From NCBI RefSeq assembly GCF_030845995.1, contig NZ_CP132719.1:1922001-1986000 (forward strand): a stretch of DNA of 64,000 nt, read 5' to 3'. The notes beneath the pieces are model-generated. The model made no database searches, was not told the origin of the DNA, and saw only the letters and a program-made list of their open reading frames with translations. This stretch comes from Geothrix sp. 21YS21S-4 (GTDB taxonomy: Bacteria > Acidobacteriota > Holophagae > Holophagales > Holophagaceae). This document shows positions 1 to 64,000 of this stretch, piece by piece (positions within the stretch are counted from its first letter, which is position 1; every line of letters begins with the position of its first letter). The position numbers and the translations under genes were made by a program.

Positions 1-261
1 CGGCCCCACCTGGCCGTAGCCCGCGTTGTTCACGAGGGCCTTGAGCCGCAGATCCGAACAGGCGCTTGCTGCCGCCGCGATGCTGTCCGCGTCCGTCACA
101 TCCAGGGTCAAGGTGCGCAGGTCCTCGCCCGGGGGCAGGTCCATGAGGGTTTCCGGTCGGCGCGCCGTCGCCACGACGCCCCAGCCCGCCGCGCGACAGA
201 GCGGAACCAGCGCCCGACCGATGCCGGTGGAACAGCCCGTGATCAGCACCCAAGCGCGCAT
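1..261 (-). CDS. Short-chain dehydrogenase/reductase, N-terminal part (cut by window edge)
   Basis: The N-terminal 87 codons of a classical SDR oxidoreductase are visible; the rest lies beyond base 1. A Rossmann beta strand is followed directly by the glycine-rich cofactor motif TGCSTGIG near residues 8-15, and the family's NNAG motif appears near residue 80, with an aspartate-containing DVTD segment between them. SDRs use NAD(P)H on alcohols, ketones or sugars in the cytoplasm. The catalytic Ser-Tyr-Lys lies in the missing part, so the substrate cannot be guessed. The ATG at 261 is the only good start. It may be the last gene of the minus-strand run that begins with the small exported protein, 60 bases upstream. 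Confidence 0.85.
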   Translation of the reverse strand, partial: MRAWVLITGCSTGIGRALVPLCRAAGWGVVATARRPETLMDLPPGEDLRTLTLDVTDADSIAAAASACSDLRLKALVNNAGYGQVGP

Positions 262-321
262 CCCGCCTCCTTCAGGAAAACGGGGCGCCGCGGCGCCCCG
301 TTCCTCACGGTCCTTCGCCAG

Positions 322-594
322 TCACTTCTTCTTCGCGTCCTTGGCCTCGATGCTGCTGGCCACCTGCCGGTAGGTCACGGTGACCTTGTTCCCCACCTTG
401 AGGGCCTCCTTGCCGCTGGTGCCGCCCTCGGTGTAGAAGCGCCACTCCTCCTTCCCTAGGTCGAGGGTGAAGCTGTCGCCGGACAGCTCCTTCACGACTC
501 CGGTCTTCTGGTACTTGGCGGCGGCCGCGGCCCATCCCAGGGCGCCGCCGAGCACGGCGACGGCGGACAGCACGACGAGCGGTTTCAGGCGCAT
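322..594 (-). CDS. Small exported protein of unknown function
   Basis: A 90-residue protein with a signal-peptide-like N-terminus (MRLKP, then a hydrophobic Ala/Val/Leu run to about residue 25). A compact beta-rich segment follows, with alternating hydrophobic and charged residues (GVVKEL, SFTLDL, VTVTYR), and the protein ends in a lysine-rich tail. The pattern resembles small periplasmic OB-fold-like proteins, but no named family is recognised. A GAGGAGA ribosome-binding site sits just upstream of the ATG. The gene follows the IspH-UbiA fusion on the same strand after about 37 bases, so co-transcription is possible. Confidence 0.7.
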   Translation of the reverse strand: MRLKPLVVLSAVAVLGGALGWAAAAAKYQKTGVVKELSGDSFTLDLGKEEWRFYTEGGTSGKEALKVGNKVTVTYRQVASSIEAKDAKKK

Positions 595-631
595 GGGCTC
601 TCCTCGAAAAAGGTGGACCCAGGCTAGCAGC

Positions 632-2353
632 TCAGACCAGCGCCAACAGCCCCACCAGCCAGAAACTCAGGTCCACGCTCAGTTCGAAGCGCGTCTTCCC
701 CGTGGTGAACCGCTCGTGGTACAGCCACAGGTACAGCACGGGATAGGCGGCGCAGATCACCAGGACGAGCGCGACGATCAGGGGATGGCCCTGTTGGCGG
801 GTATTGAAGGTGAGCCACAGGGTGCCCGCCAGCAGCGTTCCCAGCAGGGCGAGGAGAATGGCCTTGGTGGCGGGTTTCCCCAGAAAGATGGGGAGGGTCT
901 CCTTCCCGATGATCTGATCGTTCTGCATGTCGCGGATCTCGTAGATCACGGTGCGGACGAAGGTCAGAACGCCGACGAGGAACGCCGCGGCGAAGGCGCG
1001 GAGGTTCCAGGGGCGGCCCGCCTGCCACATGGGCATGACCACCGCGACCGTTGCCAGGGCCAGGGCCACCACCGCGTCCTTGGAGCCGGGGATGTTCCGC
1101 AGGCTGACGCTTCGGCCGCCGACCAGGAAGCGGCGCTTGTAGGCGACGCCCACCAGGCTGGCCGCGGCCATCACACCGAGCGCCTTCGCCCCCAGCGTGG
1201 CGGCCAGTCCCAGGGCGGCGGCCAGGGCGGCCATACCGGTAAGAAGGAGGGCCATCCGGTTCCGCGACAGGAAGCGCGCGCGAGCGGGTCCCTTCGCGCC
1301 GAGCCCCAGGGGATCGAGGAAGGGCGTCAGCAGGTACATGGCCAGAACGTAGGTGCCCACGAGAAGGGGATAGCGCCAGCCGAAGGGAAAGCCGAGCCAC
1401 TTGTGGACGCCCAGGGTCATCAGCCCCGCGCCGATCGCCAACAGGGAGGAACTGCCGAAGGCCGCCTGCACGAAGCTGCGCCAGCGACTGGGGCCGTCGC
1501 CGAGCTGTTCGAGCACATCCACCACTTCGTCCACGAGCCAGGTGGGCGTGGAGGCGCCCGCCAGGACGCCCACGGTCTCGCGACCGGTGAAGGCGGTCAC
1601 GTCCAACTCGGCGGCCGTCTCCACGTACTGCACGGGCTTCCCATAGTGGTGGGCCAACTCGGCCAGGTGCTTGGTGTTGCTGGAGGCCTTCCCGCCGACC
1701 ACGATCACGGCATCCACGGTTTGGGCCAGTTGCCGGGCCTCGTCCTGCCGCATCCAGGTGTCCTCGCAGATGGTGTTCTCGAAGACGGCGTCCTTGGCCC
1801 GGGTGCGGATGTAGTCGGTGATGGCGTGGTAGTCCTTCACGGTGAACGTGGTCTGGGCCACCACCAGCACCTTCTTGAGCTGCTCGTCCGTGAGGGCCTC
1901 GGCCTCGGCCATGTTCGCGACGATGACGGAGCCGCTGTCCGCGAAGCTGCGGTGGGCGACGCTCTCCGCATGGCCGTGGCTGCCCAGGATCACGGTGAAG
2001 TAGCCCTTGGGGCTCCACTTCTTGATCTTGTTGTGGACCTTGGCGACCTCGGGACAGGTCGCGTTCACGATCTTCAGTTCGCCCTTGGCCTGGCGCGCCT
2101 TCAGCCCGCGCAGATCCTGGATGGGGATGCCGTGGGCGCGGATCACGACCGTCCCGTTCTGGACCTGGTCCGGCGCCGGCGCGACCGCCACGCCCCGCTT
2201 CCCGATGAGATCCAGGGCCTGGGGATTGTGGATGAGGGGCCCGAGCGTCTGGACCGGGCGCCCGTCGTTCCGCACCGACGCCTCCAGCACCGCGTCCATG
2301 GCGCGCTTGACGCCCCAGCAGAACCCCGCGGTCTTGGCGACGATCACCTTCAT
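632..2353 (-). CDS. ispH: IspH (HMBPP reductase) fused to a UbiA-like membrane prenyltransferase domain
   Basis: Residues 1-285 are a complete IspH, the last MEP-pathway enzyme, which reduces HMBPP to IPP and DMAPP. The three 4Fe-4S cysteines are C12 (GFCWGVKRA), C100 (NATCPEV) and C196 (NTICEDT). H42, H74, H128 and E130 match the substrate-binding His residues and the catalytic Glu, and QTT and SSNT motifs are present. Residues about 295-573 are hydrophobic, with some seven or eight membrane segments, and resemble UbiA prenyltransferases: DMQND (475-479) followed by GKETLP matches the second Asp-rich motif. The usual first motif, NDxxDxxxD, is not visible at its expected place (about 345-365), so catalysis by this half is uncertain. 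IspH is normally about 300 residues, so the fusion is clear and lies in one frame. Confidence 0.93.
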   Translation of the reverse strand: MKVIVAKTAGFCWGVKRAMDAVLEASVRNDGRPVQTLGPLIHNPQALDLIGKRGVAVAPAPDQVQNGTVVIRAHGIPIQDLRGLKARQAKGELKIVNATCPEVAKVHNKIKKWSPKGYFTVILGSHGHAESVAHRSFADSGSVIVANMAEAEALTDEQLKKVLVVAQTTFTVKDYHAITDYIRTRAKDAVFENTICEDTWMRQDEARQLAQTVDAVIVVGGKASSNTKHLAELAHHYGKPVQYVETAAELDVTAFTGRETVGVLAGASTPTWLVDEVVDVLEQLGDGPSRWRSFVQAAFGSSSLLAIGAGLMTLGVHKWLGFPFGWRYPLLVGTYVLAMYLLTPFLDPLGLGAKGPARARFLSRNRMALLLTGMAALAAALGLAATLGAKALGVMAAASLVGVAYKRRFLVGGRSVSLRNIPGSKDAVVALALATVAVVMPMWQAGRPWNLRAFAAAFLVGVLTFVRTVIYEIRDMQNDQIIGKETLPIFLGKPATKAILLALLGTLLAGTLWLTFNTRQQGHPLIVALVLVICAAYPVLYLWLYHERFTTGKTRFELSVDLSFWLVGLLALV

Positions 2354-2365
2354 GGCTGCCCCAGA

Positions 2366-2421
2366 AACCTGACCGACTTGGTCAGGTTATTCATCATAGC
2401 GCCCCTCGATCCCGGCCGGAA
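2366..2421 (-). promoter_or_regulatory. Promoter and palindromic operator candidate for ispH-ubiA
   Basis: A perfect 9-bp palindrome, AACCTGACC-N5-GGTCAGGTT (2366-2374 and 2380-2388), starts 13 bases upstream of the ispH ATG. Reading the minus strand, a good -10 (TATGAT, 2398-2393) lies 17 bases after a weak -35 (TTCCGG, 2421-2416). Transcription would start inside or beside the palindrome, a position typical for repressor binding. The dyad shape is like sites of Rrf2/IscR-type Fe-S regulators, which would suit a 4Fe-4S enzyme, but that link is inference. The -35 falls inside the terminator hairpin of the preceding gene. Confidence 0.5.
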
Positions 2422-2430
2422 TCGAGGGGC
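2401..2430 (-). terminator. Hairpin terminator candidate after the collagen-like gene
   Basis: GCCCCTCGAT (2401-2410) and ATCGAGGGGC (2421-2430) form a perfect 10-bp stem with a 10-base loop, 16 bases beyond the collagen-like stop codon. There is no strong U-tract, so it may act as an RNA 3' end stabiliser or a weak terminator. Confidence 0.6.
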
Positions 2431-2445
2431 GCCATGAACCGGAGC

Positions 2446-5400
2446 TCAGTTGACGTACCAGTCCGTCCCGTCGCAGACGAGTTCCATGGGAGCCAGGAAA
2501 ACGCCCAGGATGTTGTAAAGGAGGCTGGACAGCAGGGTTCCAAGCCCCGTGCGCCCATCGCGGATGCTGCCCGACAGCGTGAAGGAGTAGGAAGTCGGGA
2601 GGAGGGTGATGATCCGATTGGCGCTGGTGGCCGGGTTGGGGAGGGTGATGGTGGCCCCGCTGTTTCGGAGGACGAGGTAGCGGTCCCCGGCCTGCACCGT
2701 GTAGTTGGCGGTGATCTTGATCACGGTGTTGGAGATGTTGCCCCCGAGCACAGCAGCCCACGTGCCGTCCGCCTTGAGGAATTTTCCGCCCGCCGCATCG
2801 CCGGAGGCCGGCGCCGGGGCGATGCCGGCGGTTCCGCCGGAGCCGCTGTCCCCCACCAGGACGGGCAGCCGTGCCACCCCCACGGTGCCGGTGGAGAGAT
2901 TGGAGGCGCTGATTCCCGTCAGCGAGGCGCCGCTGCCGCTGAAGGCCGTGGCGGTGACGGTGCCCGCGGTGAAGTTGCCGGAGGCGTCCCGCGCCACGAT
3001 GGCGTTGGCCGTGTTGGCGGACGTGGCCGTGGTCGCGCTGTTGGACACTTTGCCCGCCGTCGCGACGGTGGCGAGGTTGGTGTCCGCCAGGCTGCCGGTG
3101 ACTTCCGAAGCCAGGTTCACCGAACTGCCGTTGGAGGCAGCGGTAACGCGCCCCTGGGCATCCACGGTGATGTTGGCCCGGGTGTAGGCATTCGGCGTCA
3201 CCGCCGTATTGGCGAGGGCGATGGTGCCGCTGCTGGAGATCGTTCCCCCTGTGAGGCCCGTGCCCGCGGTGATCCCCGTGACGGTGCCGGCGTTGATCGT
3301 CGTCCCGTTGACCCGGAATCCGCCGCTGATGTTCACGTCCCCGGCCACGTCCAGGGCGTAGCCCGGCGTGGACGTACCCACGCCCACCCTGCCGGTGCTG
3401 AGGATCACCACCTTCGGGGTGCCCGCCGAATCCGGATCCCCCTGGGCGGCGTTCGACACATGGATGCCCAGGGCGCCGGAGCTCACTCGATCCGCCGTGA
3501 TGCCCCAGTTGCGGGCCGTGCTGACGGCGCTTTCGCTGCCCAGCCGGAACTGCGGTCCCGCGGTGCCGTTGCCGGCGAGGCGGATGCCGTCCGAATTGCT
3601 GCTCACCACCACGTCGAGGGCTTTGGTGGGGGAAGTCGTGCCCAGGCCCACCTTCCCGGCCGTATAGACCACGTCGGACCCGTTCAGGGTCAGGGGACTG
3701 GCTCCCGTCGCGCCTGTGGCGCCAGTCGCACCCGTGGGACCCGTGGCGCCGGTGGCTCCCGTCGCTCCGGTCGCGCCCTGGGCACCCTGCGGCCCCTGGG
3801 GGCCGATCAGGGAAACGGGCACCGGCCACGCTCCGCCGGCCTTGGGGCCGTAGAACTGCGATGTGGCGGTGTTGAGGTAGAAGTCCCCGTTCGTTCCCAG
3901 CGAGACGGAAGGCGCGGTCGTCCCATTGAGAACCGTCTTCCCGTCCAGACCGACCGCACCAGCGGCGCCCGTCGCACCCGTGGCTCCCGTCGCGCCGGTG
4001 GCGCCCTGGGGTCCCTGGATGCCCTGGGCCCCCTGCGGCCCTACGAGAGAGATGCTGGACGGCCAGACGCCGCTCGATTTGGGGCCATAGATCTGGGAGG
4101 TGGCGATGTCGATGTAGAAGTCGCCGTTGATGCCGAGACCCGCCGAGGGAATGCCGGACCCGCTGAGCACGCTCCTTCCATCCGCGCCCGTGGCACCCGT
4201 GGCGCCCGTCGCACCGGTGGGCCCGGTCGGTCCAGCCCCGCCGGTCGCGCCGGTCGCGCCCGTCGAACCCGTGGCTCCCTGCGGCCCCTGGGGACCCACC
4301 AGGGAAACGCTGGTGGACCACACGCCCGCGGCCTTGGGCCCGTAGATCCGGGAAGCGGTGGTGTCGACGTAGAAATCGCCGTTCGTGCCCACCCCCACGG
4401 AGGGCGCGCCGCTCCCGTTCAGGATCGACCTCCCGTCGAGGCCGGCAGCTCCGGTGGCTCCTGTCGCGCCGGTGGCTCCCGTGGGCCCCGTGGCGCCGGT
4501 CGGCCCGGCGACGCCGGTGGCTCCGGTCGCACCCGTGGCGCCCTGCGGTCCCTGGGCACCGATCAGGGAGGTCCCGGCGAGCCACACGCCGCCCGCCTTG
4601 GGACCGTAGATCTCGTGCGCCGCGGTATCGATGTAGAAGTCGCCGTTGGAGCCCGTGCCCGCTCCGGGCACACCCGTGCCCGTGAGGACGCTCCGGCCGT
4701 CGGCGCCCGCGGGGCCCGCCGCGCCGGTGGCTCCCGTCGCGCCGGTGGCGCCTGTCGGTCCCGCAACGCCGGTCGCCCCGGTGGTGCCCTGGGGTCCCTG
4801 CGGCCCGACCAGCATGATCCCGATCGGCCAGATGCCGCCGGCCTTGGGCCCGTAGAGTTCGGGAATGGCCGTGTCGACGTAGAAATCGCCGTTGGCTCCG
4901 GTTCCCGCCGAGGGGGCACCGACGCCGCTCAGCAGCGTCCGTCCGTCGAGCCCTGCCGCACCCGTGGCCCCGGCCGCACCGGTAGCGCCCGTCGCGCCTG
5001 CGGGTCCGGTAGCGCCGGCAGCGCCCGTGGCCCCCGTCGCGCCCTGGGCGCCCTGCGGCCCCACGAGGGAGACGCCGGCGGGCCAGGCGCCCCCGGCCTT
5101 GGGTCCGTAGATCCGGGAGGCGGCCACATCGACGTAGAAGTCCCCATTGGCGCCCAGGCCGGCGCCCGGCGCTCCGGATCCGTTCAATACGCTCTTTCCG
5201 TCAGCCCCGGCAGCACCCGTGGCCCCCGTCGCTCCCACAGCGCCTGCCGGTCCCGCGGGACCAGCCACCCCTGCCACGCCCTGGGGACCCTGCGAGCCCA
5301 CCATGGACAAACCCGTGGGCCAAAGGCCACCCGTCTTGGGCCCGTAGATCTCCGCCGTGACGGTGTCGATGTAGAAGTCGCCATTCACGCCCAGGCCCGC

Positions 5401-8400
5401 GGAAGGAACGCCCATCCCGCTCAAGAGGCTCCTTCCGTCCGTTCCAGCCGGACCGGCAGGGCCGGTGGCCCCCGCCGAACCCGGCGTCCCCGCCGCACCG
5501 GCCACCCCTTGGACGCCGACCATGGAGACGCCGGGAGTGGGCCAAGCCCCCCCGGACTTGGGCCCGTAAATGCGGAAGGTCAGGGTGTCGATGTAGAAGT
5601 CCCCCTCCCCTCCCACACCCGAACCGGGCGCTCCCGCGCCATTCAGGACCGCTTTCCCGTCCACTCCGCCTGACGGCCCCGTGAGCCCCTGAGGACCGGC
5701 GGGCCCCTGCGGCCCGACAAGGGAGATGCCCGGCAGCCACGCGCCGGCCGTCTTGGGGCCGTAGATCGTGGCCGTCAGCGTGTCGAGGTAGAAGTCCCCA
5801 TCGGTGCCCACTCCCACGCCGGGGGGCACGAGACCGTTCAGGATCGTCTTGCCGTCGATTCCCCCCGAGGGGCCGGCAGGTCCCGCGGCGCCCGTCGCCC
5901 CCTGAGGGCCCGTGGGACCGATGAGGGAAACGCCCACGGGCCAGAGGCCGCCGGCCTTGGGGCCGTAGATCGCGGCCGTCAGCGTGTTGATGTAGAAGTC
6001 CCCGTCCGCGCCCAGACCCGCGCCCGGGGCCACAACACCGCTGAGGACGCTCCGTCCGTCCGCGCCCGCAGGACCCGCGGCTCCCGTCGCTCCGGTGACG
6101 CCCTGGAGTCCCTGGGGACCCACCATCGAGACGCCCACCGGCCAGATGCCCGCAGCCTTGGGCCCGTAGACCTTGGACGTGAGCACGTCGATGTAGAAGT
6201 CCCCATTCGAGCCCGCCCCGGAAGAAGGCACGCCCGCACCGCTCAGCAGGCTCCTTCCGTCCGCGCCCGCGGCCCCGGCCGCGCCGGTCGCACCCGCGAC
6301 TCCCGTGGCGCCCGTCGCTCCCGCGATGCCCTGGGAGCCTTGAGGTCCCTGCGGCCCGACGAGCGAAAGACCCGCGGGCCAGACGCCCGCGGCCTTGGGC
6401 CCATGGATTTCAGCCGTGGCGAGGTTGATGTAGAAATCGCCATCGACGCCCGCGCCCGAGGACGGTGCTCCGGACCCGCTGAGAAGGGTCTTTCCGTCCA
6501 CGCCAGCCGCCCCGGCGGCTCCCGTGGCGCCCGCCGCGCCCGTCGCGCCGGTCGCCCCCGTGGCGCCCGCGACCCCGGCAGGTCCCGCGGGGCCCTGCGC
6601 TCCGATGAGCGAGACGCCCGCGGGCCACACGCCGCCCGCCTTGGGTCCGTAGAAATGGGAGGTCGCGACGTCGAAATAGAAATCGCCATTGTTGCCGGCG
6701 CCGGACGAAGGCGCCCCCGATCCGCTCAGAACGCTCTTCCCGTCGACGCCTGCCGCGCCTGCCGCCCCCGTGGCGCCCGCGACTCCCGGGGCCCCGGCCG
6801 CACCGGTGGCGCCCGTAGCGCCCGTCGTGCCCTGCGGTCCCTGGGCCCCCACGATGGAGATCCCCACGGGCCAGATCCCGGCCGCCTTCGGTCCGTAGAG
6901 ATGGGAGGTGGCGACATCGATGTAGAAATCACCGTCCGCTCCAGCGCCCGAAGAAGGCGAGCCCGACCCGCTAAGGAGCGTGCGGCCATCCACACCGGGC
7001 GTTCCCGCCGCCCCCGCCACGCCGGTGGCCCCCGTCGGACCGGTGGCGCCGGGAGCCCCCGCCGCACCCGTCGCCCCGGTGGCACCCGCCGCCCCCGCGG
7101 GTCCCTGCGGCCCCTGGGAGCCCATCAGCGATACCCCGGCGGGCCACACGCCACCCGCCTTGGGACCGTAGAGATGGGAAGCGACAACATCGACGTAGAA
7201 ATCGCCGTTCGCCCCAGCTCCCGAAGAAGGCGCGCCGGATCCGCTGAGGAGCGTTCTGCCATCCACGCCCGCTATCCCCGTGGCCCCGGTGGCTCCTGGA
7301 GCCCCGGGACTGCCCGCGGGACCCGTCGCGCCGGCGGGGCCCGTGGCTCCGGCAGGACCCGCCACGCCCTGGGGGCCCTGGGCTCCCACGAGGGAGACGC
7401 TGATGCTCCAGACGCCTCCGAGCTTGGGCCCGTAGAGCCTGTCGCTCGCGGTGTCGAGGTAGAAATCGCCATCGGCGCCGAACTCAGAGGGAGGAGCGCC
7501 GGCCCCGCTCAGTACCGTCCGCCCATTGGCTCCGCCAGGGCCGGCCGGTCCTGTGGGCCCCACACCGGCAGGCCCGACGAGGGAAACGGGAGGAGGCCAG
7601 ACGCCCCCGCCCTTGGGGCCGTAGAGCAGGGCCGTGGTGGTATCGATGTAGAAATCGCCGTTGATGCCCAGCCCCACGGGCGGCGCGCCCATTCCGCTCA
7701 GCATGCTCTTTCCCTCGGGCCCCGCGGGACCCATCGGGCCCGTGGGACCCGCCGATCCAGCCACGCCCGCGGGCCCCGCAGGTCCCACGGGGCCCTGGCT
7801 GCCCATCAGGGACACGCCGACCGTCCAAACGCCATTCGCTTTGGGGCCGTAGATCTGGGAGGTGACCGTGTCGATGTAGAAGTCCCCATTGGTGCCCAAA
7901 GACACCGAAGGGGCTCCGATTCCCGTCAGGATCCCTTTCCCGTTGGCCCCCGCGGGTCCCGCCGCCCCTGCGGGGCCTGCCGGACCGGCGGGACCCGCGG
8001 GCCCTTCAGGCCCGGCCGGACCCACGGGGCCGATGCTGCCGCTGATGCTGGCCGGGATCCACTGGGCGCCGTCGAAGGTCAGGATTTGGCCCGTCAGCGG
8101 AGTGTGGTTGGTGAAGTCGATGGGCACGCCCTGGATCCGGCTGACGGCCATCTCCCCTTGGGTGCCCGTCACGTCTCCGGCGAAGGGGCCGACCACTTCC
8201 CAGGCCGCGCGGGCCTGGAAGGAGGGCACCAGTTCCACGTCGGGGCTCAACTGCCAGCCGCCGACATTCACCCGCAGCTTGATGTTGGAGATGCTGAGCG
8301 CCGACGCGGGAATGGCCGGCATGCCGGAGGAGCCGAGAACCACGGAATAGAGCCCGTTTTCCAGCGTGAGGGTCTGGGGGCCCGAATTCCAGAGTTCGGT

Positions 8401-8595
8401 GCCGGAGGTGTCCCAGAGGGAGAACACGAAACTGCGGGGCCCGTTGATGGGAACGGAGGCTTCCAGCAATCGGCCCTGGTACGCCAGCAGCGGGAGCGGA
8501 GTCGGATCCGCCTGGGCCGTGGGGACTTTGGACTGTTGGGCCACGAGACAGATGGCGCTGAGGCTGAGGGCCGCGGGGAGGGAAATGCGTCGCAT
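2446..8595 (-). CDS. Giant exported collagen-like protein with 18 GDFY-GPK modules
   Basis: A 2049-residue protein with a signal peptide ending near AQADP (about residue 30). Residues 35-180 form a conserved N-terminal domain (LAYQGRLLEA, then FSLWDTSGTELW) of the kind found ahead of phage-tail- or collagen-like repeats. From about 183 to 1635, Gly-X-Y collagen stretches rich in GATGA and GPAGP alternate with 18 copies of a roughly 50-residue module whose core is GDFYID, YGPK, G-W and SL-G. Residues 1635-2049 are a tail-fibre-like C-terminus with VDAQGRVTAASNG and GKFLKADGTW motifs, probably a trimerisation or adhesion head. Collagen-like bacterial proteins form trimeric surface filaments; the role here (attachment, aggregation) is inferred. 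It follows a barrel protein and a lipoprotein on the same strand. Confidence 0.9.
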   Translation of the reverse strand: MRRISLPAALSLSAICLVAQQSKVPTAQADPTPLPLLAYQGRLLEASVPINGPRSFVFSLWDTSGTELWNSGPQTLTLENGLYSVVLGSSGMPAIPASALSISNIKLRVNVGGWQLSPDVELVPSFQARAAWEVVGPFAGDVTGTQGEMAVSRIQGVPIDFTNHTPLTGQILTFDGAQWIPASISGSIGPVGPAGPEGPAGPAGPAGPAGAAGPAGANGKGILTGIGAPSVSLGTNGDFYIDTVTSQIYGPKANGVWTVGVSLMGSQGPVGPAGPAGVAGSAGPTGPMGPAGPEGKSMLSGMGAPPVGLGINGDFYIDTTTALLYGPKGGGVWPPPVSLVGPAGVGPTGPAGPGGANGRTVLSGAGAPPSEFGADGDFYLDTASDRLYGPKLGGVWSISVSLVGAQGPQGVAGPAGATGPAGATGPAGSPGAPGATGATGIAGVDGRTLLSGSGAPSSGAGANGDFYVDVVASHLYGPKAGGVWPAGVSLMGSQGPQGPAGAAGATGATGAAGAPGATGPTGATGVAGAAGTPGVDGRTLLSGSGSPSSGAGADGDFYIDVATSHLYGPKAAGIWPVGISIVGAQGPQGTTGATGATGAAGAPGVAGATGAAGAAGVDGKSVLSGSGAPSSGAGNNGDFYFDVATSHFYGPKAGGVWPAGVSLIGAQGPAGPAGVAGATGATGATGAAGATGAAGAAGVDGKTLLSGSGAPSSGAGVDGDFYINLATAEIHGPKAAGVWPAGLSLVGPQGPQGSQGIAGATGATGVAGATGAAGAAGADGRSLLSGAGVPSSGAGSNGDFYIDVLTSKVYGPKAAGIWPVGVSMVGPQGLQGVTGATGAAGPAGADGRSVLSGVVAPGAGLGADGDFYINTLTAAIYGPKAGGLWPVGVSLIGPTGPQGATGAAGPAGPSGGIDGKTILNGLVPPGVGVGTDGDFYLDTLTATIYGPKTAGAWLPGISLVGPQGPAGPQGLTGPSGGVDGKAVLNGAGAPGSGVGGEGDFYIDTLTFRIYGPKSGGAWPTPGVSMVGVQGVAGAAGTPGSAGATGPAGPAGTDGRSLLSGMGVPSAGLGVNGDFYIDTVTAEIYGPKTGGLWPTGLSMVGSQGPQGVAGVAGPAGPAGAVGATGATGAAGADGKSVLNGSGAPGAGLGANGDFYVDVAASRIYGPKAGGAWPAGVSLVGPQGAQGATGATGAAGATGPAGATGATGAAGATGAAGLDGRTLLSGVGAPSAGTGANGDFYVDTAIPELYGPKAGGIWPIGIMLVGPQGPQGTTGATGVAGPTGATGATGATGAAGPAGADGRSVLTGTGVPGAGTGSNGDFYIDTAAHEIYGPKAGGVWLAGTSLIGAQGPQGATGATGATGVAGPTGATGPTGATGATGATGAAGLDGRSILNGSGAPSVGVGTNGDFYVDTTASRIYGPKAAGVWSTSVSLVGPQGPQGATGSTGATGATGGAGPTGPTGATGATGATGADGRSVLSGSGIPSAGLGINGDFYIDIATSQIYGPKSSGVWPSSISLVGPQGAQGIQGPQGATGATGATGATGAAGAVGLDGKTVLNGTTAPSVSLGTNGDFYLNTATSQFYGPKAGGAWPVPVSLIGPQGPQGAQGATGATGATGATGPTGATGATGATGASPLTLNGSDVVYTAGKVGLGTTSPTKALDVVVSSNSDGIRLAGNGTAGPQFRLGSESAVSTARNWGITADRVSSGALGIHVSNAAQGDPDSAGTPKVVILSTGRVGVGTSTPGYALDVAGDVNISGGFRVNGTTINAGTVTGITAGTGLTGGTISSSGTIALANTAVTPNAYTRANITVDAQGRVTAASNGSSVNLASEVTGSLADTNLATVATAGKVSNSATTATSANTANAIVARDASGNFTAGTVTATAFSGSGASLTGISASNLSTGTVGVARLPVLVGDSGSGGTAGIAPAPASGDAAGGKFLKADGTWAAVLGGNISNTVIKITANYTVQAGDRYLVLRNSGATITLPNPATSANRIITLLPTSYSFTLSGSIRDGRTGLGTLLSSLLYNILGVFLAPMELVCDGTDWYVN
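3690..8040 (-). repeat. 18 tandem modules inside the collagen-like gene
   Basis: The YGPK codons recur near 7849, 7614, 7430, 7160, 6887, 6641, 6397, 6158, 5958, 5752, 5560, 5336, 5099, 4844, 4600, 4339, 4081 and 3841, an average spacing of about 236 bp (79 residues). Each unit is one Gly-X-Y stretch of variable length plus one conserved module. Modules 4-7 share the linker SG(S/A)PSSGAG and look like the youngest duplications; modules 1-3 and 9-11 are more diverged. Repeated recombination between units is the likely source. Confidence 0.85.
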
Positions 8596-8644
8596 GAAGC
8601 CGCCTGAGAAGTGAAAGAAAGGAAAGAAGGCTTGAAGAAGCGAG

Positions 8645-9199
8645 CTAGGGCGTCGTCGGGGCGGTAAAGGTCGAAAAGCCGTGGCGGAGCCGGACCGTGC
8701 CCGTCGAGTCCTCCACGGTCATGGCCCGCAGGGGCTCGCCCACCACGACGGCGTTCCACAAAATGTCGCCCGGCGTGCCCTGTCCCACGCCGGAGGCCTG
8801 GACGATCTCCGGCGAAGAAGTCGCGGGCATCGGCAAGGCCATCACAGTGGCGCTGGCCAGGGCCGTGTACCGCACGTCGTCGTTCCACATGGCCACAATT
8901 CGGTACTGCCCGGGAGCGGCGGCCGCTGTGAACAATCCGTCCGCCGTGAAGGTGCCGCCGGTGGCGGGCACGACGGACCAGCGCGCCTGCTGGCCCCACG
9001 GGCCATACGCCCGGAATTGGACCGTCTGCCCGACCAGGACGTTGGCAAGGGCCGGCTCCACCTTGAACACCGCATTGGCCGTCCCCACCCGATCCCCGCG
9101 GTTGTGGTTCGAGCCGGTGCACGCCGCTGACGCCAATAGGGCGAGGGCCGCCAAGAAGCGCAGGGCGTGAAGCGAAAGGGCAAAGCGAGGAAGGCTCAT
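8645..9199 (-). CDS. Probable lipoprotein with a bacterial Ig-like domain
   Basis: A 184-residue protein with an N-terminal hydrophobic segment ending LLASAAC, a plausible but not ideal lipobox with the cysteine near residue 27. The mature part has the pattern of a Big-type Ig-like domain (VLVGQTVQFRAYG, then RWSVVPATGGTFTADGLFTA and GQYRIVA), usually found in surface or envelope proteins. It lies 7 bases after the barrel gene and 49 bases before the collagen-like gene on the same strand, so the three are probably one transcript. An anchoring role for the collagen-like filament is inference only. Confidence 0.75.
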   Translation of the reverse strand: MSLPRFALSLHALRFLAALALLASAACTGSNHNRGDRVGTANAVFKVEPALANVLVGQTVQFRAYGPWGQQARWSVVPATGGTFTADGLFTAAAAPGQYRIVAMWNDDVRYTALASATVMALPMPATSSPEIVQASGVGQGTPGDILWNAVVVGEPLRAMTVEDSTGTVRLRHGFSTFTAPTTP

Positions 9200-9206
9200 A
9201 AAGATC

Positions 9207-9803
9207 CTAGAAATGCCAAAGAACGCCGAGGGAAGCGGCGTGGATGGAGTGGTTCTCGTAGCCGTAGCGGCTCGCGATCGTCCGCGCCTCCACCTCCCAG
9301 GCGCGGGAGAGGCGCCACGTGGCCACCAGGCCGAAACCGGGCCGCGTCCAATGGCTGGTGCCGCTCTGGGCGACGGTGCCCTCCGGCAGGTGCACGCGGT
9401 TGGTGCTGTCCACGCTCCAGCGGATCTCGTAGACTCCGACGCCGATCGCCAGGGGCCTCTGTCCGGGGAAGCGGAAAAGGTACTCGGCGCCCGCCGCCAG
9501 GCTGCTGACGCGGGTGCGCAGATCCTGCGAATAGCCGGGCAGGTCGGTGTGGTGGTCCGCCTTCTGGAAGAAGCTGGCGTCCAACCGCGGCCGCAGGAGA
9601 TGCCTGCCCTGGGCTCCGAAGCTCCAGGTTCCATGGACGCCGACGGAAAGATGGGGGCCGGAACCGGTGGTGTTCCGGAGATCGCCGTTCTGGGGGAACA
9701 GCACCGCCCCTTGGACACCCCATGCCGGGGCAGCCATCCCGTCCTGGGCTCGGAGTCCTCCCCCCACGAGGAGGATTAGCGGCAGGATCCATCGGCTGCT
9801 CAT
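9207..9803 (-). CDS. Outer-membrane beta-barrel protein (OmpW/OmpA-barrel type)
   Basis: A protein of 198 residues with a signal peptide (hydrophobic run PLILLVGGG, cleavage near LRAQ). Alternating amphipathic strands follow, spaced by short turns (GVHGTWSFG, AAGAEYLFRF, AIGVGVYEIRW, GFGLVATWRL, SLGVLWHF), and the protein ends in a terminal Phe, the BAM recognition signature of outer-membrane barrels. The ATG at 9803 has a GAAAGG site about 9 bases upstream; an in-frame TTG one codon earlier is a less likely start. It is the first gene of the likely exported three-gene unit, downstream of the AT-rich promoter island. Confidence 0.8.
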   Translation of the reverse strand: MSSRWILPLILLVGGGLRAQDGMAAPAWGVQGAVLFPQNGDLRNTTGSGPHLSVGVHGTWSFGAQGRHLLRPRLDASFFQKADHHTDLPGYSQDLRTRVSSLAAGAEYLFRFPGQRPLAIGVGVYEIRWSVDSTNRVHLPEGTVAQSGTSHWTRPGFGLVATWRLSRAWEVEARTIASRYGYENHSIHAASLGVLWHF

Positions 9804-10039
9804 CAAGGGCCTTTCTGCTTCCGAGGGCTCAAGTTGAAAAACGCTTCATATTTGTTTTCGGAAGTTTATTTGCCAATGGTAAATAAAAAACAAATTATTT
9901 TTTTATGCATTTTTTGCCCCTGAACACCTATGCCAATAAAAAGCATTTTTTTGTTCTATGAATGGAATCGATTAAAAATAGAAGACTAAAGTATCGCTAG
10001 GTAAAAAAACGCTAGTTGAGGCTCGTGAAATCGGAATAC
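9804..10039 (-). promoter_or_regulatory. AT-rich promoter/regulatory island ahead of the exported unit
   Basis: This gap is strikingly AT-rich against its GC-rich surroundings, with many A and T runs. On the minus strand TTGGCA (about 9895-9890) is followed 17 bases later by AAATAT, a possible -35/-10. TGCCAAT occurs twice (near 9891 and 9932). The first copy is part of a near-perfect dyad, ATTTGCC-N3-GGTAAAT, an operator candidate. CGCTAG also occurs twice near 9993 and 10010. No ORF is supported. The composition would suit a nucleoid-protein or dedicated-regulator binding region. Confidence 0.5.
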
Positions 10040-10070
10040 AAAAAGGACCTCCATGTCGGAGGTCCTTTTT
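10040..10070 (-). terminator. Intrinsic terminator of norB
   Basis: AAAAAGGACCTCC (10040-10052) and GGAGGTCCTTTTT (10058-10070) form a 13-bp stem around a 5-base loop, with T-runs on both strands. It sits 17 bases past the norB stop on the minus strand and could stop transcription in both directions. Confidence 0.88.
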
Positions 10071-10086
10071 GCGGGAAAGGGGCGCT

Positions 10087-12318
10087 TCAGTCTTCGGCCA
10101 CGGCAAAAGCGGGGGCCGGAACCGGATCTTCCGCGAGGGGTTCGGAGGCTTCGGCGCTCCTCCATCCCCACGCGCCGATGACGGCCTTGAAGGTGAAGAG
10201 GATGACCGCCAGGGCGCCGAGCCCGAAGAGGATGTCGCCGGGCATGCGCATCCAGGTGAAGGCGCGCATGAGCGGGCTCTGCACCACGTCGGCGCTCCGG
10301 GCGTACCAGGTGCCGTGCTCGAGGCTCTGGGCGATCTGGTAGAACCCGCTGGGGACGAGCGAGCAGGCCAGCATCAGGATCAGCCCCAGGTTCAACCCCC
10401 AGAACCCGAACTTCAGCCACTTCTCGTCCCAGGCCTTGTCCGGCGTCATGCCGCGCAGCGCGAACAGCATGAGGGAAATCGCCAGGAAGCCGTAGACCCC
10501 GAACAGCGCGGCGTGGCTGTGGATGGGCGTGGTGTTGAGCCCCTGCCCAAAGTAGAGGACCGACGGCGGATTGATCAGCATCCCGAAGACGCCCGCGCCC
10601 AGCAGGTTCCAGAAGCAGACGGCGGCGAAATACTTGAACGGCCACTCGTAGCCGCTGCCGAGGGCGCGGCCGGCCTTGAGGCTCTGGGCGATCTCGAAGC
10701 CCACGATGGTGAGGGGCACGATCTCCAGGGCGCTGAACACGGAACCCAGCGCCGAGATGGAGGAGGGCGAGCCGGTGTAGTAGAGGTGGTGGAACGTGCC
10801 GATCACGCCGCTGCCGAGGAAGAGGCCCATGGAGAGGCTGACGGCGCGGAGCGCGGTGCCCTCGCGCAGCAGGCCCATGCGGGTGGACAGCAGCGCGATG
10901 GCCACGGTGGCGAAGACTTCGAAGAAACCCTCCACCCAGAGATGGACCACCCACCAGCGCCAGTACTCGGCGAGGGCGATGTGGGTCTCGCGGGTGTACA
11001 TGAAGCCCGCGGAGTAGAACAGCGGAATGGCGATGGCGGACAGCACGAAGAGCTTGAGCAATCCCAGCCGGCCCCGCTCGCCGCGCAGGGCGGGCAGGAG
11101 CGCACGCAACACCAGCACCAGCCAGCCGATCATTCCCACGGTCAGCAGGATCTGCCAGAGGCGACCCAGTTCCACGTACTCGTAGCCCTGGTGGCCCAGC
11201 ATGAAGGAGCCCGACAGCCTACCGAGGATCGCCTGGTGGGCGCCGGCCAGCGCGCCGACCACCACCACCACGAGCGCGGCGAGCAGCCCGGCCACGCCCA
11301 GCCACTGGCCCTTCGGCTCCTTGGCGCTGAGCTTCGGCCCCAGATAGAGCCCCGTGGCCAGCCAGCAGGTGGCGATCCAGAAGACCGCCAGCTGGAGATG
11401 CCAGGTGCGGGACGCGGCGTAGGGGAGGATGCGGGACAGGTCCACGCCGTAGAGGGCGTTGCCTTCCACCGCGTCATGGGCGGTCAGGACGCCCATCCCG
11501 ATCTGCACCAGGAACAGGGCCATGGCCACACCGAAGTAGAGGGCGGACCAGCGCTGGCTGGGCGTGGCGGGAGCGGGCGGGATGGGCTGGGGATCGGGGA
11601 ATTCCTCCGCCGGCTGGCTGGCGTGGTGCCAGATCATCAGGCCCACGCCCAGGATCAGGAGAATGATGGAGAGGATGCTCCAGAGGTGGCTGATGGGCGT
11701 GATGCTGTTGCCCACGAGCGATTCCTGGGGCCAGTTCTGGGTATAGCTGTGATCGGCGCCGGGCCTGCGGGCCGAGGCGGTCCAGGCCGTCCACAGCCAG
11801 AAGTCGGCCACGCGCTCGCCTTCCTCCATGACGGGAATCCAGCGGGCGGGAATCGCGGCGCTCTTGTCGCCCTCGACCGCGATCTTGGCCAGTTCGGCGC
11901 GGGTGCGGAGGTAAGCGGCGGCCTGCGCGCCCGACAAGGTCAGCGTGGCGCTCGATGAATCATACCTATTTATCTGAAATATGGACGCGGTTTGCGCCTT
12001 GGCGTCGGCGAGGGATCCCCCCGCGGCCTTCACGCCTTCGAGGGTGTGGGAAGCCCACTGGTGCAGCGCCTTCGCCGTCCAGTCCGGGGCGAGGTAGGCG
12101 CCGTGGCCCCAGATGGAGCCGATGTGCTGTCCGCCGTGGCCCAGGTAGCTCTTCTGGCCTTCCATGATCTGTCCGGGCCCCACCAGCACGGTGCCGTCCT
12201 CGGCCACCACCCGCTGAGGAATGGGCGGCGCGTTCTGGGCGATCTGCCGCCCCCCCAACCCCAGCACGCCGAAGCCCGCCAGGAGCACCAGCAATACCCC
12301 CCACCATCGACCTTTCAT
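10087..12318 (-). CDS. norB: Quinol-dependent nitric oxide reductase (qNOR)
   Basis: A 743-residue membrane enzyme that reduces two NO to N2O with electrons from quinol. Length and layout match qNOR: one N-terminal helix, a periplasmic domain (about 35-215) with the conserved GQKSYLGHGG and WGHGAYLAPDW segments and the YTQNWP motif, then about 13 helices with the haem-copper-oxidase-type core. No CxxCH haem c motif is present, so it is the single-subunit quinol type and not cNOR. It uses the ATG at 12318 with a GAGGAGG site. The gene stands alone with its own terminator and no nor accessory genes, as is common for qNOR used in NO detoxification or anaerobic respiration. Confidence 0.95.
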   Translation of the reverse strand: MKGRWWGVLLVLLAGFGVLGLGGRQIAQNAPPIPQRVVAEDGTVLVGPGQIMEGQKSYLGHGGQHIGSIWGHGAYLAPDWTAKALHQWASHTLEGVKAAGGSLADAKAQTASIFQINRYDSSSATLTLSGAQAAAYLRTRAELAKIAVEGDKSAAIPARWIPVMEEGERVADFWLWTAWTASARRPGADHSYTQNWPQESLVGNSITPISHLWSILSIILLILGVGLMIWHHASQPAEEFPDPQPIPPAPATPSQRWSALYFGVAMALFLVQIGMGVLTAHDAVEGNALYGVDLSRILPYAASRTWHLQLAVFWIATCWLATGLYLGPKLSAKEPKGQWLGVAGLLAALVVVVVGALAGAHQAILGRLSGSFMLGHQGYEYVELGRLWQILLTVGMIGWLVLVLRALLPALRGERGRLGLLKLFVLSAIAIPLFYSAGFMYTRETHIALAEYWRWWVVHLWVEGFFEVFATVAIALLSTRMGLLREGTALRAVSLSMGLFLGSGVIGTFHHLYYTGSPSSISALGSVFSALEIVPLTIVGFEIAQSLKAGRALGSGYEWPFKYFAAVCFWNLLGAGVFGMLINPPSVLYFGQGLNTTPIHSHAALFGVYGFLAISLMLFALRGMTPDKAWDEKWLKFGFWGLNLGLILMLACSLVPSGFYQIAQSLEHGTWYARSADVVQSPLMRAFTWMRMPGDILFGLGALAVILFTFKAVIGAWGWRSAEASEPLAEDPVPAPAFAVAED

Positions 12319-12527
12319 GGAAACCTCCTCACCACCGCATCGGGCGTCAGAGGAAGAGTGTTTCAGGATTTTCCATATTTAGGACACATTATTCTTAATT
12401 GTGATCTTCGGCACGCCCGCAGGGCTTCTTGCCTCTTCCTACCTGGCAAAAACTTCTGGCCGAAGGAGCGGGATTCCCATTACCTTGAGCACTGACCCCC
12501 CGATCTCTGAAAGGGTTTGTCCTTCCC
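12319..12527. promoter_or_regulatory. Divergent control region between norB and the RsbW-like gene
   Basis: About 200 bases hold an AT-rich core (12370-12402). An imperfect dyad, CACATTA-N4-TAATTGTG (about 12386-12404), has a TTGTGA half-site like those bound by CRP/FNR-family regulators, a family that often controls nor genes. ATTTAGGA (12377-12384) recurs upstream of the DUF438 gene at 18696. These sites are suggestive only. No ORF is supported here. Confidence 0.35.
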
Positions 12528-12968
12528 ATGGCCCATCCCGCCCTTCTGCCCGTCGTCCTCACCTGCAACACGGACCTTCGCTTCATCGACCTGATCCAGG
12601 TGGTGGGGGCGGAGTTCCTGAAGCACCTGAGCTTCAGCCAGGAGGACGGCGAGCGGCTGTGGCTCGCGATCCAGGAGGGCATCGCCAACGCCATGCGCCA
12701 CGGCAATCACCTGGACCGGGAGAAGCCCGTCAAGGTGACGTTCACCCCCAAGACGGACCGCTTCGAGATCCGCATCGAGGATCGCGGAACCGGCGTGGAC
12801 CTGGAGGCCCTGCCCGATCCCAACCTGCCGGAGAACCTCCTGAAGCCCGGCGGCCGGGGCGTGTTCTTCATGCGGCAGGTCATGGACGAGGTCCACATGG
12901 AGCGCCGCCCCGAGGGCTCCACCCTGGTGCTGGTGAAGGCCCGGAAGGTGCGGGAACCACACCACTGA
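12528..12968 (+). CDS. RsbW/SpoIIAB-like ATP-binding anti-sigma/serine kinase
   Basis: A 146-residue single-domain GHKL ATPase. The N box is visible (AIQEGIANAMRHGN, about 48-61), the G1 box is IEDRGTGVD (about 86-94), and the G2 region is GGRGVFFMRQVMDEV (about 109-123). The helix order matches the HATPase_c_2 group that includes RsbW and SpoIIAB, which bind sigma factors or phosphorylate anti-anti-sigma (STAS) proteins. No STAS partner, PP2C phosphatase or sigma factor lies nearby, so its target is unknown. The gene is alone between the divergent norB and the convergent CLC gene. Confidence 0.82.
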   Translation: MAHPALLPVVLTCNTDLRFIDLIQVVGAEFLKHLSFSQEDGERLWLAIQEGIANAMRHGNHLDREKPVKVTFTPKTDRFEIRIEDRGTGVDLEALPDPNLPENLLKPGGRGVFFMRQVMDEVHMERRPEGSTLVLVKARKVREPHH

Positions 12969-12987
12969 AGGGATCGCCCGCCCCCTA

Positions 12988-14211
12988 CTAGGGGCGCTTG
13001 GGCGTGTGAATCCGGTGGCCGCCGTAGATGCCGCGGTGGCCCACCAGGACGTAGGCGACGAAGCTGACCACGGCGATGGGGCCCACGAACGCCGAACCGA
13101 ACAGCTCGATTCCCATCAGCGTGGACGCGATGGGCGTGTTGCTGGCCGCGGCGAAGACGCCGATGAAACCGACGGCTGCCAGGACGGGCACGGGGATGTG
13201 CAGGATCCCGGCGCAGGCCGCGCCCAGGAGCGCCCCCATCACGAAGAGCGGCGTCACCTCGCCCCCCTTGAAGCCAAAGCCGACCGTGACCGCCGTGAAC
13301 ACCAGCTTCACGAGGAAGGCCCAAGAGGGCACGGCGTGGGGGCTCGTGAAGACCTGGTCCAGCCAGGGAAGGCCCAGATTCAGGAACCCGTCCTGGGGAA
13401 AGATCACGGCGAGGAGGACCACGGCGAGTCCTCCCATAACGGGACGGGCCAGGGGGTGGAGCACGCGCCGGCTCCAGCGCCCCAGCCCGTGGGCCAGTTC
13501 CGAAAAACTGCCCGCCACGAGGGCGACCGGAATGGCGAAGAGGAGCATCCGGATTCCCAATCCCCAGGAGAAGACGGGGGCGGGAACGCTGAAGACCGCG
13601 TGATGGGCTCCCAGCCCCCGGCAGGTCCAGTCGGCGACGAAGCTCGCCGCGGTGCAGATGACGAGCCCCTCGTAGTGGAGCTTGCCGATGGCGACCGCCT
13701 CCAGTCCGAAGACGGTCCCCGCCACGGGCGTTCCGAACAGGGAACCGAAGCCCGCGGAGACCCCGGCCATGAGCAGCCGCCGCTGCCGGGAGCGGGTGAG
13801 TTTGAGGAAGCGCCAGGGCAACTTGCCCACGGACCGGGCCAGCGAAGCACCCATCTGGACGGCGGTGCCCTCCCGCCCCGCGGATCCTCCCCCGAGGTGG
13901 GTCAGCAGGGTTCCCAGGAGGACCAGGGGCGCCATCCGGCTCTGGACGCGGCCCCGGAATTCCAGGGCCTCGTCCAGGACCAGCGTGCCGCCGCCATCAG
14001 CTTCTCCCCCGTACCAGTGGTACAGCGCCGCGGAAACCAGCCCCAGGACCGGAAGCAGGAACAGAAGCCACGGATGCGCCATCCGAAGCCCGATCACCCG
14101 TTCCAGGGCCCAGAGGAAGCCCGCCGAGGCCGCCCCGGCCAAAAGGCCCACCACCGCTCCCAGGAGCGACTCTCGAACGGTGCGGGAAAGGGTGTCCGCG
14201 AATGCCTGCAT
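12988..14211 (-). CDS. CLC-F type fluoride/proton antiporter
   Basis: A 407-residue CLC-family transporter with about 10-12 membrane helices. The gating-glutamate motif is GREGT (E114), not the GREGP of chloride CLCs. The later pore loop is GGEVTPLF (316-323) in place of GxFxP, and NTPIASTLMGIELFG follows (358-372). These are hallmarks of the fluoride-exporting CLC-F branch. The gene sits directly under a fluoride riboswitch, which independently supports fluoride export. The ATG at 14211 is chosen because AAGGAGG lies 7 bases upstream inside the riboswitch expression platform. Databases often label such proteins simply as voltage-gated chloride channels. Confidence 0.92.
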   Translation of the reverse strand: MQAFADTLSRTVRESLLGAVVGLLAGAASAGFLWALERVIGLRMAHPWLLFLLPVLGLVSAALYHWYGGEADGGGTLVLDEALEFRGRVQSRMAPLVLLGTLLTHLGGGSAGREGTAVQMGASLARSVGKLPWRFLKLTRSRQRRLLMAGVSAGFGSLFGTPVAGTVFGLEAVAIGKLHYEGLVICTAASFVADWTCRGLGAHHAVFSVPAPVFSWGLGIRMLLFAIPVALVAGSFSELAHGLGRWSRRVLHPLARPVMGGLAVVLLAVIFPQDGFLNLGLPWLDQVFTSPHAVPSWAFLVKLVFTAVTVGFGFKGGEVTPLFVMGALLGAACAGILHIPVPVLAAVGFIGVFAAASNTPIASTLMGIELFGSAFVGPIAVVSFVAYVLVGHRGIYGGHRIHTPKRP

Positions 14212-14285
14212 GCCTACGCCTCCTTGAAGGGATCGTAGGCGTCATCAGCCGTTCCGGCGGTTATGGGGCGGACACCATCGCCGCC
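14212..14285 (-). promoter_or_regulatory. Fluoride (crcB-type) riboswitch with a translational expression platform
   Basis: Read on the minus strand, GGCGATGG (14282-14275), then CCGCC, AACCGCC and finally GGCTGATGACGCCTAC match the conserved fluoride aptamer in order and spacing, ending near 14235. The last aptamer bases GCCTACG (14240-14234) are complementary to CGTAGGC (14218-14212), which directly precedes the start codon. Between them lies the ribosome-binding site AAGGAGG (14225-14219). Without fluoride the two arms can pair and hold the site in a small loop; with fluoride the first arm is kept in the aptamer and translation can start. The mechanism is inferred from the pairing. Confidence 0.93.
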
Positions 14286-14291
14286 TCCAGC

Positions 14292-15059
14292 CTACCAGAC
14301 GGCCCGCTCCAGCAGCACCCGCAAGCGGCGCTCCGCGTCGCTTCCCGACGCGCCCTTCCCCTTCAGCAGGACCGTCACCCAGGAGGCATGGCCCTCGCGG
14401 GTGATCTGCCCCACGAACCAGCCCAATCCCTCCCGCGCGGCGCCCGTCTTGCCCTCCAGGAGGCAGCCTCCCGCGGGAGCGCGGCGGGTGGCGGCGCGGA
14501 CGGCCGCGAGGTGTTCGGCCTTCACCGGCAGCGGCTCCGTGAAGAAGCGGCGGATCCACCGGAGCTGCTGCTCCGCGGTGATCCGCATCCCGCCGGTGAG
14601 CCAGAACCCGTCGAGGGGCTCCAACATTCCCGTGGTGGGGGTCCCCGTCGCCGGATAGCCCAGCTTCCCCAGGCCCGCCGCCATCCGCGCGGGTCCGATG
14701 GCGCGGGCGGTCTGCCGGAAGTAGCTGATGCAGGATTCCCGGATGGCGCCCGCCAAATCGATCTCGCCGTGGGCGCTGTGGCATTCCCGGGGCTCGCAAT
14801 GACGGCGATCCTTCCCCAACACCACGACGCCCGTGTCGAGGGCGACCAGGGCGTGGGGCAGTTTGAAGGTCGAGCACGGCAGAAAGGCGTCCTGCGCCGT
14901 CAAACGGTGAGTCCAGACCGCCGTCGCCCCGTCCCGTTCCACGAGGAGGACGTAATCGTAGGGCGCCAGGACCTCCGCGACGCGGGCATCCGTCCAGCCC
15001 TGGGCTCCCGCGCCAACGCAGAGGCAGGCGCAGAGACAGGCCAGGAGCGGCACCCTCAC
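14292..15059 (-). CDS. Class D (OXA-like) beta-lactamase
   Basis: A 255-residue periplasmic serine hydrolase. A hydrophobic signal peptide (residues 1-20, ending GAGAQ) precedes the class D active-site motifs: STFK (S63, K66), S-x-I at S109-I111 in place of the common SxV, the Trp in FWLTGG (W153), and KTG (204-206). OXA enzymes hydrolyse penicillins and some carbapenems. The GTG start overlaps the stop of the polysaccharide deacetylase (GTGA), so translation is coupled. It looks like a chromosomal, resident gene: no mobile element is near and its base composition matches its neighbours. The activity spectrum cannot be read from sequence. Confidence 0.9.
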   Translation of the reverse strand: MRVPLLACLCACLCVGAGAQGWTDARVAEVLAPYDYVLLVERDGATAVWTHRLTAQDAFLPCSTFKLPHALVALDTGVVVLGKDRRHCEPRECHSAHGEIDLAGAIRESCISYFRQTARAIGPARMAAGLGKLGYPATGTPTTGMLEPLDGFWLTGGMRITAEQQLRWIRRFFTEPLPVKAEHLAAVRAATRRAPAGGCLLEGKTGAAREGLGWFVGQITREGHASWVTVLLKGKGASGSDAERRLRVLLERAVW

Positions 15060-15973
15060 CGCGCCAGCTCCCCCGCCTTCACGAAGCGGACCTGGCCCTT
15101 CGTCCGGGCCACCAGCTTCTCCAGGGCCTCCACCGTCTCGGGATAGATGTGGCCGATGGCCAGCACCGATCCCTCCTTTTCCGCCAGCTTCACGGCCCGT
15201 TCCCACTGCTTCTCGATGGCCGGGAAAGCCTTGTCGTCGTCCAGGAACACCTTCCGCTGGACGGCGGGAATCCCCAGTTGCTCGGCCACGTCGAAGGCCA
15301 CGCTGTCCTTCTCCGTCCGGCTGTCCACGAAGAACAGCTTTCGCGCCTTGATCTCCTGGAGCACCCACCCCATGCGCGCGCGGTCCGGCGTGATGCGGCT
15401 GCCCATGTGGTTGTTCACCCCCACGCGATGGGGGATGTCGTCGAGGGCGAGCCGGACGCGGCGGCGCACCTCGGTTTCGGAAAGGTTGAACAAGATGGCA
15501 TTGGGACCAGGATCCCGGCCGGGACCCGGGTAGCCGATCGGCTCCATCGGCAGGTGCAGCATCACTTCCTTGCCGAGGCGATGGGCGATGTCGGCGCTCT
15601 CGCGGGTGTGCTCCTGATAGGGCAGGACCGCCACGCTGAAGGCCACCGGCAGGCTGCACAGCCGCGTCACCACTTCCGGCTGCATGTAGCCGAGGTCGTC
15701 GATCACCAGGCAGAAGCGGGGCAAGCTGGGTTCCGGCTCCGAAACGGCGGGTGCAGGGGGTTTCGCCGGGACTTCGGGCTTCTTGGGTTCGGGCCGGGCG
15801 TTCCGCCGGGGTTCGGGCTGATCCGCCTCTGGCTTCCGATGTTCCTGCCGCTCCCCGCCGCGGCGGCCGCAGCCCTGCTGGCCCAGCACGAGGCCCGCGC
15901 CGAGCCCCAACGCCAGCATCAGGACGGCCCAACCCACCAGGGCCAGGCTGGAGGTGCGCTTCCCCTTCGCCAA
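15056..15973 (-). CDS. Divergent polysaccharide deacetylase family protein (DUF610)
   Basis: A 305-residue protein with an N-terminal anchor or signal segment (about 10-32), a Pro/Glu/Lys-rich linker (35-85) and a NodB-like (beta/alpha)7 barrel. Family motifs are CLVIDDLGY (about 88-96), MLHLPMEP, NNHMGSR and FFVDSRT. Members are periplasmic and related to polysaccharide deacetylases, with largely unproven activity; some lie next to cell-wall or septum genes. The start is a TTG two bases after the upstream stop codon; a GTG inside the membrane segment is an alternative. It is translationally linked to the S41 homologue before it and the beta-lactamase after it, suggesting a joint envelope role. 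Confidence 0.85.
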   Translation of the reverse strand: MAKGKRTSSLALVGWAVLMLALGLGAGLVLGQQGCGRRGGERQEHRKPEADQPEPRRNARPEPKKPEVPAKPPAPAVSEPEPSLPRFCLVIDDLGYMQPEVVTRLCSLPVAFSVAVLPYQEHTRESADIAHRLGKEVMLHLPMEPIGYPGPGRDPGPNAILFNLSETEVRRRVRLALDDIPHRVGVNNHMGSRITPDRARMGWVLQEIKARKLFFVDSRTEKDSVAFDVAEQLGIPAVQRKVFLDDDKAFPAIEKQWERAVKLAEKEGSVLAIGHIYPETVEALEKLVARTKGQVRFVKAGELAR

Positions 15974-15975
15974 GG

Positions 15976-17130
15976 TCAGGAGGCTTTCGCGGGGGTCGCG
16001 GGAGGGGGAGTCTGGAGGGCGGCGAGCGCCTTGGCCAGCGGATCGTCCCCGTCAGCCAGGCGCAGTGCCTGATCGGGCGTCATTCCCTGGCGGTCCAGCT
16101 TCTCGCCGCCCGCGCCCAGCCAGCGGCGCGACACCAGTTCCACGGCACCGCCCTGCTTCAGGGGGAAGCGGCTGCGCTCCACGCCCAGGCCCGGCGTCTT
16201 CTCTCCCAGGACTTTGGCGCCGCCCTTCTTGAGGCAGGCGGTCAGCACTTCGGCGGGTCCCAGGGTGGAGCGCCCCACCAGGAGGGCGACATGAGCGAAG
16301 GGCGTTCCCCCCGCGGCCACGGGCACGACGCGATCGGCCTTTCCCGCTTCCTGCAGCGTTCCGAAGGGGCCTGGGACCCCCAGGAGTCCAGCCAGAGCCG
16401 CGGCTTCCTCCGGGGTGCCCTGAGCGCACTGGCGGAGGTCCAGGACCAGGGTGTGGGCGCGGTTGGCGGAAGCGAGCAGCTTGCCCACCTCCTCCGCCCG
16501 CCCGGAACCGAGATCCGGCAGGGTCACGAGGATGCCGTTGGCGCCCGTCTTGAGCGAGGCCGGGGCCTTGGGCAGAACATGGCGCTGGATGGTGGTCTTG
16601 GCCAGATCCCCGGCCGTGTTGTAGCGGTACAGGTCCAGGCTGGAACCCTCGGCCCCGCGGAGGCGCCGTTCCAGAGCCCACGCGCTGATCCGGCCCACGG
16701 AATCGCCGTCCATCTTGCGGATGACGTCGCCGGCCTGGATGCCGGCCTTGGCCGCCGGCCCGTCGGGCGTCACGGCGAGCACCGCGGCGTAGATGCCCCG
16801 CTTCATCACCACCATCCCCGCCTCGGCGGGACCGGGATCGGGCAGGCGGAGATCCTCCGCGGACAGGTAGGCGTTCAAGGGATGGGACCGCTCCAGCACC
16901 GCCTGGATACCCCCGGAGACGACCTTCTCCATGTCCGGCGGGTCCACGTAGTTCTGCTGGACCAGGCCCAGGACGTCCTGGATGTCCGACAGCCCGGCCA
17001 GGGGATCCTGGGGCGTGGACTTGGCCCCGGCCTTCGCGGGCTTGGGCTGCGAACCCTGTTGGAGCACCGGCAGCGTGAACGAGGTCACGAGCGGAAGGGA
17101 CAACACCGAGAGCCAGGTACGCGCGTGCAT
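15976..17130 (-). CDS. S41 (C-terminal processing) protease homologue lacking its catalytic dyad
   Basis: A 384-residue exported protein: signal segment 5-22, helical region 45-95, PDZ domain about 105-185 (GPAAKAGIQAGDVIRKMDG), then the S41 core (LDLRQCAQGTPEEA, then LLVGRSTLGPAEVL and VLGEKTPGLG). CtpA and Tsp cleave periplasmic proteins using a Ser in the SASEI segment and a Lys in FGKG. At the aligned positions this protein has Gly291 and Leu315, so both dyad residues appear lost. It is likely a non-proteolytic peptide-binding or scaffold protein. In actinobacteria and many Gram-negatives, CtpA neighbours a divergent polysaccharide deacetylase, and that order is kept here. Confidence 0.83.
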   Translation of the reverse strand: MHARTWLSVLSLPLVTSFTLPVLQQGSQPKPAKAGAKSTPQDPLAGLSDIQDVLGLVQQNYVDPPDMEKVVSGGIQAVLERSHPLNAYLSAEDLRLPDPGPAEAGMVVMKRGIYAAVLAVTPDGPAAKAGIQAGDVIRKMDGDSVGRISAWALERRLRGAEGSSLDLYRYNTAGDLAKTTIQRHVLPKAPASLKTGANGILVTLPDLGSGRAEEVGKLLASANRAHTLVLDLRQCAQGTPEEAAALAGLLGVPGPFGTLQEAGKADRVVPVAAGGTPFAHVALLVGRSTLGPAEVLTACLKKGGAKVLGEKTPGLGVERSRFPLKQGGAVELVSRRWLGAGGEKLDRQGMTPDQALRLADGDDPLAKALAALQTPPPATPAKAS

Positions 17131-17173
17131 AGGGACAGTGTCGACTATCGGCCGCCCGCTGTCAGCTGTCGGG

Positions 17174-17491
17174 TCAGGCTTTCAAGTCCAGGGTGGCCTG
17201 GGTCAGCTCGTCCTGGGACTGGAGGACCTTGAGATTCGCCTTGTACATCAGGTCGAACCCCATCCCCTGGACGGTCTCCGTCGCCAGGTCCACGTTCGAA
17301 CCGCCGGGCACCGCCGGGGCGGCCGTGTCGGACAGGCTTTCCACCCGCACCCCACCACCGGGCTGCTCCGCGAGGTCGGCGCGCTTCGCCTTGAACCCCT
17401 CCGACAGCTGATTGACGACGTTGTTGGCCTGCACGGCGAGCCCCGCGCCCGCAGCGCGGAGTCCCGAAAGGGCAATGCCGAATCCGTCCAT
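17174..17491 (-). CDS. Flagellar rod-like short protein (FlgC/FlgB-type ends)
   Basis: A 105-residue protein with both family ends of flagellar axial proteins. The N-terminus SGLRAAGAGLAVQANNVVN carries the ANN(V/I)xN helix, and the C-terminus VDLATETVQGMGFDLMYKAN and LKVLQSQDELTQATLDL is the paired helix. Only about 40 residues lie between, shorter than FlgC (about 135). Such proteins build the rod or hook, but no other flagellar gene is in the window. It lies 25 bases after ddl on the same strand. The ATG at 17491 has only a weak ribosome-binding site. It could be a relict or a distant-operon component. Confidence 0.78.
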   Translation of the reverse strand: MDGFGIALSGLRAAGAGLAVQANNVVNQLSEGFKAKRADLAEQPGGGVRVESLSDTAAPAVPGGSNVDLATETVQGMGFDLMYKANLKVLQSQDELTQATLDLKA

Positions 17492-17516
17492 GGAGGCGAT
17501 ATCGGCAGGGCCGAAT

Positions 17517-18623
17517 TCAGCCTTGAGCGTTCCCGCCCTTCCGGAACCAGTCGCTCCCCGACTGGAAGCCCTTCTGCTTGGCGGCCATCTGGGCATGCCG
17601 GGCGAGGGCCAGATCGATGAGCCGCGTGAGCAGCTCCCCGTAGGGCATCCCCCCGGCCGCCATCATCTTGGGATACATGGAGATGCTGGTGAACCCGGGG
17701 ATGAAGTTCAGCTCGTTCAGGAACACGCGCCCCGTGAGCCGCTCCAGGAAGAAGTCCACCCGGGCCATGCCGTAGCCGTCGGACGCGGCGAAGGCCTCCG
17801 TGGCCAGCTTGCGCACGAGGTCGGCCAGTTCTCCCGGGATCTGGGCGGGGATCTCCGTCCGGCTCTTCCCCTGGATGTACTTGTCCTCGAAGGTGTAGAA
17901 CTCGTCGGCCACGATCACTTCGCCGGGCTCGGAGACCAACGGCTCGTCCCCGCCGAGGACCGCCACTTCGATCTCCCGGACGTCGAGCCCCTGCTCGACC
18001 AGGACCCGCCGGTCGTAGGTGAAGGCGCGGTCGAGGGAGGCCGCCAGATCGTCCGCCCGCTTCACTTTCTCCACGCCGATGCTGCTGCCGAGGTTGGCGG
18101 GCTTCACGAACAGGGGCAGGCCCAGCTTCGCGCATTCCGCCAGGCAGCCGCCCCGGTCCCGCTTCCAGCGCTCCTCGGTCAGGCCCACGTAGGGCACCAC
18201 GGGCAGGCCGGCGGATTCCCACAGGCGCTTGGTGATCCACTTGTCCATCCCCGCGGCCATCGCCAGCAGGCCGGCGCCCGTGTAGGGACGGTGGAGGAGT
18301 TCCAGATAACCCTGGATCTGGCCGTCCTCGCCCCCCGCGCCATGGAGGGCGTTGAAGAAGAGATCCGGCAACGGCGTAGCCTCCGCGCCCTTCTCCAGAG
18401 GCAGAAAGGGGTGGTCGCTGCGCTCCGGCAGCTCGCCCACCGCCAGCCGCGCGAAGGGATCGCCCGTCACGACCCACACCCCGTTGCGCGCGATGCCCAT
18501 GGGCCGCACGATGAACCGCTCAGGATCCAGGTGCTCCGCGATGGCACGCGCCGTGACGATGGAGACTTCGTGCTCGGGCGATTCCCCGCCGAAGAGAAGG
18601 CCGACGCTCAGATGCTTGCTCAT
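17517..18623 (-). CDS. ddl: D-alanine--D-alanine ligase
   Basis: A 368-residue ATP-grasp ligase that joins two D-Ala for peptidoglycan. Visible are LLFGGESPEHEVS at the N-terminus, LFFNALHGAGGEDG (about 89-102), PLFVKPANLGSSIGV, FYTFEDKYI with the omega-loop Tyr, and the metal-binding NELNFIPGFTSISMYP near residue 310. FYTFEDKY matches D-Ala-D-Ala rather than D-Ala-D-Lac ligases. The length is usual for the longer Ddl group. It is divergent from the DUF438 gene and followed by the flagellar-rod-like gene. It sits near other envelope genes (S41 homologue, deacetylase, beta-lactamase). Confidence 0.96.
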   Translation of the reverse strand: MSKHLSVGLLFGGESPEHEVSIVTARAIAEHLDPERFIVRPMGIARNGVWVVTGDPFARLAVGELPERSDHPFLPLEKGAEATPLPDLFFNALHGAGGEDGQIQGYLELLHRPYTGAGLLAMAAGMDKWITKRLWESAGLPVVPYVGLTEERWKRDRGGCLAECAKLGLPLFVKPANLGSSIGVEKVKRADDLAASLDRAFTYDRRVLVEQGLDVREIEVAVLGGDEPLVSEPGEVIVADEFYTFEDKYIQGKSRTEIPAQIPGELADLVRKLATEAFAASDGYGMARVDFFLERLTGRVFLNELNFIPGFTSISMYPKMMAAGGMPYGELLTRLIDLALARHAQMAAKQKGFQSGSDWFRKGGNAQG

Positions 18624-18695
18624 GGAATCACTCTAGCATCGGCGCCAGACGCGCTCCGGCGGGGTTCGGGGGCCCTCCCGGATGATGGCGGTCAC

Positions 18696-18726
18696 ATTTA
18701 GGAATAGTTGATTTTTTTAGTATGGT
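18696..18726 (+). promoter_or_regulatory. Promoter of the DUF438 gene
   Basis: TTAGGA (18698-18703) is followed after 17 bases by TATGGT (18721-18726). Transcription would start near 18733, giving a very short leader that holds GGGAGG (18738-18743) and the ATG at 18749. The -35 is embedded in ATTTAGGA, an octamer also seen in the norB control region. Confidence 0.5.
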
Positions 18727-18748
18727 AATTTTCTTCCGGGAGGCTCCC

Positions 18749-19996
18749 ATGAGCGAACTCATCAACAACCGCGAGCACCGGATCGCCACCCTCAAGCACG
18801 TCATCCTCCATCTCCACCGCGGGGAGGCCCCGGAGCAGGTGAAGGCGCAGCTCGCCCAGCTCATCGGCGAAGTGGACGCCAGCGAGATCGCCGCGATGGA
18901 GCAGGCGCTGATGGCCGAGGGCATGGCCGCGGAGGAGGTGAAGGCCATGTGCGACCTCCACGCGGAGGTGCTGCAGGACGCCGTGGCCCCGCCCCGGACC
19001 GAGTCCCTGCCCGCGGGCCATCCGGTGGACACCTTCCGGAAGGAGAACCGCGCCCTGGAAGCCGCCGTCGCCACAGCACGGGAGCGGGTGGGGACGCTGG
19101 AATCCGTGGAGGACCACGCCTATCCCGCGGCCCAGCGCCTCGACGTGCTGGAAGCGTTCAATGTCCTGATGGACGTGGACAAGCACTACCAGCGCAAGGA
19201 GAACCTGGTGTTTTCGATCCTGGAGCGCCACGGGACCACCGGCCCTTCCAAGGTGATGTGGGCCAAGGACGACGAGGTGCGCGAGCTACTGAAAAGCGCC
19301 ATCCAGGTCCTGCGGGAGGAGCACCTCAGCGGGGCGGAGCTGAAGATTCTCGCCCCCACCGTCCTGAAGCCCGCCCTGGCCGCGGTGGAGTCCATGATCT
19401 ACAAGGAGGAGAACATCCTGCTGCCCATGGCGCTGGGGATGTTCACGGAAGAGGAATGGGGCGAGATCTGGCGCGACAGCCCGCGCTACGGCTGGTGCCT
19501 GGTCGAGCCCGGCACAAGCTTCGCGCCGCCGGAAGCGCATCTTCCCGAAGCTCCCATCCAGCTGCCGACGGCGTCCGCCGTGGCCTTCCCCAGCGGATCC
19601 CTCACCTTCCAGCAGCTCGTGGGGATCTTCTCCAATCTGCCCGTGGACATCACCTTCGTGGACGCGGACGATCGCGTCGCCTTCTTCAGCGAAGGCCCGG
19701 ACCGCGTGTTCGCCCGCAGCCGCACCATCCTGGGGCGCGAGGTCAAGCACTGCCATCCGCCCAAGAGCGTGGACGTGGTGGAGCGCATCCTGGGCGACTT
19801 CAAGTCGGGCCGGCAGAGCGTCGCCGAGTTCTGGATCCAACTCCAGGGGAAATTCGTCCACATCCGCTACTTCGCCGTCCGGGACGAGGCCGGCGCCTAT
19901 CTCGGAACGCTGGAGGTGACGCAGGACCTCACGCGCCTCCGGGCGCTGGAGGGCGACCGCCGCCTGCTGGAATACGACGCTCCCGCGCAGGCCTGA
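18749..19996 (+). CDS. DUF438-hemerythrin-PAS protein
   Basis: A 415-residue cytoplasmic protein with three parts: an N-terminal DUF438 region (1-80, ending KAMCDLHAEVLQ), a hemerythrin-like helical domain (about 90-250) with spaced His and Glu (for example DKHYQRKENLV and YKEENILLP), and a C-terminal PAS-like domain (about 280-405, ITFVDADDRVAFFSEG). Proteins of this layout are linked in other bacteria to nitric oxide or oxygen sensing and to Fe-S repair, because hemerythrin folds carry di-iron centres. The start is set by GGGAGG five bases upstream; an in-frame ATG at 18722 lies before the ribosome-binding site and is rejected. The DUF1858-DUF2249 gene follows after 7 bases. Confidence 0.85.
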   Translation: MSELINNREHRIATLKHVILHLHRGEAPEQVKAQLAQLIGEVDASEIAAMEQALMAEGMAAEEVKAMCDLHAEVLQDAVAPPRTESLPAGHPVDTFRKENRALEAAVATARERVGTLESVEDHAYPAAQRLDVLEAFNVLMDVDKHYQRKENLVFSILERHGTTGPSKVMWAKDDEVRELLKSAIQVLREEHLSGAELKILAPTVLKPALAAVESMIYKEENILLPMALGMFTEEEWGEIWRDSPRYGWCLVEPGTSFAPPEAHLPEAPIQLPTASAVAFPSGSLTFQQLVGIFSNLPVDITFVDADDRVAFFSEGPDRVFARSRTILGREVKHCHPPKSVDVVERILGDFKSGRQSVAEFWIQLQGKFVHIRYFAVRDEAGAYLGTLEVTQDLTRLRALEGDRRLLEYDAPAQA

Positions 19997-20003
19997 GGCG
20001 GCC

Positions 20004-20513
20004 GTGGCCATCACCCCCGCAACCCGGATCGGCGACTTCCTGGAAGCCCACCCCGACCTCCAGGAAGCCCTCATCGCGCGGGTTCCCGAATTCGCGAAGC
20101 TGCGCAATCCCATCCTGCGCCGCACGGTGGCGAAGCTGGCCACCGTGGACCAGGCGGCGCGGATCGCCGGCCTCCCCACCGCCGAGCTTGTGCGCTTCCT
20201 CCGGGAACTGGCGGGAGAAGCCGACATTCCGGGACCGGAAGCTCCGGTACTCATCCCCGAAGCCCGCCCGGATTGGGCGTGGCCCGAATCACTCCGCGCC
20301 ACGGTGGACGCCGAGGCCGCCCTCGCGGCGGGAGAGCATCCCCTCGCGCAGACGCGGGCGGCGCTCCGAGTGCTCGCCTCCGGCGAGGCCATGCAGCTCC
20401 TGAGCGCCTTCCGGCCCGAGCCGCTATTGGCCGAACTTTCCCAAGAGGGCGTGCCGTGCTGGTGCGAAGAAGAGGCGCCCGGCCGCTTCCGCACGTGGAT
20501 CCTCAAGGCGTGA
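20004..20513 (+). CDS. DUF1858-DUF2249 two-domain protein
   Basis: A 169-residue protein starting at GTG. Residues 5-65 match DUF1858 (the ScdA N-terminal type): TRIGDFLEAHPDL, FAKLRNPILRRTVAK, then ATVDQAARIAGLP. The C-terminal half (about 100-169) matches DUF2249 (ALRVLASGEAMQLLSAFRP, then GVPCWCEEEAPG). Both domains recur next to hemerythrin/DUF438 proteins and nitric-oxide-responsive genes; their biochemical role is not settled. The 7-base gap to the DUF438 gene indicates an operon and a shared function. Confidence 0.83.
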   Translation: MAITPATRIGDFLEAHPDLQEALIARVPEFAKLRNPILRRTVAKLATVDQAARIAGLPTAELVRFLRELAGEADIPGPEAPVLIPEARPDWAWPESLRATVDAEAALAAGEHPLAQTRAALRVLASGEAMQLLSAFRPEPLLAELSQEGVPCWCEEEAPGRFRTWILKA

Positions 20514-20580
20514 GCGCCCAGCTTTGACCCGGCAGGCGGCGCGGATGCGCTAGGCTGGTTCCCCATCTTGCGGAGCGCCC

Positions 20581-21066
20581 GTGCGGTCGGCCATCTATCC
20601 AGGCTCCTTCGATCCCGTGACCCTCGGCCACTGGGATCTCATCCAGCGGGCGGCGAAGCTCGTCGATCGGCTGGTGGTGGCCGTCCTCCACAATCCCGCC
20701 AAGTCCCCCGCCTTCAGCGTGGAGGAGCGGGTGGAGATGCTGAAGGAGTTGACCGCCCCCCTCCCCCGAATCGAAGTCACCGCCTTCCACGGGCTATTGG
20801 TGGACTTCGCGCGGGCCCAGGACGCCCAGGTGATCATCCGCGGCGTGCGCGCCTTCAGCGACTTCGAGTACGAGTTCCAGATGGCCCTGATGAACCGCAA
20901 GCTGGCCCCGGAGCTGGAGACGGTCTTCCTGATGCCCAAAGAAAAGTACAGCGCCGTCAGCAGCCGCTTCGTCCGCGAGATCGGCGGCATGGGCGGAAAC
21001 CTCGCCGACCTGGTGCCCGAGTCCCTACGGGAGCGGCTGGCCGCCCGCCTGCGGAAGCCCGACTAG
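20581..21066 (+). CDS. coaD: Phosphopantetheine adenylyltransferase
   Basis: A 161-residue nucleotidyltransferase that transfers AMP to 4'-phosphopantetheine to make dephospho-CoA, the penultimate CoA step. The N-terminal AIYPGSFDPVTLGHWDL carries the T-x-G-H motif, and the C-terminal SAVSSRFVREI has the ISSS-type loop. VIIRGVRAFSDFEYEFQMA is the conserved middle segment. The length is exactly that of the family. It begins with GTG at 20581, five bases after GGAG. It is monocistronic in appearance and nearly meets the convergent dmeR-like gene (3 bases apart). Confidence 0.97.
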   Translation: MRSAIYPGSFDPVTLGHWDLIQRAAKLVDRLVVAVLHNPAKSPAFSVEERVEMLKELTAPLPRIEVTAFHGLLVDFARAQDAQVIIRGVRAFSDFEYEFQMALMNRKLAPELETVFLMPKEKYSAVSSRFVREIGGMGGNLADLVPESLRERLAARLRKPD

Positions 21067-21069
21067 CCG

Positions 21070-21345
21070 CTATTTGAAGTAGGACCGCAGGACCGCGACC
21101 ACCTGCTCCAAGTCCCGCTCCCGCTCCGCGGCCGACACCGCCTCGGACGCCAGGTGCTCCCGCAGGTGGCCCTCCAGGACCACGGCCATCAGGCCATTGA
21201 CGGCGCCCCGGACGGCGGCGATCTGTTGGAGGACCGCGCCGCATTCCGAGCCGCGCTCCAGCGCCTTCTCCAGGGCCCCCACCTGCCCCTGGATGCGCCG
21301 CACCCGCGCCAGCAGCTTGTCCTTCGCCTTGATCGTGTGGGGCAT
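21070..21345 (-). CDS. dmeR: RcnR/DmeR-type nickel/cobalt-responsive repressor
   Basis: A 91-residue all-helical repressor of the CsoR/RcnR (DUF156) family. The metal-ligand pattern is that of RcnR: His3 near the N-terminus, Cys35, His60 and His64. Formaldehyde-sensing FrmR lacks His3 and His64, and CsoR has Cys at position 60's equivalent. The highly conserved helix ECGAVLQQIAAVRGAVNGLM is present. Metal binding releases DNA. It is divergent from a DmeF-type CDF exporter with an operator-like dyad in between, as in the DmeRF systems of rhizobia. The gene is probably autoregulated through the same site. Confidence 0.9.
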   Translation of the reverse strand: MPHTIKAKDKLLARVRRIQGQVGALEKALERGSECGAVLQQIAAVRGAVNGLMAVVLEGHLREHLASEAVSAAERERDLEQVVAVLRSYFK

Positions 21346-21374
21346 CCGGCCTCCGTCCCCGCCTCATAGGGCGA

Positions 21375-21397
21375 AGTATACTGGGGTATAGTATATT
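21375..21397. promoter_or_regulatory. DmeR/RcnR-type operator
   Basis: The sequence has a G-tract of four flanked by AT arms, TATACT-GGGG-TATAGTATA (21377-21395). RcnR boxes have the form TACT-G-tract-N-AGTA, and TACTGGGGTATAGTA fits this closely. The site lies 20 bases before the dmeF-like ATG and 30 bases before the repressor ATG, where it would block both promoters. Confidence 0.82.
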
Positions 21398-21417
21398 CCT
21401 CCGCGAAAGGAAGGTCC

Positions 21418-22338
21418 ATGCGATCCGCCCCTTCCCTCGAAAGCCGGCAGCATTCCCACGTCTTCGACGAGGGGGACCCCCTGGCGGAGCGCAACACCAG
21501 GTGGGCGGTGGGGCTCACCGCCGCGATGATGGTCGCGGAGATCGCCGGCGGGTGGAGGTTCAACTCCATGGCCCTGCTGGCGGACGGCTGGCACATGAGT
21601 TCCCACGCGCTCGCCCTGGGCTTGGCGGCCCTGGCCTACGGCGCCGCCCGGCGGTTCGCCCGCGACCCGCGCTTCGCCTTCGGGACCTGGAAGATCGAGG
21701 TGCTGGGCGGCTACACCAGCGCCCTCTGCCTCATCGGCGTGGCCCTCCTGATGGCCTGGCAGTCCGTGCAGCGCCTCCTCGCCCCCGCGCCCATCCACTA
21801 CGACCGGGCCATCGCCCTGGCGGTCGCGGGCCTCCTCGTCAACCTCGCCTGCGCCTGGCTCCTGCGGGACGGACACGACCACGGGCATGGGCCCCACCAT
21901 GACCTGAACCTGCGGGCCGCCTACCTGCACGTCCTCGCCGACGCCGCCACGTCCATCCTCGCCATCCTGGCGCTGGTGGGAGGCAAGGCGTGGGGCGCCG
22001 CCTGGCTCGATCCGCTGATGGGCCTGATCGGAGCGGGTCTCGTGGGGGCCTGGGCCTGGGGCCTGCTGCGGGATTCGGGGCGGGTGCTGCTCGACGCGGA
22101 GATGAACGCGCCCGTGGTCGAGGAGATCCGGGAGGCCATCGCCGAGGGGCCGGTGGAAGCCGCCATTTGCGACCTCCACGTGTGGCGCGTGGGGAAGGGC
22201 AATTACGCCTGCATCCTGTCCCTCGTGACCGCCGAGGCGGCCGATCCCGACGTCTTCAAGCGCCAGTTGGAGCTCCACGAGGAACTGGCCCACATCTCGA
22301 TCGAAGTGAACCGCACCTGCACCGTTCCGGTCAGCTGA
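21418..22338 (+). CDS. dmeF: DmeF-type cation diffusion facilitator (Co/Ni efflux)
   Basis: A 306-residue CDF proton-coupled metal exporter with six membrane segments. The helix-2 site is LADGWHMSSHALALG, which has the His-rich DmeF pattern instead of the zinc-type HxxxD; the helix-5 site is HVLADAATS. A His-rich loop, DGHDHGHGPHHD (about 151-162), joins helices 4 and 5. The C-terminal cytoplasmic domain holds CDLHVWRVG. Together with the RcnR-like partner this indicates cobalt or nickel export and not zinc. The stop overlaps the convergent recG stop by 8 bases. Confidence 0.9.
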   Translation: MRSAPSLESRQHSHVFDEGDPLAERNTRWAVGLTAAMMVAEIAGGWRFNSMALLADGWHMSSHALALGLAALAYGAARRFARDPRFAFGTWKIEVLGGYTSALCLIGVALLMAWQSVQRLLAPAPIHYDRAIALAVAGLLVNLACAWLLRDGHDHGHGPHHDLNLRAAYLHVLADAATSILAILALVGGKAWGAAWLDPLMGLIGAGLVGAWAWGLLRDSGRVLLDAEMNAPVVEEIREAIAEGPVEAAICDLHVWRVGKGNYACILSLVTAEAADPDVFKRQLELHEELAHISIEVNRTCTVPVS

Positions 22339-24427
22339 TCTCGGCCAGCTTGAGGCGGGCCTGTTCCCGGCGCAGCCACTGGATCTGGGCCTCGGTCAGC
22401 CCCGCCGCCAAAGCTTGATCGGCGGCTTCGCGGCACCGCGCGAGCAGGCGGCGGTCGCGCACCAGGTCCGCCACCTGGAACTGGGGCAGGCCGGCCTGCT
22501 TCACGCCGAAGAACTCGCCGGGACCGCGCAGCTCCAGGTCTCGCTGGGCGATGCGGAACCCGTCCTGGGTTTCCACCAGCGTCTGGAGGCGCTCGGTCTC
22601 GGAGCCGCTGATCATCAGGAAGTGGCTGCGGTGGGCACCGCGCCCCACTCGGCCGCGGAGCTGGTGGAGCTGGCTGAGACCGAAGCGCTCCGCGTGGTCC
22701 ACCACCATCACCGTCGCGTTGGGCACGTCCACGCCCACCTCGATGACCGTAGTGGCAACGAGGATCTTCGCTTCCCCCGCCGTGAACCGCGCCATCCGGG
22801 CGGCCATGTCGTCCGCCTTCAGCCGGCCGTGGACCACCTCCAGGGGCGTGTCCGGGAAGATGCCCCGCAGCAGCGCCTCCATGGCCTGGATGTCGCGGAG
22901 CTGCACCTTGCCCTCGTCGGACGGATCGATGCTGGGGCTCACCACGAACGCCTGGCGGCCCTCGGCGAGTTCGGTGCGGACGCGCTCCCAGGCGCGCTCC
23001 GCGAACTCCGGTTTGTGCAGCTTGGTGGTGATGGGCTGGCGCCCGGGGGGCAGTTCGTCCAGGACGCTCTGGTCCAGATCGCCGAACACCGCCAGGGCCA
23101 GGGATCGCGGAATGGGCGTGGCGCTCATCACGAGCCAGTGCGGATCCCCCCCCTTCTCCTTCAGCGCCTCGCGCTGCTTGACGCCGAAGCGGTGCTGCTC
23201 GTCCACCACGACCAGTTGCAGGCGGTGGAACGCGACGGCCTCCTGGAACAGGGCGTGGGTGCCCACCACGTACTGCGCCTCGCCACTGGCGATGCGGGCG
23301 AGGGCGGCCCGCTTCTCCGCGACCTTCATGCCGCCCAGAAGCAGTTGGAGCGAATCCGCGCGGTCGCCGAGGTAGCGCCGGAAGCTGGTGGCGTGCTGGC
23401 GCGCCAGAACCTCGGTGGGCGCCAGGAGCGCGCCCTGGCCTCCGGTTTCCGCCACCATCCCCATGGAAAGCAGCGCCACCAGGGTCTTTCCGCTGCCCAC
23501 ATCGCCTTGGAGGAGGCGGTTCATCACGCGGCCCGAGGTCAGGTCATCCACGATCTCCTTGAAGGCCCGCCGCTGGGCCCCCGTCAGGGAAAAGGGGAGG
23601 AAGGACTTCAGCCGCTCCCGCAGCTCCGGCGAGGTGGGGATCACCAGGCCCTTCCGCTTCATGCGTCCCGCCCGGCGCAGGGCGACGCCCAGGGCGAAGG
23701 CGAACAGCTCCTCCACCGCCAGCCGCTGGTGGGCGGGCGATTCGCCCCGCTCCAGGAGCGCCGCGTCGCTGTCGTCGGGAGGGTCGTGGAGGAGCCGCAG
23801 GGCCGCCAGGCTGTCCGGCAGATCCCGGGACAGCTCCAGCGGCAGCCATTCCGGAGGAGGCGGCACCCGCGAAAGGGCCTCCTGCACCAGCTTTTGCCGC
23901 GCCCGGCCCGGCAGCGCCCCCAGCTTGCGGTAGAGGGGAAGGAAGCGGCGGATCCAGGGATCCTCCCCGCCCCGTTCTCCTTCCCGCCCCATCAGCTCGA
24001 CCTGCGGCCCCCGCAGCTCCAGGCCGTGGCGGCCGGCGCTCAGCGTTCCGAAGGCCAGCAGGCGGTCGCCCACTTTGAGCGCCCGGGCGAGGTAGGGCTG
24101 GTTGAACCAGACCAGGCGAAGGGTCCCCGTCCCGTCCTCCAGGAGGGCCTCGGTGAGGGCCATCCGCTGAACGCGGGTGGTGCTCTGGCGGAGGTCGCGA
24201 AGGGTGCCCAGCACCGTGACCACCCCCGGATCGGCGGGCTCCAGCCCCCGCATCTCCAGGCTGCCTAGGGGCCGGAGGCTGCCCCGGTCCACGTAGCGGT
24301 AGGGAAGGCTCCACAGCAGGTCGCGCAGGGTGTCGATCCCCGCCTCCTGGAGCGCCGCCGCCCGCGCCGGCCCGAGGCCCCGGAGGACCGTGGCCTTGGA
24401 CGACAGGGGGAGGGGCGCGAGCGACAT
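22331..24427 (-). CDS. recG: ATP-dependent DNA helicase RecG
   Basis: A 698-residue superfamily 2 helicase that reverses stalled replication forks and branch-migrates Holliday junctions. The N-terminal wedge domain with an OB fold (about 60-180) is followed by Walker A GDVGSGKT (about 310), the DEQH box VVDEQHRFG (about 405), motif III VMSATPIPRSLA, and the late motifs TVIEVGVDVPNAT and QLRGRVGRG. The length and all motifs are complete. The gene reads alone toward the convergent dmeF-like gene. Confidence 0.97.
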   Translation of the reverse strand: MSLAPLPLSSKATVLRGLGPARAAALQEAGIDTLRDLLWSLPYRYVDRGSLRPLGSLEMRGLEPADPGVVTVLGTLRDLRQSTTRVQRMALTEALLEDGTGTLRLVWFNQPYLARALKVGDRLLAFGTLSAGRHGLELRGPQVELMGREGERGGEDPWIRRFLPLYRKLGALPGRARQKLVQEALSRVPPPPEWLPLELSRDLPDSLAALRLLHDPPDDSDAALLERGESPAHQRLAVEELFAFALGVALRRAGRMKRKGLVIPTSPELRERLKSFLPFSLTGAQRRAFKEIVDDLTSGRVMNRLLQGDVGSGKTLVALLSMGMVAETGGQGALLAPTEVLARQHATSFRRYLGDRADSLQLLLGGMKVAEKRAALARIASGEAQYVVGTHALFQEAVAFHRLQLVVVDEQHRFGVKQREALKEKGGDPHWLVMSATPIPRSLALAVFGDLDQSVLDELPPGRQPITTKLHKPEFAERAWERVRTELAEGRQAFVVSPSIDPSDEGKVQLRDIQAMEALLRGIFPDTPLEVVHGRLKADDMAARMARFTAGEAKILVATTVIEVGVDVPNATVMVVDHAERFGLSQLHQLRGRVGRGAHRSHFLMISGSETERLQTLVETQDGFRIAQRDLELRGPGEFFGVKQAGLPQFQVADLVRDRRLLARCREAADQALAAGLTEAQIQWLRREQARLKLAEIS

Positions 24428-24464
24428 GGCCTTCCAGCCTAGCGGAGCGCCGCCGCCGCAGGAT

Positions 24465-25247
24465 CTAGAGCGGCTGGAGGAGCGAGATCACGCCGCCCGT
24501 GGGATCCCCCACCACCGCGAACCGGCCCACGTCCGGAATGTCCGTGGGAGGCACGCAGCCGGATCCGCCCAGGGTGGGCACCGCCGCGGCGCGCGCATCC
24601 ACGTCCGCCACCGCCACGTAGGGCATCCAGTGGTTGGGAACGCCTTCCCATTCGGGGCCCGAGATCGCCATGAGGCCGCCCATCAGCTCCTCTCCCCGGA
24701 AGAGCAGCGTGTAGTCGACGGAGGCCAGCCCCATGGGCTGGGCCGTCCACCCGAACAGGGCCCCATAGAAAGCGAGGGCAGCGTCCCGCTCGCGCGTGGC
24801 CAGCTCGTACCAGCAGAACGTGCCGGCGCCCGCGGGGAGGGGGCGGGAAGGATCCGCGGGAGGATTCTGCTGATACAGCCCCAGCGTGGCTCCGGTGGGA
24901 TCGCCGATGACCGCGAAGCGCCCCACGCCGGGGATGGGGGAAGGAGGGACGAAAGCCGCGGCGCCCAGCGACAGGGCCCGCGCGAAGCTCGCGTCCACAT
25001 CCTCCACCCAGACGTAGCTCATCCAATGGCTCCGGGCTCTGGGCGTGCCCGCGGGGATTTCCAGGAGGGTGGCCACCTCGTCCTTCCCCCGCGTGAACAG
25101 GGTCAGGGAGGCGCCGCCCGCCCGTTCGGGCGCCGCGGACCAGCCGAGCAGCTTCGTGTAGAAGGCTTCGCACGCCGCTGGGTCCGTGGCGTTCAGCTGG
25201 CTCCAGCAGAAGGCGCCGTAACCGGTGGGAACGGGTCGATCGGCCAT
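24465..25247 (-). CDS. Two-domain VOC (glyoxalase/bleomycin-resistance-like) protein
   Basis: A 260-residue protein made of two homologous vicinal-oxygen-chelate domains, about 8-125 and 138-258. Both begin with a phrase of the type G-A/T-F-C-W and contain AFYTKLLGW or AFYGALFGW, and both end with VGRFAV(I/V)GDPTG. Each domain keeps a middle HWM segment (SHWMSYV, NHWMPYV), a likely metal-binding His. Proteins of this type are common, usually of unknown substrate. No operon partner is evident. Specific function is not assigned. Confidence 0.88.
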   Translation of the reverse strand: MADRPVPTGYGAFCWSQLNATDPAACEAFYTKLLGWSAAPERAGGASLTLFTRGKDEVATLLEIPAGTPRARSHWMSYVWVEDVDASFARALSLGAAAFVPPSPIPGVGRFAVIGDPTGATLGLYQQNPPADPSRPLPAGAGTFCWYELATRERDAALAFYGALFGWTAQPMGLASVDYTLLFRGEELMGGLMAISGPEWEGVPNHWMPYVAVADVDARAAAVPTLGGSGCVPPTDIPDVGRFAVVGDPTGGVISLLQPL

Positions 25248-25311
25248 GGGTCGCTCCGGAATGGGATTCCAGGATAGAACCCGGGCCGATCTCCCGGCAG
25301 GCGCTTTTTCG

Positions 25312-26526
25312 TCAGCGGGACGCGCCCACCGCCAGCTTCGCCATGGCCTTCACGAGGGCCTGCTCCAGGTCCGCCCAGAGATCCTCGGGGTTCTCCAGGC
25401 CCACGGACAGGCGCATCAGGGACTGGGAGATGCCGGCGTGCTCGCGGGCCTCGGCATCCACCACGCGGTGGGTGAGGGCCGCGGGGTGCTGGATGAGGGT
25501 GTCCACGCTGCCGAGCGATACCGCGGGCGTCATCAGCTTCACCTCGGCCATCACCACCGCTGCGGCCTCGAACCCGCCCTTCAGCTCGAAGGCCATGAGG
25601 GACCCGGGGCCCTGCATCTGGCGGCTCAGCAGACCCTTGGGGTCCTGCCCGGGGAGACCGGGGAAATGGACCGCGGACACGGCCGGATGCGCGGCCAGCC
25701 GCTCGGCGATGATGCGGGCGCCCTCCTGCTGGGCGCGGACGCGCAGGGGTAGCGTGGGCAGACCGCGGTGCAGCAGGTAGGCGGCCAGCGGATGAAGCAC
25801 ATTGCCCGTGATCACGCGGATCTTGCGCAGCTCCGTGGCCCACTCGCCGTTGGTGGCGACGATCCCCGCCAGCACGTCCCCGTGGCCGCCCAGGAACTTG
25901 GTGGCGCTGTGGAGAACGAGGGCCACGCCGTGCTTGATGGGGTTCTGGAGCACGGGCGTGGCGAAGGTGTTGTCGGCGAGGACGGGCACCTTCCCCGCCT
26001 GGCGCACCACTTCATCCAGATCCACCATCGCCAACGTCGGATTGGCGGGCGTCTCCACGATGACGAGGGAGGTGTCGGGGCGGATCGCGGCGCCGATGCC
26101 CTCGACCTCCGCCCAGGTCACGTCCAGCCCCAGCAGCCCCGAGGCCAGCAAGTGGTCCGTGCCGCCGTAGACAGGACGAACCGCCACGACGTGGCCCCCG
26201 CGCTGCTTGGCCGCCATCAGGCACGCGGTCACCGCCGCCATTCCGGATCCGAAGGCCACGGCCTCCTCGGCCCCTTCCAACTGGGCCAGAGCCTGCTCGT
26301 AGCGGGCCACGGTGGGGTTGTAGAGGCGGGAATAGACCGCGCTTCCCTGGGGCAAGCCGCCCAGGGCCATGGCCTCCAGGCTGCGGCCGCCCTCCTCCAG
26401 ATCGTGCAGGGGATAGGTGCTGCTCAGGTCGATGGGCATGGCGTGGATGCCCTGCTCGTGCAGCACTTCGCGTCCCGCATGGACGGCCTGGGTTTCCAGC
26501 GACAGGGGAAGGGCGGACTTGGGCAT
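25312..26526 (-). CDS. Cys/Met-metabolism PLP enzyme (cystathionine gamma-synthase/lyase family)
   Basis: A 404-residue fold-type I PLP enzyme. SRLYNPTVARYE binds the cofactor phosphate of the neighbouring subunit, FGSGMAA stacks near PLP, and the Schiff-base lysine is in HSATKFLGGHGD (about residue 205). The C-terminal SLGSVDTLIQHPAALTH is the family signature. Methionine gamma-lyases have a Cys in the YGCT segment; here it reads VYGGTD, so a synthase or cystathionine-lyase role is as likely as methionine cleavage. GGAG about 10 bases before the ATG at 26526 sets the start. The divergent Lrp-type regulator resembles the mdeR-mdeA arrangement of Pseudomonas. Confidence 0.9.
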   Translation of the reverse strand: MPKSALPLSLETQAVHAGREVLHEQGIHAMPIDLSSTYPLHDLEEGGRSLEAMALGGLPQGSAVYSRLYNPTVARYEQALAQLEGAEEAVAFGSGMAAVTACLMAAKQRGGHVVAVRPVYGGTDHLLASGLLGLDVTWAEVEGIGAAIRPDTSLVIVETPANPTLAMVDLDEVVRQAGKVPVLADNTFATPVLQNPIKHGVALVLHSATKFLGGHGDVLAGIVATNGEWATELRKIRVITGNVLHPLAAYLLHRGLPTLPLRVRAQQEGARIIAERLAAHPAVSAVHFPGLPGQDPKGLLSRQMQGPGSLMAFELKGGFEAAAVVMAEVKLMTPAVSLGSVDTLIQHPAALTHRVVDAEAREHAGISQSLMRLSVGLENPEDLWADLEQALVKAMAKLAVGASR

Positions 26527-26552
26527 GGGTGACGCTCCTGTCCTCAATGTAA

Positions 26553-26594
26553 GTTTCACGGATTCGCCGATCTCTCGAATTTATTTCGTGAAAC
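26553..26594. promoter_or_regulatory. Nested dyad operator between the PLP enzyme and the Lrp-type regulator
   Basis: GTTTCACG (26553-26560) and CGTGAAAC (26587-26594) are perfect inverted copies 34 bases apart centre to centre, about three helix turns. Inside lies a second dyad, ATTCG-N9-CGAAT (26562-26566 and 26576-26580). Lrp/AsnC regulators bind phased sites of this sort as multimers. The outer right arm ends one base before the first ATG of the regulator. Confidence 0.65.
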
Positions 26595-26595
26595 A

Positions 26596-27069
26596 ATGGC
26601 ATTCATGAATCTGGACCGAATCGACTGCGACATTCTTGTTCATCTACAGAAGGATGCTCGGCTGTCCAACAAGGAACTGGCCGCGGCCGTGGGTCTGGCG
26701 CCTTCCTCCTGCCTGGCGCGCGTCCAGCGCCTGCGGACGGACGGCATCCTGAAGGGCGCCTACGCCGAAGTGGATCCCGCCGCCCTGGGGGTGGGGCTCC
26801 AGGCCCTCATCGCCGTCCAGCTCCGCCAGCACAGCCGGGCCCAGGTGAAGGCCTTCTGGAAGCACGCCATGGGGCTGCCGGAAGTCCTGGCGGTCTTCCA
26901 CGTCGCCGGCACCCACGACTTCCAGGTCCACGTCGCCGTGCGGGACGCCCACCACCTGCGGGATCTGGCCCTCGACGCCTTCACCACCCGGTCCGAAGTG
27001 GCGCACATCCAGACCAGCCTGATCTTCGAGTGGGCCAAGGGCCCCGTGATGCCCAACTACCGGGGCTGA
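26596..27069 (+). CDS. Lrp/AsnC-family transcriptional regulator
   Basis: A 157-residue regulator. The N-terminal winged helix (LDRIDCDILVHLQKDARLSN, then the recognition helix APSSCLARVQRL) is followed by a RAM ligand-binding domain (about 65-145), with the FHVAGTHDFQVHV strand typical of the family. These proteins sense amino acids. The divergent transsulfuration enzyme and the dyad between them point to local control by a sulfur amino acid, by analogy with MdeR. Two starts are possible, 26596 and 26605 (NLDRID); neither has a ribosome-binding site, so a leaderless message is possible. Confidence 0.92.
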   Translation: MAFMNLDRIDCDILVHLQKDARLSNKELAAAVGLAPSSCLARVQRLRTDGILKGAYAEVDPAALGVGLQALIAVQLRQHSRAQVKAFWKHAMGLPEVLAVFHVAGTHDFQVHVAVRDAHHLRDLALDAFTTRSEVAHIQTSLIFEWAKGPVMPNYRG

Positions 27070-27392
27070 AGCTCCGCCGCCGACAACTGTTCGCCCCAGC
27101 GCGTGACGGCTTCCACCACGTGGCGGAACCCCTGCCCCTTGCAGGTGAGTTCGTACTCCACCTTCACGGGGGTGGTGGGCAGGACGCGGCGCACCAGCAG
27201 CCCCTGGCACTCCAGCTCCTTCAGCCGGGCCGAAAGCACCTTCTCCCCGATGCCTTCCACCTGGGTCACCAGCTCATTGAACCGCAGGGGCCCCTCCTGG
27301 AGGCTCCACAGGATGTGGCCCGTCCAGGGCTTGGCCAGCAGGTCGATAGCCCGGCGGAAGAGTTGGCAGCTGGTGGATTCGGGAAGGGTCAT
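27057..27392 (-). CDS. HxlR-family winged-helix regulator
   Basis: A 111-residue regulator of the HxlR type. A conserved Cys near the N-terminus (STSCQLFRRAIDLLAKPWT) precedes the winged helix (GPLRFNELVTQVEGIGEKVLSARLKEL), and the wing EYELTCKGQGF is followed by the C-terminal dimer helix. Family members often sense aldehydes, quinones or oxidants through that Cys. The ATG at 27392 is the natural start; much longer reading in this frame lies antisense to the DUF3187 gene and is not coding. It overlaps the convergent Lrp-type gene by 13 bases and is divergent from the DUF3187 gene. Confidence 0.9.
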   Translation of the reverse strand: MTLPESTSCQLFRRAIDLLAKPWTGHILWSLQEGPLRFNELVTQVEGIGEKVLSARLKELECQGLLVRRVLPTTPVKVEYELTCKGQGFRHVVEAVTRWGEQLSAAELQPR

Positions 27393-27449
27393 GGGAACAC
27401 CCGGAAGCGGGGAACGACTCACCACCAAAGCTATCCCAAAGAAAGTGAC

Positions 27450-27488
27450 TTGACAAGGGAAAGCCAATCTTTCATGATTGCTTTCATG
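27450..27488 (+). promoter_or_regulatory. Promoter of the DUF3187 gene with direct-repeat operator
   Basis: TTGACA (27450-27455) is followed after 17 bases by CATGAT (27473-27478), a strong plus-strand promoter. CTTTCATG occurs twice (27469-27476 and 27481-27488), over the -10 and the start point, 12 bases apart. The divergent HxlR protein is the obvious candidate to bind there. Confidence 0.7.
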
Positions 27489-27596
27489 GGGAAACCGACT
27501 TCCCCCAAGAAAGCAGAAACCGGCTGATCCGGCGTGCTTCCCTCGCCCCCTTCGGGGAGGGAACCCGTCGCCATCCCTTCTTCCAGGAGCCTCTCC

Positions 27597-28667
27597 ATGC
27601 GCGTCGCGATCGCGCTGGCCCTCGGCCTGTCCCTTCAGGCCCAGGACGCGGCCTATCCCGAAATGGGGCCCCTCCCCACCCGGAACATGTTCACCCTGCT
27701 CCAGGCCCCCATGACCTACCAGCCCGTGGCGCCGCGCCCCATCGGCGCCGGGAACTGGCAGGCGACCTTCACCCACGTGCGGGCCAACGTCTTCGAATTC
27801 TCGGACCTGATCAAGGACCATCCGCCCGCCTGGTTCCAGGGACGGCACCGCATGGACCGCGCCTCCCTGGAAGCGTTGGCCGCCGAATATCCGGCGGCCC
27901 CCTTCATCTTCTACTTCGACGAGGAGATCGCCCGCACCACCCTCCAGGTCCGGCGCGGGCTGACGGACCGCACGGACGTCTGGATCGAGCTGCCCGCGGA
28001 GCGCCACGGCGGGGGCGACCTGGATTCGCCCATCGAGGCCTTCCACCGGACGTTCGGATTCGCCCAGTGGGGCCGGACGGAAATAGCCCGCAACCAGGCC
28101 GTGGTGGCCACCATCCGCTACGGCCGCCTGGATTTCGTGCGCGAGGGCAGCCAGCCCACGCGGATCCAGGACCCCCTGATCGGCCTGGTCCACCAGGTGT
28201 ACCGGGGCCAGACGGCAGGCCTGAGCGCCACCCTCACGGTGAAGCCGCCCCTGACGGAGACCTACGGGGCCTACCGCGCGGGGTGGGATGAAGAAGCGGG
28301 CCTCAGCGGGTGGTGGGACGCCACGCCGACGCAGACCCTGTATGCCGGCGCCGCCTACACCCACCGCGGTCGAGGCAACACCGCCTACAACAACCTCGAC
28401 TACACCTCGGACCTGGGAGCCCACCTCACGTGGCAAGGCCGGCGCAACCGGGCCGTCCAGCCCTTCGTCCAGCTCTACTTCCTGAGCGGGTTCAGCACGC
28501 CCCGCCCCTTCGCCAAGCTCCACGAGGGCAGCCTCCAGCACGACGTGGGCCTGCACGCGCACCTCGACCGCCGAACCACCCTGACGTTCCGCTACATCAA
28601 CAACATCACCCACCACGAGAACACCGACGACGCCTCCTTCGCCGCCAGCCTCACCTGGCGATTCTGA
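27597..28667 (+). CDS. DUF3187-type outer-membrane protein
   Basis: A 356-residue exported protein. The signal peptide (MRVAIALALGLSLQAQ) precedes YPEMGPLPTRNMFTLLQ, the usual DUF3187 opening. Many amphipathic strands follow, ending FAASLTWRF with the terminal Phe of outer-membrane barrels. The family's function is unknown; members are predicted envelope barrels. The ATG at 27597 has AGGAG 7 bases upstream; an in-frame ATG-like start further up gives a non-signal N-terminus and is rejected. Control by the divergent HxlR regulator is likely from the repeats over its promoter. Confidence 0.83.
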   Translation: MRVAIALALGLSLQAQDAAYPEMGPLPTRNMFTLLQAPMTYQPVAPRPIGAGNWQATFTHVRANVFEFSDLIKDHPPAWFQGRHRMDRASLEALAAEYPAAPFIFYFDEEIARTTLQVRRGLTDRTDVWIELPAERHGGGDLDSPIEAFHRTFGFAQWGRTEIARNQAVVATIRYGRLDFVREGSQPTRIQDPLIGLVHQVYRGQTAGLSATLTVKPPLTETYGAYRAGWDEEAGLSGWWDATPTQTLYAGAAYTHRGRGNTAYNNLDYTSDLGAHLTWQGRRNRAVQPFVQLYFLSGFSTPRPFAKLHEGSLQHDVGLHAHLDRRTTLTFRYINNITHHENTDDASFAASLTWRF

Positions 28668-28698
28668 TCCCCATGAGCGATCAAAATCCGAGTTTTTT

Positions 28699-28777
28699 TC
28701 ACCGCCAAGACGCCAAGGACGCCAAGAAAGAAACCTGCTTTTCTTGGCGCCTTGGCGTCTTGGCGTCTTGGCGGTGA
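28699..28777. repeat. Interspersed inverted repeat of GACGCCAAG units, copy A
   Basis: The left arm CACCGCCAAGACGCCAAG plus one more unit (28700-28728) pairs with a right arm of reversed units ending CTTGGCGGTG (28741-28776). The right arm has one extra nine-base unit. T-rich stretches flank both sides (28694-28699, 28781-28789). The same element recurs at 50196-50363. It lies between two convergent genes and could fold into a long hairpin that ends both transcripts. Confidence 0.82.
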
Positions 28778-28811
28778 TCCTTATTTTTTGAACGCAAAGT
28801 GGTATGAGCCG

Positions 28812-29393
28812 TCAGCTACGAAGGGCCAGCACGCGCTCGATGCGTCGGTCCGGCACCAACCAGACCAGCGCCACGAGCCAGTAGAGGCCGAACCCCACCC
28901 ACCGGTTGGCGAAGGACAGGAGGATCGCCGCCGCGTAGACCGCGATGGAGAACTTCCCCTTCGCGTCCGCCCCCACCGCGGCCTCCAGCAGCGAGCCGGC
29001 GCCGTGGTGATGGATGAGGCAGCGGCTCAGCAGGTAATAGGCCAGGGCCGCCATGAGGAGGACCAGGCCGTACAGCGCCACGGGCCGGGCCGCGAAGTGG
29101 TTATCGCCCATCCACGCCGTGGCGAAGGGGATCAGCGAAAGCCAGAAGAGGAGGTGCGTGTTGGCCCACAGGATCGGCCCGTTCACCTTGCCTGCGGCGT
29201 GAAGCATGTGGTGGTGGTTGTTCCAGTAGATCGCCACGTAGATGAAGCTGAGGACGTAGCTCACGAACGTCGGCAGCAGCGAGGCCAGCGCCTGGAACGA
29301 GGCGCCGTGCGGGACCTTCAGCTCCAGCACCATGATCGTCAGGATGATGGCCAGCACCCCGTCGCTGAACGCCTCGAGCCGCTGCTTGCCCAT
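28812..29393 (-). CDS. TMEM175-family potassium channel (DUF1211)
   Basis: A 193-residue protein with six membrane segments. It opens with RLEAFSDGVLAIILTIMVLEL, the FSD-containing first helix that lines the pore in bacterial TMEM175 K+ channels, and NNHHHMLHA near residue 60 is also characteristic. Bacterial members are tetramers with one such domain. The ATG at 29393 is preferred, because the upstream ATG at 29429 directly abuts its only GGAG. The gene is alone on the minus strand after the repeat element. Confidence 0.87.
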   Translation of the reverse strand: MGKQRLEAFSDGVLAIILTIMVLELKVPHGASFQALASLLPTFVSYVLSFIYVAIYWNNHHHMLHAAGKVNGPILWANTHLLFWLSLIPFATAWMGDNHFAARPVALYGLVLLMAALAYYLLSRCLIHHHGAGSLLEAAVGADAKGKFSIAVYAAAILLSFANRWVGFGLYWLVALVWLVPDRRIERVLALRS

Positions 29394-29442
29394 GTCCCAC
29401 CTCGGATCCGAGGTTCCACCAAAGCGCATCTCCGGCCGTTTT

Positions 29443-29991
29443 TCAATCGCAGGAGGGCAGGTACTTCGCCGCCAGCCGCTGGAGGGTGTTCCAGCCCCGG
29501 AAAGTCGCCTTCGCGCCCAGGGCTCTCTCGAACACGGCGTTCGAGAATTCCGATTCGCTCTGCTTCACGCGGCACCGCCACCACACCTCGCGGCCGGGAC
29601 TGCGGAAGTCGTCCACGCCGCTCCGCAGCTCCATGAGCCGAGCCTTCTGGGCGGCGGTGAGCGGAGTCCGCAGGAACGCCACGTTCATGGCCCCTGCTTC
29701 CGCCTGCTCCGCCGCCTCGAAGGGGCAGCCCGCCAGGAGCGCGGCCAGCTCCGCCTCGGAACGGAGGAACACCGCCACCTCGAATCCGAGGGAAGCCTTG
29801 AGGTGGGCCTCGATCCGCGCGGCAAGCGCCGCTTCCTTCTCCGGCACGGCATCGAAGATCACGTTCCCGCTGGCGATGAAGGTCTCCACGCCCCGCAGCC
29901 CCAGCTCCTCGAACAGGCTCTTCAGCCGCGCCATGGGCACGGTCCGGCCACCGACATTGACGGCGCGGAGAAAGGCGAAGGCCCGCGGCAT
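29443..29991 (-). CDS. DUF1697 family protein
   Basis: A 182-residue cytoplasmic protein of the DUF1697 family: FAFLRAVNVGGRTVPMARLKSLFEELG at the N-terminus and ETFIASGNVIFDA soon after are characteristic, and WNTLQRLAAKY closes the domain. The family is widespread and of unknown function. It follows the 421-residue unknown gene by 8 bases and is probably the last gene of that unit. Confidence 0.87.
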   Translation of the reverse strand: MPRAFAFLRAVNVGGRTVPMARLKSLFEELGLRGVETFIASGNVIFDAVPEKEAALAARIEAHLKASLGFEVAVFLRSEAELAALLAGCPFEAAEQAEAGAMNVAFLRTPLTAAQKARLMELRSGVDDFRSPGREVWWRCRVKQSESEFSNAVFERALGAKATFRGWNTLQRLAAKYLPSCD

Positions 29992-29999
29992 CGCGTGCC

Positions 30000-31265
30000 T
30001 CAGCCCAGCGCCCGGTCCGCCAGGCGGCCGAGGTCCCCGCTTCCCTGGCTGTTGGCGAAGCTCTTGGCCAGGGCGACCAGCATGGCCTCGGCCGAAGCGG
30101 AAGGAAGGTGGGGCAGGAGATCCGCCGTCGCGGCGGCGGCCAGGATCTGCGAGGCGTGATTGAAGGTGGGATCGTTGAAGGTGGCCGCCTCCGCCACCCG
30201 CGCCAGCGCCTCGTCGGCCTTCCCCGCCCGGCAGAGGGCCTGGGCATGGCCCATGGCCTCCGGCGCCTCGGCGTCGAGGATGGCCTCCAGGAGCGCGCTT
30301 CCGTCGGGAACGCCGCCCTTGGGTTGGACCCGCTCCTCGGGCTCATCCGTGGGGAAGAGGTTCACGAGCGCCGCGCCCTGCGCCCAGACGCAGGGATCGG
30401 ACGGCGGCGTTTCGGCCAGATGGGCCAGGTAGACGAGGGTCCACGCCGTCTTGCCCTCCAGGTCGCGACGGGCGTCCAGGAGTTTCTCGGACGCCGCCTC
30501 GACCAGAATGGACAATAGCTGTCCATGCGAAGCGCCGGCCTTGATCCGGCCCGTAAAGGCGTCCAGCATCCCCACAAGCCCCAGGTCGCAGATCTCCCGC
30601 ACGGCAGCGTCATTCCCAGCCGCCGGAGCATCCGTCGCCTCCCGTTCCATCCGCTTGGCGGCCCGGCGGTACCAGAACGTGTCCTCCTGCGTGGCGGCCA
30701 GCCAGGCGGCCAAGCCGAAGAGCCGGCGGCCCGTGGCCTTGGGGCGCTCCAACCGCTCGTGGAGGTCCGCCAGGTGCGCGGTAAAGACGCCCTTGTGGCC
30801 CACGTTGGCCATGTCCCCTTCGACCAGCGCCCCCAGCCGGCGGAAGTCCGCGGCGTCGGGCAGGTCGAAGCCCTGGGCCTCGGCGTAGGCCAGGCCCGGC
30901 TTGCGGGACTGGATGAACGATTCCAGGTTCCGCCAGGTTCCGCTGCCTTTCGCGGCAACCGCCTGAGCCGTCGTCGCGGAGGCCCGCCGCCCCTCGTGGG
31001 CCGCCATGTGGAGCTGGATGGCGAGGGCCCGGCGGAAGGCGCCCTCCGTCAGCAGGGGCCGCAGCCGCAAAACGGCCCGCAGACCGAGGATCCCCTGGGG
31101 AACGTGCGGCAGGTACGCCTCCCAGTCGATGCGGGGAATCAGGACTTTCACCGCCTCGCGGAGCCCGTCCCGCAGTCCGTCCGGCTGCGCGAGCTGCGAA
31201 GCGAACGCATCGAAGAAACCCTCCGTGGGGATTTCCAGTTCCGTCTGCCAGCGGGAATCGACCAT
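30000..31265 (-). CDS. Unknown 421-residue helical protein
   Basis: No family is recognised. The protein is soluble, mostly alpha-helical by composition, with no signal peptide. The middle part holds scattered His residues in conserved-looking settings (IQLHMAAHEGRR about 95-106, GHKGVFTAHLADLHERL about 165-181). The C-terminal third is Ala-rich with helix-turn-helix repeats (ADEALARVAEAATFNDP). The ATG overlaps the preceding stop in TGATG, so it is made together with the 207-residue protein. Longer reading upstream in this frame runs antisense-like through the neighbour and is not coding. Confidence 0.75.
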   Translation of the reverse strand: MVDSRWQTELEIPTEGFFDAFASQLAQPDGLRDGLREAVKVLIPRIDWEAYLPHVPQGILGLRAVLRLRPLLTEGAFRRALAIQLHMAAHEGRRASATTAQAVAAKGSGTWRNLESFIQSRKPGLAYAEAQGFDLPDAADFRRLGALVEGDMANVGHKGVFTAHLADLHERLERPKATGRRLFGLAAWLAATQEDTFWYRRAAKRMEREATDAPAAGNDAAVREICDLGLVGMLDAFTGRIKAGASHGQLLSILVEAASEKLLDARRDLEGKTAWTLVYLAHLAETPPSDPCVWAQGAALVNLFPTDEPEERVQPKGGVPDGSALLEAILDAEAPEAMGHAQALCRAGKADEALARVAEAATFNDPTFNHASQILAAAATADLLPHLPSASAEAMLVALAKSFANSQGSGDLGRLADRALG

Positions 31266-31888
31266 CACGCGCCCTCCAGCGGCAAGTTCCAGGCGGCGGC
31301 CACGAGGCGGCCCCAGTGGTGGCTCCAGGCTCGCGTCCACACCAAGCTGCCCTCCTTCATGCCCGAGGCCTCCAGGCGCTCGCGCAGGCCCGCTTCCAGC
31401 AAAGCCGAGGCTGGTCCCAGAGCGGCTTCCGCCAGGGCCAGCATGTGGGCTCGGGCGGCGCGTTCGCGGTCGTGGTGATCCAGGTAGCCGGCGGATTCCG
31501 GCGAAGGGGCGGCGGCCCTCACGCGCTGCCAGGCCTCGAACGCGGCGCGGGCGGCGGGATCGCCCTTGAGGGGCGCCTTCACGCGGTCCCAATCTCCAGC
31601 CGCCGCCAGCTCTGGACCCGCCCGCAGCGAGCTCTCCCGGAGCTTCACCGCCTTCGCCACGTCGCGGTCCACCTGCTTGAGCGCCACGAAAGTGCGGGGC
31701 TTCGCCTTCCCCTCGCGGCGGTCGAAGAATCCGTTGAGGGCCGAGATCACCAGATCCATGGGCACGCCGGCAGCCTCCCAGGCGAGCACCTGCCGGTAGT
31801 CGTCGGTGGACAGCAGCCCGGCGCGGCCCCAGGCCCGGAACGCCCATTCGCGCTCCAGCCAGTCCTTCTCCTCCCTGCTGTAGGCCAT
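31265..31888 (-). CDS. Unknown 207-residue helical protein
   Basis: No family is recognised. It starts MAYSREEKDWLEREWAFRAW, is rich in Arg, Ala, Trp and Leu, has no signal peptide and is likely helical. The segment YLDHHDRERAARAHMLALAEAALG (about 138-161) is amphipathic. Both ends overlap neighbours by TGATG, so it is locked into a unit with the lipoprotein upstream and the 421-residue protein downstream. Similar residue use and size suggest a helical partner of the latter. Confidence 0.75.
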   Translation of the reverse strand: MAYSREEKDWLEREWAFRAWGRAGLLSTDDYRQVLAWEAAGVPMDLVISALNGFFDRREGKAKPRTFVALKQVDRDVAKAVKLRESSLRAGPELAAAGDWDRVKAPLKGDPAARAAFEAWQRVRAAAPSPESAGYLDHHDRERAARAHMLALAEAALGPASALLEAGLRERLEASGMKEGSLVWTRAWSHHWGRLVAAAWNLPLEGA

Positions 31889-32220
31889 CAGGGGCGTTCC
31901 GGCACCAGCCAGGTGCCGTCCTTCAACTGGAGGGCGCCATTCCGCCAGCCCAGCACCTCCTCGGGCACGATCTCCGCCTTCGCGAAGCCCTTCAGGCGGA
32001 AGGCGCCGGAGCCCAGCCGATTCCCCTTCCGGTCCCAGACCTCCAGCTGCCAGAGGGTGCCCTCGTGACTTCCGGCCTTGAAGAACACGCCGTCCTTTCC
32101 TTCGCCCGCCCAGCGGGCTTCCGCGGGCAGGGCGGCGGGCCGGGAGGGCACTCCGCGGCAACCCGTCAGGAGGCCCACGGAGAGGGCCATCGTGGCAAGG
32201 ATCATCGAAGGTCGCACCAT
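31888..32220 (-). CDS. Small lipoprotein of unknown function
   Basis: A 110-residue protein with a clear lipobox, LLTGC, at residues 17-21 after a hydrophobic signal. The mature part is a small beta-rich domain (WQLEVWDRKGNRLGSGAFRL). No family is recognised. It is the first gene of the four-gene minus-strand unit ending with the DUF1697 protein, and its stop overlaps the next start (TGATG). It is divergent from map, 38 bases away. Confidence 0.8.
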   Translation of the reverse strand: MVRPSMILATMALSVGLLTGCRGVPSRPAALPAEARWAGEGKDGVFFKAGSHEGTLWQLEVWDRKGNRLGSGAFRLKGFAKAEIVPEEVLGWRNGALQLKDGTWLVPERP

Positions 32221-32258
32221 GCCGGCATTCTACCCGTTAGACTGAGGCGGAGGGGACC

Positions 32259-33056
32259 ATGGTCCTGATCCGAGAACAGATCCGATACAAGAGCCGCAAG
32301 GAGATCGAGAAGCTCCGGGAGGCGGGCCGCTTGGCCGCCAACGCGCTTCGCCTGGCCGCCCGCAACGCCAAGGCCGGCGTGAGCCTGCTGGAGCTGGACC
32401 GCATCGCCGAGGCCTACATCCGGCAGCATGGCGCGACGCCCAGCTTCAAGGGCTACCACGGGTTTCCCGCCACCCTCTGCACGTCGGTGAACGACAAGGT
32501 CGTCCACGGGATTCCGACCAAGTACGTGCTTCAGGAGGGCGACGTCATCGCCATCGACTGCGGCGCCAAGCTGGACGGCTACCACGGCGACACCTGCCTC
32601 ACCGTGGGCGTCGGAAAGATCAGCGAGGAGGCCCGGCGCCTCATCCAGACCGCCCAGCTCGCGATGTACGTGGGCATCGAGCACTGCCGGCCGGGCATGC
32701 GCCTGGGCGACATGGCCACCGCCGTCCAGACCTTCGCCGAGGAACGCGGCTACGCCATCGTCCGCGAGTACATCGGCCACGGCCTGGGCCGCGACCTGCA
32801 CGAGGATCCCCAGGTGGTCTACGCCGACCAGCGGCCCGGGACCGGCTTCCGGATGGAGCCCGGCCTAACCATCACCATCGAGCCCATCCTCAACACCGGC
32901 ACCCACAAGTGCCTGGTGGAGCCCGACGGCTGGACCGTCCGCACGCGCGACGGCGGCCTGTCCGCCCAGTTCGAGCACGACGTGGCCATCACCAAGGACG
33001 GCCCCGAAATCCTGAGCATCCCGGATCCTGAATTCGAACTGGAAGACGGGCTGTAG
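32259..33056 (+). CDS. map: Methionine aminopeptidase, type I
   Basis: A 265-residue dinuclear metallopeptidase that removes initiator Met. The five metal ligands are D100 (IAIDCGA), D111 (HGDTC), H174 (GHGLG), E208 (TIEP) and E239 (QFEHDV); H83 in KVVHGIP is the usual active-site His. Length and motif spacing are those of type Ia enzymes. GCGGAGGGG lies just before the ATG. The last codons (FELEDGL) are duplicated downstream in non-coding DNA. Confidence 0.97.
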   Translation: MVLIREQIRYKSRKEIEKLREAGRLAANALRLAARNAKAGVSLLELDRIAEAYIRQHGATPSFKGYHGFPATLCTSVNDKVVHGIPTKYVLQEGDVIAIDCGAKLDGYHGDTCLTVGVGKISEEARRLIQTAQLAMYVGIEHCRPGMRLGDMATAVQTFAEERGYAIVREYIGHGLGRDLHEDPQVVYADQRPGTGFRMEPGLTITIEPILNTGTHKCLVEPDGWTVRTRDGGLSAQFEHDVAITKDGPEILSIPDPEFELEDGL

Positions 33057-33153
33057 GTCCAGCTTCTATGGGTCGCTCATAACGCTGCAAAAGCGGCGTT
33101 GTGAGCAGATACCAGTTCGAATTCATGCCATCGAACTGGAAGACGGGCTGTAG
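33030..33153. repeat. Fold-back and direct duplication of the map 3' end, with a long hairpin
   Basis: The last 23 bases of map (33034-33056) recur exactly at 33131-33153. GAATTCGAACTGG (33030-33042) also recurs inverted as CCAGTTCGAATTC (33112-33124). Between them, GCTCATAACGCTGC (33075-33088) and GCGGCGTTGTGAGC (33093-33106) form a 14-bp RNA stem with two G-U pairs and an AAAA loop. The arrangement suggests template switching or a small inserted element with a duplicated edge. Confidence 0.85.
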
Positions 33154-33162
33154 CTCTCCCTC

Positions 33163-33666
33163 TCAAGGCATCGTCCAATCGCGAATGGCGGGCGGCAGTT
33201 CCGGCGCCGGGCCTTCATAGCCCATCTGCCGGATCACGTCGGGTGCGGGGACGTTGCCGTCCTTTCCCCGGAAGAGGGCCCGCACAACGCCCTCAGCGGC
33301 GAGGTCTCCGCCCGCTTTCACGAAGCGCTGCTCCAGGTAGAACCACTTGGCGTCCCAGCCCAGGAGGCGGGTATGCAGCTCGTAGGATTCGAAAGGATCC
33401 AGGCTGCGCCGGTAGCGCATGGAGACGGCGCCCACCAGCGGCTTCCAGCGGTTCCGCACCATGGCGCGGCCCAGACCCGTGCGGAAGGTTAGGTCGAAGC
33501 GGCCCAGATCCATCACGCTCAGGAACCGGCCGTTGTTCATGTGGACGTTCACGTCGAGATCGTTGGGCCAGACGCGGAACGTCAGGACCGAGGTCCCAAG
33601 GGGCTCCAACCGGGCGCGGAAGCGGAGGGTGAGGCCTTTCACGAGGAGGCGGAACAGGAGGACCAT
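33163..33666 (-). CDS. Hotdog-fold acyl-CoA thioesterase (4HBT/THEM6-like)
   Basis: A 167-residue hotdog protein. FRVWPNDLDVNVHMNNGRFLSVMD (about 30-53) is the conserved catalytic-loop segment with Asp and the HMNNGRF motif of 4HBT thioesterases; WFYLEQRFVKAGGDLAAEG is the second strand pair. Members hydrolyse acyl-CoA or acyl-ACP thioesters. The N-terminal hydrophobic residues (MVLLFRLLVKGL) may attach it to the membrane, as in THEM6-like forms. It is divergent from ispE. Confidence 0.85.
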   Translation of the reverse strand: MVLLFRLLVKGLTLRFRARLEPLGTSVLTFRVWPNDLDVNVHMNNGRFLSVMDLGRFDLTFRTGLGRAMVRNRWKPLVGAVSMRYRRSLDPFESYELHTRLLGWDAKWFYLEQRFVKAGGDLAAEGVVRALFRGKDGNVPAPDVIRQMGYEGPAPELPPAIRDWTMP

Positions 33667-33703
33667 GCCCCAGGCTAGCGGAGGGCTGCGCTACCGTGGA
33701 GCC

Positions 33704-34540
33704 ATGTCCGCCACCGCCCTGGCCCCCGCCAAACTGAACCGCTTCCTGGCCGTCCTGGGACGGCGGGCCGACGGGTTCCATGAGCTGGAGCTGGTCACCA
33801 CCGTCCTCGACGGCGTGCCGGAGCTGACCGACATCCTGGAGGCCGAGCCCGCGGAAGCGCTGTCGCTGGCCATTTCAGGGCCGACGGGCGAGGGGCTGGA
33901 GGCCGACGAATCCAACCTGGTGGTCCGCGCCTGGCGTCTCCTGGAAGCGGCGGCGCGGCGCCCCCTTCCCGCCGCCCTGCGGCTGGTGAAGCGCATTCCC
34001 CACGGGGCCGGGCTCGGCGGGGGAAGCAGCGACGCCGCGGCGGCCCTGCGTCTGGGGAACGGCCTGTTCGGCCTGGGTCTGGATGACGCCGAGCTGTTGG
34101 ACCTGGCGGCGCGCCTGGGCAGCGACGTGCCCCTCTTCCTGCTGGGCGGAACGGTGCTGGGGCTGGGGCGCGGCGAACGGGTGTTCCCGCTGAGGCCCGT
34201 CCCTCTGGAGCCCCTTCTCCTCGCGCATCCCGGGCTCCACGTGCCCACGCCCAACGTGTACTGCGCGCTGCCGGAGGTGGGCTATCCGTCGCCGGCGCCG
34301 CTTGGCTCTTTGCCCGAGGGCGCGGCGCCGCCGTGGCGGAACGACCTCACGGACGCGGCGATCCGCGTGTGCCCGCCGCTGGCCGAGGTGCGGGAGGCGC
34401 TCCGCGGGACGGGCGGCGAGCCCCTGCTGTGCGGCTCGGGAAGCTGCTGGGCCGCCCACTATGCGTCTTCCTCCGCCCGCGACGCCGCCCGAATCGCCCT
34501 CCGCGCCGCGCGGCCGGACTGGAGCCTCTGGGCCGTCTGA
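33704..34540 (+). CDS. ispE: 4-diphosphocytidyl-2-C-methyl-D-erythritol kinase
   Basis: A 278-residue GHMP kinase catalysing the fourth MEP-pathway step. APAKLNRFLAVLGRRADGFHEL is the N-terminal substrate loop, PHGAGLGGGSSDAAAAL (about 100-116) is the GHMP ATP-binding motif 2, and LLCGSGSCWAAHY is motif 3. The Lys-Asp pair (K in PAKLN, D in LGSDVPLF) is in place. It shares the isoprenoid pathway with the IspH fusion 31 kb away; other MEP genes are not here. The ATG at 33704 lies 37 bases from the divergent thioesterase. Confidence 0.95.
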   Translation: MSATALAPAKLNRFLAVLGRRADGFHELELVTTVLDGVPELTDILEAEPAEALSLAISGPTGEGLEADESNLVVRAWRLLEAAARRPLPAALRLVKRIPHGAGLGGGSSDAAAALRLGNGLFGLGLDDAELLDLAARLGSDVPLFLLGGTVLGLGRGERVFPLRPVPLEPLLLAHPGLHVPTPNVYCALPEVGYPSPAPLGSLPEGAAPPWRNDLTDAAIRVCPPLAEVREALRGTGGEPLLCGSGSCWAAHYASSSARDAARIALRAARPDWSLWAV

Positions 34541-34609
34541 GCGGGCTCGCGCCCGCCAGCCCTGTCCTCCAAAGACTGCGCGTGGTATTCAATGGGACCC
34601 GAGGTACCC

Positions 34610-35530
34610 ATGTCCGGTCCCGCCCTCCGCATCCGTGGCCTCCGCAAGGCCTTCCCCAAAGTCGTCGCCGTGGACGGGGTGGACCTGGACGTGGCCCGGG
34701 GCGAGGTCTTCGGGCTGCTCGGCCCCAACGGCGCAGGGAAGACCACGACGCTGGAGATCATCGAGGGCCTCACCCAGGCGGACGCGGGCGAGATCGAGAT
34801 CCTGGGCCTCCCGTGGGCGGGCCACAAGAAAGAGATCCACTCCCGGGTGGGCGTCCAGCTCCAGAGCACCAGCCTGTTCAACAAGATCACGCCGCGGGAG
34901 GCGCTCGACCTCTACGGGAGCTACTACCCCAAGCACCGCGGCACCCGGGAGCTGCTGGAGCTGGTGCAGCTGGAGGAGAAGGCGGACGCCTACCACGTCA
35001 CCCTCAGCGGCGGCCAGCAGCAGCGCCTGGCCCTCGCCCTGGCCCTGGTGAACGACCCCGAACTGGTGTTCCTGGACGAGCCCACCACGGGGCTCGACCC
35101 CCAGGCCCGGCGCAGCCTGTGGGACGTGGTCCACCGGATGAAGGCCGAAGGGCGGACCGTGGTGCTCACCACCCACTACATGGACGAAGCCGAGGCGCTC
35201 TGCGACCGGCTCGCCATCATGGACCACGGAAAGGTGATCGCCACCGGCACGCCGGCATCGCTGATCTCCGGCCTGGCCATCCCGAGCGTGGTGGAGCTGA
35301 CCTTCGAGGGCGCCTCGCCGGATCCCGGCGCCTTCGCCCACCGGCTGGGCGAGCCCGTCGAACGGCGCGCGGACCTGTGGGAGATCCCCACGCCGGATCC
35401 CAAGGCGCTCCTTCCCCGGCTCCTCGAAGCCGCGGAAGCCGCCGCCGTGCCCTTCCAGCAGGTCCACATCCGGCGGGCCACCCTGGAGGACGTGTTCCTG
35501 CAGCGCACCGGGCGCAGCCTGAGGGAGTGA
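34610..35530 (+). CDS. ABC transporter ATP-binding protein (ABC-2 type exporter)
   Basis: A 306-residue ATPase of the CcmA/NatA/DrrA type. Walker A GPNGAGKTTT (about 37-46), Q-loop VGVQLQSTSLF, signature LSGGQQQR, Walker B LVFLDEP followed by TTGLDP, and the H-loop LTTHYMDEA are all intact. The C-terminal 80 residues form the extra domain usual in exporters. The ATG at 34610 is favoured by GAGG 8 bases upstream over an in-frame ATG at 34592. The stop overlaps the permease start (TGATG). Substrate is unknown; drug or polyketide export is common in this group. Confidence 0.95.
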   Translation: MSGPALRIRGLRKAFPKVVAVDGVDLDVARGEVFGLLGPNGAGKTTTLEIIEGLTQADAGEIEILGLPWAGHKKEIHSRVGVQLQSTSLFNKITPREALDLYGSYYPKHRGTRELLELVQLEEKADAYHVTLSGGQQQRLALALALVNDPELVFLDEPTTGLDPQARRSLWDVVHRMKAEGRTVVLTTHYMDEAEALCDRLAIMDHGKVIATGTPASLISGLAIPSVVELTFEGASPDPGAFAHRLGEPVERRADLWEIPTPDPKALLPRLLEAAEAAAVPFQQVHIRRATLEDVFLQRTGRSLRE

Positions 35531-36591
35531 TGATGATGCTCTGGCGCCAATTCACGATGGAATGGCGGCTCTACAGCCGCGACCGCATCGCCATGTTCTG
35601 GACCTTCGCCTTCCCCGTGGTCCTGCTGGTGGGCTTCGGGACGATCTTCCGGGACGGCGGGGGGCCCAAGCTCACGGTGGTGCGCGTGCAACCCGCCGCC
35701 TCCGCTCCCCGCGACGCGGCCCTGGATCAGGCGCTGGCTGACCTCCAGCTGAAAGTGATCCCCCTGACGAAGACCGACGCGGAAACGCGGTGGGCGAAGG
35801 GCGAGACCGCTGCCCAGCTGGAACCGGACGGCGAGGGCTACCGCCTGCGCCTCAACAGCTACCTGATGGCCCAGGCGGGCGCCACCTCGGGGCTGGTGAA
35901 CCAGGCCTGGCTGATGGCCCAGGCGCGGCTCAGCGGCGCCCCGGAGCCCCAGCGCATTCCCGTTCAGGTGGAGAGCCCCGGCCACAAGCGGTCCACCAAC
36001 TACGCCTCGTTCCTGCTGCCGGGGCTGCTGGGCCTGAACCTCGTGAGCATGGGCCTGTTCAGCGTGGGCATGGTGAACGTGTCCTACCGCGAAAAGGGGA
36101 AGTTCCGGCGGCTGGCGGTGACGCCGCTGCCCAAGTGGATCTTCCTGCTGGGGCAGGTCCTGCACCGGCTGGCGGTGACCATCGTCCAGGCCTCCATCCT
36201 CCTGCTGGTGGGCCGCGTCGTCTTCGGAATCCAGAACCAGGGCTCCTTCCTGGACCTGCTGGTGATCATGACTCTGGGAACGGCGTGCTTCATGGCGTTC
36301 GGGTTCGCCCTCAGCGGTTTCGCGGACACGTCCGAAGGCTACGCCGCCATCTCGAACCTGGTGTTCTTCCCGCTCATGCTCCTCAGCGGCGTCTACTTCA
36401 CGCTGGATTCCGCGCCGACCTGGCTGCAGCACGCCGTGGCGGTGACGCCCCTCGCCCCGTTCCTGCGGGCCCTTCGGGCCGTGTTCAACGACGGCGGATC
36501 CCTGGCGGGGCACGGGATTGGGCTCCTCATCGTGGGAGCCTGGGCGCTGGCGGCGTTCGCGCTCGCCGTCCGCCGCTTCCGCTGGGCCTGA
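35530..36591 (+). CDS. ABC-2 type permease
   Basis: A 353-residue permease with the ABC-2 layout. One N-terminal helix (about 23-40) is followed by a periplasmic domain (about 45-155), then five helices from about 160 on, including LLPGLLGLNLVSMGLFSVG and LVFFPLMLLSGVYF. It starts with three consecutive ATG codons; the first overlaps the ATPase stop. It pairs with the ATPase as one half-transporter, presumably as a dimer. The YREKGKFRRLAVTPLPKW loop is the coupling segment that contacts the ATPase. Confidence 0.93.
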   Translation: MMMLWRQFTMEWRLYSRDRIAMFWTFAFPVVLLVGFGTIFRDGGGPKLTVVRVQPAASAPRDAALDQALADLQLKVIPLTKTDAETRWAKGETAAQLEPDGEGYRLRLNSYLMAQAGATSGLVNQAWLMAQARLSGAPEPQRIPVQVESPGHKRSTNYASFLLPGLLGLNLVSMGLFSVGMVNVSYREKGKFRRLAVTPLPKWIFLLGQVLHRLAVTIVQASILLLVGRVVFGIQNQGSFLDLLVIMTLGTACFMAFGFALSGFADTSEGYAAISNLVFFPLMLLSGVYFTLDSAPTWLQHAVAVTPLAPFLRALRAVFNDGGSLAGHGIGLLIVGAWALAAFALAVRRFRWA

Positions 36592-36646
36592 GTCTTTCGT
36601 CGTGAGGCGCTTGTGTTCCCCGGGGGGAGCGGCCGATGAGCCCCCC

Positions 36647-39061
36647 ATGCAGCCCATCCGCGAGCCCCAGGATCCAACCCAAGCCCTCGGCGTGGTCCGC
36701 CGCTATCTGGAAGCGGCCTACCGCATTCCCCAGGCGGCGGCCGAGGCCCGCGACCTGCTGGACCTCTTCGGCCACATCCACGCGATCATCCGCGACCTGA
36801 TGCCGGCGGAGAACCTCTACTTCGCCTTCTGGGACCGGCCGACGGACACCGTGTCCTTCCCCTATTGGGCGGACGCGGAGGATCCCATTCCCCAGCCCCG
36901 GGCCTTCCGCCGCGGGCTGACCGAATACGTCCTCCGCACCGGCCACCCGCTCCTCGCCGACGCGCCGACCCTCACCGAACTGGAGGCCTCCGGCGAAGTA
37001 GAGTGCATCGGAACCGATCCCCTCGCCTGGCTGGGCGCGCCTCTGGCCGGCGAGCAGGGCGTCTTCGGGGCGCTGGTGATCCAGATCTACGAAGCGGGCC
37101 GGTCCTACTCGCCCGAGGAGCGGGACCTCCTCGTCTTCGTGGCGGGCCAGGCGGCGCTGGTCCTGGAGCGGTGGCGGATCGAGACCGAGCAGCGGATCCT
37201 GTCGGCCGCCATGGACCGCTCGGCGGATCCCATCTACGGCATCGACGAGTCGGGCCGCCTCACCTTCATCAACCAGTCGGCCTGCGAGACGCTGGGCTAC
37301 ACCCGGCAGGAGCTGCTGGCGATGACCCTGTGGGACGTGGCGCCCTACCTGCGGCCGGAGGAATGGCCCGAGAAGTGGGCCTACGTGCGGCACCAGGCCA
37401 ACTTCCGGGGCGAGGCGATCCACCGGCGGAAGGACGGCAGCCTCTTCTCCGTGGAGATCAGCAGCAGCTTCCTGGCCTTCGAGGGGCGCGAGGTCATCGT
37501 CAGCATGGCCCGCAACATCACCCGCCGGAAGGCCGCGGAGCAGGCGCTCCGGGCCAGTGAGGAGAAGTTCTCCAAGGCGTTCCAGGCCAGCCCCGACGCC
37601 ATCATCCTCAGCCGGATGGACGGCACCATCCTCGACGTGAACGACGCCTTCACCCACACCACCGGCTGGACCCGGGAGGAGACCCAGGGCCAGACGACCT
37701 TCGAACTGGCGCTGTGGTCCGAGCAGAGCGGCCGGGCGAAGGCCATGGACCTGATCCGCCGGGACGGGCACTTCGCCGACCTGGAAGCCTCCTTCCGGGT
37801 GAAGGACGGGAGCCAGCGGACCGGCCTCATTTCCGGCGCCATCATCGAAGTCGACGGCCAGCCCTGCATGCTGTCCGTCACCCGCGACATCACGGAGCGC
37901 CGCCAGGCCGAAGAGGCCCTCCGCCACGCCCAGAAGCTGGAGAGCCTCGGCGTCCTGGCCGGAGGCATCGCCCACGACTTCAACAACCTGCTGACGGTGG
38001 TCCTGGGGAACCTGAACCTCGCCCAGATGCACCTGCGCGAGGATTCCACGGCCCGGCCCTACCTGACCAACATGGAGGCCACGATCCTGCGGGCGACGGA
38101 GCTGACGAAGCAGATGCTGGCCTATTCCGGCCGCGGCCACTTCATGATCAAGCCCCACGACCTGAACCTGGTGGTCCAGGACCTCACCCACCTGCTGGAA
38201 GTCGCCCTGTCGAAGAAGGTGCGCCTCAGCTTCGACCTGCATCCGGGGCTACCGCCCATCCAGGCGGACGCCGCGCAGATCCAGCAGGTGGTGATGAACC
38301 TCGTCACCAACGCCTCCGACGCCATCGGCGACCGCGAGGGCGCCATCCACGTCGCCACGGCGGTCCGCACTCTCACGGCCCAGGAGCTCCAGGCGGACTA
38401 TCCCGTGGGCGCGCCTCTCCCCGGACTCCACGTGATCCTGGAGGTGAGGGACACCGGCAGCGGGATGACGTCCGAAGTGATGGAGCGGATCTTCGATCCC
38501 TTCTTCACCACCAAGAGCGCCGGCCGGGGCCTGGGTCTGTCCGCGATGGTGGGGATCCTCCGGGGCCACCGCGCGGGGCTGCACATCGCCAGCGAGGTGG
38601 GCCGGGGCAGCGTCTTCCGCCTCTGCTTCCCCGCGATGGGAGCCGTGGAGCATCCCGACGTCACCCAGGCGGCGACGGGGGGCGAGACGCTGCTGCGGGG
38701 GCTGGTCCTGCTGGTGGACGACGAGGACCAGATCCTGGAGGCCACCGGCGCCGCCCTGACGGCCCTGGGATGCCGGGTGATCACCGCGCGAGACGGGCTG
38801 GAGGCCCTGGAACGGTTCCGCCAGAGCCGCGGGGAGCTCGACCTCGTCCTCATGGACCTCACCATGCCGCGGATGGACGGCCGGGAAGCCTTCCGCGCCA
38901 TGCGGAGCCTGGACCCCCACGTGCCGGTGGTGCTCAGCAGCGGGTTCACGGAGCAGGACAGTCTCCAGGCCCTGCCCGGCGGCGGGCCGGAGGGGTTCCT
39001 CCAGAAGCCCTATCAGATCCGGGAACTGGCCGCCGTCGCCCGGAAGGCCCTGGAAGGCTGA
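36647..39061 (+). CDS. GAF-PAS-PAS hybrid histidine kinase with receiver domain
   Basis: An 804-residue cytoplasmic sensor kinase. It has a GAF-like domain (about 25-180), two PAS domains (about 190-310 and 315-430), each ending in the PAC phrase ITRRKAAEQALR or ITERRQAEEALR, a dimerisation/phosphoacceptor helix with His443 in GGIAHDFNNLLT, an HATPase domain (N box NLVTNASDAIG, G box DTGSGM, then GLGLSAM), and a C-terminal receiver with Asp737 in VLMDLTMPRMDG. No membrane segment or output regulator is near, so signal and target are unknown. The start ATG follows a GGGGGGAG site; an in-frame TTG 12 codons earlier is possible. Confidence 0.93.
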   Translation: MQPIREPQDPTQALGVVRRYLEAAYRIPQAAAEARDLLDLFGHIHAIIRDLMPAENLYFAFWDRPTDTVSFPYWADAEDPIPQPRAFRRGLTEYVLRTGHPLLADAPTLTELEASGEVECIGTDPLAWLGAPLAGEQGVFGALVIQIYEAGRSYSPEERDLLVFVAGQAALVLERWRIETEQRILSAAMDRSADPIYGIDESGRLTFINQSACETLGYTRQELLAMTLWDVAPYLRPEEWPEKWAYVRHQANFRGEAIHRRKDGSLFSVEISSSFLAFEGREVIVSMARNITRRKAAEQALRASEEKFSKAFQASPDAIILSRMDGTILDVNDAFTHTTGWTREETQGQTTFELALWSEQSGRAKAMDLIRRDGHFADLEASFRVKDGSQRTGLISGAIIEVDGQPCMLSVTRDITERRQAEEALRHAQKLESLGVLAGGIAHDFNNLLTVVLGNLNLAQMHLREDSTARPYLTNMEATILRATELTKQMLAYSGRGHFMIKPHDLNLVVQDLTHLLEVALSKKVRLSFDLHPGLPPIQADAAQIQQVVMNLVTNASDAIGDREGAIHVATAVRTLTAQELQADYPVGAPLPGLHVILEVRDTGSGMTSEVMERIFDPFFTTKSAGRGLGLSAMVGILRGHRAGLHIASEVGRGSVFRLCFPAMGAVEHPDVTQAATGGETLLRGLVLLVDDEDQILEATGAALTALGCRVITARDGLEALERFRQSRGELDLVLMDLTMPRMDGREAFRAMRSLDPHVPVVLSSGFTEQDSLQALPGGGPEGFLQKPYQIRELAAVARKALEG

Positions 39062-39103
39062 ACCGGGACGCCGGGCTACACTGGGGGGCTGGAGAACGAC
39101 CCC

Positions 39104-40372
39104 ATGCAGTCTTCCAAGCGCGCCAGAACGGCGATCTTTCTCACGGTCTTCGTCGATCTGCTCGGCTTCGGGATCGTCATCCCCATCCTGCCGCTCTACG
39201 CCAAGGCCATCGCCGACCATCCCAGCCCGTGGATGGAGAGCGTCAACCACTTCCTGGGGCTGGGGGGCGGAGGCACCACCCCCGGCGCCTTCTGGGCCGG
39301 CGTGGGCTTCCTCAGCTTCAGCCTGATGCAGTTCATCGCCTCGCCCATTCTGGGCCGCATCTCGGACGTCTCCGGCCGCAAGCCCGTCCTGTGGATGAGC
39401 CTGGCCGGCTCCGCCGCAGGCTACCTGATGCTGGCCCTCACCAGCCGCTTCGAGTGGATGCTGGCGGCGCGGATCCTGGACGGGATCACCGGCGGGAACA
39501 TCTCCGTGGCCCAGGCGGCCATGGCGGACAGTTCCCGACCCGAGGAGCGGTCCAAGGTCATGGGGATGATCGGCGCCGCCTTCGGCCTCGGCTTCGTCCT
39601 GGGTCCCGCTCTCGCCGGAGTCCTCAGCGGCAGCGCCTTCGGCCACCACCTGCTGGAGACCCGGGGCTGGCACCTGCCCTTCTTCGTGGCGGCGGGCCTG
39701 TCGCTGACGGCCTCGCTGATGGTCCTGCTGTGGCTGCCCGAGACGCTCACGCCCGAGGTCCGGGCCCGCGCGCGGTCCCACGAGAGTCGGGGCCACGCCC
39801 TGGTGAAGGCCCTCAAGCGCCCCGCCATGGCCAAGATCCTCAGCGTCTCGCTCCTCGCCATGGCGGGCTTCGCCATGATGGAGGGCACGTTCGCCCTGCT
39901 GGTCCACGAGCGCTTCGGATTTCGCCAGCGCGAAGTGGGCTTCCTGTTCGCGGGCATCGGGATCCTGCTGGTGATCTACCAGGGCGGCCTGGTCCGCGTC
40001 GTGGCCAAGCGCCTGCCGGAGCGCGGCGCGCTGGTGGCGGGGCTCGTCCTGATGGGCCTGGCCCTGCCGCTGATGCCCTACGCCGCGTGGATGTGGCCCT
40101 TCCTCCTGCTCTTCATTCCCCTCGCCTGGGGCAGCGGAATGGGGAACACCGCGGGCTCCGCCCTCGCCAGCCGCCTGACGCCGCCCGAGGACCAGGGCAG
40201 CCTGTTCGGAGTCCTGAACGCCACCACGGGGCTGGGCCGGATCGTCGGCCCCGCCGTCGGCACCTTCACCTTCGCCCGCTGGGGTGGCGCCGCCACCTAC
40301 ACGGTCGCGGGCCTCACCCTGGCCCTCGCCCTCGTCCTCGCACTGACCCTCTCTCCCAAGGTGACCCGATGA
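39104..40372 (+). CDS. MFS exporter (TetA/multidrug-like)
   Basis: A 422-residue protein with 12 predicted helices. FVDLLGFGIVIPILPLYA opens the first helix, and GRISDVSGRKPVLW is the MFS motif A loop between helices 2 and 3. AARILDGITGGNISVAQAAMAD is motif B/C-like, typical of the DHA1 drug:H+ antiporter group such as TetA. The stop overlaps the hutH start (ATGA), so the two are co-translated. Because of that link it may instead move histidine, urocanate or a related metabolite; substrate is unresolved. Confidence 0.9.
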   Translation: MQSSKRARTAIFLTVFVDLLGFGIVIPILPLYAKAIADHPSPWMESVNHFLGLGGGGTTPGAFWAGVGFLSFSLMQFIASPILGRISDVSGRKPVLWMSLAGSAAGYLMLALTSRFEWMLAARILDGITGGNISVAQAAMADSSRPEERSKVMGMIGAAFGLGFVLGPALAGVLSGSAFGHHLLETRGWHLPFFVAAGLSLTASLMVLLWLPETLTPEVRARARSHESRGHALVKALKRPAMAKILSVSLLAMAGFAMMEGTFALLVHERFGFRQREVGFLFAGIGILLVIYQGGLVRVVAKRLPERGALVAGLVLMGLALPLMPYAAWMWPFLLLFIPLAWGSGMGNTAGSALASRLTPPEDQGSLFGVLNATTGLGRIVGPAVGTFTFARWGGAATYTVAGLTLALALVLALTLSPKVTR

Positions 40373-41886
40373 TCCACCTCGATGGGCAATCCCTCACCGC
40401 GCCGCTCCTGGCGCGCATCGCCGCTGGCGAAAGCGTGGCCCTGGACGAGCGCGCCCTCGCCCGCGTGGCGGAAAACCGCGCCGTGGTGGATCGAATCGTC
40501 AGCGAGGGGCGCACGGTCTACGGGATCAACACCGGCTTCGGCCAGTTCGCCACCGTGGTGATCCCCCCCGACCAGCTCCAGCAGCTCCAGCTCAACCTCG
40601 TGCGGAGCCACGCGGCCGGCGTGGGCGAGCCCCTGCCCAAGGACCAGACCCGGGCCCTGATGGCCGCCCGGATCAACTGCCTGCTGAAGGCCCACAGCGG
40701 GATCCGCCCCGAGCCCATCCATCTCCTCACCGAGTGCCTGAACCGCGACGTGGTCCCCGTCGTCCCCTGCCAGGGCAGCGTGGGCGCCAGCGGCGACCTG
40801 GCGCCCCTGGCCCACATGGCCCTCCTGCTGGTGGGCGAGGGACTGGCCTGGAGCGGTGAAGGCCACATTCCCGGCGGCGAGGCCCTCGCCGAGGCCGGCC
40901 TGGCGCCCGTGACTCTCCAGGCCAAGGAGGGGCTGGCCCTCATCAACGGGACCCAACTCATCACGTCGCTGGGCAACCTCGCGGCGGAGAAGTTCGCGCG
41001 CCTGGCGGAACTGGCGGATCAGATCGCCGGACTCAGCCTGGAGGCCCTGCGCGGCACCCGCGCCGCCTTCGACCCACGCATCCACGCCGCGCGGCCCCAT
41101 CCCGGCCAGATCGCCGTGGCCCGCCACATGCGGGAACTCCTCGGCGAGACCAGCGCCGTGGCCGAGAGCCACCGCGACTGCCACCGGGTGCAGGACGCCT
41201 ACAGCCTGCGGTGCATTCCCCAGGTCCACGGCGTCACCCGCGACGCCCTCCACTTCGCGGGCGCCATCCTGGAGCGGGAGCTGAACGCCGCCACCGACAA
41301 TCCCATGATCTTCACCGACACCCAGGAATCCCGGTCGGGAGGCAACTTCCACGGGCAGTATCCGGCCTTCGCCTGCGATGTGCTCGCCATCGCCGCCGCC
41401 GATCTGGCCAGCATCTCCGAGCGCCGCCAGGAGCGGCTGGTGAACCCCGCCTACTCGGACCTGCCCGCCTTCCTGACCCAGAACGGCGGACTGGAATCCG
41501 GGTTCATGATGGCCCACGTCACCTCCGCCGCCCTCGTCAGCGAGATGAAGGGCCTGGCGCATCCCGCCTGCGTCGACACCATCCCCACCAGCGCGGGCAA
41601 GGAGGACCACGTCAGCATGGGCCCCATCGCCGCCCGGAAGCTGCTGCGGGCGGTGGACGCCCTGGAGCAGGTCCTGGCCATCGAGGCCCGCATGGCCCTG
41701 GAGGGCCTCCGCATCCTGGGGCTGGCCCCCGCCGCCGGACTCCAGCGCCTCGCGGACCGCCTCGGAGAGGCTTGCGCCCCATGGACCGATCGCGCCATGT
41801 TTGAGGAGATCCACGCCACCCTCGAGGCCCTCCGGGTCCATCAGCTCGGCGCGCCCCTCGGGACCCCTGAGGAAGTCCATCCATGA
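40369..41886 (+). CDS. hutH: Histidine ammonia-lyase
   Basis: A 505-residue MIO enzyme that converts histidine to urocanate and ammonia. The MIO cofactor triad A140-S141-G142 lies in GSVGASGDLAPL; Y51 in TVYGINTGFG is the catalytic Tyr. S80-H81 in LVRSHAAGVG is the histidine-type selectivity pair, against phenylalanine lyases. NPMIFTD, SGGNFHG and SAGKEDHVSMG are conserved. Length is normal. No hutU, hutI or hutG is in the window, so the product may be used elsewhere. Four-base overlaps link it to the MFS gene before and the HD gene after. Confidence 0.96.
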   Translation: MIHLDGQSLTAPLLARIAAGESVALDERALARVAENRAVVDRIVSEGRTVYGINTGFGQFATVVIPPDQLQQLQLNLVRSHAAGVGEPLPKDQTRALMAARINCLLKAHSGIRPEPIHLLTECLNRDVVPVVPCQGSVGASGDLAPLAHMALLLVGEGLAWSGEGHIPGGEALAEAGLAPVTLQAKEGLALINGTQLITSLGNLAAEKFARLAELADQIAGLSLEALRGTRAAFDPRIHAARPHPGQIAVARHMRELLGETSAVAESHRDCHRVQDAYSLRCIPQVHGVTRDALHFAGAILERELNAATDNPMIFTDTQESRSGGNFHGQYPAFACDVLAIAAADLASISERRQERLVNPAYSDLPAFLTQNGGLESGFMMAHVTSAALVSEMKGLAHPACVDTIPTSAGKEDHVSMGPIAARKLLRAVDALEQVLAIEARMALEGLRILGLAPAAGLQRLADRLGEACAPWTDRAMFEEIHATLEALRVHQLGAPLGTPEEVHP

Positions 41887-42563
41887 CCCAGCCCGTCCCC
41901 TGGCGGACCGCCTGCGAACGCGCCCTGCGGGGCTTCTCGGACGCCGACTCGATCCGCGTGTGGGGCATCGGCCACGAGGTGGACGGCACCTACGTCCCCA
42001 TCTTCAACTACCGCTTCGAGCACACCTACGCGGCCGTGCTCCTGGCCCGGTGGCTGGCTCCCGCCACCGGCGCGGACGCGGAGGTGGTGGAATGCGCGGC
42101 CTGGCTCCATGACGTGGTGAAGCGGCTGAAGGATCCCGGAGCCAAGGACACCCACGCCCAGGACGCCTCCGCCGAGGTAGAGGGCATTCTCGCCGGCACG
42201 GACTTCCCCTCCGCGAAGATCCCCGCGGTGCGCCACGCCATCGAGCACCATGTGGGACTCCGGCTGACCAAGCGCTTGGAGCCCCTGGAAACCGCCTGCC
42301 TGTGGGACTGCGACAAGCTCAGCAAGGTCGGCGCGGCCAGCCTGATCCACTTCGGCTGCATCAGCGGCGCCTTCCAGCCCATCACCACCGCGGAGATCCT
42401 GCGCCGCGGCGAGGCCTGGCTGGACTTGGCCCGGGGCATCGTCGCCAGCTTCAACACCCCCCCCGCCCAGGTGGAGGGCCGCAAGCGGCTGGCCTTCCTG
42501 GAGGCCCACTACGCCCAGTTGCGGCGGGAGTGGTCCGACCCCATGGAGACGACGCCCGAATGA
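41883..42563 (+). CDS. HD-domain phosphohydrolase-like protein
   Basis: A 226-residue protein with the HD-superfamily metal ligands in order: His47 (FEHTYA), His76-Asp77 (WLHDVVK) and Asp144 (WDCDKLSK), plus EHHV near 121-124. Such proteins hydrolyse phosphate esters of nucleotides. The substrate is unknown. It is placed in an unusual overlapping series: hutH before and a HEAT-repeat protein after, both by ATGA overlaps. Fixed co-translation suggests a shared pathway or complex. Confidence 0.86.
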   Translation: MTQPVPWRTACERALRGFSDADSIRVWGIGHEVDGTYVPIFNYRFEHTYAAVLLARWLAPATGADAEVVECAAWLHDVVKRLKDPGAKDTHAQDASAEVEGILAGTDFPSAKIPAVRHAIEHHVGLRLTKRLEPLETACLWDCDKLSKVGAASLIHFGCISGAFQPITTAEILRRGEAWLDLARGIVASFNTPPAQVEGRKRLAFLEAHYAQLRREWSDPMETTPE

Positions 42564-44806
42564 GCGACTTCCTGCAGCTCGCCCAGAGCCTGACCTTGGC
42601 CCTCAAGGCGCTGCAGATGTACACCGCCGCCCACCCCCGGGGCCAGGAGGCCCTGGCCGCGTCCCATGCGGTGCTGGAGCGGTGGCTGGCGGACCAGGAG
42701 CAGTTCCAGGTGGCCGTCTCCGGCCCCAAGACCTTCATCGACGGCGTGGTCCAGGACGCGCGCAATCCCCACGTGGCCGCCCTCGCCAAGGCCGTCGCCG
42801 AGCGCGGCGTGGCGGGCTTCACCTTCGAGCGGGGCGTCACGGTGGGCGAATACCTGGCCTTCCTTCAGGGCCTGGGCACCAAGCCCCAGAAGCTGGAGGA
42901 GGCGGGCGGCTTCGAGGCCTTCCTGCGGGCCGCGGACGTCCGGCGGATCCGGATCTCCCAGGTGCGCTACCAGGAGGTCCGCGAAGGCGAAGGAAACGGC
43001 GAGGAGGACTCGAATCGTCCCCCGGCGCTGAACGTGGCCCTTCCTCCGAAAGAGGATCCCCTGGCGAAGGCCATCCGCGAGGCCCTCATGGCGGCCCTCG
43101 GCTCCCAGCCTTCCTCCGCGGCGGCCTCGGCCGAAGCCCTTCGCGGATTCTCTCCCGCCAACCTCGGGGGCCTGGGCCCCCTGGGATACGAACTGGGCTT
43201 CGGGGACGGGCCGCCCACCCAGGCCCAACTCGGCACCCTGCGTCAGGTCCTGATGGGGCTGGAGCCCGAGGTTCAGCTCAGCCTCCTGGCGGGCCTCGGC
43301 AGCCTGCCCGACCACCCCGCGGGGCTGGGGCTCGCCGTGAAGGCCCTGGCGGGGGAACTCCTCGCCGTGGCCGTCAGTTCCGCCCTGGCCAAGGGCATCT
43401 CGTGGCTCCGCCTCCGCGGCCCGGTGGAGGACATCCTCCGTCCCCTGCCCGACCGGGACCGCCTGGGGCACGGGCTCGCGGCGCACCTGCGCGGCTCCGG
43501 GCAGGAGGCCGGCTCCCTCGACCTCATCCTCCGCCAGCTGGAATGGGAGGCCCTGAGCGTCGAAGCCAAGCTGGTGAAGGTTCTGGAGGAAGGCCAGCTC
43601 TTCGAGCTGAGCGGCGATCACCTCCTCGCTTTCCTCCGCGATCTGCTGGATCTCCGCCGCTTCGACGCCTTCCTCCGGGTGCAGGACGTCCTGATGGAGA
43701 CCCTCCGCCACGACCGCCCCGACTTCCGCCTCAAGGGCGCCCAGGCGCTGGCCGGCATCGCCCGCTGGGCCCAGGAGCCCGGACTTCCGCCCGGCGGGGA
43801 AGGTCCCCTGGCGGAAGCCCTCCGCGCCCACTTCGCGTGGGAACCGGATCCGCACATCCATCGCTGGACCCAGGAAGCGCTGGAGGCCCTGTTCGCGGCC
43901 TCGGTGAACCGCGGCGACCTGCTCCACGTCCTGTCCGACCTCCAGGAGGTGGAGGGGCTCTGCGCCTTCCTCCAGGAGGACGCGCCCTGGCGGCGGCAGG
44001 CCCTGGAGGCCCTCCGCGCGGGGCTGGCGGAGCCGGCGCTTCTGGACGCCGCGGTGGACGCCATCTTCGATCCCGACCGGGAACGGGTGGCGCGGGAAGT
44101 ATTCCCCTACCTGGAATTCCTGGGCGCGCCCATGGCCCAGCAACTGGTCGCGCGGCTGGAGCGCGAAACCGAGCGCGCCCGCCGGGGCCGGCTGGTGGAG
44201 GCGCTCCGCAACCAGGGCGACCTGGCCCTCTCGCCCATCACCGACGCGCTGGGAGCCCCCACCTGGTTCCTCGTCCGCAACGCCCTCACCCTCCTCGCCG
44301 ATCTCGGCGACGCCAGTTCGCTGCCGGCCATCATCCCGATCCTCCGCCATCCCGAACCGCGGGTGCGCCGGGTGGCGGCGCGCGCTCTCTGGAAGCTGGG
44401 CGGCCCCAGCGCCGAACCCCATCTGGTGGCCCGGATGAAGGACACCGATCCCGAGACCCTCCAGGAGATCCTGTTCATCCTGGGGCAGCTGCGGTCGGAG
44501 ACCAGCGTCCCCGCCGTGCTGGAACTGGCCCAGGACAAGCGCGTGTGGGAGCCCCTCCGCGTCCAGGCCCTGGCCACCCTGGCCCAGATCGCGTCGCCCC
44601 AGGCCCAGCCGATCCTGATGGAGCTGCTGCGCCGGGGCTTCTTCGCCGCGGCGGAGCCTCCCGCCATCCGCTTGGCCGCCGCCCGCGCCCTGCGCGCCAT
44701 CGCCACGCCGGCGGCCCAGGAGGCGCTCCGCCGGGTGGTGGACGCCGAACCCAAGGGCGCGGACCGGGACGCCCTCCTGGAGATCCTCGGCCCGGTGCGG
44801 TCATGA
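42560..44806 (+). CDS. Large HEAT-repeat protein
   Basis: A 748-residue soluble helical protein. Residues 1-140 form a distinct N-terminal domain (LTLALKALQMYTAAHPRG, then GPKTFIDGVV) seen ahead of HEAT repeats in other bacterial proteins. A low-complexity joint (about 140-200) follows, then a long helical solenoid. The last 200 residues contain clear HEAT repeats (RNALTLLADLGDASSLPAI, LRHPEPRVRRVAARALWKLGG, QALATLAQIASPQAQP). It is probably a scaffold. The next gene, a histidine kinase, overlaps by four bases, so it may sense or organise that kinase. Confidence 0.85.
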   Translation: MSDFLQLAQSLTLALKALQMYTAAHPRGQEALAASHAVLERWLADQEQFQVAVSGPKTFIDGVVQDARNPHVAALAKAVAERGVAGFTFERGVTVGEYLAFLQGLGTKPQKLEEAGGFEAFLRAADVRRIRISQVRYQEVREGEGNGEEDSNRPPALNVALPPKEDPLAKAIREALMAALGSQPSSAAASAEALRGFSPANLGGLGPLGYELGFGDGPPTQAQLGTLRQVLMGLEPEVQLSLLAGLGSLPDHPAGLGLAVKALAGELLAVAVSSALAKGISWLRLRGPVEDILRPLPDRDRLGHGLAAHLRGSGQEAGSLDLILRQLEWEALSVEAKLVKVLEEGQLFELSGDHLLAFLRDLLDLRRFDAFLRVQDVLMETLRHDRPDFRLKGAQALAGIARWAQEPGLPPGGEGPLAEALRAHFAWEPDPHIHRWTQEALEALFAASVNRGDLLHVLSDLQEVEGLCAFLQEDAPWRRQALEALRAGLAEPALLDAAVDAIFDPDRERVAREVFPYLEFLGAPMAQQLVARLERETERARRGRLVEALRNQGDLALSPITDALGAPTWFLVRNALTLLADLGDASSLPAIIPILRHPEPRVRRVAARALWKLGGPSAEPHLVARMKDTDPETLQEILFILGQLRSETSVPAVLELAQDKRVWEPLRVQALATLAQIASPQAQPILMELLRRGFFAAAEPPAIRLAAARALRAIATPAAQEALRRVVDAEPKGADRDALLEILGPVRS

Positions 44807-45882
44807 CCGACCTTTCCGCCCATCCCGATCCCCGCCAGCTGCTGGAGGCCTTCGAGGCGTTCACGGCGGCCTCCGAACACCTCCAGGCCCGGTACGAGGC
44901 CCTCCAGGCCCAGTTGGGCCAGTTGCAGGGCGAACTTCAGACAGTCCTGGAGGCGGTCCCCTTCGCCATCTGGGTGCTGGGGGAGGAAGGATCGCTGCGG
45001 TTCACCAACCGGCCCCAGGGCCTCGACGGAAAGTTCGTCGCGGGACCGGCGCCGTGGGAACCGGGCAGTCCCGGCGGCCAGCGGCGCTTCGCGTCCGCCG
45101 GGGGCCGGGAGCTGATCTTCGAGGAGGAGCGCCGCTCCGCTCCCCACGGCGGGATCATCGTCACTCTCCGGGACGTGACCGAAGCGGTGTTCCAGGCCCA
45201 GCAGGCCACCCGCGAGGATCGGCTGGCGGCCATGGGGCGCATGGCGGCGGAGCTGGCCCACGAGATCCGGAACCCCCTGGGGAGCCTGGCCCTGTTCTCC
45301 GGAATGCTGGTGGAGGATCTCCAGGATCAGCCCGGCCCGCTGGAGCTCGCCCGCAAGGTGCAGGAGGGCGTGGGGCGGCTCAACCGCGTGGTGGGCAACA
45401 CCCTCTCCTTCAGCCGGGACCTCCGCCCCCGGGCCGCGTCCATTCCCCTCCGCGCCTTCTGGGAAGAGGCCCTCCGCAGCGCCACCCTCGCCGAGGCCGT
45501 CCCCTGGGACAACCGCATTCCCGAGGCGGCCACCTGGGAGGGCGATCCGGATCTGCTGCGCCAGGTCGCCCAGAACCTGCTCCAGAACGCCACGCGGGCC
45601 CTGGAGGACGCCGAGAAGCCCCGCCTCGCGCTGACGGCCTTCGAGGAGCCCCTGGAGGACCGCCGCTGCTGGCACCTGACCCTGGCGGACAACGGCTGCG
45701 GGATCCCCGCGGACACCCTGGCCCGGGTATTCGATCCCTTCTTCAGCACCTTCGGCGGAGGCACGGGCCTGGGCTTGGCCGTCTGCCACCGGATCGTGGT
45801 GGCCCACGAGGGGCTGCTGTTCATCGAAAGCCAGGAGGGGCGAGGGACCACCGTCCACCTCCGGCTGGCCGCAGGTGGGTGA
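44803..45882 (+). CDS. PAS-like soluble histidine kinase
   Basis: A 359-residue kinase without membrane segments. A coiled coil (about 10-48) precedes a short PAS-like domain (48-125), then the phosphoacceptor helix with His153 (AELAHEIRNPLGS), the N box NLLQNATRALED (about 264-275), the G1 box DNGCGIP and the G2 box GGTGLGLAVCH. FFSTFGGGTGLG indicates the NtrB-like group. No response regulator is adjacent, so the partner is elsewhere. It is the last gene of the hutH-HD-HEAT-kinase series. Confidence 0.92.
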   Translation: MTDLSAHPDPRQLLEAFEAFTAASEHLQARYEALQAQLGQLQGELQTVLEAVPFAIWVLGEEGSLRFTNRPQGLDGKFVAGPAPWEPGSPGGQRRFASAGGRELIFEEERRSAPHGGIIVTLRDVTEAVFQAQQATREDRLAAMGRMAAELAHEIRNPLGSLALFSGMLVEDLQDQPGPLELARKVQEGVGRLNRVVGNTLSFSRDLRPRAASIPLRAFWEEALRSATLAEAVPWDNRIPEAATWEGDPDLLRQVAQNLLQNATRALEDAEKPRLALTAFEEPLEDRRCWHLTLADNGCGIPADTLARVFDPFFSTFGGGTGLGLAVCHRIVVAHEGLLFIESQEGRGTTVHLRLAAGG

Positions 45883-45949
45883 GGCTCGGACGCGGGCGCG
45901 TGACGCCGGTCACAGAACCTGCGAAAATCGATCTCTTTCCGGAGCGCCC

Positions 45950-46474
45950 ATGTCCCTTCTCCACGTCGATCCCGGTCCGCGGGCGCCCGAAATCGTCAAC
46001 GCGATCATCGAAATCCCCACCGGTTCGCGCATCAAGTACGAGATCGACCACCACACGGGCCTGGTCCACGTGGACCGCGTGCTGTTCTCGCCCTTCCACT
46101 ACCCCGCCGAGTACGGGTTCATCCCGGGCACCCTCGCGGAAGACGGCGATCCCGCGGACATCCTCGTCCTGATCAACGGCGCCACCTACCCGGGCGTGGT
46201 CCTGCGGGCGCGGCCCATCGGCCTCCTGCGGATGAAGGACGAGAAGGGGTCCGACGGCAAGATCCTGGCCGTGGCCACGGACGATCCGACCTACGCGCAC
46301 GTGACCTCGCGCAGCGACCTGCCCCCCCACTTCCTGCTGGAGGTGGAGCACTTCTTCCTCACCTACAAGGACCTGGAGCGCAAGAGCGTCACCAGCGACG
46401 GCTGGGGCGGGAAGGACGAGGCCCACGCCTTCGTGCGCTCCTCCATCGCGGCGTACCAGCGCGAAAAGAAGTAG
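45950..46474 (+). CDS. ppa: Inorganic pyrophosphatase, family I
   Basis: A 174-residue soluble pyrophosphatase that pulls biosynthetic reactions forward. IEIPTGSRIKYEID is the N-terminal active-site strand, HYPAEYGFIPGTLAEDGDPADILVL holds the signature D-G-D-P-A-D metal site, and DLPPHFLLEVEHFF followed by YKDLE is the C-terminal helix pair. GGAG lies 5 bases before the ATG. It is followed 4 bases later by the HAD phosphatase gene, suggesting a two-gene operon. Confidence 0.97.
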   Translation: MSLLHVDPGPRAPEIVNAIIEIPTGSRIKYEIDHHTGLVHVDRVLFSPFHYPAEYGFIPGTLAEDGDPADILVLINGATYPGVVLRARPIGLLRMKDEKGSDGKILAVATDDPTYAHVTSRSDLPPHFLLEVEHFFLTYKDLERKSVTSDGWGGKDEAHAFVRSSIAAYQREKK

Positions 46475-46478
46475 GCGG

Positions 46479-47183
46479 ATGGCCTCTCCGGAGGCGCCCG
46501 GCCTCGTCTGCTTCGACCTCGACGGCACGCTGGTGGACCCCCTGCTGGGGGTGCGGAACTGCGTCCGGAAGACCTGCGCCGCCTTCGGGCTGGAGAGGCC
46601 TTCCGACGCGGTTCTCCGCGGCTGGATCGGGCTCGGGATGCGGGAGGCGCTGGCGACGCTGGAGGGGCTGCAGGATCCGGCCCGCCTGGAAGCGGCGCTG
46701 GAGTTCTACTGGGAGCGCTACCGCGAGGACGGCGTCTTCGAGCACGAGCTGTATCCCGGCGTCTTCCACCTGCTGCATCGCCTCAAGCGGCAGGGGCACC
46801 GCCTCTACGTGGTGTCCGCCAAGCCCACCCTGTTCGCGCGGCGGATCGCCTACCAGTTCGACCTGAACCTGATCTTCGACGACATCTTCGGCAGCAGCCT
46901 GAAGGGCCGTTGGCAGCCCAAGACCGAGGTCCTGGCCGGCCTCGCGGAGCGGGGGACCATCTGGCGCGGAGGCGTGTTCGTGGGGGACCGGGGCGTGGAC
47001 ATGGCCGCCGCCCGCGACCATCGGCTGGAGGCCGTGGGCGTCGCCTGGGGCTACGGGACCCGCGAGGAACTGCGGGAGGCGGGCGCGGAGCGGATCTTCG
47101 ACGCGGTGCCCGACCTCGACGCGTGGCTCCAGATCCGCTTTCCCGGAGCGGAAGCCTTCGACGCCTTCAGCCGTTCCGAGTAG
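46479..47183 (+). CDS. HAD-family phosphatase (phosphoglycolate-phosphatase-like)
   Basis: A 234-residue HAD hydrolase: motif I CFDLDGTLVDP (residues 11-21), motif II VVSAKP, motif III Lys in RWQPKTEVL, and motif IV VFVGDRGVDMAAAR. The helical cap between motifs I and II matches the Gph/PhnX group. The substrate is not certain; phosphoglycolate is the usual guess. It follows ppa and its 3' end overlaps the convergent lolA-like gene by 17 bases. Confidence 0.88.
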   Translation: MASPEAPGLVCFDLDGTLVDPLLGVRNCVRKTCAAFGLERPSDAVLRGWIGLGMREALATLEGLQDPARLEAALEFYWERYREDGVFEHELYPGVFHLLHRLKRQGHRLYVVSAKPTLFARRIAYQFDLNLIFDDIFGSSLKGRWQPKTEVLAGLAERGTIWRGGVFVGDRGVDMAAARDHRLEAVGVAWGYGTREELREAGAERIFDAVPDLDAWLQIRFPGAEAFDAFSRSE

Positions 47184-47745
47184 CCCAGCGCGCGTCCGCC
47201 GGAACGTCCGGCCGGAAGGCGCCCGCCGGCGCCGACGCGGGCGTCCGGGCGTCCAGAAGCTCCAGGCGCTGCTTGGCGCCGGTGGGATCCGTCCATTCGA
47301 GGGCCCGCAGGAGGCCCTTGCGGCCCCAGACTTTCAGCGCGGGCACGCCCGCCTGCTTGGGCGTCAGGGTCACGGCCTCGCCCGCGGCCTCCGCGCGGTA
47401 GAGCTGCCCGATCCGCGCGGGCTCTAAGAGCAGGCCGAGCAGCGGGAAATTGCGCACGGCAGAGGCCAGCTCGATCCGCTGCGCCGTGCGCGTGTCCGGA
47501 TCGTACTGCACGAGGTAGTGGCCGTCGGACGTGACCTTCAGGCCCGAATCGTAGGCCACGCGCAGCTTTCCGCCCCGCGCGAGGAGCAGATCCCCCTCCC
47601 GCGCCAGCTTCCCGAAAACGGCGCTGTCGCTCTCCTGGCGGAAGCGGCTGGCAAGAATGGGCACCTTGGGAAGGGCCGTCCACCACGCCGGCAGCCCCGA
47701 CCACAGCGGCGCGGCCAGGACCGCGGCGAGACAGAACGCGCGCAT
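47167..47745 (-). CDS. lolA: LolA-like periplasmic lipoprotein carrier
   Basis: A 192-residue exported protein with a short signal segment (residues 1-20). Its beta-rich body follows the LolA pattern: ASRFRQESDSAVFGK, a first-strand pair, then GDLLLARGGKLRVAY (the G-x-L/F-x-x-xP-P-like fold strand), followed by YDPDTRTAQRI. LolA ferries lipoproteins from the inner membrane to the outer membrane; the lipoproteins in this window would be clients. Similarity is moderate, so a LolA-fold relative with another role is possible. It starts one base after the mglA-like stop. Confidence 0.7.
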   Translation of the reverse strand: MRAFCLAAVLAAPLWSGLPAWWTALPKVPILASRFRQESDSAVFGKLAREGDLLLARGGKLRVAYDSGLKVTSDGHYLVQYDPDTRTAQRIELASAVRNFPLLGLLLEPARIGQLYRAEAAGEAVTLTPKQAGVPALKVWGRKGLLRALEWTDPTGAKQRLELLDARTPASAPAGAFRPDVPADARWATRNG

Positions 47746-47746
47746 C

Positions 47747-48961
47747 TCAGCCCCGCTTCAGTTCGACGTTGAGCTTGGCGGTGGCTCCCTTGGCGGGCGC
47801 GGAGCGCTGAACGCGGCCTTCCGCCACGGTCCGCCCCTTGAGCCGGACCTCGACCAGGACTTCCACGTCCTCGCCCTCGACCTCCGGGGGAAGGTCCAGC
47901 CGCAGGACCGACAGCGCGCCCTGCCGCCCGGCCTGGGTCAACTCGCCCAGGAAGGTGGAAAGGGCCGCCTGGGGGTCGACCGGCGCGCGCGGAACGGGGC
48001 GCTTGGCCTCCACCTTCAGCGACGCGAAAGCCGCGAAGGGATCCGCCTTGGGCGCCGCGGGACGCAACGGGCCCGCCTGGGGACGGTTCCCCTCGAAGGG
48101 CCGTTCCGGTTCCGCAGGAGGGGCAACGGGCGGAAGGATCGCAGCCGGAGGTTCGGGCAGGTGAGGAGCTTCGATCACCAGGCCGCCCTCGTCGTCCTCG
48201 TCGGGCAGCGGCAGGACCGGCGGCGGTACGACGGGCAGCGGCGCTTCCATGTCCAGCAGGTCGCTGACGGAAGGAAGGTCCGACAGGGTGAGGGGCGAAG
48301 GGGCCGAGGAGGAAATGACGGGCTCCGGCGCCGGAAGCGGAGCTTCCGCGATCCGTGCCGCCGGCCCGTCGCCCAGGACGTTCAGCTTGATGTGCGACAG
48401 GGCGAGCTTGGTGATCCCGCGCAGGGTCTCGAACACGCCCGTGCCGTCGGAAGCCACGGACTGGAAGCTGGGCAGGCCGCGAGGATTGAAGGCGGCTTCC
48501 AGCTCCTCGATGGGGACGACGTTCTTCAGGTCGCGCTTGTTCCACTGGAACACGAGGGGAACGGCGTGCAGGTCCAGCCCCAGTTCGCGGAGGTTCCCCT
48601 CCAGGTTCAGCCAGCTCTCGCGGCCGGCCTCCAGCATGGGCACCTGGCTGTCCACCACGAACACGATGCCGTCGACGCCCTTGAGGACGAGCTTGCGCGT
48701 GCTGTTGTAGAACACCTGGCCGGGCACGGTGTAGAGCTGGAGCTTGGTCTTGAACCCGCCTACCATGCCGACGTCCATGGGCAGCAGGTCGAAGAACAGC
48801 GTGCGATCCGTCTCCGTGTTAAGGCTCACCATCTCGCCGCGGGCCTTCTGGCTCGTCTTGCCGTAGATGGTGTTCAGGTTGGTGGTCTTTCCGCACAGAC
48901 CCGGCCCGTAGTAGACGATTTTCGCCGTCATCTGCCGGGTGGCGTGGTTGAAGAACACCAT
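47747..48961 (-). CDS. MglA-like small GTPase with a long C-terminal extension
   Basis: A 404-residue protein. Residues 1-195 are an MglA GTPase: P-loop GPGLCGKTTN (about 19-28), PGQVFYNSTRKLVLKG with the MglA-type switch, and QWNKRDL in place of NKxD. MglA and its relatives switch polarity and type IV pilus or gliding direction. About 215-340 is a Pro/Glu/Leu-rich linker, and about 345-404 is a small alpha/beta domain (ALSVLRLDLPPEVEGEDVEV) of unknown role. Typical MglA is about 195 residues, so the extension is unusual. The lolA-like gene follows directly. Confidence 0.88.
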   Translation of the reverse strand: MVFFNHATRQMTAKIVYYGPGLCGKTTNLNTIYGKTSQKARGEMVSLNTETDRTLFFDLLPMDVGMVGGFKTKLQLYTVPGQVFYNSTRKLVLKGVDGIVFVVDSQVPMLEAGRESWLNLEGNLRELGLDLHAVPLVFQWNKRDLKNVVPIEELEAAFNPRGLPSFQSVASDGTGVFETLRGITKLALSHIKLNVLGDGPAARIAEAPLPAPEPVISSSAPSPLTLSDLPSVSDLLDMEAPLPVVPPPVLPLPDEDDEGGLVIEAPHLPEPPAAILPPVAPPAEPERPFEGNRPQAGPLRPAAPKADPFAAFASLKVEAKRPVPRAPVDPQAALSTFLGELTQAGRQGALSVLRLDLPPEVEGEDVEVLVEVRLKGRTVAEGRVQRSAPAKGATAKLNVELKRG

Positions 48962-48994
48962 TCCAGAACCTCGCTGGGATTCCGAAGTCTAGCC

Positions 48995-49034
48995 CGGAAA
49001 CCCGCGCCGGCTCAATGCAAATGCGGGTTTTCCG
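48995..49034. promoter_or_regulatory. Inverted repeat in the mglA/dehydrogenase divergent region
   Basis: CGGAAACCCGC (48995-49005) and GCGGGTTTTCCG (49023-49034) form an 11-bp stem with one bulged T. It lies 34 bases upstream of the mglA-like ATG and 111 bases upstream of the dehydrogenase start. It could be an operator or a leader hairpin; nothing else is evident in this 184-base gap. Confidence 0.4.
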
Positions 49035-49145
49035 GCTCCGCCGCGGCGCGCGGAGAAGCGGATGCCGTCCTTTTTCTCAGGCTGAGGAGGCCGAGGGGCC
49101 CAACGGAATGTGGGACCATCCTCCCTTCAGCGGAGGCGGGATCCC

Positions 49146-50180
49146 TTGGACAGCGCGGTTCGCATCGCCCTCATTCCCGGCGACGGCGCCGGACGCGACG
49201 TCATGGCCGAGGTGGAACCCTGCCTGGCCTGGGCCCGATCGCGGGGCCGGAACCTCGAGGCGGTGGCCTTCCCCTACGGCGCGGACCACTTCCTGGCCAC
49301 GGGCGAGACCCTGCCGCCCGCGGCCTTCGCGGAGCTGCGGGACGGATTCGACGGCATCCTGTTCGGCGCCGTGGGCGATCCCCGCGTCCCCGACGGACGG
49401 CACGCCGAGGAGATCCTCCTCCGCCTCCGCCAGGGCCTGGAACTGGGCGTGAACTTCCGTCCCAGCCGATCCGCCGGACCAGGGCTGGGAATCCCGTTCG
49501 ACGTGGAGGTATTCCGCGAAAACACCGAAGGCCCCTATTGCCTGCAGGGCCACACGGAGCCGGGTCGCGCCGTGGACTTGGCGGTCCACACCGAACCGGC
49601 CGTCCGGCGCCTGCTCGAAGCCGCTTTCCGCCGGGCGGAAGAACGCAACGTCCCCCTGGTCCTGGCCCACAAGGCCAACGTCCTGAAGCACGGCCACGGC
49701 CTGTGGCTGCGGGTCTTCGAAGAGCTGAAGGCGGCCCATCCCGCGGTCTCCGCGCGGGGAATGCACGCCGACGCCCTGCTCTGCGCCCTCGTCCAGGATC
49801 CGAAGCCCTTCGGCGTGATCGCGGCGGACAACTACCTGGGCGACCTCATCAGCGATCTCTGCGCGGGCTTCATCGGGGGCATGGGCGTGGCGCCTTCCCT
49901 GAGCTGGGCGCCCCATCGTCCCTTCCGCTGTACCGCCCTGGCCGAGCCCGTCCACGGCTCGGCCCCGGACATCGCCGGGCGGGGCCTCGCGAATCCCATC
50001 GGCATGTTCCTCAGCCTCGCCCTCCTCTTCCGCCACCTCGGGTGGACAGGGGAAGCCGAGGCCCTCGAAGCCGGCGTGGAAGCCGCCCTCCACGACGGGG
50101 CGCGCACCCGGGACCTGGGCGGCACGCTCGGGACGATCGAGATGGGGGAGGCCATTCGGAGTCGGCTGAGAGAAAGCTGA
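49146..50180 (+). CDS. Beta-decarboxylating dehydrogenase (isocitrate/isopropylmalate-type)
   Basis: A 344-residue NAD(P)-dependent metal enzyme of the IDH/IPMDH family. It opens with IALIPGDGAGRDVMAE, then has VFRENTEGPYC, the RENTEG loop that selects substrate, ANVLKHGHGLW, DALLCALVQDP, AADNYLGDLISD with the metal Asp, and ALAEPVHGSAPDIAGRGLANPIG for cofactor binding. RENTEG is closer to homoisocitrate or isocitrate enzymes than to leucine-pathway enzymes; substrate is unsettled. The start is a TTG at 49146 with GGAGG about 10 bases upstream; an in-frame ATG at 49110 adds non-homologous residues. No leu genes are adjacent. Confidence 0.87.
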   Translation: MDSAVRIALIPGDGAGRDVMAEVEPCLAWARSRGRNLEAVAFPYGADHFLATGETLPPAAFAELRDGFDGILFGAVGDPRVPDGRHAEEILLRLRQGLELGVNFRPSRSAGPGLGIPFDVEVFRENTEGPYCLQGHTEPGRAVDLAVHTEPAVRRLLEAAFRRAEERNVPLVLAHKANVLKHGHGLWLRVFEELKAAHPAVSARGMHADALLCALVQDPKPFGVIAADNYLGDLISDLCAGFIGGMGVAPSLSWAPHRPFRCTALAEPVHGSAPDIAGRGLANPIGMFLSLALLFRHLGWTGEAEALEAGVEAALHDGARTRDLGGTLGTIEMGEAIRSRLRES

Positions 50181-50195
50181 CTTCGAAAAAAAGAA

Positions 50196-50363
50196 CACCG
50201 CCAAGACGCCAAGGGAGAAAAGAAGAAAGCCGGTGAGCGATCTGTACAAGGCTGGCGGAAGATCTGGGGCGAACCTGAAAGATCACCACCAAGACGCGAA
50301 GACACCAAGAAAAGCGTCCTGCATCTCACGCTCTTCTTGGCGCCCTTGGCGTCTTGGCGGTGA
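50196..50363. repeat. Interspersed GACGCCAAG repeat element, copy B (compound)
   Basis: CACCGCCAAGACGCCAAGG (50196-50214) is followed by a second, diverged left arm CACCACCAAGACGCGAAG (50284-50301) and a right arm ending TTGGCGTCTTGGCGGTG (50346-50362). The outer ends are flanked by A-rich runs (50186-50193, 50364-50368). It matches the element at 28699-28777. It lies between the convergent dehydrogenase and lexA genes. Confidence 0.8.
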
Positions 50364-50398
50364 AAAAATCCCCGATGTTTCGACGGCTCGGGATTGTG

Positions 50399-51067
50399 TC
50401 AGCAGCTTCGCATCACGCCCACCAGCACGCCCTGGATGTCGATGCGCTGGGGGAGGTAGCAGTGGGGCTGGAGTTCGGGGTTGTGGGGGATCAGCCACAC
50501 GCCCTTGGTGTCGCGGCGGAACTCCTTGAGGGTGACCTCCTCGCGGTCGATGAGGGCCACCACGCGATCGCCGTTGCGGTACTCCCCCTTGCGCTGGAGC
50601 ACCACGAGGTCGCCGTCCAGGATGGCGTCGTCGATCATGGAGTCGCCGCGGACGCGCAGCACGAAGAGCTCCTCCCGCTGGCGGTGGATGCTGTTCGGCA
50701 CTTCGATGGGAAGGGCGCGGCTCTCGGGCAGGATGGGCGAGCCCGCCGCCACGTCGCCGCAGAAGGGGAAGATGCGCACCGACGACGGAAGCTCCGGGCG
50801 CTCGGGCCGAGCGGAAACTCCGGTCGCGGAAGGCGCGTCCAGAGCGGCGCCCGAAGCGACGACCAGGTTGTTGCCCTTGCCGTGGCTGCGGACGAGAAAG
50901 CCCTTGTCCATCAGGTGCTGGACGTGCTTGTGGATGGTCGAGACCGCGCTGGAACCCACGCCCTTGGCGATTTCGGCCAGGGTGGGGCTCCGCCCTTCCG
51001 CCTCCACGAAGGTGCGGATGAACTTCAGGACAGCCTGCTGCCGTTTGGTAAGATCACTGGCTTTCAT
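50399..51067 (-). CDS. lexA: LexA SOS repressor
   Basis: A 222-residue repressor-protease. The winged helix (1-70) includes SPTLAEIAKGVGSSAVSTIH as the recognition region. The self-cleavage bond is Ala108-Gly109 in FCGDVAAGSP, with catalytic Ser143 (RGDSM) and Lys181 (EVTLKEF). RecA filaments trigger cleavage to induce DNA repair. The start ATG is preceded by the TTGACG promoter. recG and ruvA in this window are typical DNA-repair genes, but no LexA box common to them was recognised. Confidence 0.96.
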   Translation of the reverse strand: MKASDLTKRQQAVLKFIRTFVEAEGRSPTLAEIAKGVGSSAVSTIHKHVQHLMDKGFLVRSHGKGNNLVVASGAALDAPSATGVSARPERPELPSSVRIFPFCGDVAAGSPILPESRALPIEVPNSIHRQREELFVLRVRGDSMIDDAILDGDLVVLQRKGEYRNGDRVVALIDREEVTLKEFRRDTKGVWLIPHNPELQPHCYLPQRIDIQGVLVGVMRSC

Positions 51068-51073
51068 GATTCA

Positions 51074-51102
51074 AAAGTAGGTGTGGCGTTCCCCAGCGTC
51101 AA
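51074..51102 (-). promoter_or_regulatory. lexA promoter
   Basis: On the minus strand TTGACG (51102-51097) is followed after 17 bases by TACTTT (51079-51074). Its -10 lies 7 bases from the ATG, so the message would be nearly leaderless or start from another site; the -35 is convincing, the -10 weaker. A run of eight T on the plus strand (51107-51114) lies upstream. Confidence 0.45.
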
Positions 51103-51216
51103 TCCCTTTTTTTTCGCTTTATTTCAGGCCCCTGGATCCCTTTCCGGAAGGACCCTCGATAGAAGCCCCGGCCGGCCTCTGCCATACTGGAAGCTCGCCT
51201 GGAGTGTCAACTATTT

Positions 51217-51229
51217 ACACCCAGGGTGT
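51217..51229. promoter_or_regulatory. Palindrome upstream of korA
   Basis: ACACCC-A-GGGTGT is a perfect 6-bp dyad centred 67 bases before the korA ATG. The flanking segment (51204-51216) is AT-rich and could hold a -10. It is a plausible operator or activator site for the korAB operon. No regulator gene is adjacent. Confidence 0.4.
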
Positions 51230-51289
51230 CCTCTTTCCGCTTTTTCCGCCTTCCTTCCCTGGCTTTGACCTGAAGAGAAAGGAGTCCCC

Positions 51290-53113
51290 ATGACTGCCAC
51301 CCTTGCCACTCCCGATACCGCTGGAGGGGCGAAAACCCGGATCAATGATTTTTCCATCCAGGTGGCCACGGTCAACGGCTCCGGTTCCCAGACGGCCAAT
51401 ACGGTGCTCCTGCGCGCCATCTTCCAGATGGGCGTCTTCGTCAGCGGAAAGAACCTGTTCCCCTCCAACATCGCGGGCCTTCCCACCTGGTTCACCATCC
51501 GCGCCAGCGCCAAGGGCTACGTGGCCCGCAAGGCCAGCAACGAAATGCTGATCCTCATGAATCCCGAGACGGCGAAGGAGGACATCGCCAAGGCCGACGC
51601 CGGCGCGCTGGTGATCTACGACGAGCCCCTCCAGCTCGACAAGCTCCGCGCCGACCTCCACTACATCCCGGTGCCCTTCCAGAAGCTGGTGACCGCGTCC
51701 TGTCCCGAGCCCAAGCTGCACAAGCTGGTGAAGAACATGATCTACGTGGGCGTCGCCGCGCGGCTGCTCTCGGTGGACATGGAAGAGGTCCGCAAGGCCA
51801 TCGCCAAGCAGCTGAAGGGCAAGGCCAAAGCCGTCGAGCTGAACCAGGGCGCCGCCACCGCGGGCTACGACTGGGCCATGGAGAACCTGCCGGACCAGGA
51901 CAGGATCAAGGTCGTGCGCGACAACCGCACCGAGGGGCTGATCATCGTGGACGGGAACGAGGCCTGCGCCCTGGGAGCGCTGTTCGCGGGCGTCACCGTG
52001 GTGGGCTGGTATCCCATCACCCCCGCCTCCAGCCTCGTCGAGACATTCATCGAATACGCGGAGGAGTACCGCAAGGACCCCAAGACCGGCAAGTCCACCG
52101 TCGCCATCGTGCAGATGGAGGATGAACTGGCTTCCGCGGGCGTGGTGCTGTCCGCGGGTTGGGCCGGCGCGCGCTCCATGACGTCCACCGCCGGCCCCGG
52201 CGTCTCGCTGATGAGCGAGTTCATCGGGATGGGCTACTACGTGGAGGCGCCCGGCGTCTTCTTCAACGTGGCCCGCACCGGCCCCAGCACGGGCCTGCCC
52301 ACGCGCACCCAGCAGTCGGACGTGGAGCTGTGCGCCAAGTGCAGCCACGGCGACACCCAACACATCAACCTCTACCCCGGGACGATGGAGGAGTGCTTCC
52401 AGTTCTCCTACGACGCCTTCGACCTGGCCGAGCGCTTCCAGACGCCGATCTTCGTGGTCACCGACCTCGATCTCGGGATGCAGAACTGGTCCTCCAAGCC
52501 CTTCGACTACCCCGCCAAGCCCTACGACCGCGGAAAGGTGCTCAACCAGCAGCAGCTCGCGGAAGCCAAGGACTGGGGCCGCTACAAGGACGTGGACGGC
52601 GACGGGATCTGCTACCGCAGCCTCCCCGGCACGGCCGGCGGCAAGGGCGCCTACTTCACCCGCGGCTCGGGCCACAACGCCTACGCCCAGTATTCCGAGA
52701 AGCCCGAGGACTACCTCGAGGTCGTGGACCGCCTCAAGCGGAAGTACGAAACCGCCAAGGCCTTCGTGCCCAAGCCGGTCTTCCGGAACATGGGCTCGGA
52801 CACGGGCGTCCTCGCCTTCGGCTCCAGCAATCCCGCCGTCGTGGAGGCCCAGGACATCCTGGCGGAGAACGGAGTGAAGACCGACTACCTCAGGCTGCGC
52901 GCCCTGCCCTTCACCGCGGAGATCGACGCCTTCGTGAAGGAGAAGAAGGTGGTCTACGTCGTCGAGCAGAACCGCGACGGCCAGATGGCCAACCTCTTCC
53001 GCGAGGCCTATCCCCAGCACGCCACCAAGTTCAAGAGCGTCCTCCACTACGACGGGCACGCCATCGACGCCCAGGGCATCGTGGACCAGATCACCGCCTT
53101 CGAGCAGAAGTAA
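51290..53113 (+). CDS. korA: 2-oxoacid:acceptor oxidoreductase, fused gamma-alpha subunit
   Basis: A 607-residue subunit. Residues about 18-200 are the gamma domain (VATVNGSGSQTANTVLLRAIFQMG, then GLPTWFTIRAS), and about 215-607 are the alpha domain (EACALGALFAGVTVVGWYPITPAS, then EDELASAGVVLSAGWAGARSMTSTAGPG). This gamma-alpha fusion paired with a small beta subunit is the KorAB/OorAB type that oxidises 2-oxoglutarate or related acids to acyl-CoA with ferredoxin. AGGAG lies 7 bases before the ATG. It is followed by korB after 12 bases. Confidence 0.93.
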   Translation: MTATLATPDTAGGAKTRINDFSIQVATVNGSGSQTANTVLLRAIFQMGVFVSGKNLFPSNIAGLPTWFTIRASAKGYVARKASNEMLILMNPETAKEDIAKADAGALVIYDEPLQLDKLRADLHYIPVPFQKLVTASCPEPKLHKLVKNMIYVGVAARLLSVDMEEVRKAIAKQLKGKAKAVELNQGAATAGYDWAMENLPDQDRIKVVRDNRTEGLIIVDGNEACALGALFAGVTVVGWYPITPASSLVETFIEYAEEYRKDPKTGKSTVAIVQMEDELASAGVVLSAGWAGARSMTSTAGPGVSLMSEFIGMGYYVEAPGVFFNVARTGPSTGLPTRTQQSDVELCAKCSHGDTQHINLYPGTMEECFQFSYDAFDLAERFQTPIFVVTDLDLGMQNWSSKPFDYPAKPYDRGKVLNQQQLAEAKDWGRYKDVDGDGICYRSLPGTAGGKGAYFTRGSGHNAYAQYSEKPEDYLEVVDRLKRKYETAKAFVPKPVFRNMGSDTGVLAFGSSNPAVVEAQDILAENGVKTDYLRLRALPFTAEIDAFVKEKKVVYVVEQNRDGQMANLFREAYPQHATKFKSVLHYDGHAIDAQGIVDQITAFEQK

Positions 53114-53125
53114 GAGGAGCCGCCC

Positions 53126-54178
53126 ATGACCACCGCCACGCCGTCCGCTCCCGTGCCCGCCGCTCCCGTCAACCGCCTCGGACTCACCAAGCAGGAATAC
53201 GTGGGCTCGAAGTCCACCCTGTGCGCGGGCTGCGGCCACGACGCCATCACGGCCCAGATCATCAACGCGGCCTTCGAATCCAACATCGAAGGCCACCGCG
53301 TCACCAAGTACTCCGGGATCGGGTGCTCCTCCAAGACGCCCGCCTACTTCATCAGCCAGGGCTGGGGCTTCAACAGCGTCCACGGCCGGATGCCCTCCAT
53401 CGCCACCGGCGCCTCCCTCGCGAACCGGCAGCTCATCAACGTCGGCGTCTCCGGCGACGGCGATTCCATGTCCATCGGCATGGGCCAGTTCGTCCACGCC
53501 GTCCGCCGCAACATCCCGATGATCTACATCATCGAGGACAACGGCGTCTACGGCCTCACCAAGGGGCAGTTCTCCGCCACCGCCGACAAGGGCTCCCACC
53601 TCAAGAGCGGCGCCGTGAACGACCTGCCGCCCATCGATCCCTGCACCCTCGCCATCGAGCTGGGCTGCGGCTTCGTGGCCCGCTGCTTCTCCGGCAACCC
53701 CAAGCAGCTGAACGCCGTCCTCAAGGCCGCCTTCGCCTACGAAGGCACGGTGGTGCTCGACATCATCAGCCCCTGCGTCACCTTCAACAACCACGACGCC
53801 TCCACGCGCTCCTACAAGCACGTCAAGGACCACGATTTCCCCCTCCACGAACTGGGCTTCATCCAGTACTCGGAGCTGGAGGAAGTGGACATCCCTGCGG
53901 GCGAGACGGAAATCGTGACCTTCCCCGACGGCTCCAAGGTGGCCATCAAGGCCCTGCATGAGGGCTACGATCCCACCGACCGCTTCGGCGCCATGAAGGC
54001 TGTCCACGAATCCATGGCCAAGGGCGAGTTCCTCACGGGCCTGCTCTACATCAATCCCACCCAGCCGCCCCTCCCCCATGTCCTGAACCTCGTGGACGAG
54101 CCCCTGGCCACCCTGGGCGAGGACCGCCTCAAGCCCAGCCCCGCCGAGCTGGACAAGATCATGCAGAGCCTGATGTGA
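53126..54178 (+). CDS. korB: 2-oxoacid:acceptor oxidoreductase, beta subunit
   Basis: A 350-residue TPP and Fe-S subunit that works with KorA. The TPP-diphosphate motif is GDGD (110-113) with the Asn of EDNGVYG about 26 residues later. Cysteines C33 and C36 (LCAGCGH), C67 (GIGCSS) and C217 (ISPCVTF) are placed as in KorB/PorB proteins that bind a 4Fe-4S cluster. GAGGAG precedes the ATG. A ferredoxin gene was not seen in the window, so its electron partner is encoded elsewhere. Confidence 0.95.
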   Translation: MTTATPSAPVPAAPVNRLGLTKQEYVGSKSTLCAGCGHDAITAQIINAAFESNIEGHRVTKYSGIGCSSKTPAYFISQGWGFNSVHGRMPSIATGASLANRQLINVGVSGDGDSMSIGMGQFVHAVRRNIPMIYIIEDNGVYGLTKGQFSATADKGSHLKSGAVNDLPPIDPCTLAIELGCGFVARCFSGNPKQLNAVLKAAFAYEGTVVLDIISPCVTFNNHDASTRSYKHVKDHDFPLHELGFIQYSELEEVDIPAGETEIVTFPDGSKVAIKALHEGYDPTDRFGAMKAVHESMAKGEFLTGLLYINPTQPPLPHVLNLVDEPLATLGEDRLKPSPAELDKIMQSLM

Positions 54179-54191
54179 CCGACCGCCGGGT

Positions 54192-54224
54192 GATTCCGAA
54201 CGCGCCGGGGGCGCGTCCGGAATC
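54192..54224 (+). terminator. Large inverted repeat after korAB
   Basis: GATTCCG (54192-54198) and CGGAATC (54218-54224) pair, with an inner GCGCC/GGCGC stem, giving a nearly continuous stem of about 13 bp. It begins 14 bases after the korB stop. No U-tract follows; it probably protects the 3' end or cooperates with the second hairpin. Confidence 0.55.
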
Positions 54225-54258
54225 GGGACCCGGCGAGGAGGTCATGCCACCGACTCAG

Positions 54259-54280
54259 AAGGCCGCCGAAAGGCGGCCTT
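54259..54280 (+). terminator. Second hairpin after korAB
   Basis: AAGGCCGCC (54259-54267) and GGCGGCCTT (54272-54280) form a 9-bp stem with a GAAA tetraloop, a very stable terminator-type hairpin. The trailing sequence TTCGT is only weakly U-rich. Confidence 0.7.
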
Positions 54281-54348
54281 CGTCATGAAGCCGGAATCTT
54301 GCGCGGCACTCGGACGCCATCCACGGGCCAGCCCGGCGGAAGCGGCCA

Positions 54349-54376
54349 TTGACCCCCGCCGCCGACCCGCTAGACT
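54349..54376 (+). promoter_or_regulatory. Promoter of tRNA-Ala
   Basis: TTGACC (54349-54354) is followed after 16 bases by TAGACT (54371-54376). Transcription would begin near 54383, about four bases before the mature tRNA 5' end. Confidence 0.7.
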
Positions 54377-54386
54377 GGAGTTTCGT

Positions 54387-54462
<76 letters not shown>

Positions 54463-54468
54463 ATACGG

Positions 54469-54504
54469 ATACAAAACGGGCGGCGCGAGCCGCTCGTTTT
54501 GTAT
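54469..54504 (+). terminator. Hairpin after tRNA-Ala, abutting the ruvA start
   Basis: ATACAAAACGGGCGGC (54469-54484) and GCCGCTCGTTTTGTAT (54489-54504) form a 16-bp stem with one mismatch and a GCGA tetraloop; the right arm contains TTTT. It starts 7 bases past the tRNA and ends 9 bases before the ruvA ATG. It is a likely terminator that leaves ruvA with almost no leader. Confidence 0.85.
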
Positions 54505-54513
54505 GCTGAAGTC

Positions 54514-55101
54514 ATGATCGGACGCCTGCGCGGGGAACTCATCCAGAAGCTGCCCAACCTCGCCCTCGTGGAGTGCGGCGGGGTGGGCTATGCGGCGGCC
54601 ATCAGCCTCTCCACCTACGGGCTGCTGCCGGAAGCGGGCGCCCAGGTGGTGCTGTACACGGAGCTGCTGGTCCGCGAGAACGAAATCGCGCTGCTCGGCT
54701 TCTCCTCGCCCCAGGAGCGGGAGCTCTACCGGATGCTGGTGAAGGTGGACGGCGTGGGCCCCAAGCTGGCCCTGGCGGCGCTCGGCGCCCTTCCGCTGGA
54801 AGACCTCGTGCGCGCGGTGCGCGGCCGGGACGTGAAGACCCTCACCCGCATCCCCGGCGTGGGCAAGAAGACCGCGGAGAAGCTGTGCTTCGAACTGTCC
54901 GAAAAGATGGGCGGACTGTCGGGCCTCGACGGCCTGGCGGGCGCGCCCGGGGGCGATCCCTGGGAGGAGAGCCTCCGGTCGGCCCTGACGAATCTTGGCT
55001 TCAAGGAAGATGTAGTTCTGCCCGTGGTGGCGGACCTGCGCTCCGCGAAGCCGCCCCTGGCGGAGGCCATCCGCCAAGCCCTGAAGGCCCTGCAGCGATG
55101 A
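54514..55101 (+). CDS. ruvA: Holliday junction helicase subunit RuvA
   Basis: A 195-residue DNA-junction-binding protein that guides the RuvB motor. MIGRLRGELIQK opens the OB-fold domain, two helix-hairpin-helix motifs follow (VDGVGPKLALAAL about 75-87; IPGVGKKTAEKL about 110-121), and the C-terminal domain III (about 150-195) binds RuvB. The ATG at 54514 fits the family start; an in-frame TTG at 54499 lies inside the terminator stem and is rejected. ruvB and ruvC are not adjacent. The 2-hydroxyacid dehydrogenase gene overlaps its stop (ATGA). Confidence 0.96.
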   Translation: MIGRLRGELIQKLPNLALVECGGVGYAAAISLSTYGLLPEAGAQVVLYTELLVRENEIALLGFSSPQERELYRMLVKVDGVGPKLALAALGALPLEDLVRAVRGRDVKTLTRIPGVGKKTAEKLCFELSEKMGGLSGLDGLAGAPGGDPWEESLRSALTNLGFKEDVVLPVVADLRSAKPPLAEAIRQALKALQR

Positions 55102-56042
55102 CCACCCGCATCCTCTCCACCTCCCCCCTCGTCGGCCCCGCCCTGGGCGAACTCGGCGCGCGCTTTCCGGAACTGCGCCTGGCGGCCTTCCGTTCGCCGG
55201 AGTGGAACGCCGCCCTTCCCGACGCCGAGGCCCTGGTGGTGATGCTGTCCGAGCCCCTCACCGAAGCGGATCTCGCCGCCGCGCCGAAGCTCAAGGCCAT
55301 CGGCACCTACTCCGTGGGCGTCAACCATCTGCCCGTGAAGGCCTGCGCGGCCCGCGGGATCGCCGTGGTGAACACCCCGGGCGTCCTCACCGACGCCACC
55401 GCCGACATCGCCCTGGCCCTGCTGATGGCCGTGACCCGCCGCGTGGCCGAAGGCGAAGCCCTCGTGCGCTCCGGCGAGTGGAAGGGCTGGGCGCCGGACC
55501 AACTGCTGGGCCCCGGCCTGTCGGGGAAGGCCTGCGGCATCCTGGGCAGCGGTCCCATCGGCCAGGCCTTCGCCCGCCGCGCCTGGGCGCTGGGCATGAC
55601 GCCCCTCTTCTGGGACCGCGAGGGCCGCGGCGGCGAGGTGGATTTCGGCGCGGGTCGCGCCGTCCGCCTGCCCCTGGCGGACCTGCTGCCCCGCAGCGCG
55701 GTGCTGTCGCTCCACTGCCCCCTGACGGACGAGACGCGCGGGCTACTGGGACGCACGGCGCTCGAGACCCTGCCCGAGGGCGCCGTCGTGATCAACACCG
55801 CCCGCGGCGGAATCCTTGATGAGAACGCCGCCATCGATCTGCTGGAAGCGGGGCGGCTCGGCGGCGTCGGGCTGGACGTCTACGAGGGCGAGCCGCGCCT
55901 CAATCCGCGCTGGCTGAAGGCGCCGCGCGCCGTGCTCCTCCCCCACCTCGGCTCGGCCACCGTCGAGACTCGGCAGGCCATGGCGCGCCTCCTGTGCGAC
56001 GGGCTCGCCGCCGCGCTGGAGCGGTCGCCCGCCGCTTCTTAG
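55098..56042 (+). CDS. D-isomer-specific 2-hydroxyacid dehydrogenase
   Basis: A 314-residue NAD(P)-dependent dehydrogenase. SVGVNHLPVKACAARGIAVVNTPGVLTDATADIALALLMA is recognisable in pieces, the nucleotide motif is GILGSGPIGQAFA (about 145-157), catalytic Arg lies in NTARGGILDE, Glu in DVYEGEP, and His in LLPHLGSAT. Glyoxylate/hydroxypyruvate reductases are the closest by these motifs, but D-lactate-type or phosphoglycerate-type substrates cannot be ruled out. It is translationally coupled to ruvA by ATGA. Confidence 0.92.
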   Translation: MTTRILSTSPLVGPALGELGARFPELRLAAFRSPEWNAALPDAEALVVMLSEPLTEADLAAAPKLKAIGTYSVGVNHLPVKACAARGIAVVNTPGVLTDATADIALALLMAVTRRVAEGEALVRSGEWKGWAPDQLLGPGLSGKACGILGSGPIGQAFARRAWALGMTPLFWDREGRGGEVDFGAGRAVRLPLADLLPRSAVLSLHCPLTDETRGLLGRTALETLPEGAVVINTARGGILDENAAIDLLEAGRLGGVGLDVYEGEPRLNPRWLKAPRAVLLPHLGSATVETRQAMARLLCDGLAAALERSPAAS

Positions 56043-56082
56043 CGGCCGCAGTGATACCCTGAACCCTTCGCGAGGCACTCCC

Positions 56083-57624
56083 ATGCAACGTCCCTGGCTC
56101 GAACTCCTGGATCCCCGCCTGACGGCCCTGAAGGCTGCCGTCGGGGCCGGTTTCGACGAACGCCTGCAGCTCGCGCGCGCCCTGAACGGGCGCGCGCGGC
56201 ACGGCGAAGCCCAGGAGATCCTGGAGCAGCTCCTCGCGGAGAACCGTTCCCATGCCGACGCGTGGTTCGAGCGCTTGGTCTGCTTCAGCGCGCGCGCCGA
56301 CGAGGAGGAGGGCCTCGAGTTGATGGCCCAGTTGGAATCCCTCCGGGATGAGCATCCCGGCGACGGCGGCCACCTGCGCAACCTCGGCTACCTGCGGCTG
56401 CTCCTCCAGGACGCCGACGGCGCCGAACTCGCGCTGCAGCAGGCGCTCGGCCGCGACGGGCAGGACCCCAAGGCCCTGGAACTGCTCGGGCTCGTGCAGC
56501 TCCACCGCGGCCAGTCCGCCGAGGCCCGGGCCTGGCTGCTGAAGGCCCTCAGCCTCAAGCCGAAGGATCCGCGCACCCTCCGCCTGATGGCCATCGCCAT
56601 GGAGCAGATGGACGACTGGAGCGGCGCGGAAGCCCAACTCATGGCCGCCCTCCGCGTCGAGGAGGCCTACTACTGGGGCTGGCACGCGCTGGGCGAGCTG
56701 CTGCTGAAGCGGGGCGACCTCCCCGAGGGCATGCGCTGCATCCAGCGGGCGCGGACCCTCCAGGTGTGCGATCCCGCCAGCTACTTCATCCTCGCGGAGA
56801 TCTTCAGCGAACAGGGCCACCTCGAACTGGCCCAGGGACAGCTCCACGCCCTGATGCTCCTCGCCCCGCCCGCGTCCGTCCTCGCCGAAGCCCAGGCGCT
56901 GCTGGGCGAGCTGAAGCGCGACATGGGCGACCGCGACGGCGCCGCCAGCTACTTCTCTCTCGCCACGGAAACCGATCCGGAGGCCTCGAATCCCTGGGCG
57001 GCCCTGGGCGAGATGGCCCGGGAGGACGGCCGGTGGGACGACGCCCTCCGCTGCTACCGCGAAGCCCTCGTCCGCGAGCCCGGCGCTGCGGATCTCCAGG
57101 TCCAGCTGGGCTACGCCCTTCTGGAAACCCGGCAGGGAGAGGCCGCCGAACAGGCGTTCCTCCAGGCCCTCGAACTGGATCCGGGCGAATACAGCGCCTA
57201 CCTGGGGCTCTCCGAGGTCTGCCGCTTCTCCAACCGCCGGGAGGATCAGCTGCGGATGGTGGAGGAAGCCATGACCCTGGCTCCCGACGACGCGGACGTG
57301 TGGAACGCCCGGGGCGTGGCGCTGGAAGTCACCGACCGCTGGAAGGAAGCCACGGAAGCCTATGAGAAGGCCCTGGCCCTCGAAAGCCAGCATCGCAAGG
57401 CCGCCAACAACCTGGGCTTCGTCCTTGAGAAGCGGATGAACCAGGGCGAGCCGGACCTCCGCCCGCGGGCCGTCGAAGCCTGGCGCCAGCGCCTCCTCAT
57501 CTGCCACGAAGGGGGCCAGAGCCTCAAGATGGCCAAGGAGCACCTGGTGGGATTGGGCGTGGAGGAAGCCACCCTCCGGGAGTGGCTGCGGCCCGAGTTC
57601 CTGACGGCGGACACGAAGGCCTGA
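56083..57624 (+). CDS. Large TPR-repeat protein
   Basis: A 513-residue soluble protein made almost wholly of tetratricopeptide repeats. Repeating helix pairs have the usual 8-W/L, 20-A/G and 27-A spacing (for example LRNLGYLRLLLQDADGAELAL, PWAALGEMAREDGRWDDALR, ARGVALEVTDRWKEATEAYEKAL). Some ten repeats can be counted. TPR arrays serve as scaffolds; the partner is unknown. There is no signal peptide. It follows the dehydrogenase after 40 bases, with GATACCCT as a possible own -10. Confidence 0.88.
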   Translation: MQRPWLELLDPRLTALKAAVGAGFDERLQLARALNGRARHGEAQEILEQLLAENRSHADAWFERLVCFSARADEEEGLELMAQLESLRDEHPGDGGHLRNLGYLRLLLQDADGAELALQQALGRDGQDPKALELLGLVQLHRGQSAEARAWLLKALSLKPKDPRTLRLMAIAMEQMDDWSGAEAQLMAALRVEEAYYWGWHALGELLLKRGDLPEGMRCIQRARTLQVCDPASYFILAEIFSEQGHLELAQGQLHALMLLAPPASVLAEAQALLGELKRDMGDRDGAASYFSLATETDPEASNPWAALGEMAREDGRWDDALRCYREALVREPGAADLQVQLGYALLETRQGEAAEQAFLQALELDPGEYSAYLGLSEVCRFSNRREDQLRMVEEAMTLAPDDADVWNARGVALEVTDRWKEATEAYEKALALESQHRKAANNLGFVLEKRMNQGEPDLRPRAVEAWRQRLLICHEGGQSLKMAKEHLVGLGVEEATLREWLRPEFLTADTKA

Positions 57625-57944
57625 GCGGCCCCGTTTCGCATTCGTCACATGAATGTTTCCAGGAACTTACAGGGGGTCATTCCAGGGCTGTGGAAAAGCC
57701 TGTGGATTCCCCTGTTTCCGAGGCCCTAAAGTCTGTCCGCCGACGCACTTCCTTGTGTTGTGCATCGATATTCCGATCAATTCAAGTTATTCATTTTCAA
57801 TATCTTGCATAGATTACCCGGCACCATTTTGAACGTAATTCTCCCGCCGGAGTTTTCCACATATTCCGTTTTCTTTCGCGTTGACAGAGCGAAGCCCTTG
57901 GAAACCAAGGAACCGGGGGCGAAAAGGGGGCCGGACCCCCTTCG
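57625..57944. other. AT-rich convergent gap with DnaA-box-like sites
   Basis: This 320-base gap between the convergent TPR and smc genes has no supported ORF. TGTGGAAAA (57689-57697), TGTGGATTC (57701-57709) and TTTTCCACA (57853-57861) match or nearly match the DnaA box TTWTNCACA in either orientation. The middle (57765-57816) is very AT-rich. A perfect hairpin CCTTGG-AAA-CCAAGG (57896-57910) lies near the smc side. The combination resembles small replication-origin or DnaA-titration sites, but no dnaA gene is nearby and the boxes are few. Confidence 0.4.
57924..57942 (-). terminator. Intrinsic terminator of smc
   Basis: AAGGGGG (57924-57930) and CCCCCTT (57936-57942) form a 7-bp stem; on the minus strand it is followed by a TTTTC run. 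It lies 2 bases after the smc stop codon. Confidence 0.75.
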
Positions 57945-60900
57945 TCACACCAGCGCCTCGGCCTCCTTCAACTGGACGCTCACCAGGCGGGAGCAGCCCG
58001 CTTCTTCCATCGTGACGCCGTAGAGGGTGTCGGCCGCCACCATGGTCGGCTTCTGGTGGGTGATGACGATGAACTGGGTGTCCGCCTTCATCTTCCGGAC
58101 CATGGCCGCGAAGCGGCCGACGTTGGCCTCGTCCAGGGGCGCGTCCACTTCGTCCAGGACGCAGAAGGGGCTGGGCTTGAAGTGGAAGATGGCGAAGAGG
58201 AGCGAGATCGCCGTCAGGGCCTTCTCGCCGCCGCTGAGGAGGGTGAGGGCCTTGGCGGTCTTGCCCGGCGGCTGGGCCGTGATCTCGATCCCGCACTCCA
58301 GCAGGTTCTTGGCGTCCTCCAGCGCGAGCTGGGCGTTGCCTCCGCCGAAGGCCTCGCGGAACACCTCCTGGAACCGGAGGTTCACGAAGTCGAAGGCCTC
58401 GCGGAAGCGCTCCGCGCTGGTGATGTTGATCTCCTGGATCGTGGCTTCCAGGTTCCCGATGGCCGCCGTAACGTCCGCCCGCTGCTCGTTCATGAAGGCC
58501 AGGCGGCCCTCCGCCTCTTCCAGTTCCTGGATGGCGAGGGGATTCACCCCGCCCAGTTCCATGCGCCGCCCCTGGAGATCATTCAGGCGGGTCTGGTGCA
58601 CCAGCTCGCCCTCTTCCCAGGCCGCGCGCTCGGTCTCGTCCAGGCCGGCCAGGAAGGCCGGGATCTCCAATCCGAGGGCCAGTTCCACTTCCTTGGCCAG
58701 AGCCTCCTGGCTGCCCTGGACCTGGGCGCCGTGGATCAGCGCCTCCTGGTGCTGGGCGCGGGCGTTCTCCAGAGCCTCCTGGAGTTCGCGGGCGGCGCGC
58801 TCGTGCACCCGCAGGGCCTCCTGGTCCAGTTCGAGGCGGGGCTGGGCTTCCTGAGCCTGGGCCTGGATCGCGGCGCGCTCCTCCAGCAAGGCCTGGGATT
58901 CGGCCTCCAGCTCCTCCAGCCGCGTGGCGCAGGCCCCGGCGCGCTCCGCCTGGGTGCCCGCTTCGGCTTCCACTCGCTGGCGCTCCGCCTCCAGATCGAA
59001 CCGGCCGCGCTTGGCCAGTTGGAGATGGCGCTCGTGGCCATCCCGCTCGGCCCACACGGCGTCGCGGGCGCGGGCCGCCTCCAGCCGCGCGTCGCGCGTC
59101 GCGTCGAGGCGCTGCCGCGCGTCGCCCACGCGGCCTTCCCCTCCGTGGATGGCCTCGTCCAGGGCCGCGTCGCCGGCCTCTTCGGGATGTTCGTCCAACT
59201 CCCGCAGGAGCCCGCGCAGCCGCTTGATCTCGCCTTCGATCTGCTCCCACAGGGCGTCCGCCCGCTCGCTGGCGGACCGGATCTCGGCGAGCTGGGCCTG
59301 CAGCCCCGTCCTCTGGGCCCGCAGGGTGTCCGCCCGGCGGCGCAGGGCACGCAGGTCCTCGTCGATCTCGGCGGAACGCTCCCGGGCCTCGCGGCTGTCG
59401 TCGCCGCCCCGGCCCCGCCGTGCCTCCAGATCCTCCAGCCGATCGAGCAGCGCTTCACGGGTGGCCTTCGCCTCCTCCAGCTCCGCCCGCAGCTTGAGGG
59501 GCGACGCGGCGGGCGCCGACACGCCCACCTGGATCGGACCGAAAGGCAGGCGCACAAAGCCCGGCGAAACGAAGGCCAGATCCGGATGGGCCGAAACCAG
59601 CGCGGGCAGGGCCTCGTCGGAGCACCGGAACGCGCGGTCCAGGAGGCCGCCCAGGGGCCGGTCGCCGCCAGTCCAGCGGAGGTGGGACCGGAAGGGCTCG
59701 CAATCCGCGGGAGTCTCCGGCACCGCGGGCATGCCTTCCAGCGCCAGGAGCAGATGGCCCGGCGCGTCCGCCGCCCGCTGGGCGAGGGACGCGTCGGCGG
59801 CGAGGGACTGGAGCCAGCCGCCGAGAAGGCGCTCCAGATCGGGGCGGACGGCCTCGTCCACCGCCAGGAGTTCCACGAAGGCGCGCGGACGGGCGCCCTG
59901 CTCCCGAAGCCAGGCGAGGCCCTTCTGCATCTGCTCGTCGCCGAAGCTCTTGGCCAGCAGGTCGGAGATCTGCCGCAACCGGCGCTCGGCGGCGTCCAGT
60001 TCCGCCTCGGCGCGGTGGTGATCCTGCGCCAGCACCCGCTGGGCCTCCTCCAACTGCTCGGCCCGGCGGCGCTGGTCGAAGGCGGCCTCCTCCGCCTGCT
60101 CCAGCTGGGAAACCAGGCCTTCGAGGCTGCGCTCCACCTGCCCGGCTTCGGCCTGGAGGCTCTCCAGCCGAGGGGCGCGGACGGATTCCTCGTGGTTGAG
60201 GGCATCCAACCGCCCTTCCAACTGGGCGATCTGGCTCTGAAAGGCCAACCGCTGCTTCTGCCGGGCCACGGCTTCCTTCTGGAGCGAGGCCTTCTGCTCG
60301 CGGAGGGCGTGGAGTTCCCCTTCCTCCCGCCGGAGGGCCCCCTGGGCGAGGGCCACCTGCTCCTCCGCCGCCGCCAGCTCCGCTTCGCGGACCCCGAGCC
60401 GCTCCCCCGCCTCTTGCAGCTGGGCCTCCAGGGCGGTGAACGAATCGCCCGATTCCTCCAGCCGCGCCACGAGGGTCTGGATGTGGTCCCGGAGGCGGCC
60501 TTCCTGTTCCTTGGCCTCCCGGCGGCGGTCCTCCTGGAAGCTGCGCTCCTGGTCCGCCAGCTGCAGCCGCTGGTCCAGCCCCAGGATCGCGGCGGAGCGC
60601 CGGGCCTGGGCCTGCTGCTGCTCGTCCACGGACAGGCGCAGGGCCTCCACCTCCGAAGCCTTCTCCGACACCTGGACCGTCAGCTCCGCCACCCGGCGCT
60701 CGATGTGATCCAGTTGATCCAGGATCCGCTGCTTGGCGGCCTCCAGTTCCACCGCCTTGCCCGCGAGCAGGATCCGCTGGGTGGCCTTGATCTCGGCGTC
60801 CAGTTCCCGGGCGCGCCGGGCGCGGGAGGCCTGGCGGCGGAGGGAATCCATCTGCTTGTTCAGCTCGAACAGGATGTCGTCCAGGCGCTGGAGGTTGGAC

Positions 60901-61454
60901 CGGGTCTCGTCCAGGCGCTTCTCGGCGTCCGCCCGGCGCAGCTTGTAGCGGGTGATCCCCGCGGCTTCCTCCAGCAGGAGGCGCCGGTCCTTGGGCTTGC
61001 TGCTGAGGATGAGGTCGATCTGCCCCTGCTGGATGAAGCTGTAGGCGCGGGTTCCCATGCCCGTGTCCAGCAGGAGGTCCTGCACGTCCTTGAGCCGGGC
61101 CTCGCGGCCGTTGATGCGGTATTCGCTGCCGGAATCGCGGTAGAGGCGGCGGGAGATCGCCACCTCGCGGGTGGCCCCCGGCAGCGCGGGATCGGGCATC
61201 TCCAGGACCAGCTTCACTTCGGCCAGGCCCGTGGGCCGGCGCTGGGCCGTGCCCGCGAAGATCACGTCGGCCATCTCGGCCCCGCGCAGCATCGAGGCGC
61301 GCTGCTCTCCCAGGACCCACGCCAGGCTGTCGGAGATGTTCGACTTGCCGCACCCGTTGGGCCCCACCACGGCGGTCATCCCCCCCGGGAAGCTCAGCTT
61401 CTGGGCGTCGGCGAAGGACTTGAATCCGTGGAGTTCGAGGGAGATCAGGCGCAC
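57945..61454 (-). CDS. smc: Chromosome segregation ATPase SMC
   Basis: A 1169-residue condensin subunit. It has Walker A GPNGCGKSN (about 31-39), long coiled coils with a hinge in the middle (about 510-650), the ABC signature LLSGGEKALTA and Walker B FCVLDEVDAPLDEANV near the C-terminus. The family's length and order are complete. The GTG at 61454 (VRLISLELHGFKSF) fits the conserved N-terminus and has CGGAG about 11 bases upstream; an ATG at 61511 would add 19 unrelated residues. scpA and scpB are not next to it. Confidence 0.96.
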   Translation of the reverse strand: MRLISLELHGFKSFADAQKLSFPGGMTAVVGPNGCGKSNISDSLAWVLGEQRASMLRGAEMADVIFAGTAQRRPTGLAEVKLVLEMPDPALPGATREVAISRRLYRDSGSEYRINGREARLKDVQDLLLDTGMGTRAYSFIQQGQIDLILSSKPKDRRLLLEEAAGITRYKLRRADAEKRLDETRSNLQRLDDILFELNKQMDSLRRQASRARRARELDAEIKATQRILLAGKAVELEAAKQRILDQLDHIERRVAELTVQVSEKASEVEALRLSVDEQQQAQARRSAAILGLDQRLQLADQERSFQEDRRREAKEQEGRLRDHIQTLVARLEESGDSFTALEAQLQEAGERLGVREAELAAAEEQVALAQGALRREEGELHALREQKASLQKEAVARQKQRLAFQSQIAQLEGRLDALNHEESVRAPRLESLQAEAGQVERSLEGLVSQLEQAEEAAFDQRRRAEQLEEAQRVLAQDHHRAEAELDAAERRLRQISDLLAKSFGDEQMQKGLAWLREQGARPRAFVELLAVDEAVRPDLERLLGGWLQSLAADASLAQRAADAPGHLLLALEGMPAVPETPADCEPFRSHLRWTGGDRPLGGLLDRAFRCSDEALPALVSAHPDLAFVSPGFVRLPFGPIQVGVSAPAASPLKLRAELEEAKATREALLDRLEDLEARRGRGGDDSREARERSAEIDEDLRALRRRADTLRAQRTGLQAQLAEIRSASERADALWEQIEGEIKRLRGLLRELDEHPEEAGDAALDEAIHGGEGRVGDARQRLDATRDARLEAARARDAVWAERDGHERHLQLAKRGRFDLEAERQRVEAEAGTQAERAGACATRLEELEAESQALLEERAAIQAQAQEAQPRLELDQEALRVHERAARELQEALENARAQHQEALIHGAQVQGSQEALAKEVELALGLEIPAFLAGLDETERAAWEEGELVHQTRLNDLQGRRMELGGVNPLAIQELEEAEGRLAFMNEQRADVTAAIGNLEATIQEINITSAERFREAFDFVNLRFQEVFREAFGGGNAQLALEDAKNLLECGIEITAQPPGKTAKALTLLSGGEKALTAISLLFAIFHFKPSPFCVLDEVDAPLDEANVGRFAAMVRKMKADTQFIVITHQKPTMVAADTLYGVTMEEAGCSRLVSVQLKEAEALV

Positions 61455-61547
61455 GCGGTCAGCGCTCCGGGGAAAACGTGAGGAACATCTCTTCCCATCA
61501 TTCCATACCAAGCCTGATTCTTCCTGAGAGCGGACCAGCCTGTCCCC

Positions 61548-61576
61548 TTGGGAATCCGGTCCGCCCCCGGTAGAAT
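61548..61576 (+). promoter_or_regulatory. Promoter of the pilM-like operon
   Basis: TTGGGA (61548-61553) is followed after exactly 17 bases by TAGAAT (61571-61576). Transcription would begin near 61583. The message would first meet the 32-codon ORF at 61611, with AGGAG (61600-61604) before it. Confidence 0.7.
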
Positions 61577-61610
61577 CGCCCTCTCCCCTTGTGCCAACCA
61601 GGAGTCATTT

Positions 61611-61709
61611 GTGGAGCCCCTCCGAGATCCCCTGCGCGACCCGGCGACGGACGGGCGGCTTCGCATGTGCGAACCGGCCGGTCCGAGGGTGAGGGGGGCG
61701 GGGCTGTGA
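61611..61709 (+). CDS. Possible 32-residue leader ORF coupled to the pilM-like gene
   Basis: A GTG at 61611 with AGGAG seven bases upstream opens a 32-codon frame that ends in TGA overlapping the GTG start of the next gene (GTGA). The peptide is Arg, Pro and Gly-rich (MEPLRDPLRDP at the start) and resembles no family. The good ribosome-binding site, short length and exact coupling suggest a leader that feeds ribosomes into the pilM-like gene. Codon position bias could not be assessed for so short a frame. Confidence 0.45.
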   Translation: MEPLRDPLRDPATDGRLRMCEPAGPRVRGAGL

Positions 61710-62437
61710 GACTGCCGTTCCTCCAGGCTTCCGAAGCCTCTCTCTTCTGGCTGGAAGCCCACCGCATCCGCGCCGGAGCCCATCGCCGCCCCCTGACGGA
61801 TTTCCCCACGGACGACCAGTTGGCCCAGGCCCTGGCGGCCCTTCCCGCGGGCCCCACCCGCTGGGTGGTGGACGACCTGTGGACGCCCTCCCTCCTGCTG
61901 CGCGACCTGGCGGAGATCCCCCGCGGCGCCGAGGCCCAGGAGGCCTTTTTCCGCTGGCGGTTCAGCCAGTCCCTGGCGCTCGATGAGCCCCACTTCGTGC
62001 AGACGCTGGAAGTGGAACCCGGCACGTGGCTGGCCTGCGGGATCCGCGAGACCTTCCGCGACTCCCTGCTGCAACTGGGCCTCCGCATGGATCGCACGGT
62101 CCACGCCCTCACCCCGCGGTGGCTGCACCTCTACAACCTGCTGGCGCCGACCCTCGACATGCCGGGAATCCTGCTGTCCCTCAGCCCCGTGGGCCAGAAC
62201 CGCTACGCGGGGAGCCTGGTGGCCTGGGGACGCACCATCTGCCTGCTCCGCCAGTGGGCGGAGCCCCTGGATCTCGACGGCTGGAACGAGGAGCGCATCG
62301 CCCCCAGCGCCGCCTTCCTCCAGCGCGAGTCCCGCACGCCCCAGGTGCTCTACCTGTGGGGCGCTCCCGGCTGGCGCGACATCGACCTGCCCGTGCGGGT
62401 CCTGGACGACCGCTTCGCCCAGACGGAGACCCCCTGA
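61706..62437 (+). CDS. PilM/GspL-like protein (first gene of a pilus or secretion operon)
   Basis: A 243-residue protein starting at GTG. Its role is inferred mainly from place: a PilN-like and a PilO-like gene follow with direct overlaps, the order of type IV pilus PilMNO or secretion GspLM modules. The sequence shows the alternating strand-helix pattern of an actin-like fold (RWVVDDLWTPSLLLRDLAEIP, GTWLACGIRETFRDSLLQLG), but the ATP-binding motifs of PilM are not evident and it is shorter than PilM (about 350). It may be a diverged or reduced version. Confidence 0.6.
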   Translation: MRLPFLQASEASLFWLEAHRIRAGAHRRPLTDFPTDDQLAQALAALPAGPTRWVVDDLWTPSLLLRDLAEIPRGAEAQEAFFRWRFSQSLALDEPHFVQTLEVEPGTWLACGIRETFRDSLLQLGLRMDRTVHALTPRWLHLYNLLAPTLDMPGILLSLSPVGQNRYAGSLVAWGRTICLLRQWAEPLDLDGWNEERIAPSAAFLQRESRTPQVLYLWGAPGWRDIDLPVRVLDDRFAQTETP

Positions 62438-63285
62438 TGGCCGTCCCCGTCCTTCATCTCAACCTGGCCCCCCGCCCCAGCCTGTGGCGCCAGCGCCACC
62501 AGATCCTGGGCTGGGTGACCCTGGGCGTGGGCACGGCGTTCCTCCTGGGGTCCCTGGGCCTCACGTGGCGGGCCTACCGGCAGGCGAGCCGCGCCGGCCA
62601 GGCGGCCGTCAGCCTCACCGAGGAGGCCCGCCGCGCCGCGGGCCAGGAACAGCGGATTCAGGCCTCCTTGCAGGACGTGGACGCCTCCCGCGAGCAGGCC
62701 CGCTGGAAGGTGGCCGAGCGCATCCTGATGGAGCGCAGCCTCCCCTGGTCCCGCGTCACCGCGGAGCTGGAGCAGTGCATGGTGCCCGACATGCGCGTGA
62801 AGGGCCTCCAGCGCACCCGCGGCAACAACCAGCAGGTGGTGATGAAGCTCAAGGCCGAGGCCCGCACCCGCGAGGCGGAAGCGGCGTTCGTGGAAGCGCT
62901 CCAGGCCGCGCCCGTGTTCGCCCAGGTGGTCCTCGAGCGCGAGTCCGAGCGTCAGGGCGGCGGCTGGGACCTGGAGATGAGCCTCCCCGCCGCGGCCGTC
63001 CCGCCGCCCTTCGTGGTGAAGGCCGTCAAGACCGCGCCCGCCGGCACCATCAGCATCCCGGCTCCGAAGGTCGCTCCGCCCGTGGCGGGCCGTCCCCTTC
63101 CGCCGGTCGGTCGGCCCGCCCCCGCGCCTCCCGTTCCGCAGGCAGGCCCGCCCGTTCGCCCCGCCCCGATCGTCCAGCCCCAACCCGTTCCTCCGCCTCC
63201 CGCGGAACCCGGCAGTGACGAGGGCGACGAGGGCCGCCGGCCGCGGCGACTCCGCTCGGGACGCGACAGGAGGCCCTCCGAATGA
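62437..63285 (+). CDS. PilN-like inner-membrane pilus assembly protein
   Basis: A 282-residue protein. It opens with LHLNLAPRPSLWRQRH, the LNLxP cytoplasmic peptide by which PilN binds PilM, then a single membrane helix (about 25-48), a coiled coil (about 50-100) and a ferredoxin-like domain (about 100-185). A Pro/Ala-rich tail (about 200-282) ends in an Arg/Glu-rich stretch and is longer than in standard PilN (about 180). The start overlaps the preceding stop (TGATG). Confidence 0.78.
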   Translation: MAVPVLHLNLAPRPSLWRQRHQILGWVTLGVGTAFLLGSLGLTWRAYRQASRAGQAAVSLTEEARRAAGQEQRIQASLQDVDASREQARWKVAERILMERSLPWSRVTAELEQCMVPDMRVKGLQRTRGNNQQVVMKLKAEARTREAEAAFVEALQAAPVFAQVVLERESERQGGGWDLEMSLPAAAVPPPFVVKAVKTAPAGTISIPAPKVAPPVAGRPLPPVGRPAPAPPVPQAGPPVRPAPIVQPQPVPPPPAEPGSDEGDEGRRPRRLRSGRDRRPSE

Positions 63286-63860
63286 ACAGCCCCCTCCGCA
63301 CCAGCCGCCTGCGGTTGGCCCTCGGCGGCCTGGGCCTCGTCCTGGGTCTCGGCGTGGCCTTCTTCCTGCTCCCCGACGCGTCCCAGCAGCTGAACCAGAA
63401 GCTGAAGGCGAAGGGCGAAGCCGAGCGGAACCGCAACCAGCAGGTCCAGCGCCTCCAGGAACTCCAGCAGCTGGCCGACCGCATCCAGCGGGGCCGCGAG
63501 ACGCTGGCGGACCTGGAGAATCGCCTGCCCAAGGGCTCCGCCGGCGAGCTGCAGTGGTCCCTCAGCAAGCGCCTGCACGAGTTGGCGCAGAAGCACGGCC
63601 TCCGCCTCCAATCCATCAAGTACGGCCTTCCCAGCCGGGAGGGCTCCCGGGGGACAGACCTGGAAGCCGTGGACGTGGAGTTCGTGGCCGTGGGCGTCTA
63701 CGCCAGCCACAAGGCCTTCATGATCGATCTGGAGAGCTCCGGCCTACCCTTCGCCGTCCGGGACGGCCGCCTGGAGGAGAGCCCCGAAGGCGCGCGACTC
63801 GACATCGTCCTGCGGGCCTTCCGGAAGACCGGAACGCCGGAACGGGAGGAAGAGGCATGA
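63282..63860 (+). CDS. PilO-like inner-membrane pilus assembly protein
   Basis: A 192-residue protein with one N-terminal membrane helix (about 10-30), a coiled coil (about 33-85, rich in Gln, Leu and Arg) and a C-terminal alpha/beta domain (about 95-185), the layout of PilO, which pairs with PilN to align the pilus machine. The start overlaps the PilN-like stop (ATGA). Sequence identity to PilO is not obvious, so the call rests on layout and position. Confidence 0.75.
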   Translation: MNSPLRTSRLRLALGGLGLVLGLGVAFFLLPDASQQLNQKLKAKGEAERNRNQQVQRLQELQQLADRIQRGRETLADLENRLPKGSAGELQWSLSKRLHELAQKHGLRLQSIKYGLPSREGSRGTDLEAVDVEFVAVGVYASHKAFMIDLESSGLPFAVRDGRLEESPEGARLDIVLRAFRKTGTPEREEEA

Positions 63861-64000
63861 GCCCGACTCCCACCGCCGCTGCCACCGGGGCCTTCGATTT
63901 CCGGACCATGCTCCAGGAACTGAAGGGCAACCGCCGGACCCAGCTCGCCCTGGGCGCTTTCGCCCTGGTGCTGGTGTACGCCGCCTACACCCTGTTCGCG
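63857..64000 (+). CDS. N-terminal part of a membrane-anchored protein of the pilus-type operon (cut by window edge)
   Basis: The first 48 codons are seen. After a Ser/Thr/Pro/Ala-rich start comes MLQELKGNRRTQLALG, then a hydrophobic segment (about 32-48), a typical single-pass inner-membrane anchor. It follows the PilO-like gene with an ATGA overlap. By position it could be a PilP/GspC-like protein or a further operon-specific membrane protein; too little is visible to decide. Confidence 0.6.
   Translation, partial: MSPTPTAAATGAFDFRTMLQELKGNRRTQLALGAFALVLVYAAYTLFA

Follow-up and report, generated by a model that had tools for sequence, protein, structure and literature searches.

An IspH-UbiA fusion gene in Geothrix and its relatives, with lineage-clustered loss of Mg2+ ligands in the UbiA half

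Geothrix sp. 21YS21S-4 encodes an HMBPP reductase (IspH) that continues, in the same reading frame, into a membrane domain of the UbiA family. Our preferred reading, to which we give an even chance of being right, is that this protein is an IspH tethered to the membrane by a UbiA scaffold, and that the prenyl transfer of this scaffold has been weakened or lost in this lineage. The gene lies in the window (i.e., the whole stretch of 64,000 nucleotides analysed here) on the minus strand, as a single frame of the 573 codons originally predicted between positions 632 and 2353. A search of the organism's own genome, a single contig of 3.08 Mb, found one LytB gene, and this fusion is the cell's only HMBPP reductase gene. 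The fusion protein is 89% identical to its counterpart in G. fermentans DSM 14018, and its nearest named relatives are Geothrix. The gene and its parts are as follows:

632–2353, minus strand: ispH-ubiA fusion gene, 573 codons plus stop, with full-length homologues elsewhere
1505–2353, minus strand: IspH/LytB domain (HMBPP reductase), residues 1–283, from Pfam, TIGR00216, PDB 3dnf and a fold match
1493–1504, minus strand: linker of about four residues (284–287) from IspH to the first membrane helix, from the AF2 secondary structure
635–1492, minus strand: UbiA-fold membrane domain, residues 288–573, nine helices, from Pfam UbiA, the AF2 model and the match to 4OD5

No promoter or terminator consensus was found near the gene. 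Directly upstream, on the same strand, lies a gene for a collagen-like protein of 2049 aa (window positions 2446–8595), with Pfam Collagen matches in eight stretches and repeated cassettes of about 246–264 bases; just downstream is a gene for a 90-aa protein (322–594, minus strand) with an N-terminal signal-like stretch and no Pfam match. The window also contains a gene for a nitric oxide reductase subunit B (743 aa; 10087–12318, minus strand), with a cytochrome c-like domain (PF22085) and a COX1 domain (PF00115).

IspH, normally a soluble protein, is essential and serves as a drug target. The LYTB family (PF02401) matches residues 3–281 of the fusion protein (E = 7.5e-80; 268.5 bits versus a cut-off of 24.5), and the IspH half passes the curated threshold of TIGR00216, ispH_lytB (255.4 bits versus 187.85). 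It also matches PDB 3dnf among solved structures (1e-50), and structure comparison of the first half of the predicted model gave E. coli IspH as the best fold match (Z 31). The three presumed cluster cysteines are located as follows:

2318–2320, minus strand: Cys12, presumed 4Fe-4S ligand, invariant in 49 of 49 fused proteins
2054–2056, minus strand: Cys100, presumed 4Fe-4S ligand, invariant in 49 of 49 fused proteins
1766–1768, minus strand: Cys196, presumed 4Fe-4S ligand, invariant in 49 of 49 fused proteins

The protein has these cysteines together with the substrate-binding His, Glu, Thr, Ser and Asn residues of IspH/LytB, so that the original description of an intact IspH stands. Alongside C12, C100 and C196, the residues H42, H74, H128, E130, T169, S224, N226 and S268 are kept in all 49 fused proteins, and T168 is kept in 48, with Ser in the single exception. 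As a member of this family, the IspH half would be expected to carry a 4Fe-4S cluster and to produce IPP and DMAPP.

The second half belongs to the UbiA superfamily by both sequence profile and predicted helical fold. Pfam UbiA (PF01040) matches residues 369–551 (E = 1.6e-12; 47.7 bits versus a cut-off of 34.2). In an AlphaFold2 model built from 21 fused homologues (pLDDT 84.1, pTM 0.77), the last IspH helix ends at about residue 283 and nine helices span residues 288 to 571, one more than the eight first proposed for what had correctly been called a UbiA-like domain. The best PDB match of this half is ApUbiA (4OD5; Z 18.1, 3.3 Å over 248 residues), and AfUbiA (4TQ3) follows with Z 16.7. The soluble prenyl synthases have the same fold and rank below the UbiA homologues, at Z of about 15 and lower. 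The match to 4OD5 excludes a second half structurally unrelated to UbiA, as far as the predicted structure goes, and no support was found for a channel, one of the roles initially considered for this domain. If IspH is joined to a true UbiA fold, as the model indicates, it must sit at the membrane, which supports the earlier proposal that the fused domain holds it there; the C-terminal domain would fix IspH permanently to the cytoplasmic face.

Full-length fusions were identified in 23 of the 25 genomes of the genus (the other two genomes have a completeness of 72% and 86%), and all listed genomes of a sister family have them too, at 33–39% identity; in a third family of the class, IspH stands alone, unfused. 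The full-length frames in the genus and the sister family exclude a frameshift or stop between residues 285 and 300, which had been named as an outcome that would overturn the fusion. The broader explanation that assembly or annotation has run two genes together we regard as having a negligible chance of being correct: dozens of independent genomes from several phyla share the uninterrupted frame, and nothing was found in favour of an artefact. Of 297 sampled Acidobacteriota genomes, 36 gave a match in a profile search with the UbiA half, always with the best match inside a frame of at least 571 residues; matches also came from 19 of 24 genomes of a phylum with records titled Nitrospinota/Nitrospirae and from 11 of 77 genomes of a phylum with a record titled "Nitrospinia bacterium OFTM173". 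In the five unmatched genomes of the phylum titled Nitrospinota/Nitrospirae, LytB was absent or represented by an edge fragment only; these genomes therefore give no example of unfused IspH. Across about 400 genomes of the three phylum-level groups, this UbiA type was never clearly found as a stand-alone copy. Three short frames in the phylum titled Nitrospinota/Nitrospirae, one of them of 320 aa (L109), were considered as stand-alone copies and rejected as fusions cut by contig ends, and a 274-aa UbiA protein in genome G352 (E = 2e-16) was treated as another UbiA type; a separate 293-aa LytB is present in that genome. One assembly of the genus contains a second, diverged IspH-UbiA-like frame of 525 aa (L151; G299:C73:8059-9579), representing either contamination or a paralogue.

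Distances between IspH halves and between UbiA halves are correlated across the 49 fused proteins (r = 0.82), and the trees of the two halves have 16 of 22–23 well-supported splits in common. Of the four conflicting pairs of splits, three lie among close Holophagaceae, and the fourth is deep and involves the fast UbiA lineages. The agreement between the trees is compatible with one ancient fusion event followed by joint inheritance of the two halves; transfers between groups may also have occurred.

The direct Mg2+ ligands of AfUbiA are N68 and D72 (motif I) together with D198 and D202 (motif II), and D76 binds only indirectly; alanine in place of N68 or D72 abolishes GPP binding, alanine at D198 or D202 weakens it 45- or 21-fold, respectively, changes at equivalent positions destroy EcMenA activity, and Y139 is likewise needed (PMC4106721). 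The corresponding region of the fusion protein contains four features:

1286–1327, minus strand: degenerate Asp motif I, T343-PFL-D347-PLG-L351...P356, which aligns with NxxxD in related fusions
1139–1141, minus strand: Tyr405, invariant (49 of 49), probable active-site Tyr (Y139 of AfUbiA), from a profile alignment with the Tyr of 4tq3
1076–1093, minus strand: conserved loop IPGSKD (421–426) with Lys425, which is invariant in 49 of 49 fused proteins
917–931, minus strand: Asp motif II, D475-MQN-D479, with D475 in 44 and D479 in 47 of 49 fused proteins

Motif II of UbiA enzymes (DxxxD) is present as D475 and D479, followed by GKETLP exactly as first read. Motif I (NDxxDxxxD) is absent in its enzyme form; initially described as not visible, it is indeed degenerate, but it can be seen as T343-x3-D347-x3-L351. 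One of the four direct Mg2+-ligand positions is altered (Asn to Thr343) and the other three are kept, as are Tyr405, the probable counterpart of AfUbiA Y139, and Lys425, in a loop conserved among the fusions as IPxSK. Across the 49 fused proteins, a set that includes draft assemblies and lies outside the Desulfobacterota (the subject of a 2015 paper), all four positions are kept in 23 and at least one is missing in 26; the third carboxylate of motif I is absent from every one of the 49, none having Asp at the position of AfUbiA D76. Substitutions in motif I replace the Asn with Thr, Ala, Ser, His or Tyr and the Asp with Glu, Asn, Arg or Ser; those in motif II (D475 to Glu, Ile, Val, Asn or Ser; D479 to Asn) occur in a few Acidobacteriota only. 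Mapped on the IspH tree, ligand loss takes a minimum of five changes, compared to about 16 with shuffled labels, and is therefore clustered by lineage. Two Holophagaceae proteins (L027 and L065) retain the Asn of motif I, and fusions from the groups titled Nitrospinota/Nitrospirae still have N, D, D and D. The stand-alone MqnP-type UbiA enzyme served as a control: in 27 of 27 genomes from the same class, none of its five motif residues has changed.

The effects of changes at these positions in AfUbiA and EcMenA (PMC4106721) count in favour of weakened or lost prenyl transfer. A role of the UbiA half as platform or sensor gains support because the IspH residues are kept while more than half of the fused proteins lose one or more ligands. 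Given the range of the fusion and the pattern of loss, we infer that, for this lineage, such a role is no less likely than prenyl transfer. A stronger version, which we hold only tentatively, is that the UbiA half is a recurrently arising pseudo-prenyltransferase, a UbiA fold long retained in evolution as a membrane sensor or anchor controlling IspH, in which catalytic metal binding would have been lost independently in several lineages and which was never separated from IspH.

Across 15 Geothrix genomes, the UbiA half has a dN/dS of 0.205, compared with 0.10 for IspH and 0.135 for the MqnP-type UbiA enzyme; in 91% of pairs, the UbiA half also has a higher dN than the MqnP-type enzyme. The ratio of UbiA to IspH distances is 3.65 in Holophagaceae, versus 1.43–1.54 in the two larger groups whose ligands are intact; the smaller ones range between 1.1 and 2.9. 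Together with the ligand loss, this raised ratio bears out the early suspicion that the domain is diverged, and part of the faster change of the UbiA half may come from the different constraints that act on a membrane domain. A dN/dS of about 0.2 shows clear purifying selection on the UbiA half, so the domain is doing something. This has a bearing on the explanation that the domain is an inert anchor that merely places IspH at the membrane, for example near an electron donor, a role for which any hydrophobic bundle would do: repeated loss of the metal ligands with retention of the domain is in its favour, but the invariant Tyr405 and Lys425, the conserved IPxSK loop and the dN/dS value point to a specific binding or contact function and make an inert anchor improbable.

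The genome contains three other UbiA genes. The first belongs to the TIGR01475 subfamily, which includes MqnP; the second is heme-O-synthase-like, below the cut-off of that model. The third (L003 1273-2280; C1, about 1611215–1611922) has NSAFDRDEGD as motif I and adjoins an ORF that resembles DUF116 by eye. Two genes of the MqnA/MqnD family are also present; menaquinone synthesis would therefore have no obvious need of the fused domain. No neighbour genes are shared between phyla with the fusion, and each lineage has its own set. In one intact-ligand clade, a gene for a Methyltransf_2 O-methyltransferase (plus dimerisation domain) starts 8–37 bases downstream of the fusion (L183, L185, L208 and L209); such a gene also adjoins the fusion in L109 and is absent beside it in L083 and L184. 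In the sister clade, where motif I is broken, the neighbours are instead parA-parB-like, as judged by reading their sequences. Both genera of the Holophagaceae sister family (L202 and L203) have a Xylose-isomerase-like TIM-barrel gene directly upstream, and the fusion is followed by a ResB-like gene in several Holophagaceae outside Geothrix.

IPP and DMAPP usually pass first through a soluble chain-elongating synthase, so direct channelling from IspH to the UbiA half is not obvious. This weighs against a rival that we consider possible but somewhat doubtful, in which the UbiA half is an active, diverged prenyltransferase that would use an acceptor and a prenyl diphosphate derived from IspH's products, with the fusion raising local precursor supply, as proposed by Rao et al. 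(2015; PMC4746011). The initial idea that the fusion places IspH beside a user of its products amounts to the same proposal. An active enzyme would be in line with the conserved motif II, Tyr405 and Lys425, with the UbiA fold and purifying selection, and with the N, D, D and D of the groups titled Nitrospinota/Nitrospirae, several members of which have the adjacent O-methyltransferase; the altered Mg2+-ligand position here and the losses in other fusions, the missing third carboxylate and a rate of evolution above that of a true UbiA enzyme speak against it. Several of the same observations count against weakened transfer, our preferred reading: three of four ligands, Tyr405 and Lys425 remain, Thr343 could still be helping, L027 and L065 keep the Asn within Holophagaceae, the UbiA half is under purifying selection, and an O-methyltransferase beside the fusion in an intact-ligand clade is as expected for an active biosynthetic enzyme.

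IspH-UbiA fusions have been described previously, contrary to the novelty first implied for this protein. Rao et al. (2015; Chem Sci, PMC4746011) reported 47 such "Rosetta stone" fusions, all from sulfate-reducing anaerobes, with a C-terminal UbiA-like domain (PT_UbiA_5) that has two DXXXD repeats and is predicted to be membrane-bound; expression gave mostly truncated protein, and the role was left without assignment. Among the other papers searched, one has the fusion term, in its reference list. The Geothrix protein has the same domain order but, unlike those fusions, only the second DXXXD, the first motif being degenerate; the hosts here are Acidobacteriota (Geothrix and relatives) and groups titled Nitrospinota/Nitrospirae, and ligand loss is recurrent among the fusions compared here. 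Compared with AfUbiA and ApUbiA, the protein shares the nine-helix fold, motif II and, probably, the active-site Tyr, but the N..D..D of motif I is T..D..L, the domain is fused to IspH, and identity is only 13–15%. The IspH-RPS1 fusions of clostridia also join IspH to a large C-terminal partner, which there consists of S1 repeats rather than a membrane domain; Pfam gave no S1 match in the Geothrix protein, and NF000907 (NCBIfam, IspH-RPS1) matches the IspH part only (266 bits versus a cut-off of 624). The finding is thus a correct observation of a published kind of protein, to which the range and the ligand-loss pattern are additions; both the range, covering Holophagaceae, sister Acidobacteriota and two further groups, and the erosion of the UbiA half go beyond the main text of Rao et al. 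(2015).

A membrane-tethered IspH with weakened or lost prenyl transfer, the reading preferred here, would have arisen when a prenyltransferase was fused to IspH once, at an early date; its Mg2+-diphosphate site would then have been partly lost in Holophagaceae and, independently, in other lineages. The UbiA half would now be mainly a membrane platform: it may anchor IspH, or it may sense or bind an isoprenoid diphosphate or lipid on behalf of IspH. Its prenyl transfer may be weakened or gone, with residual activity possible. A set of bacteria would in this way tie the normally soluble IspH to the membrane via a UbiA scaffold, and the gradient from members with all ligands to members without them provides natural variants able to separate an active prenyltransferase from a platform or sensor, the question left by the 2015 paper.
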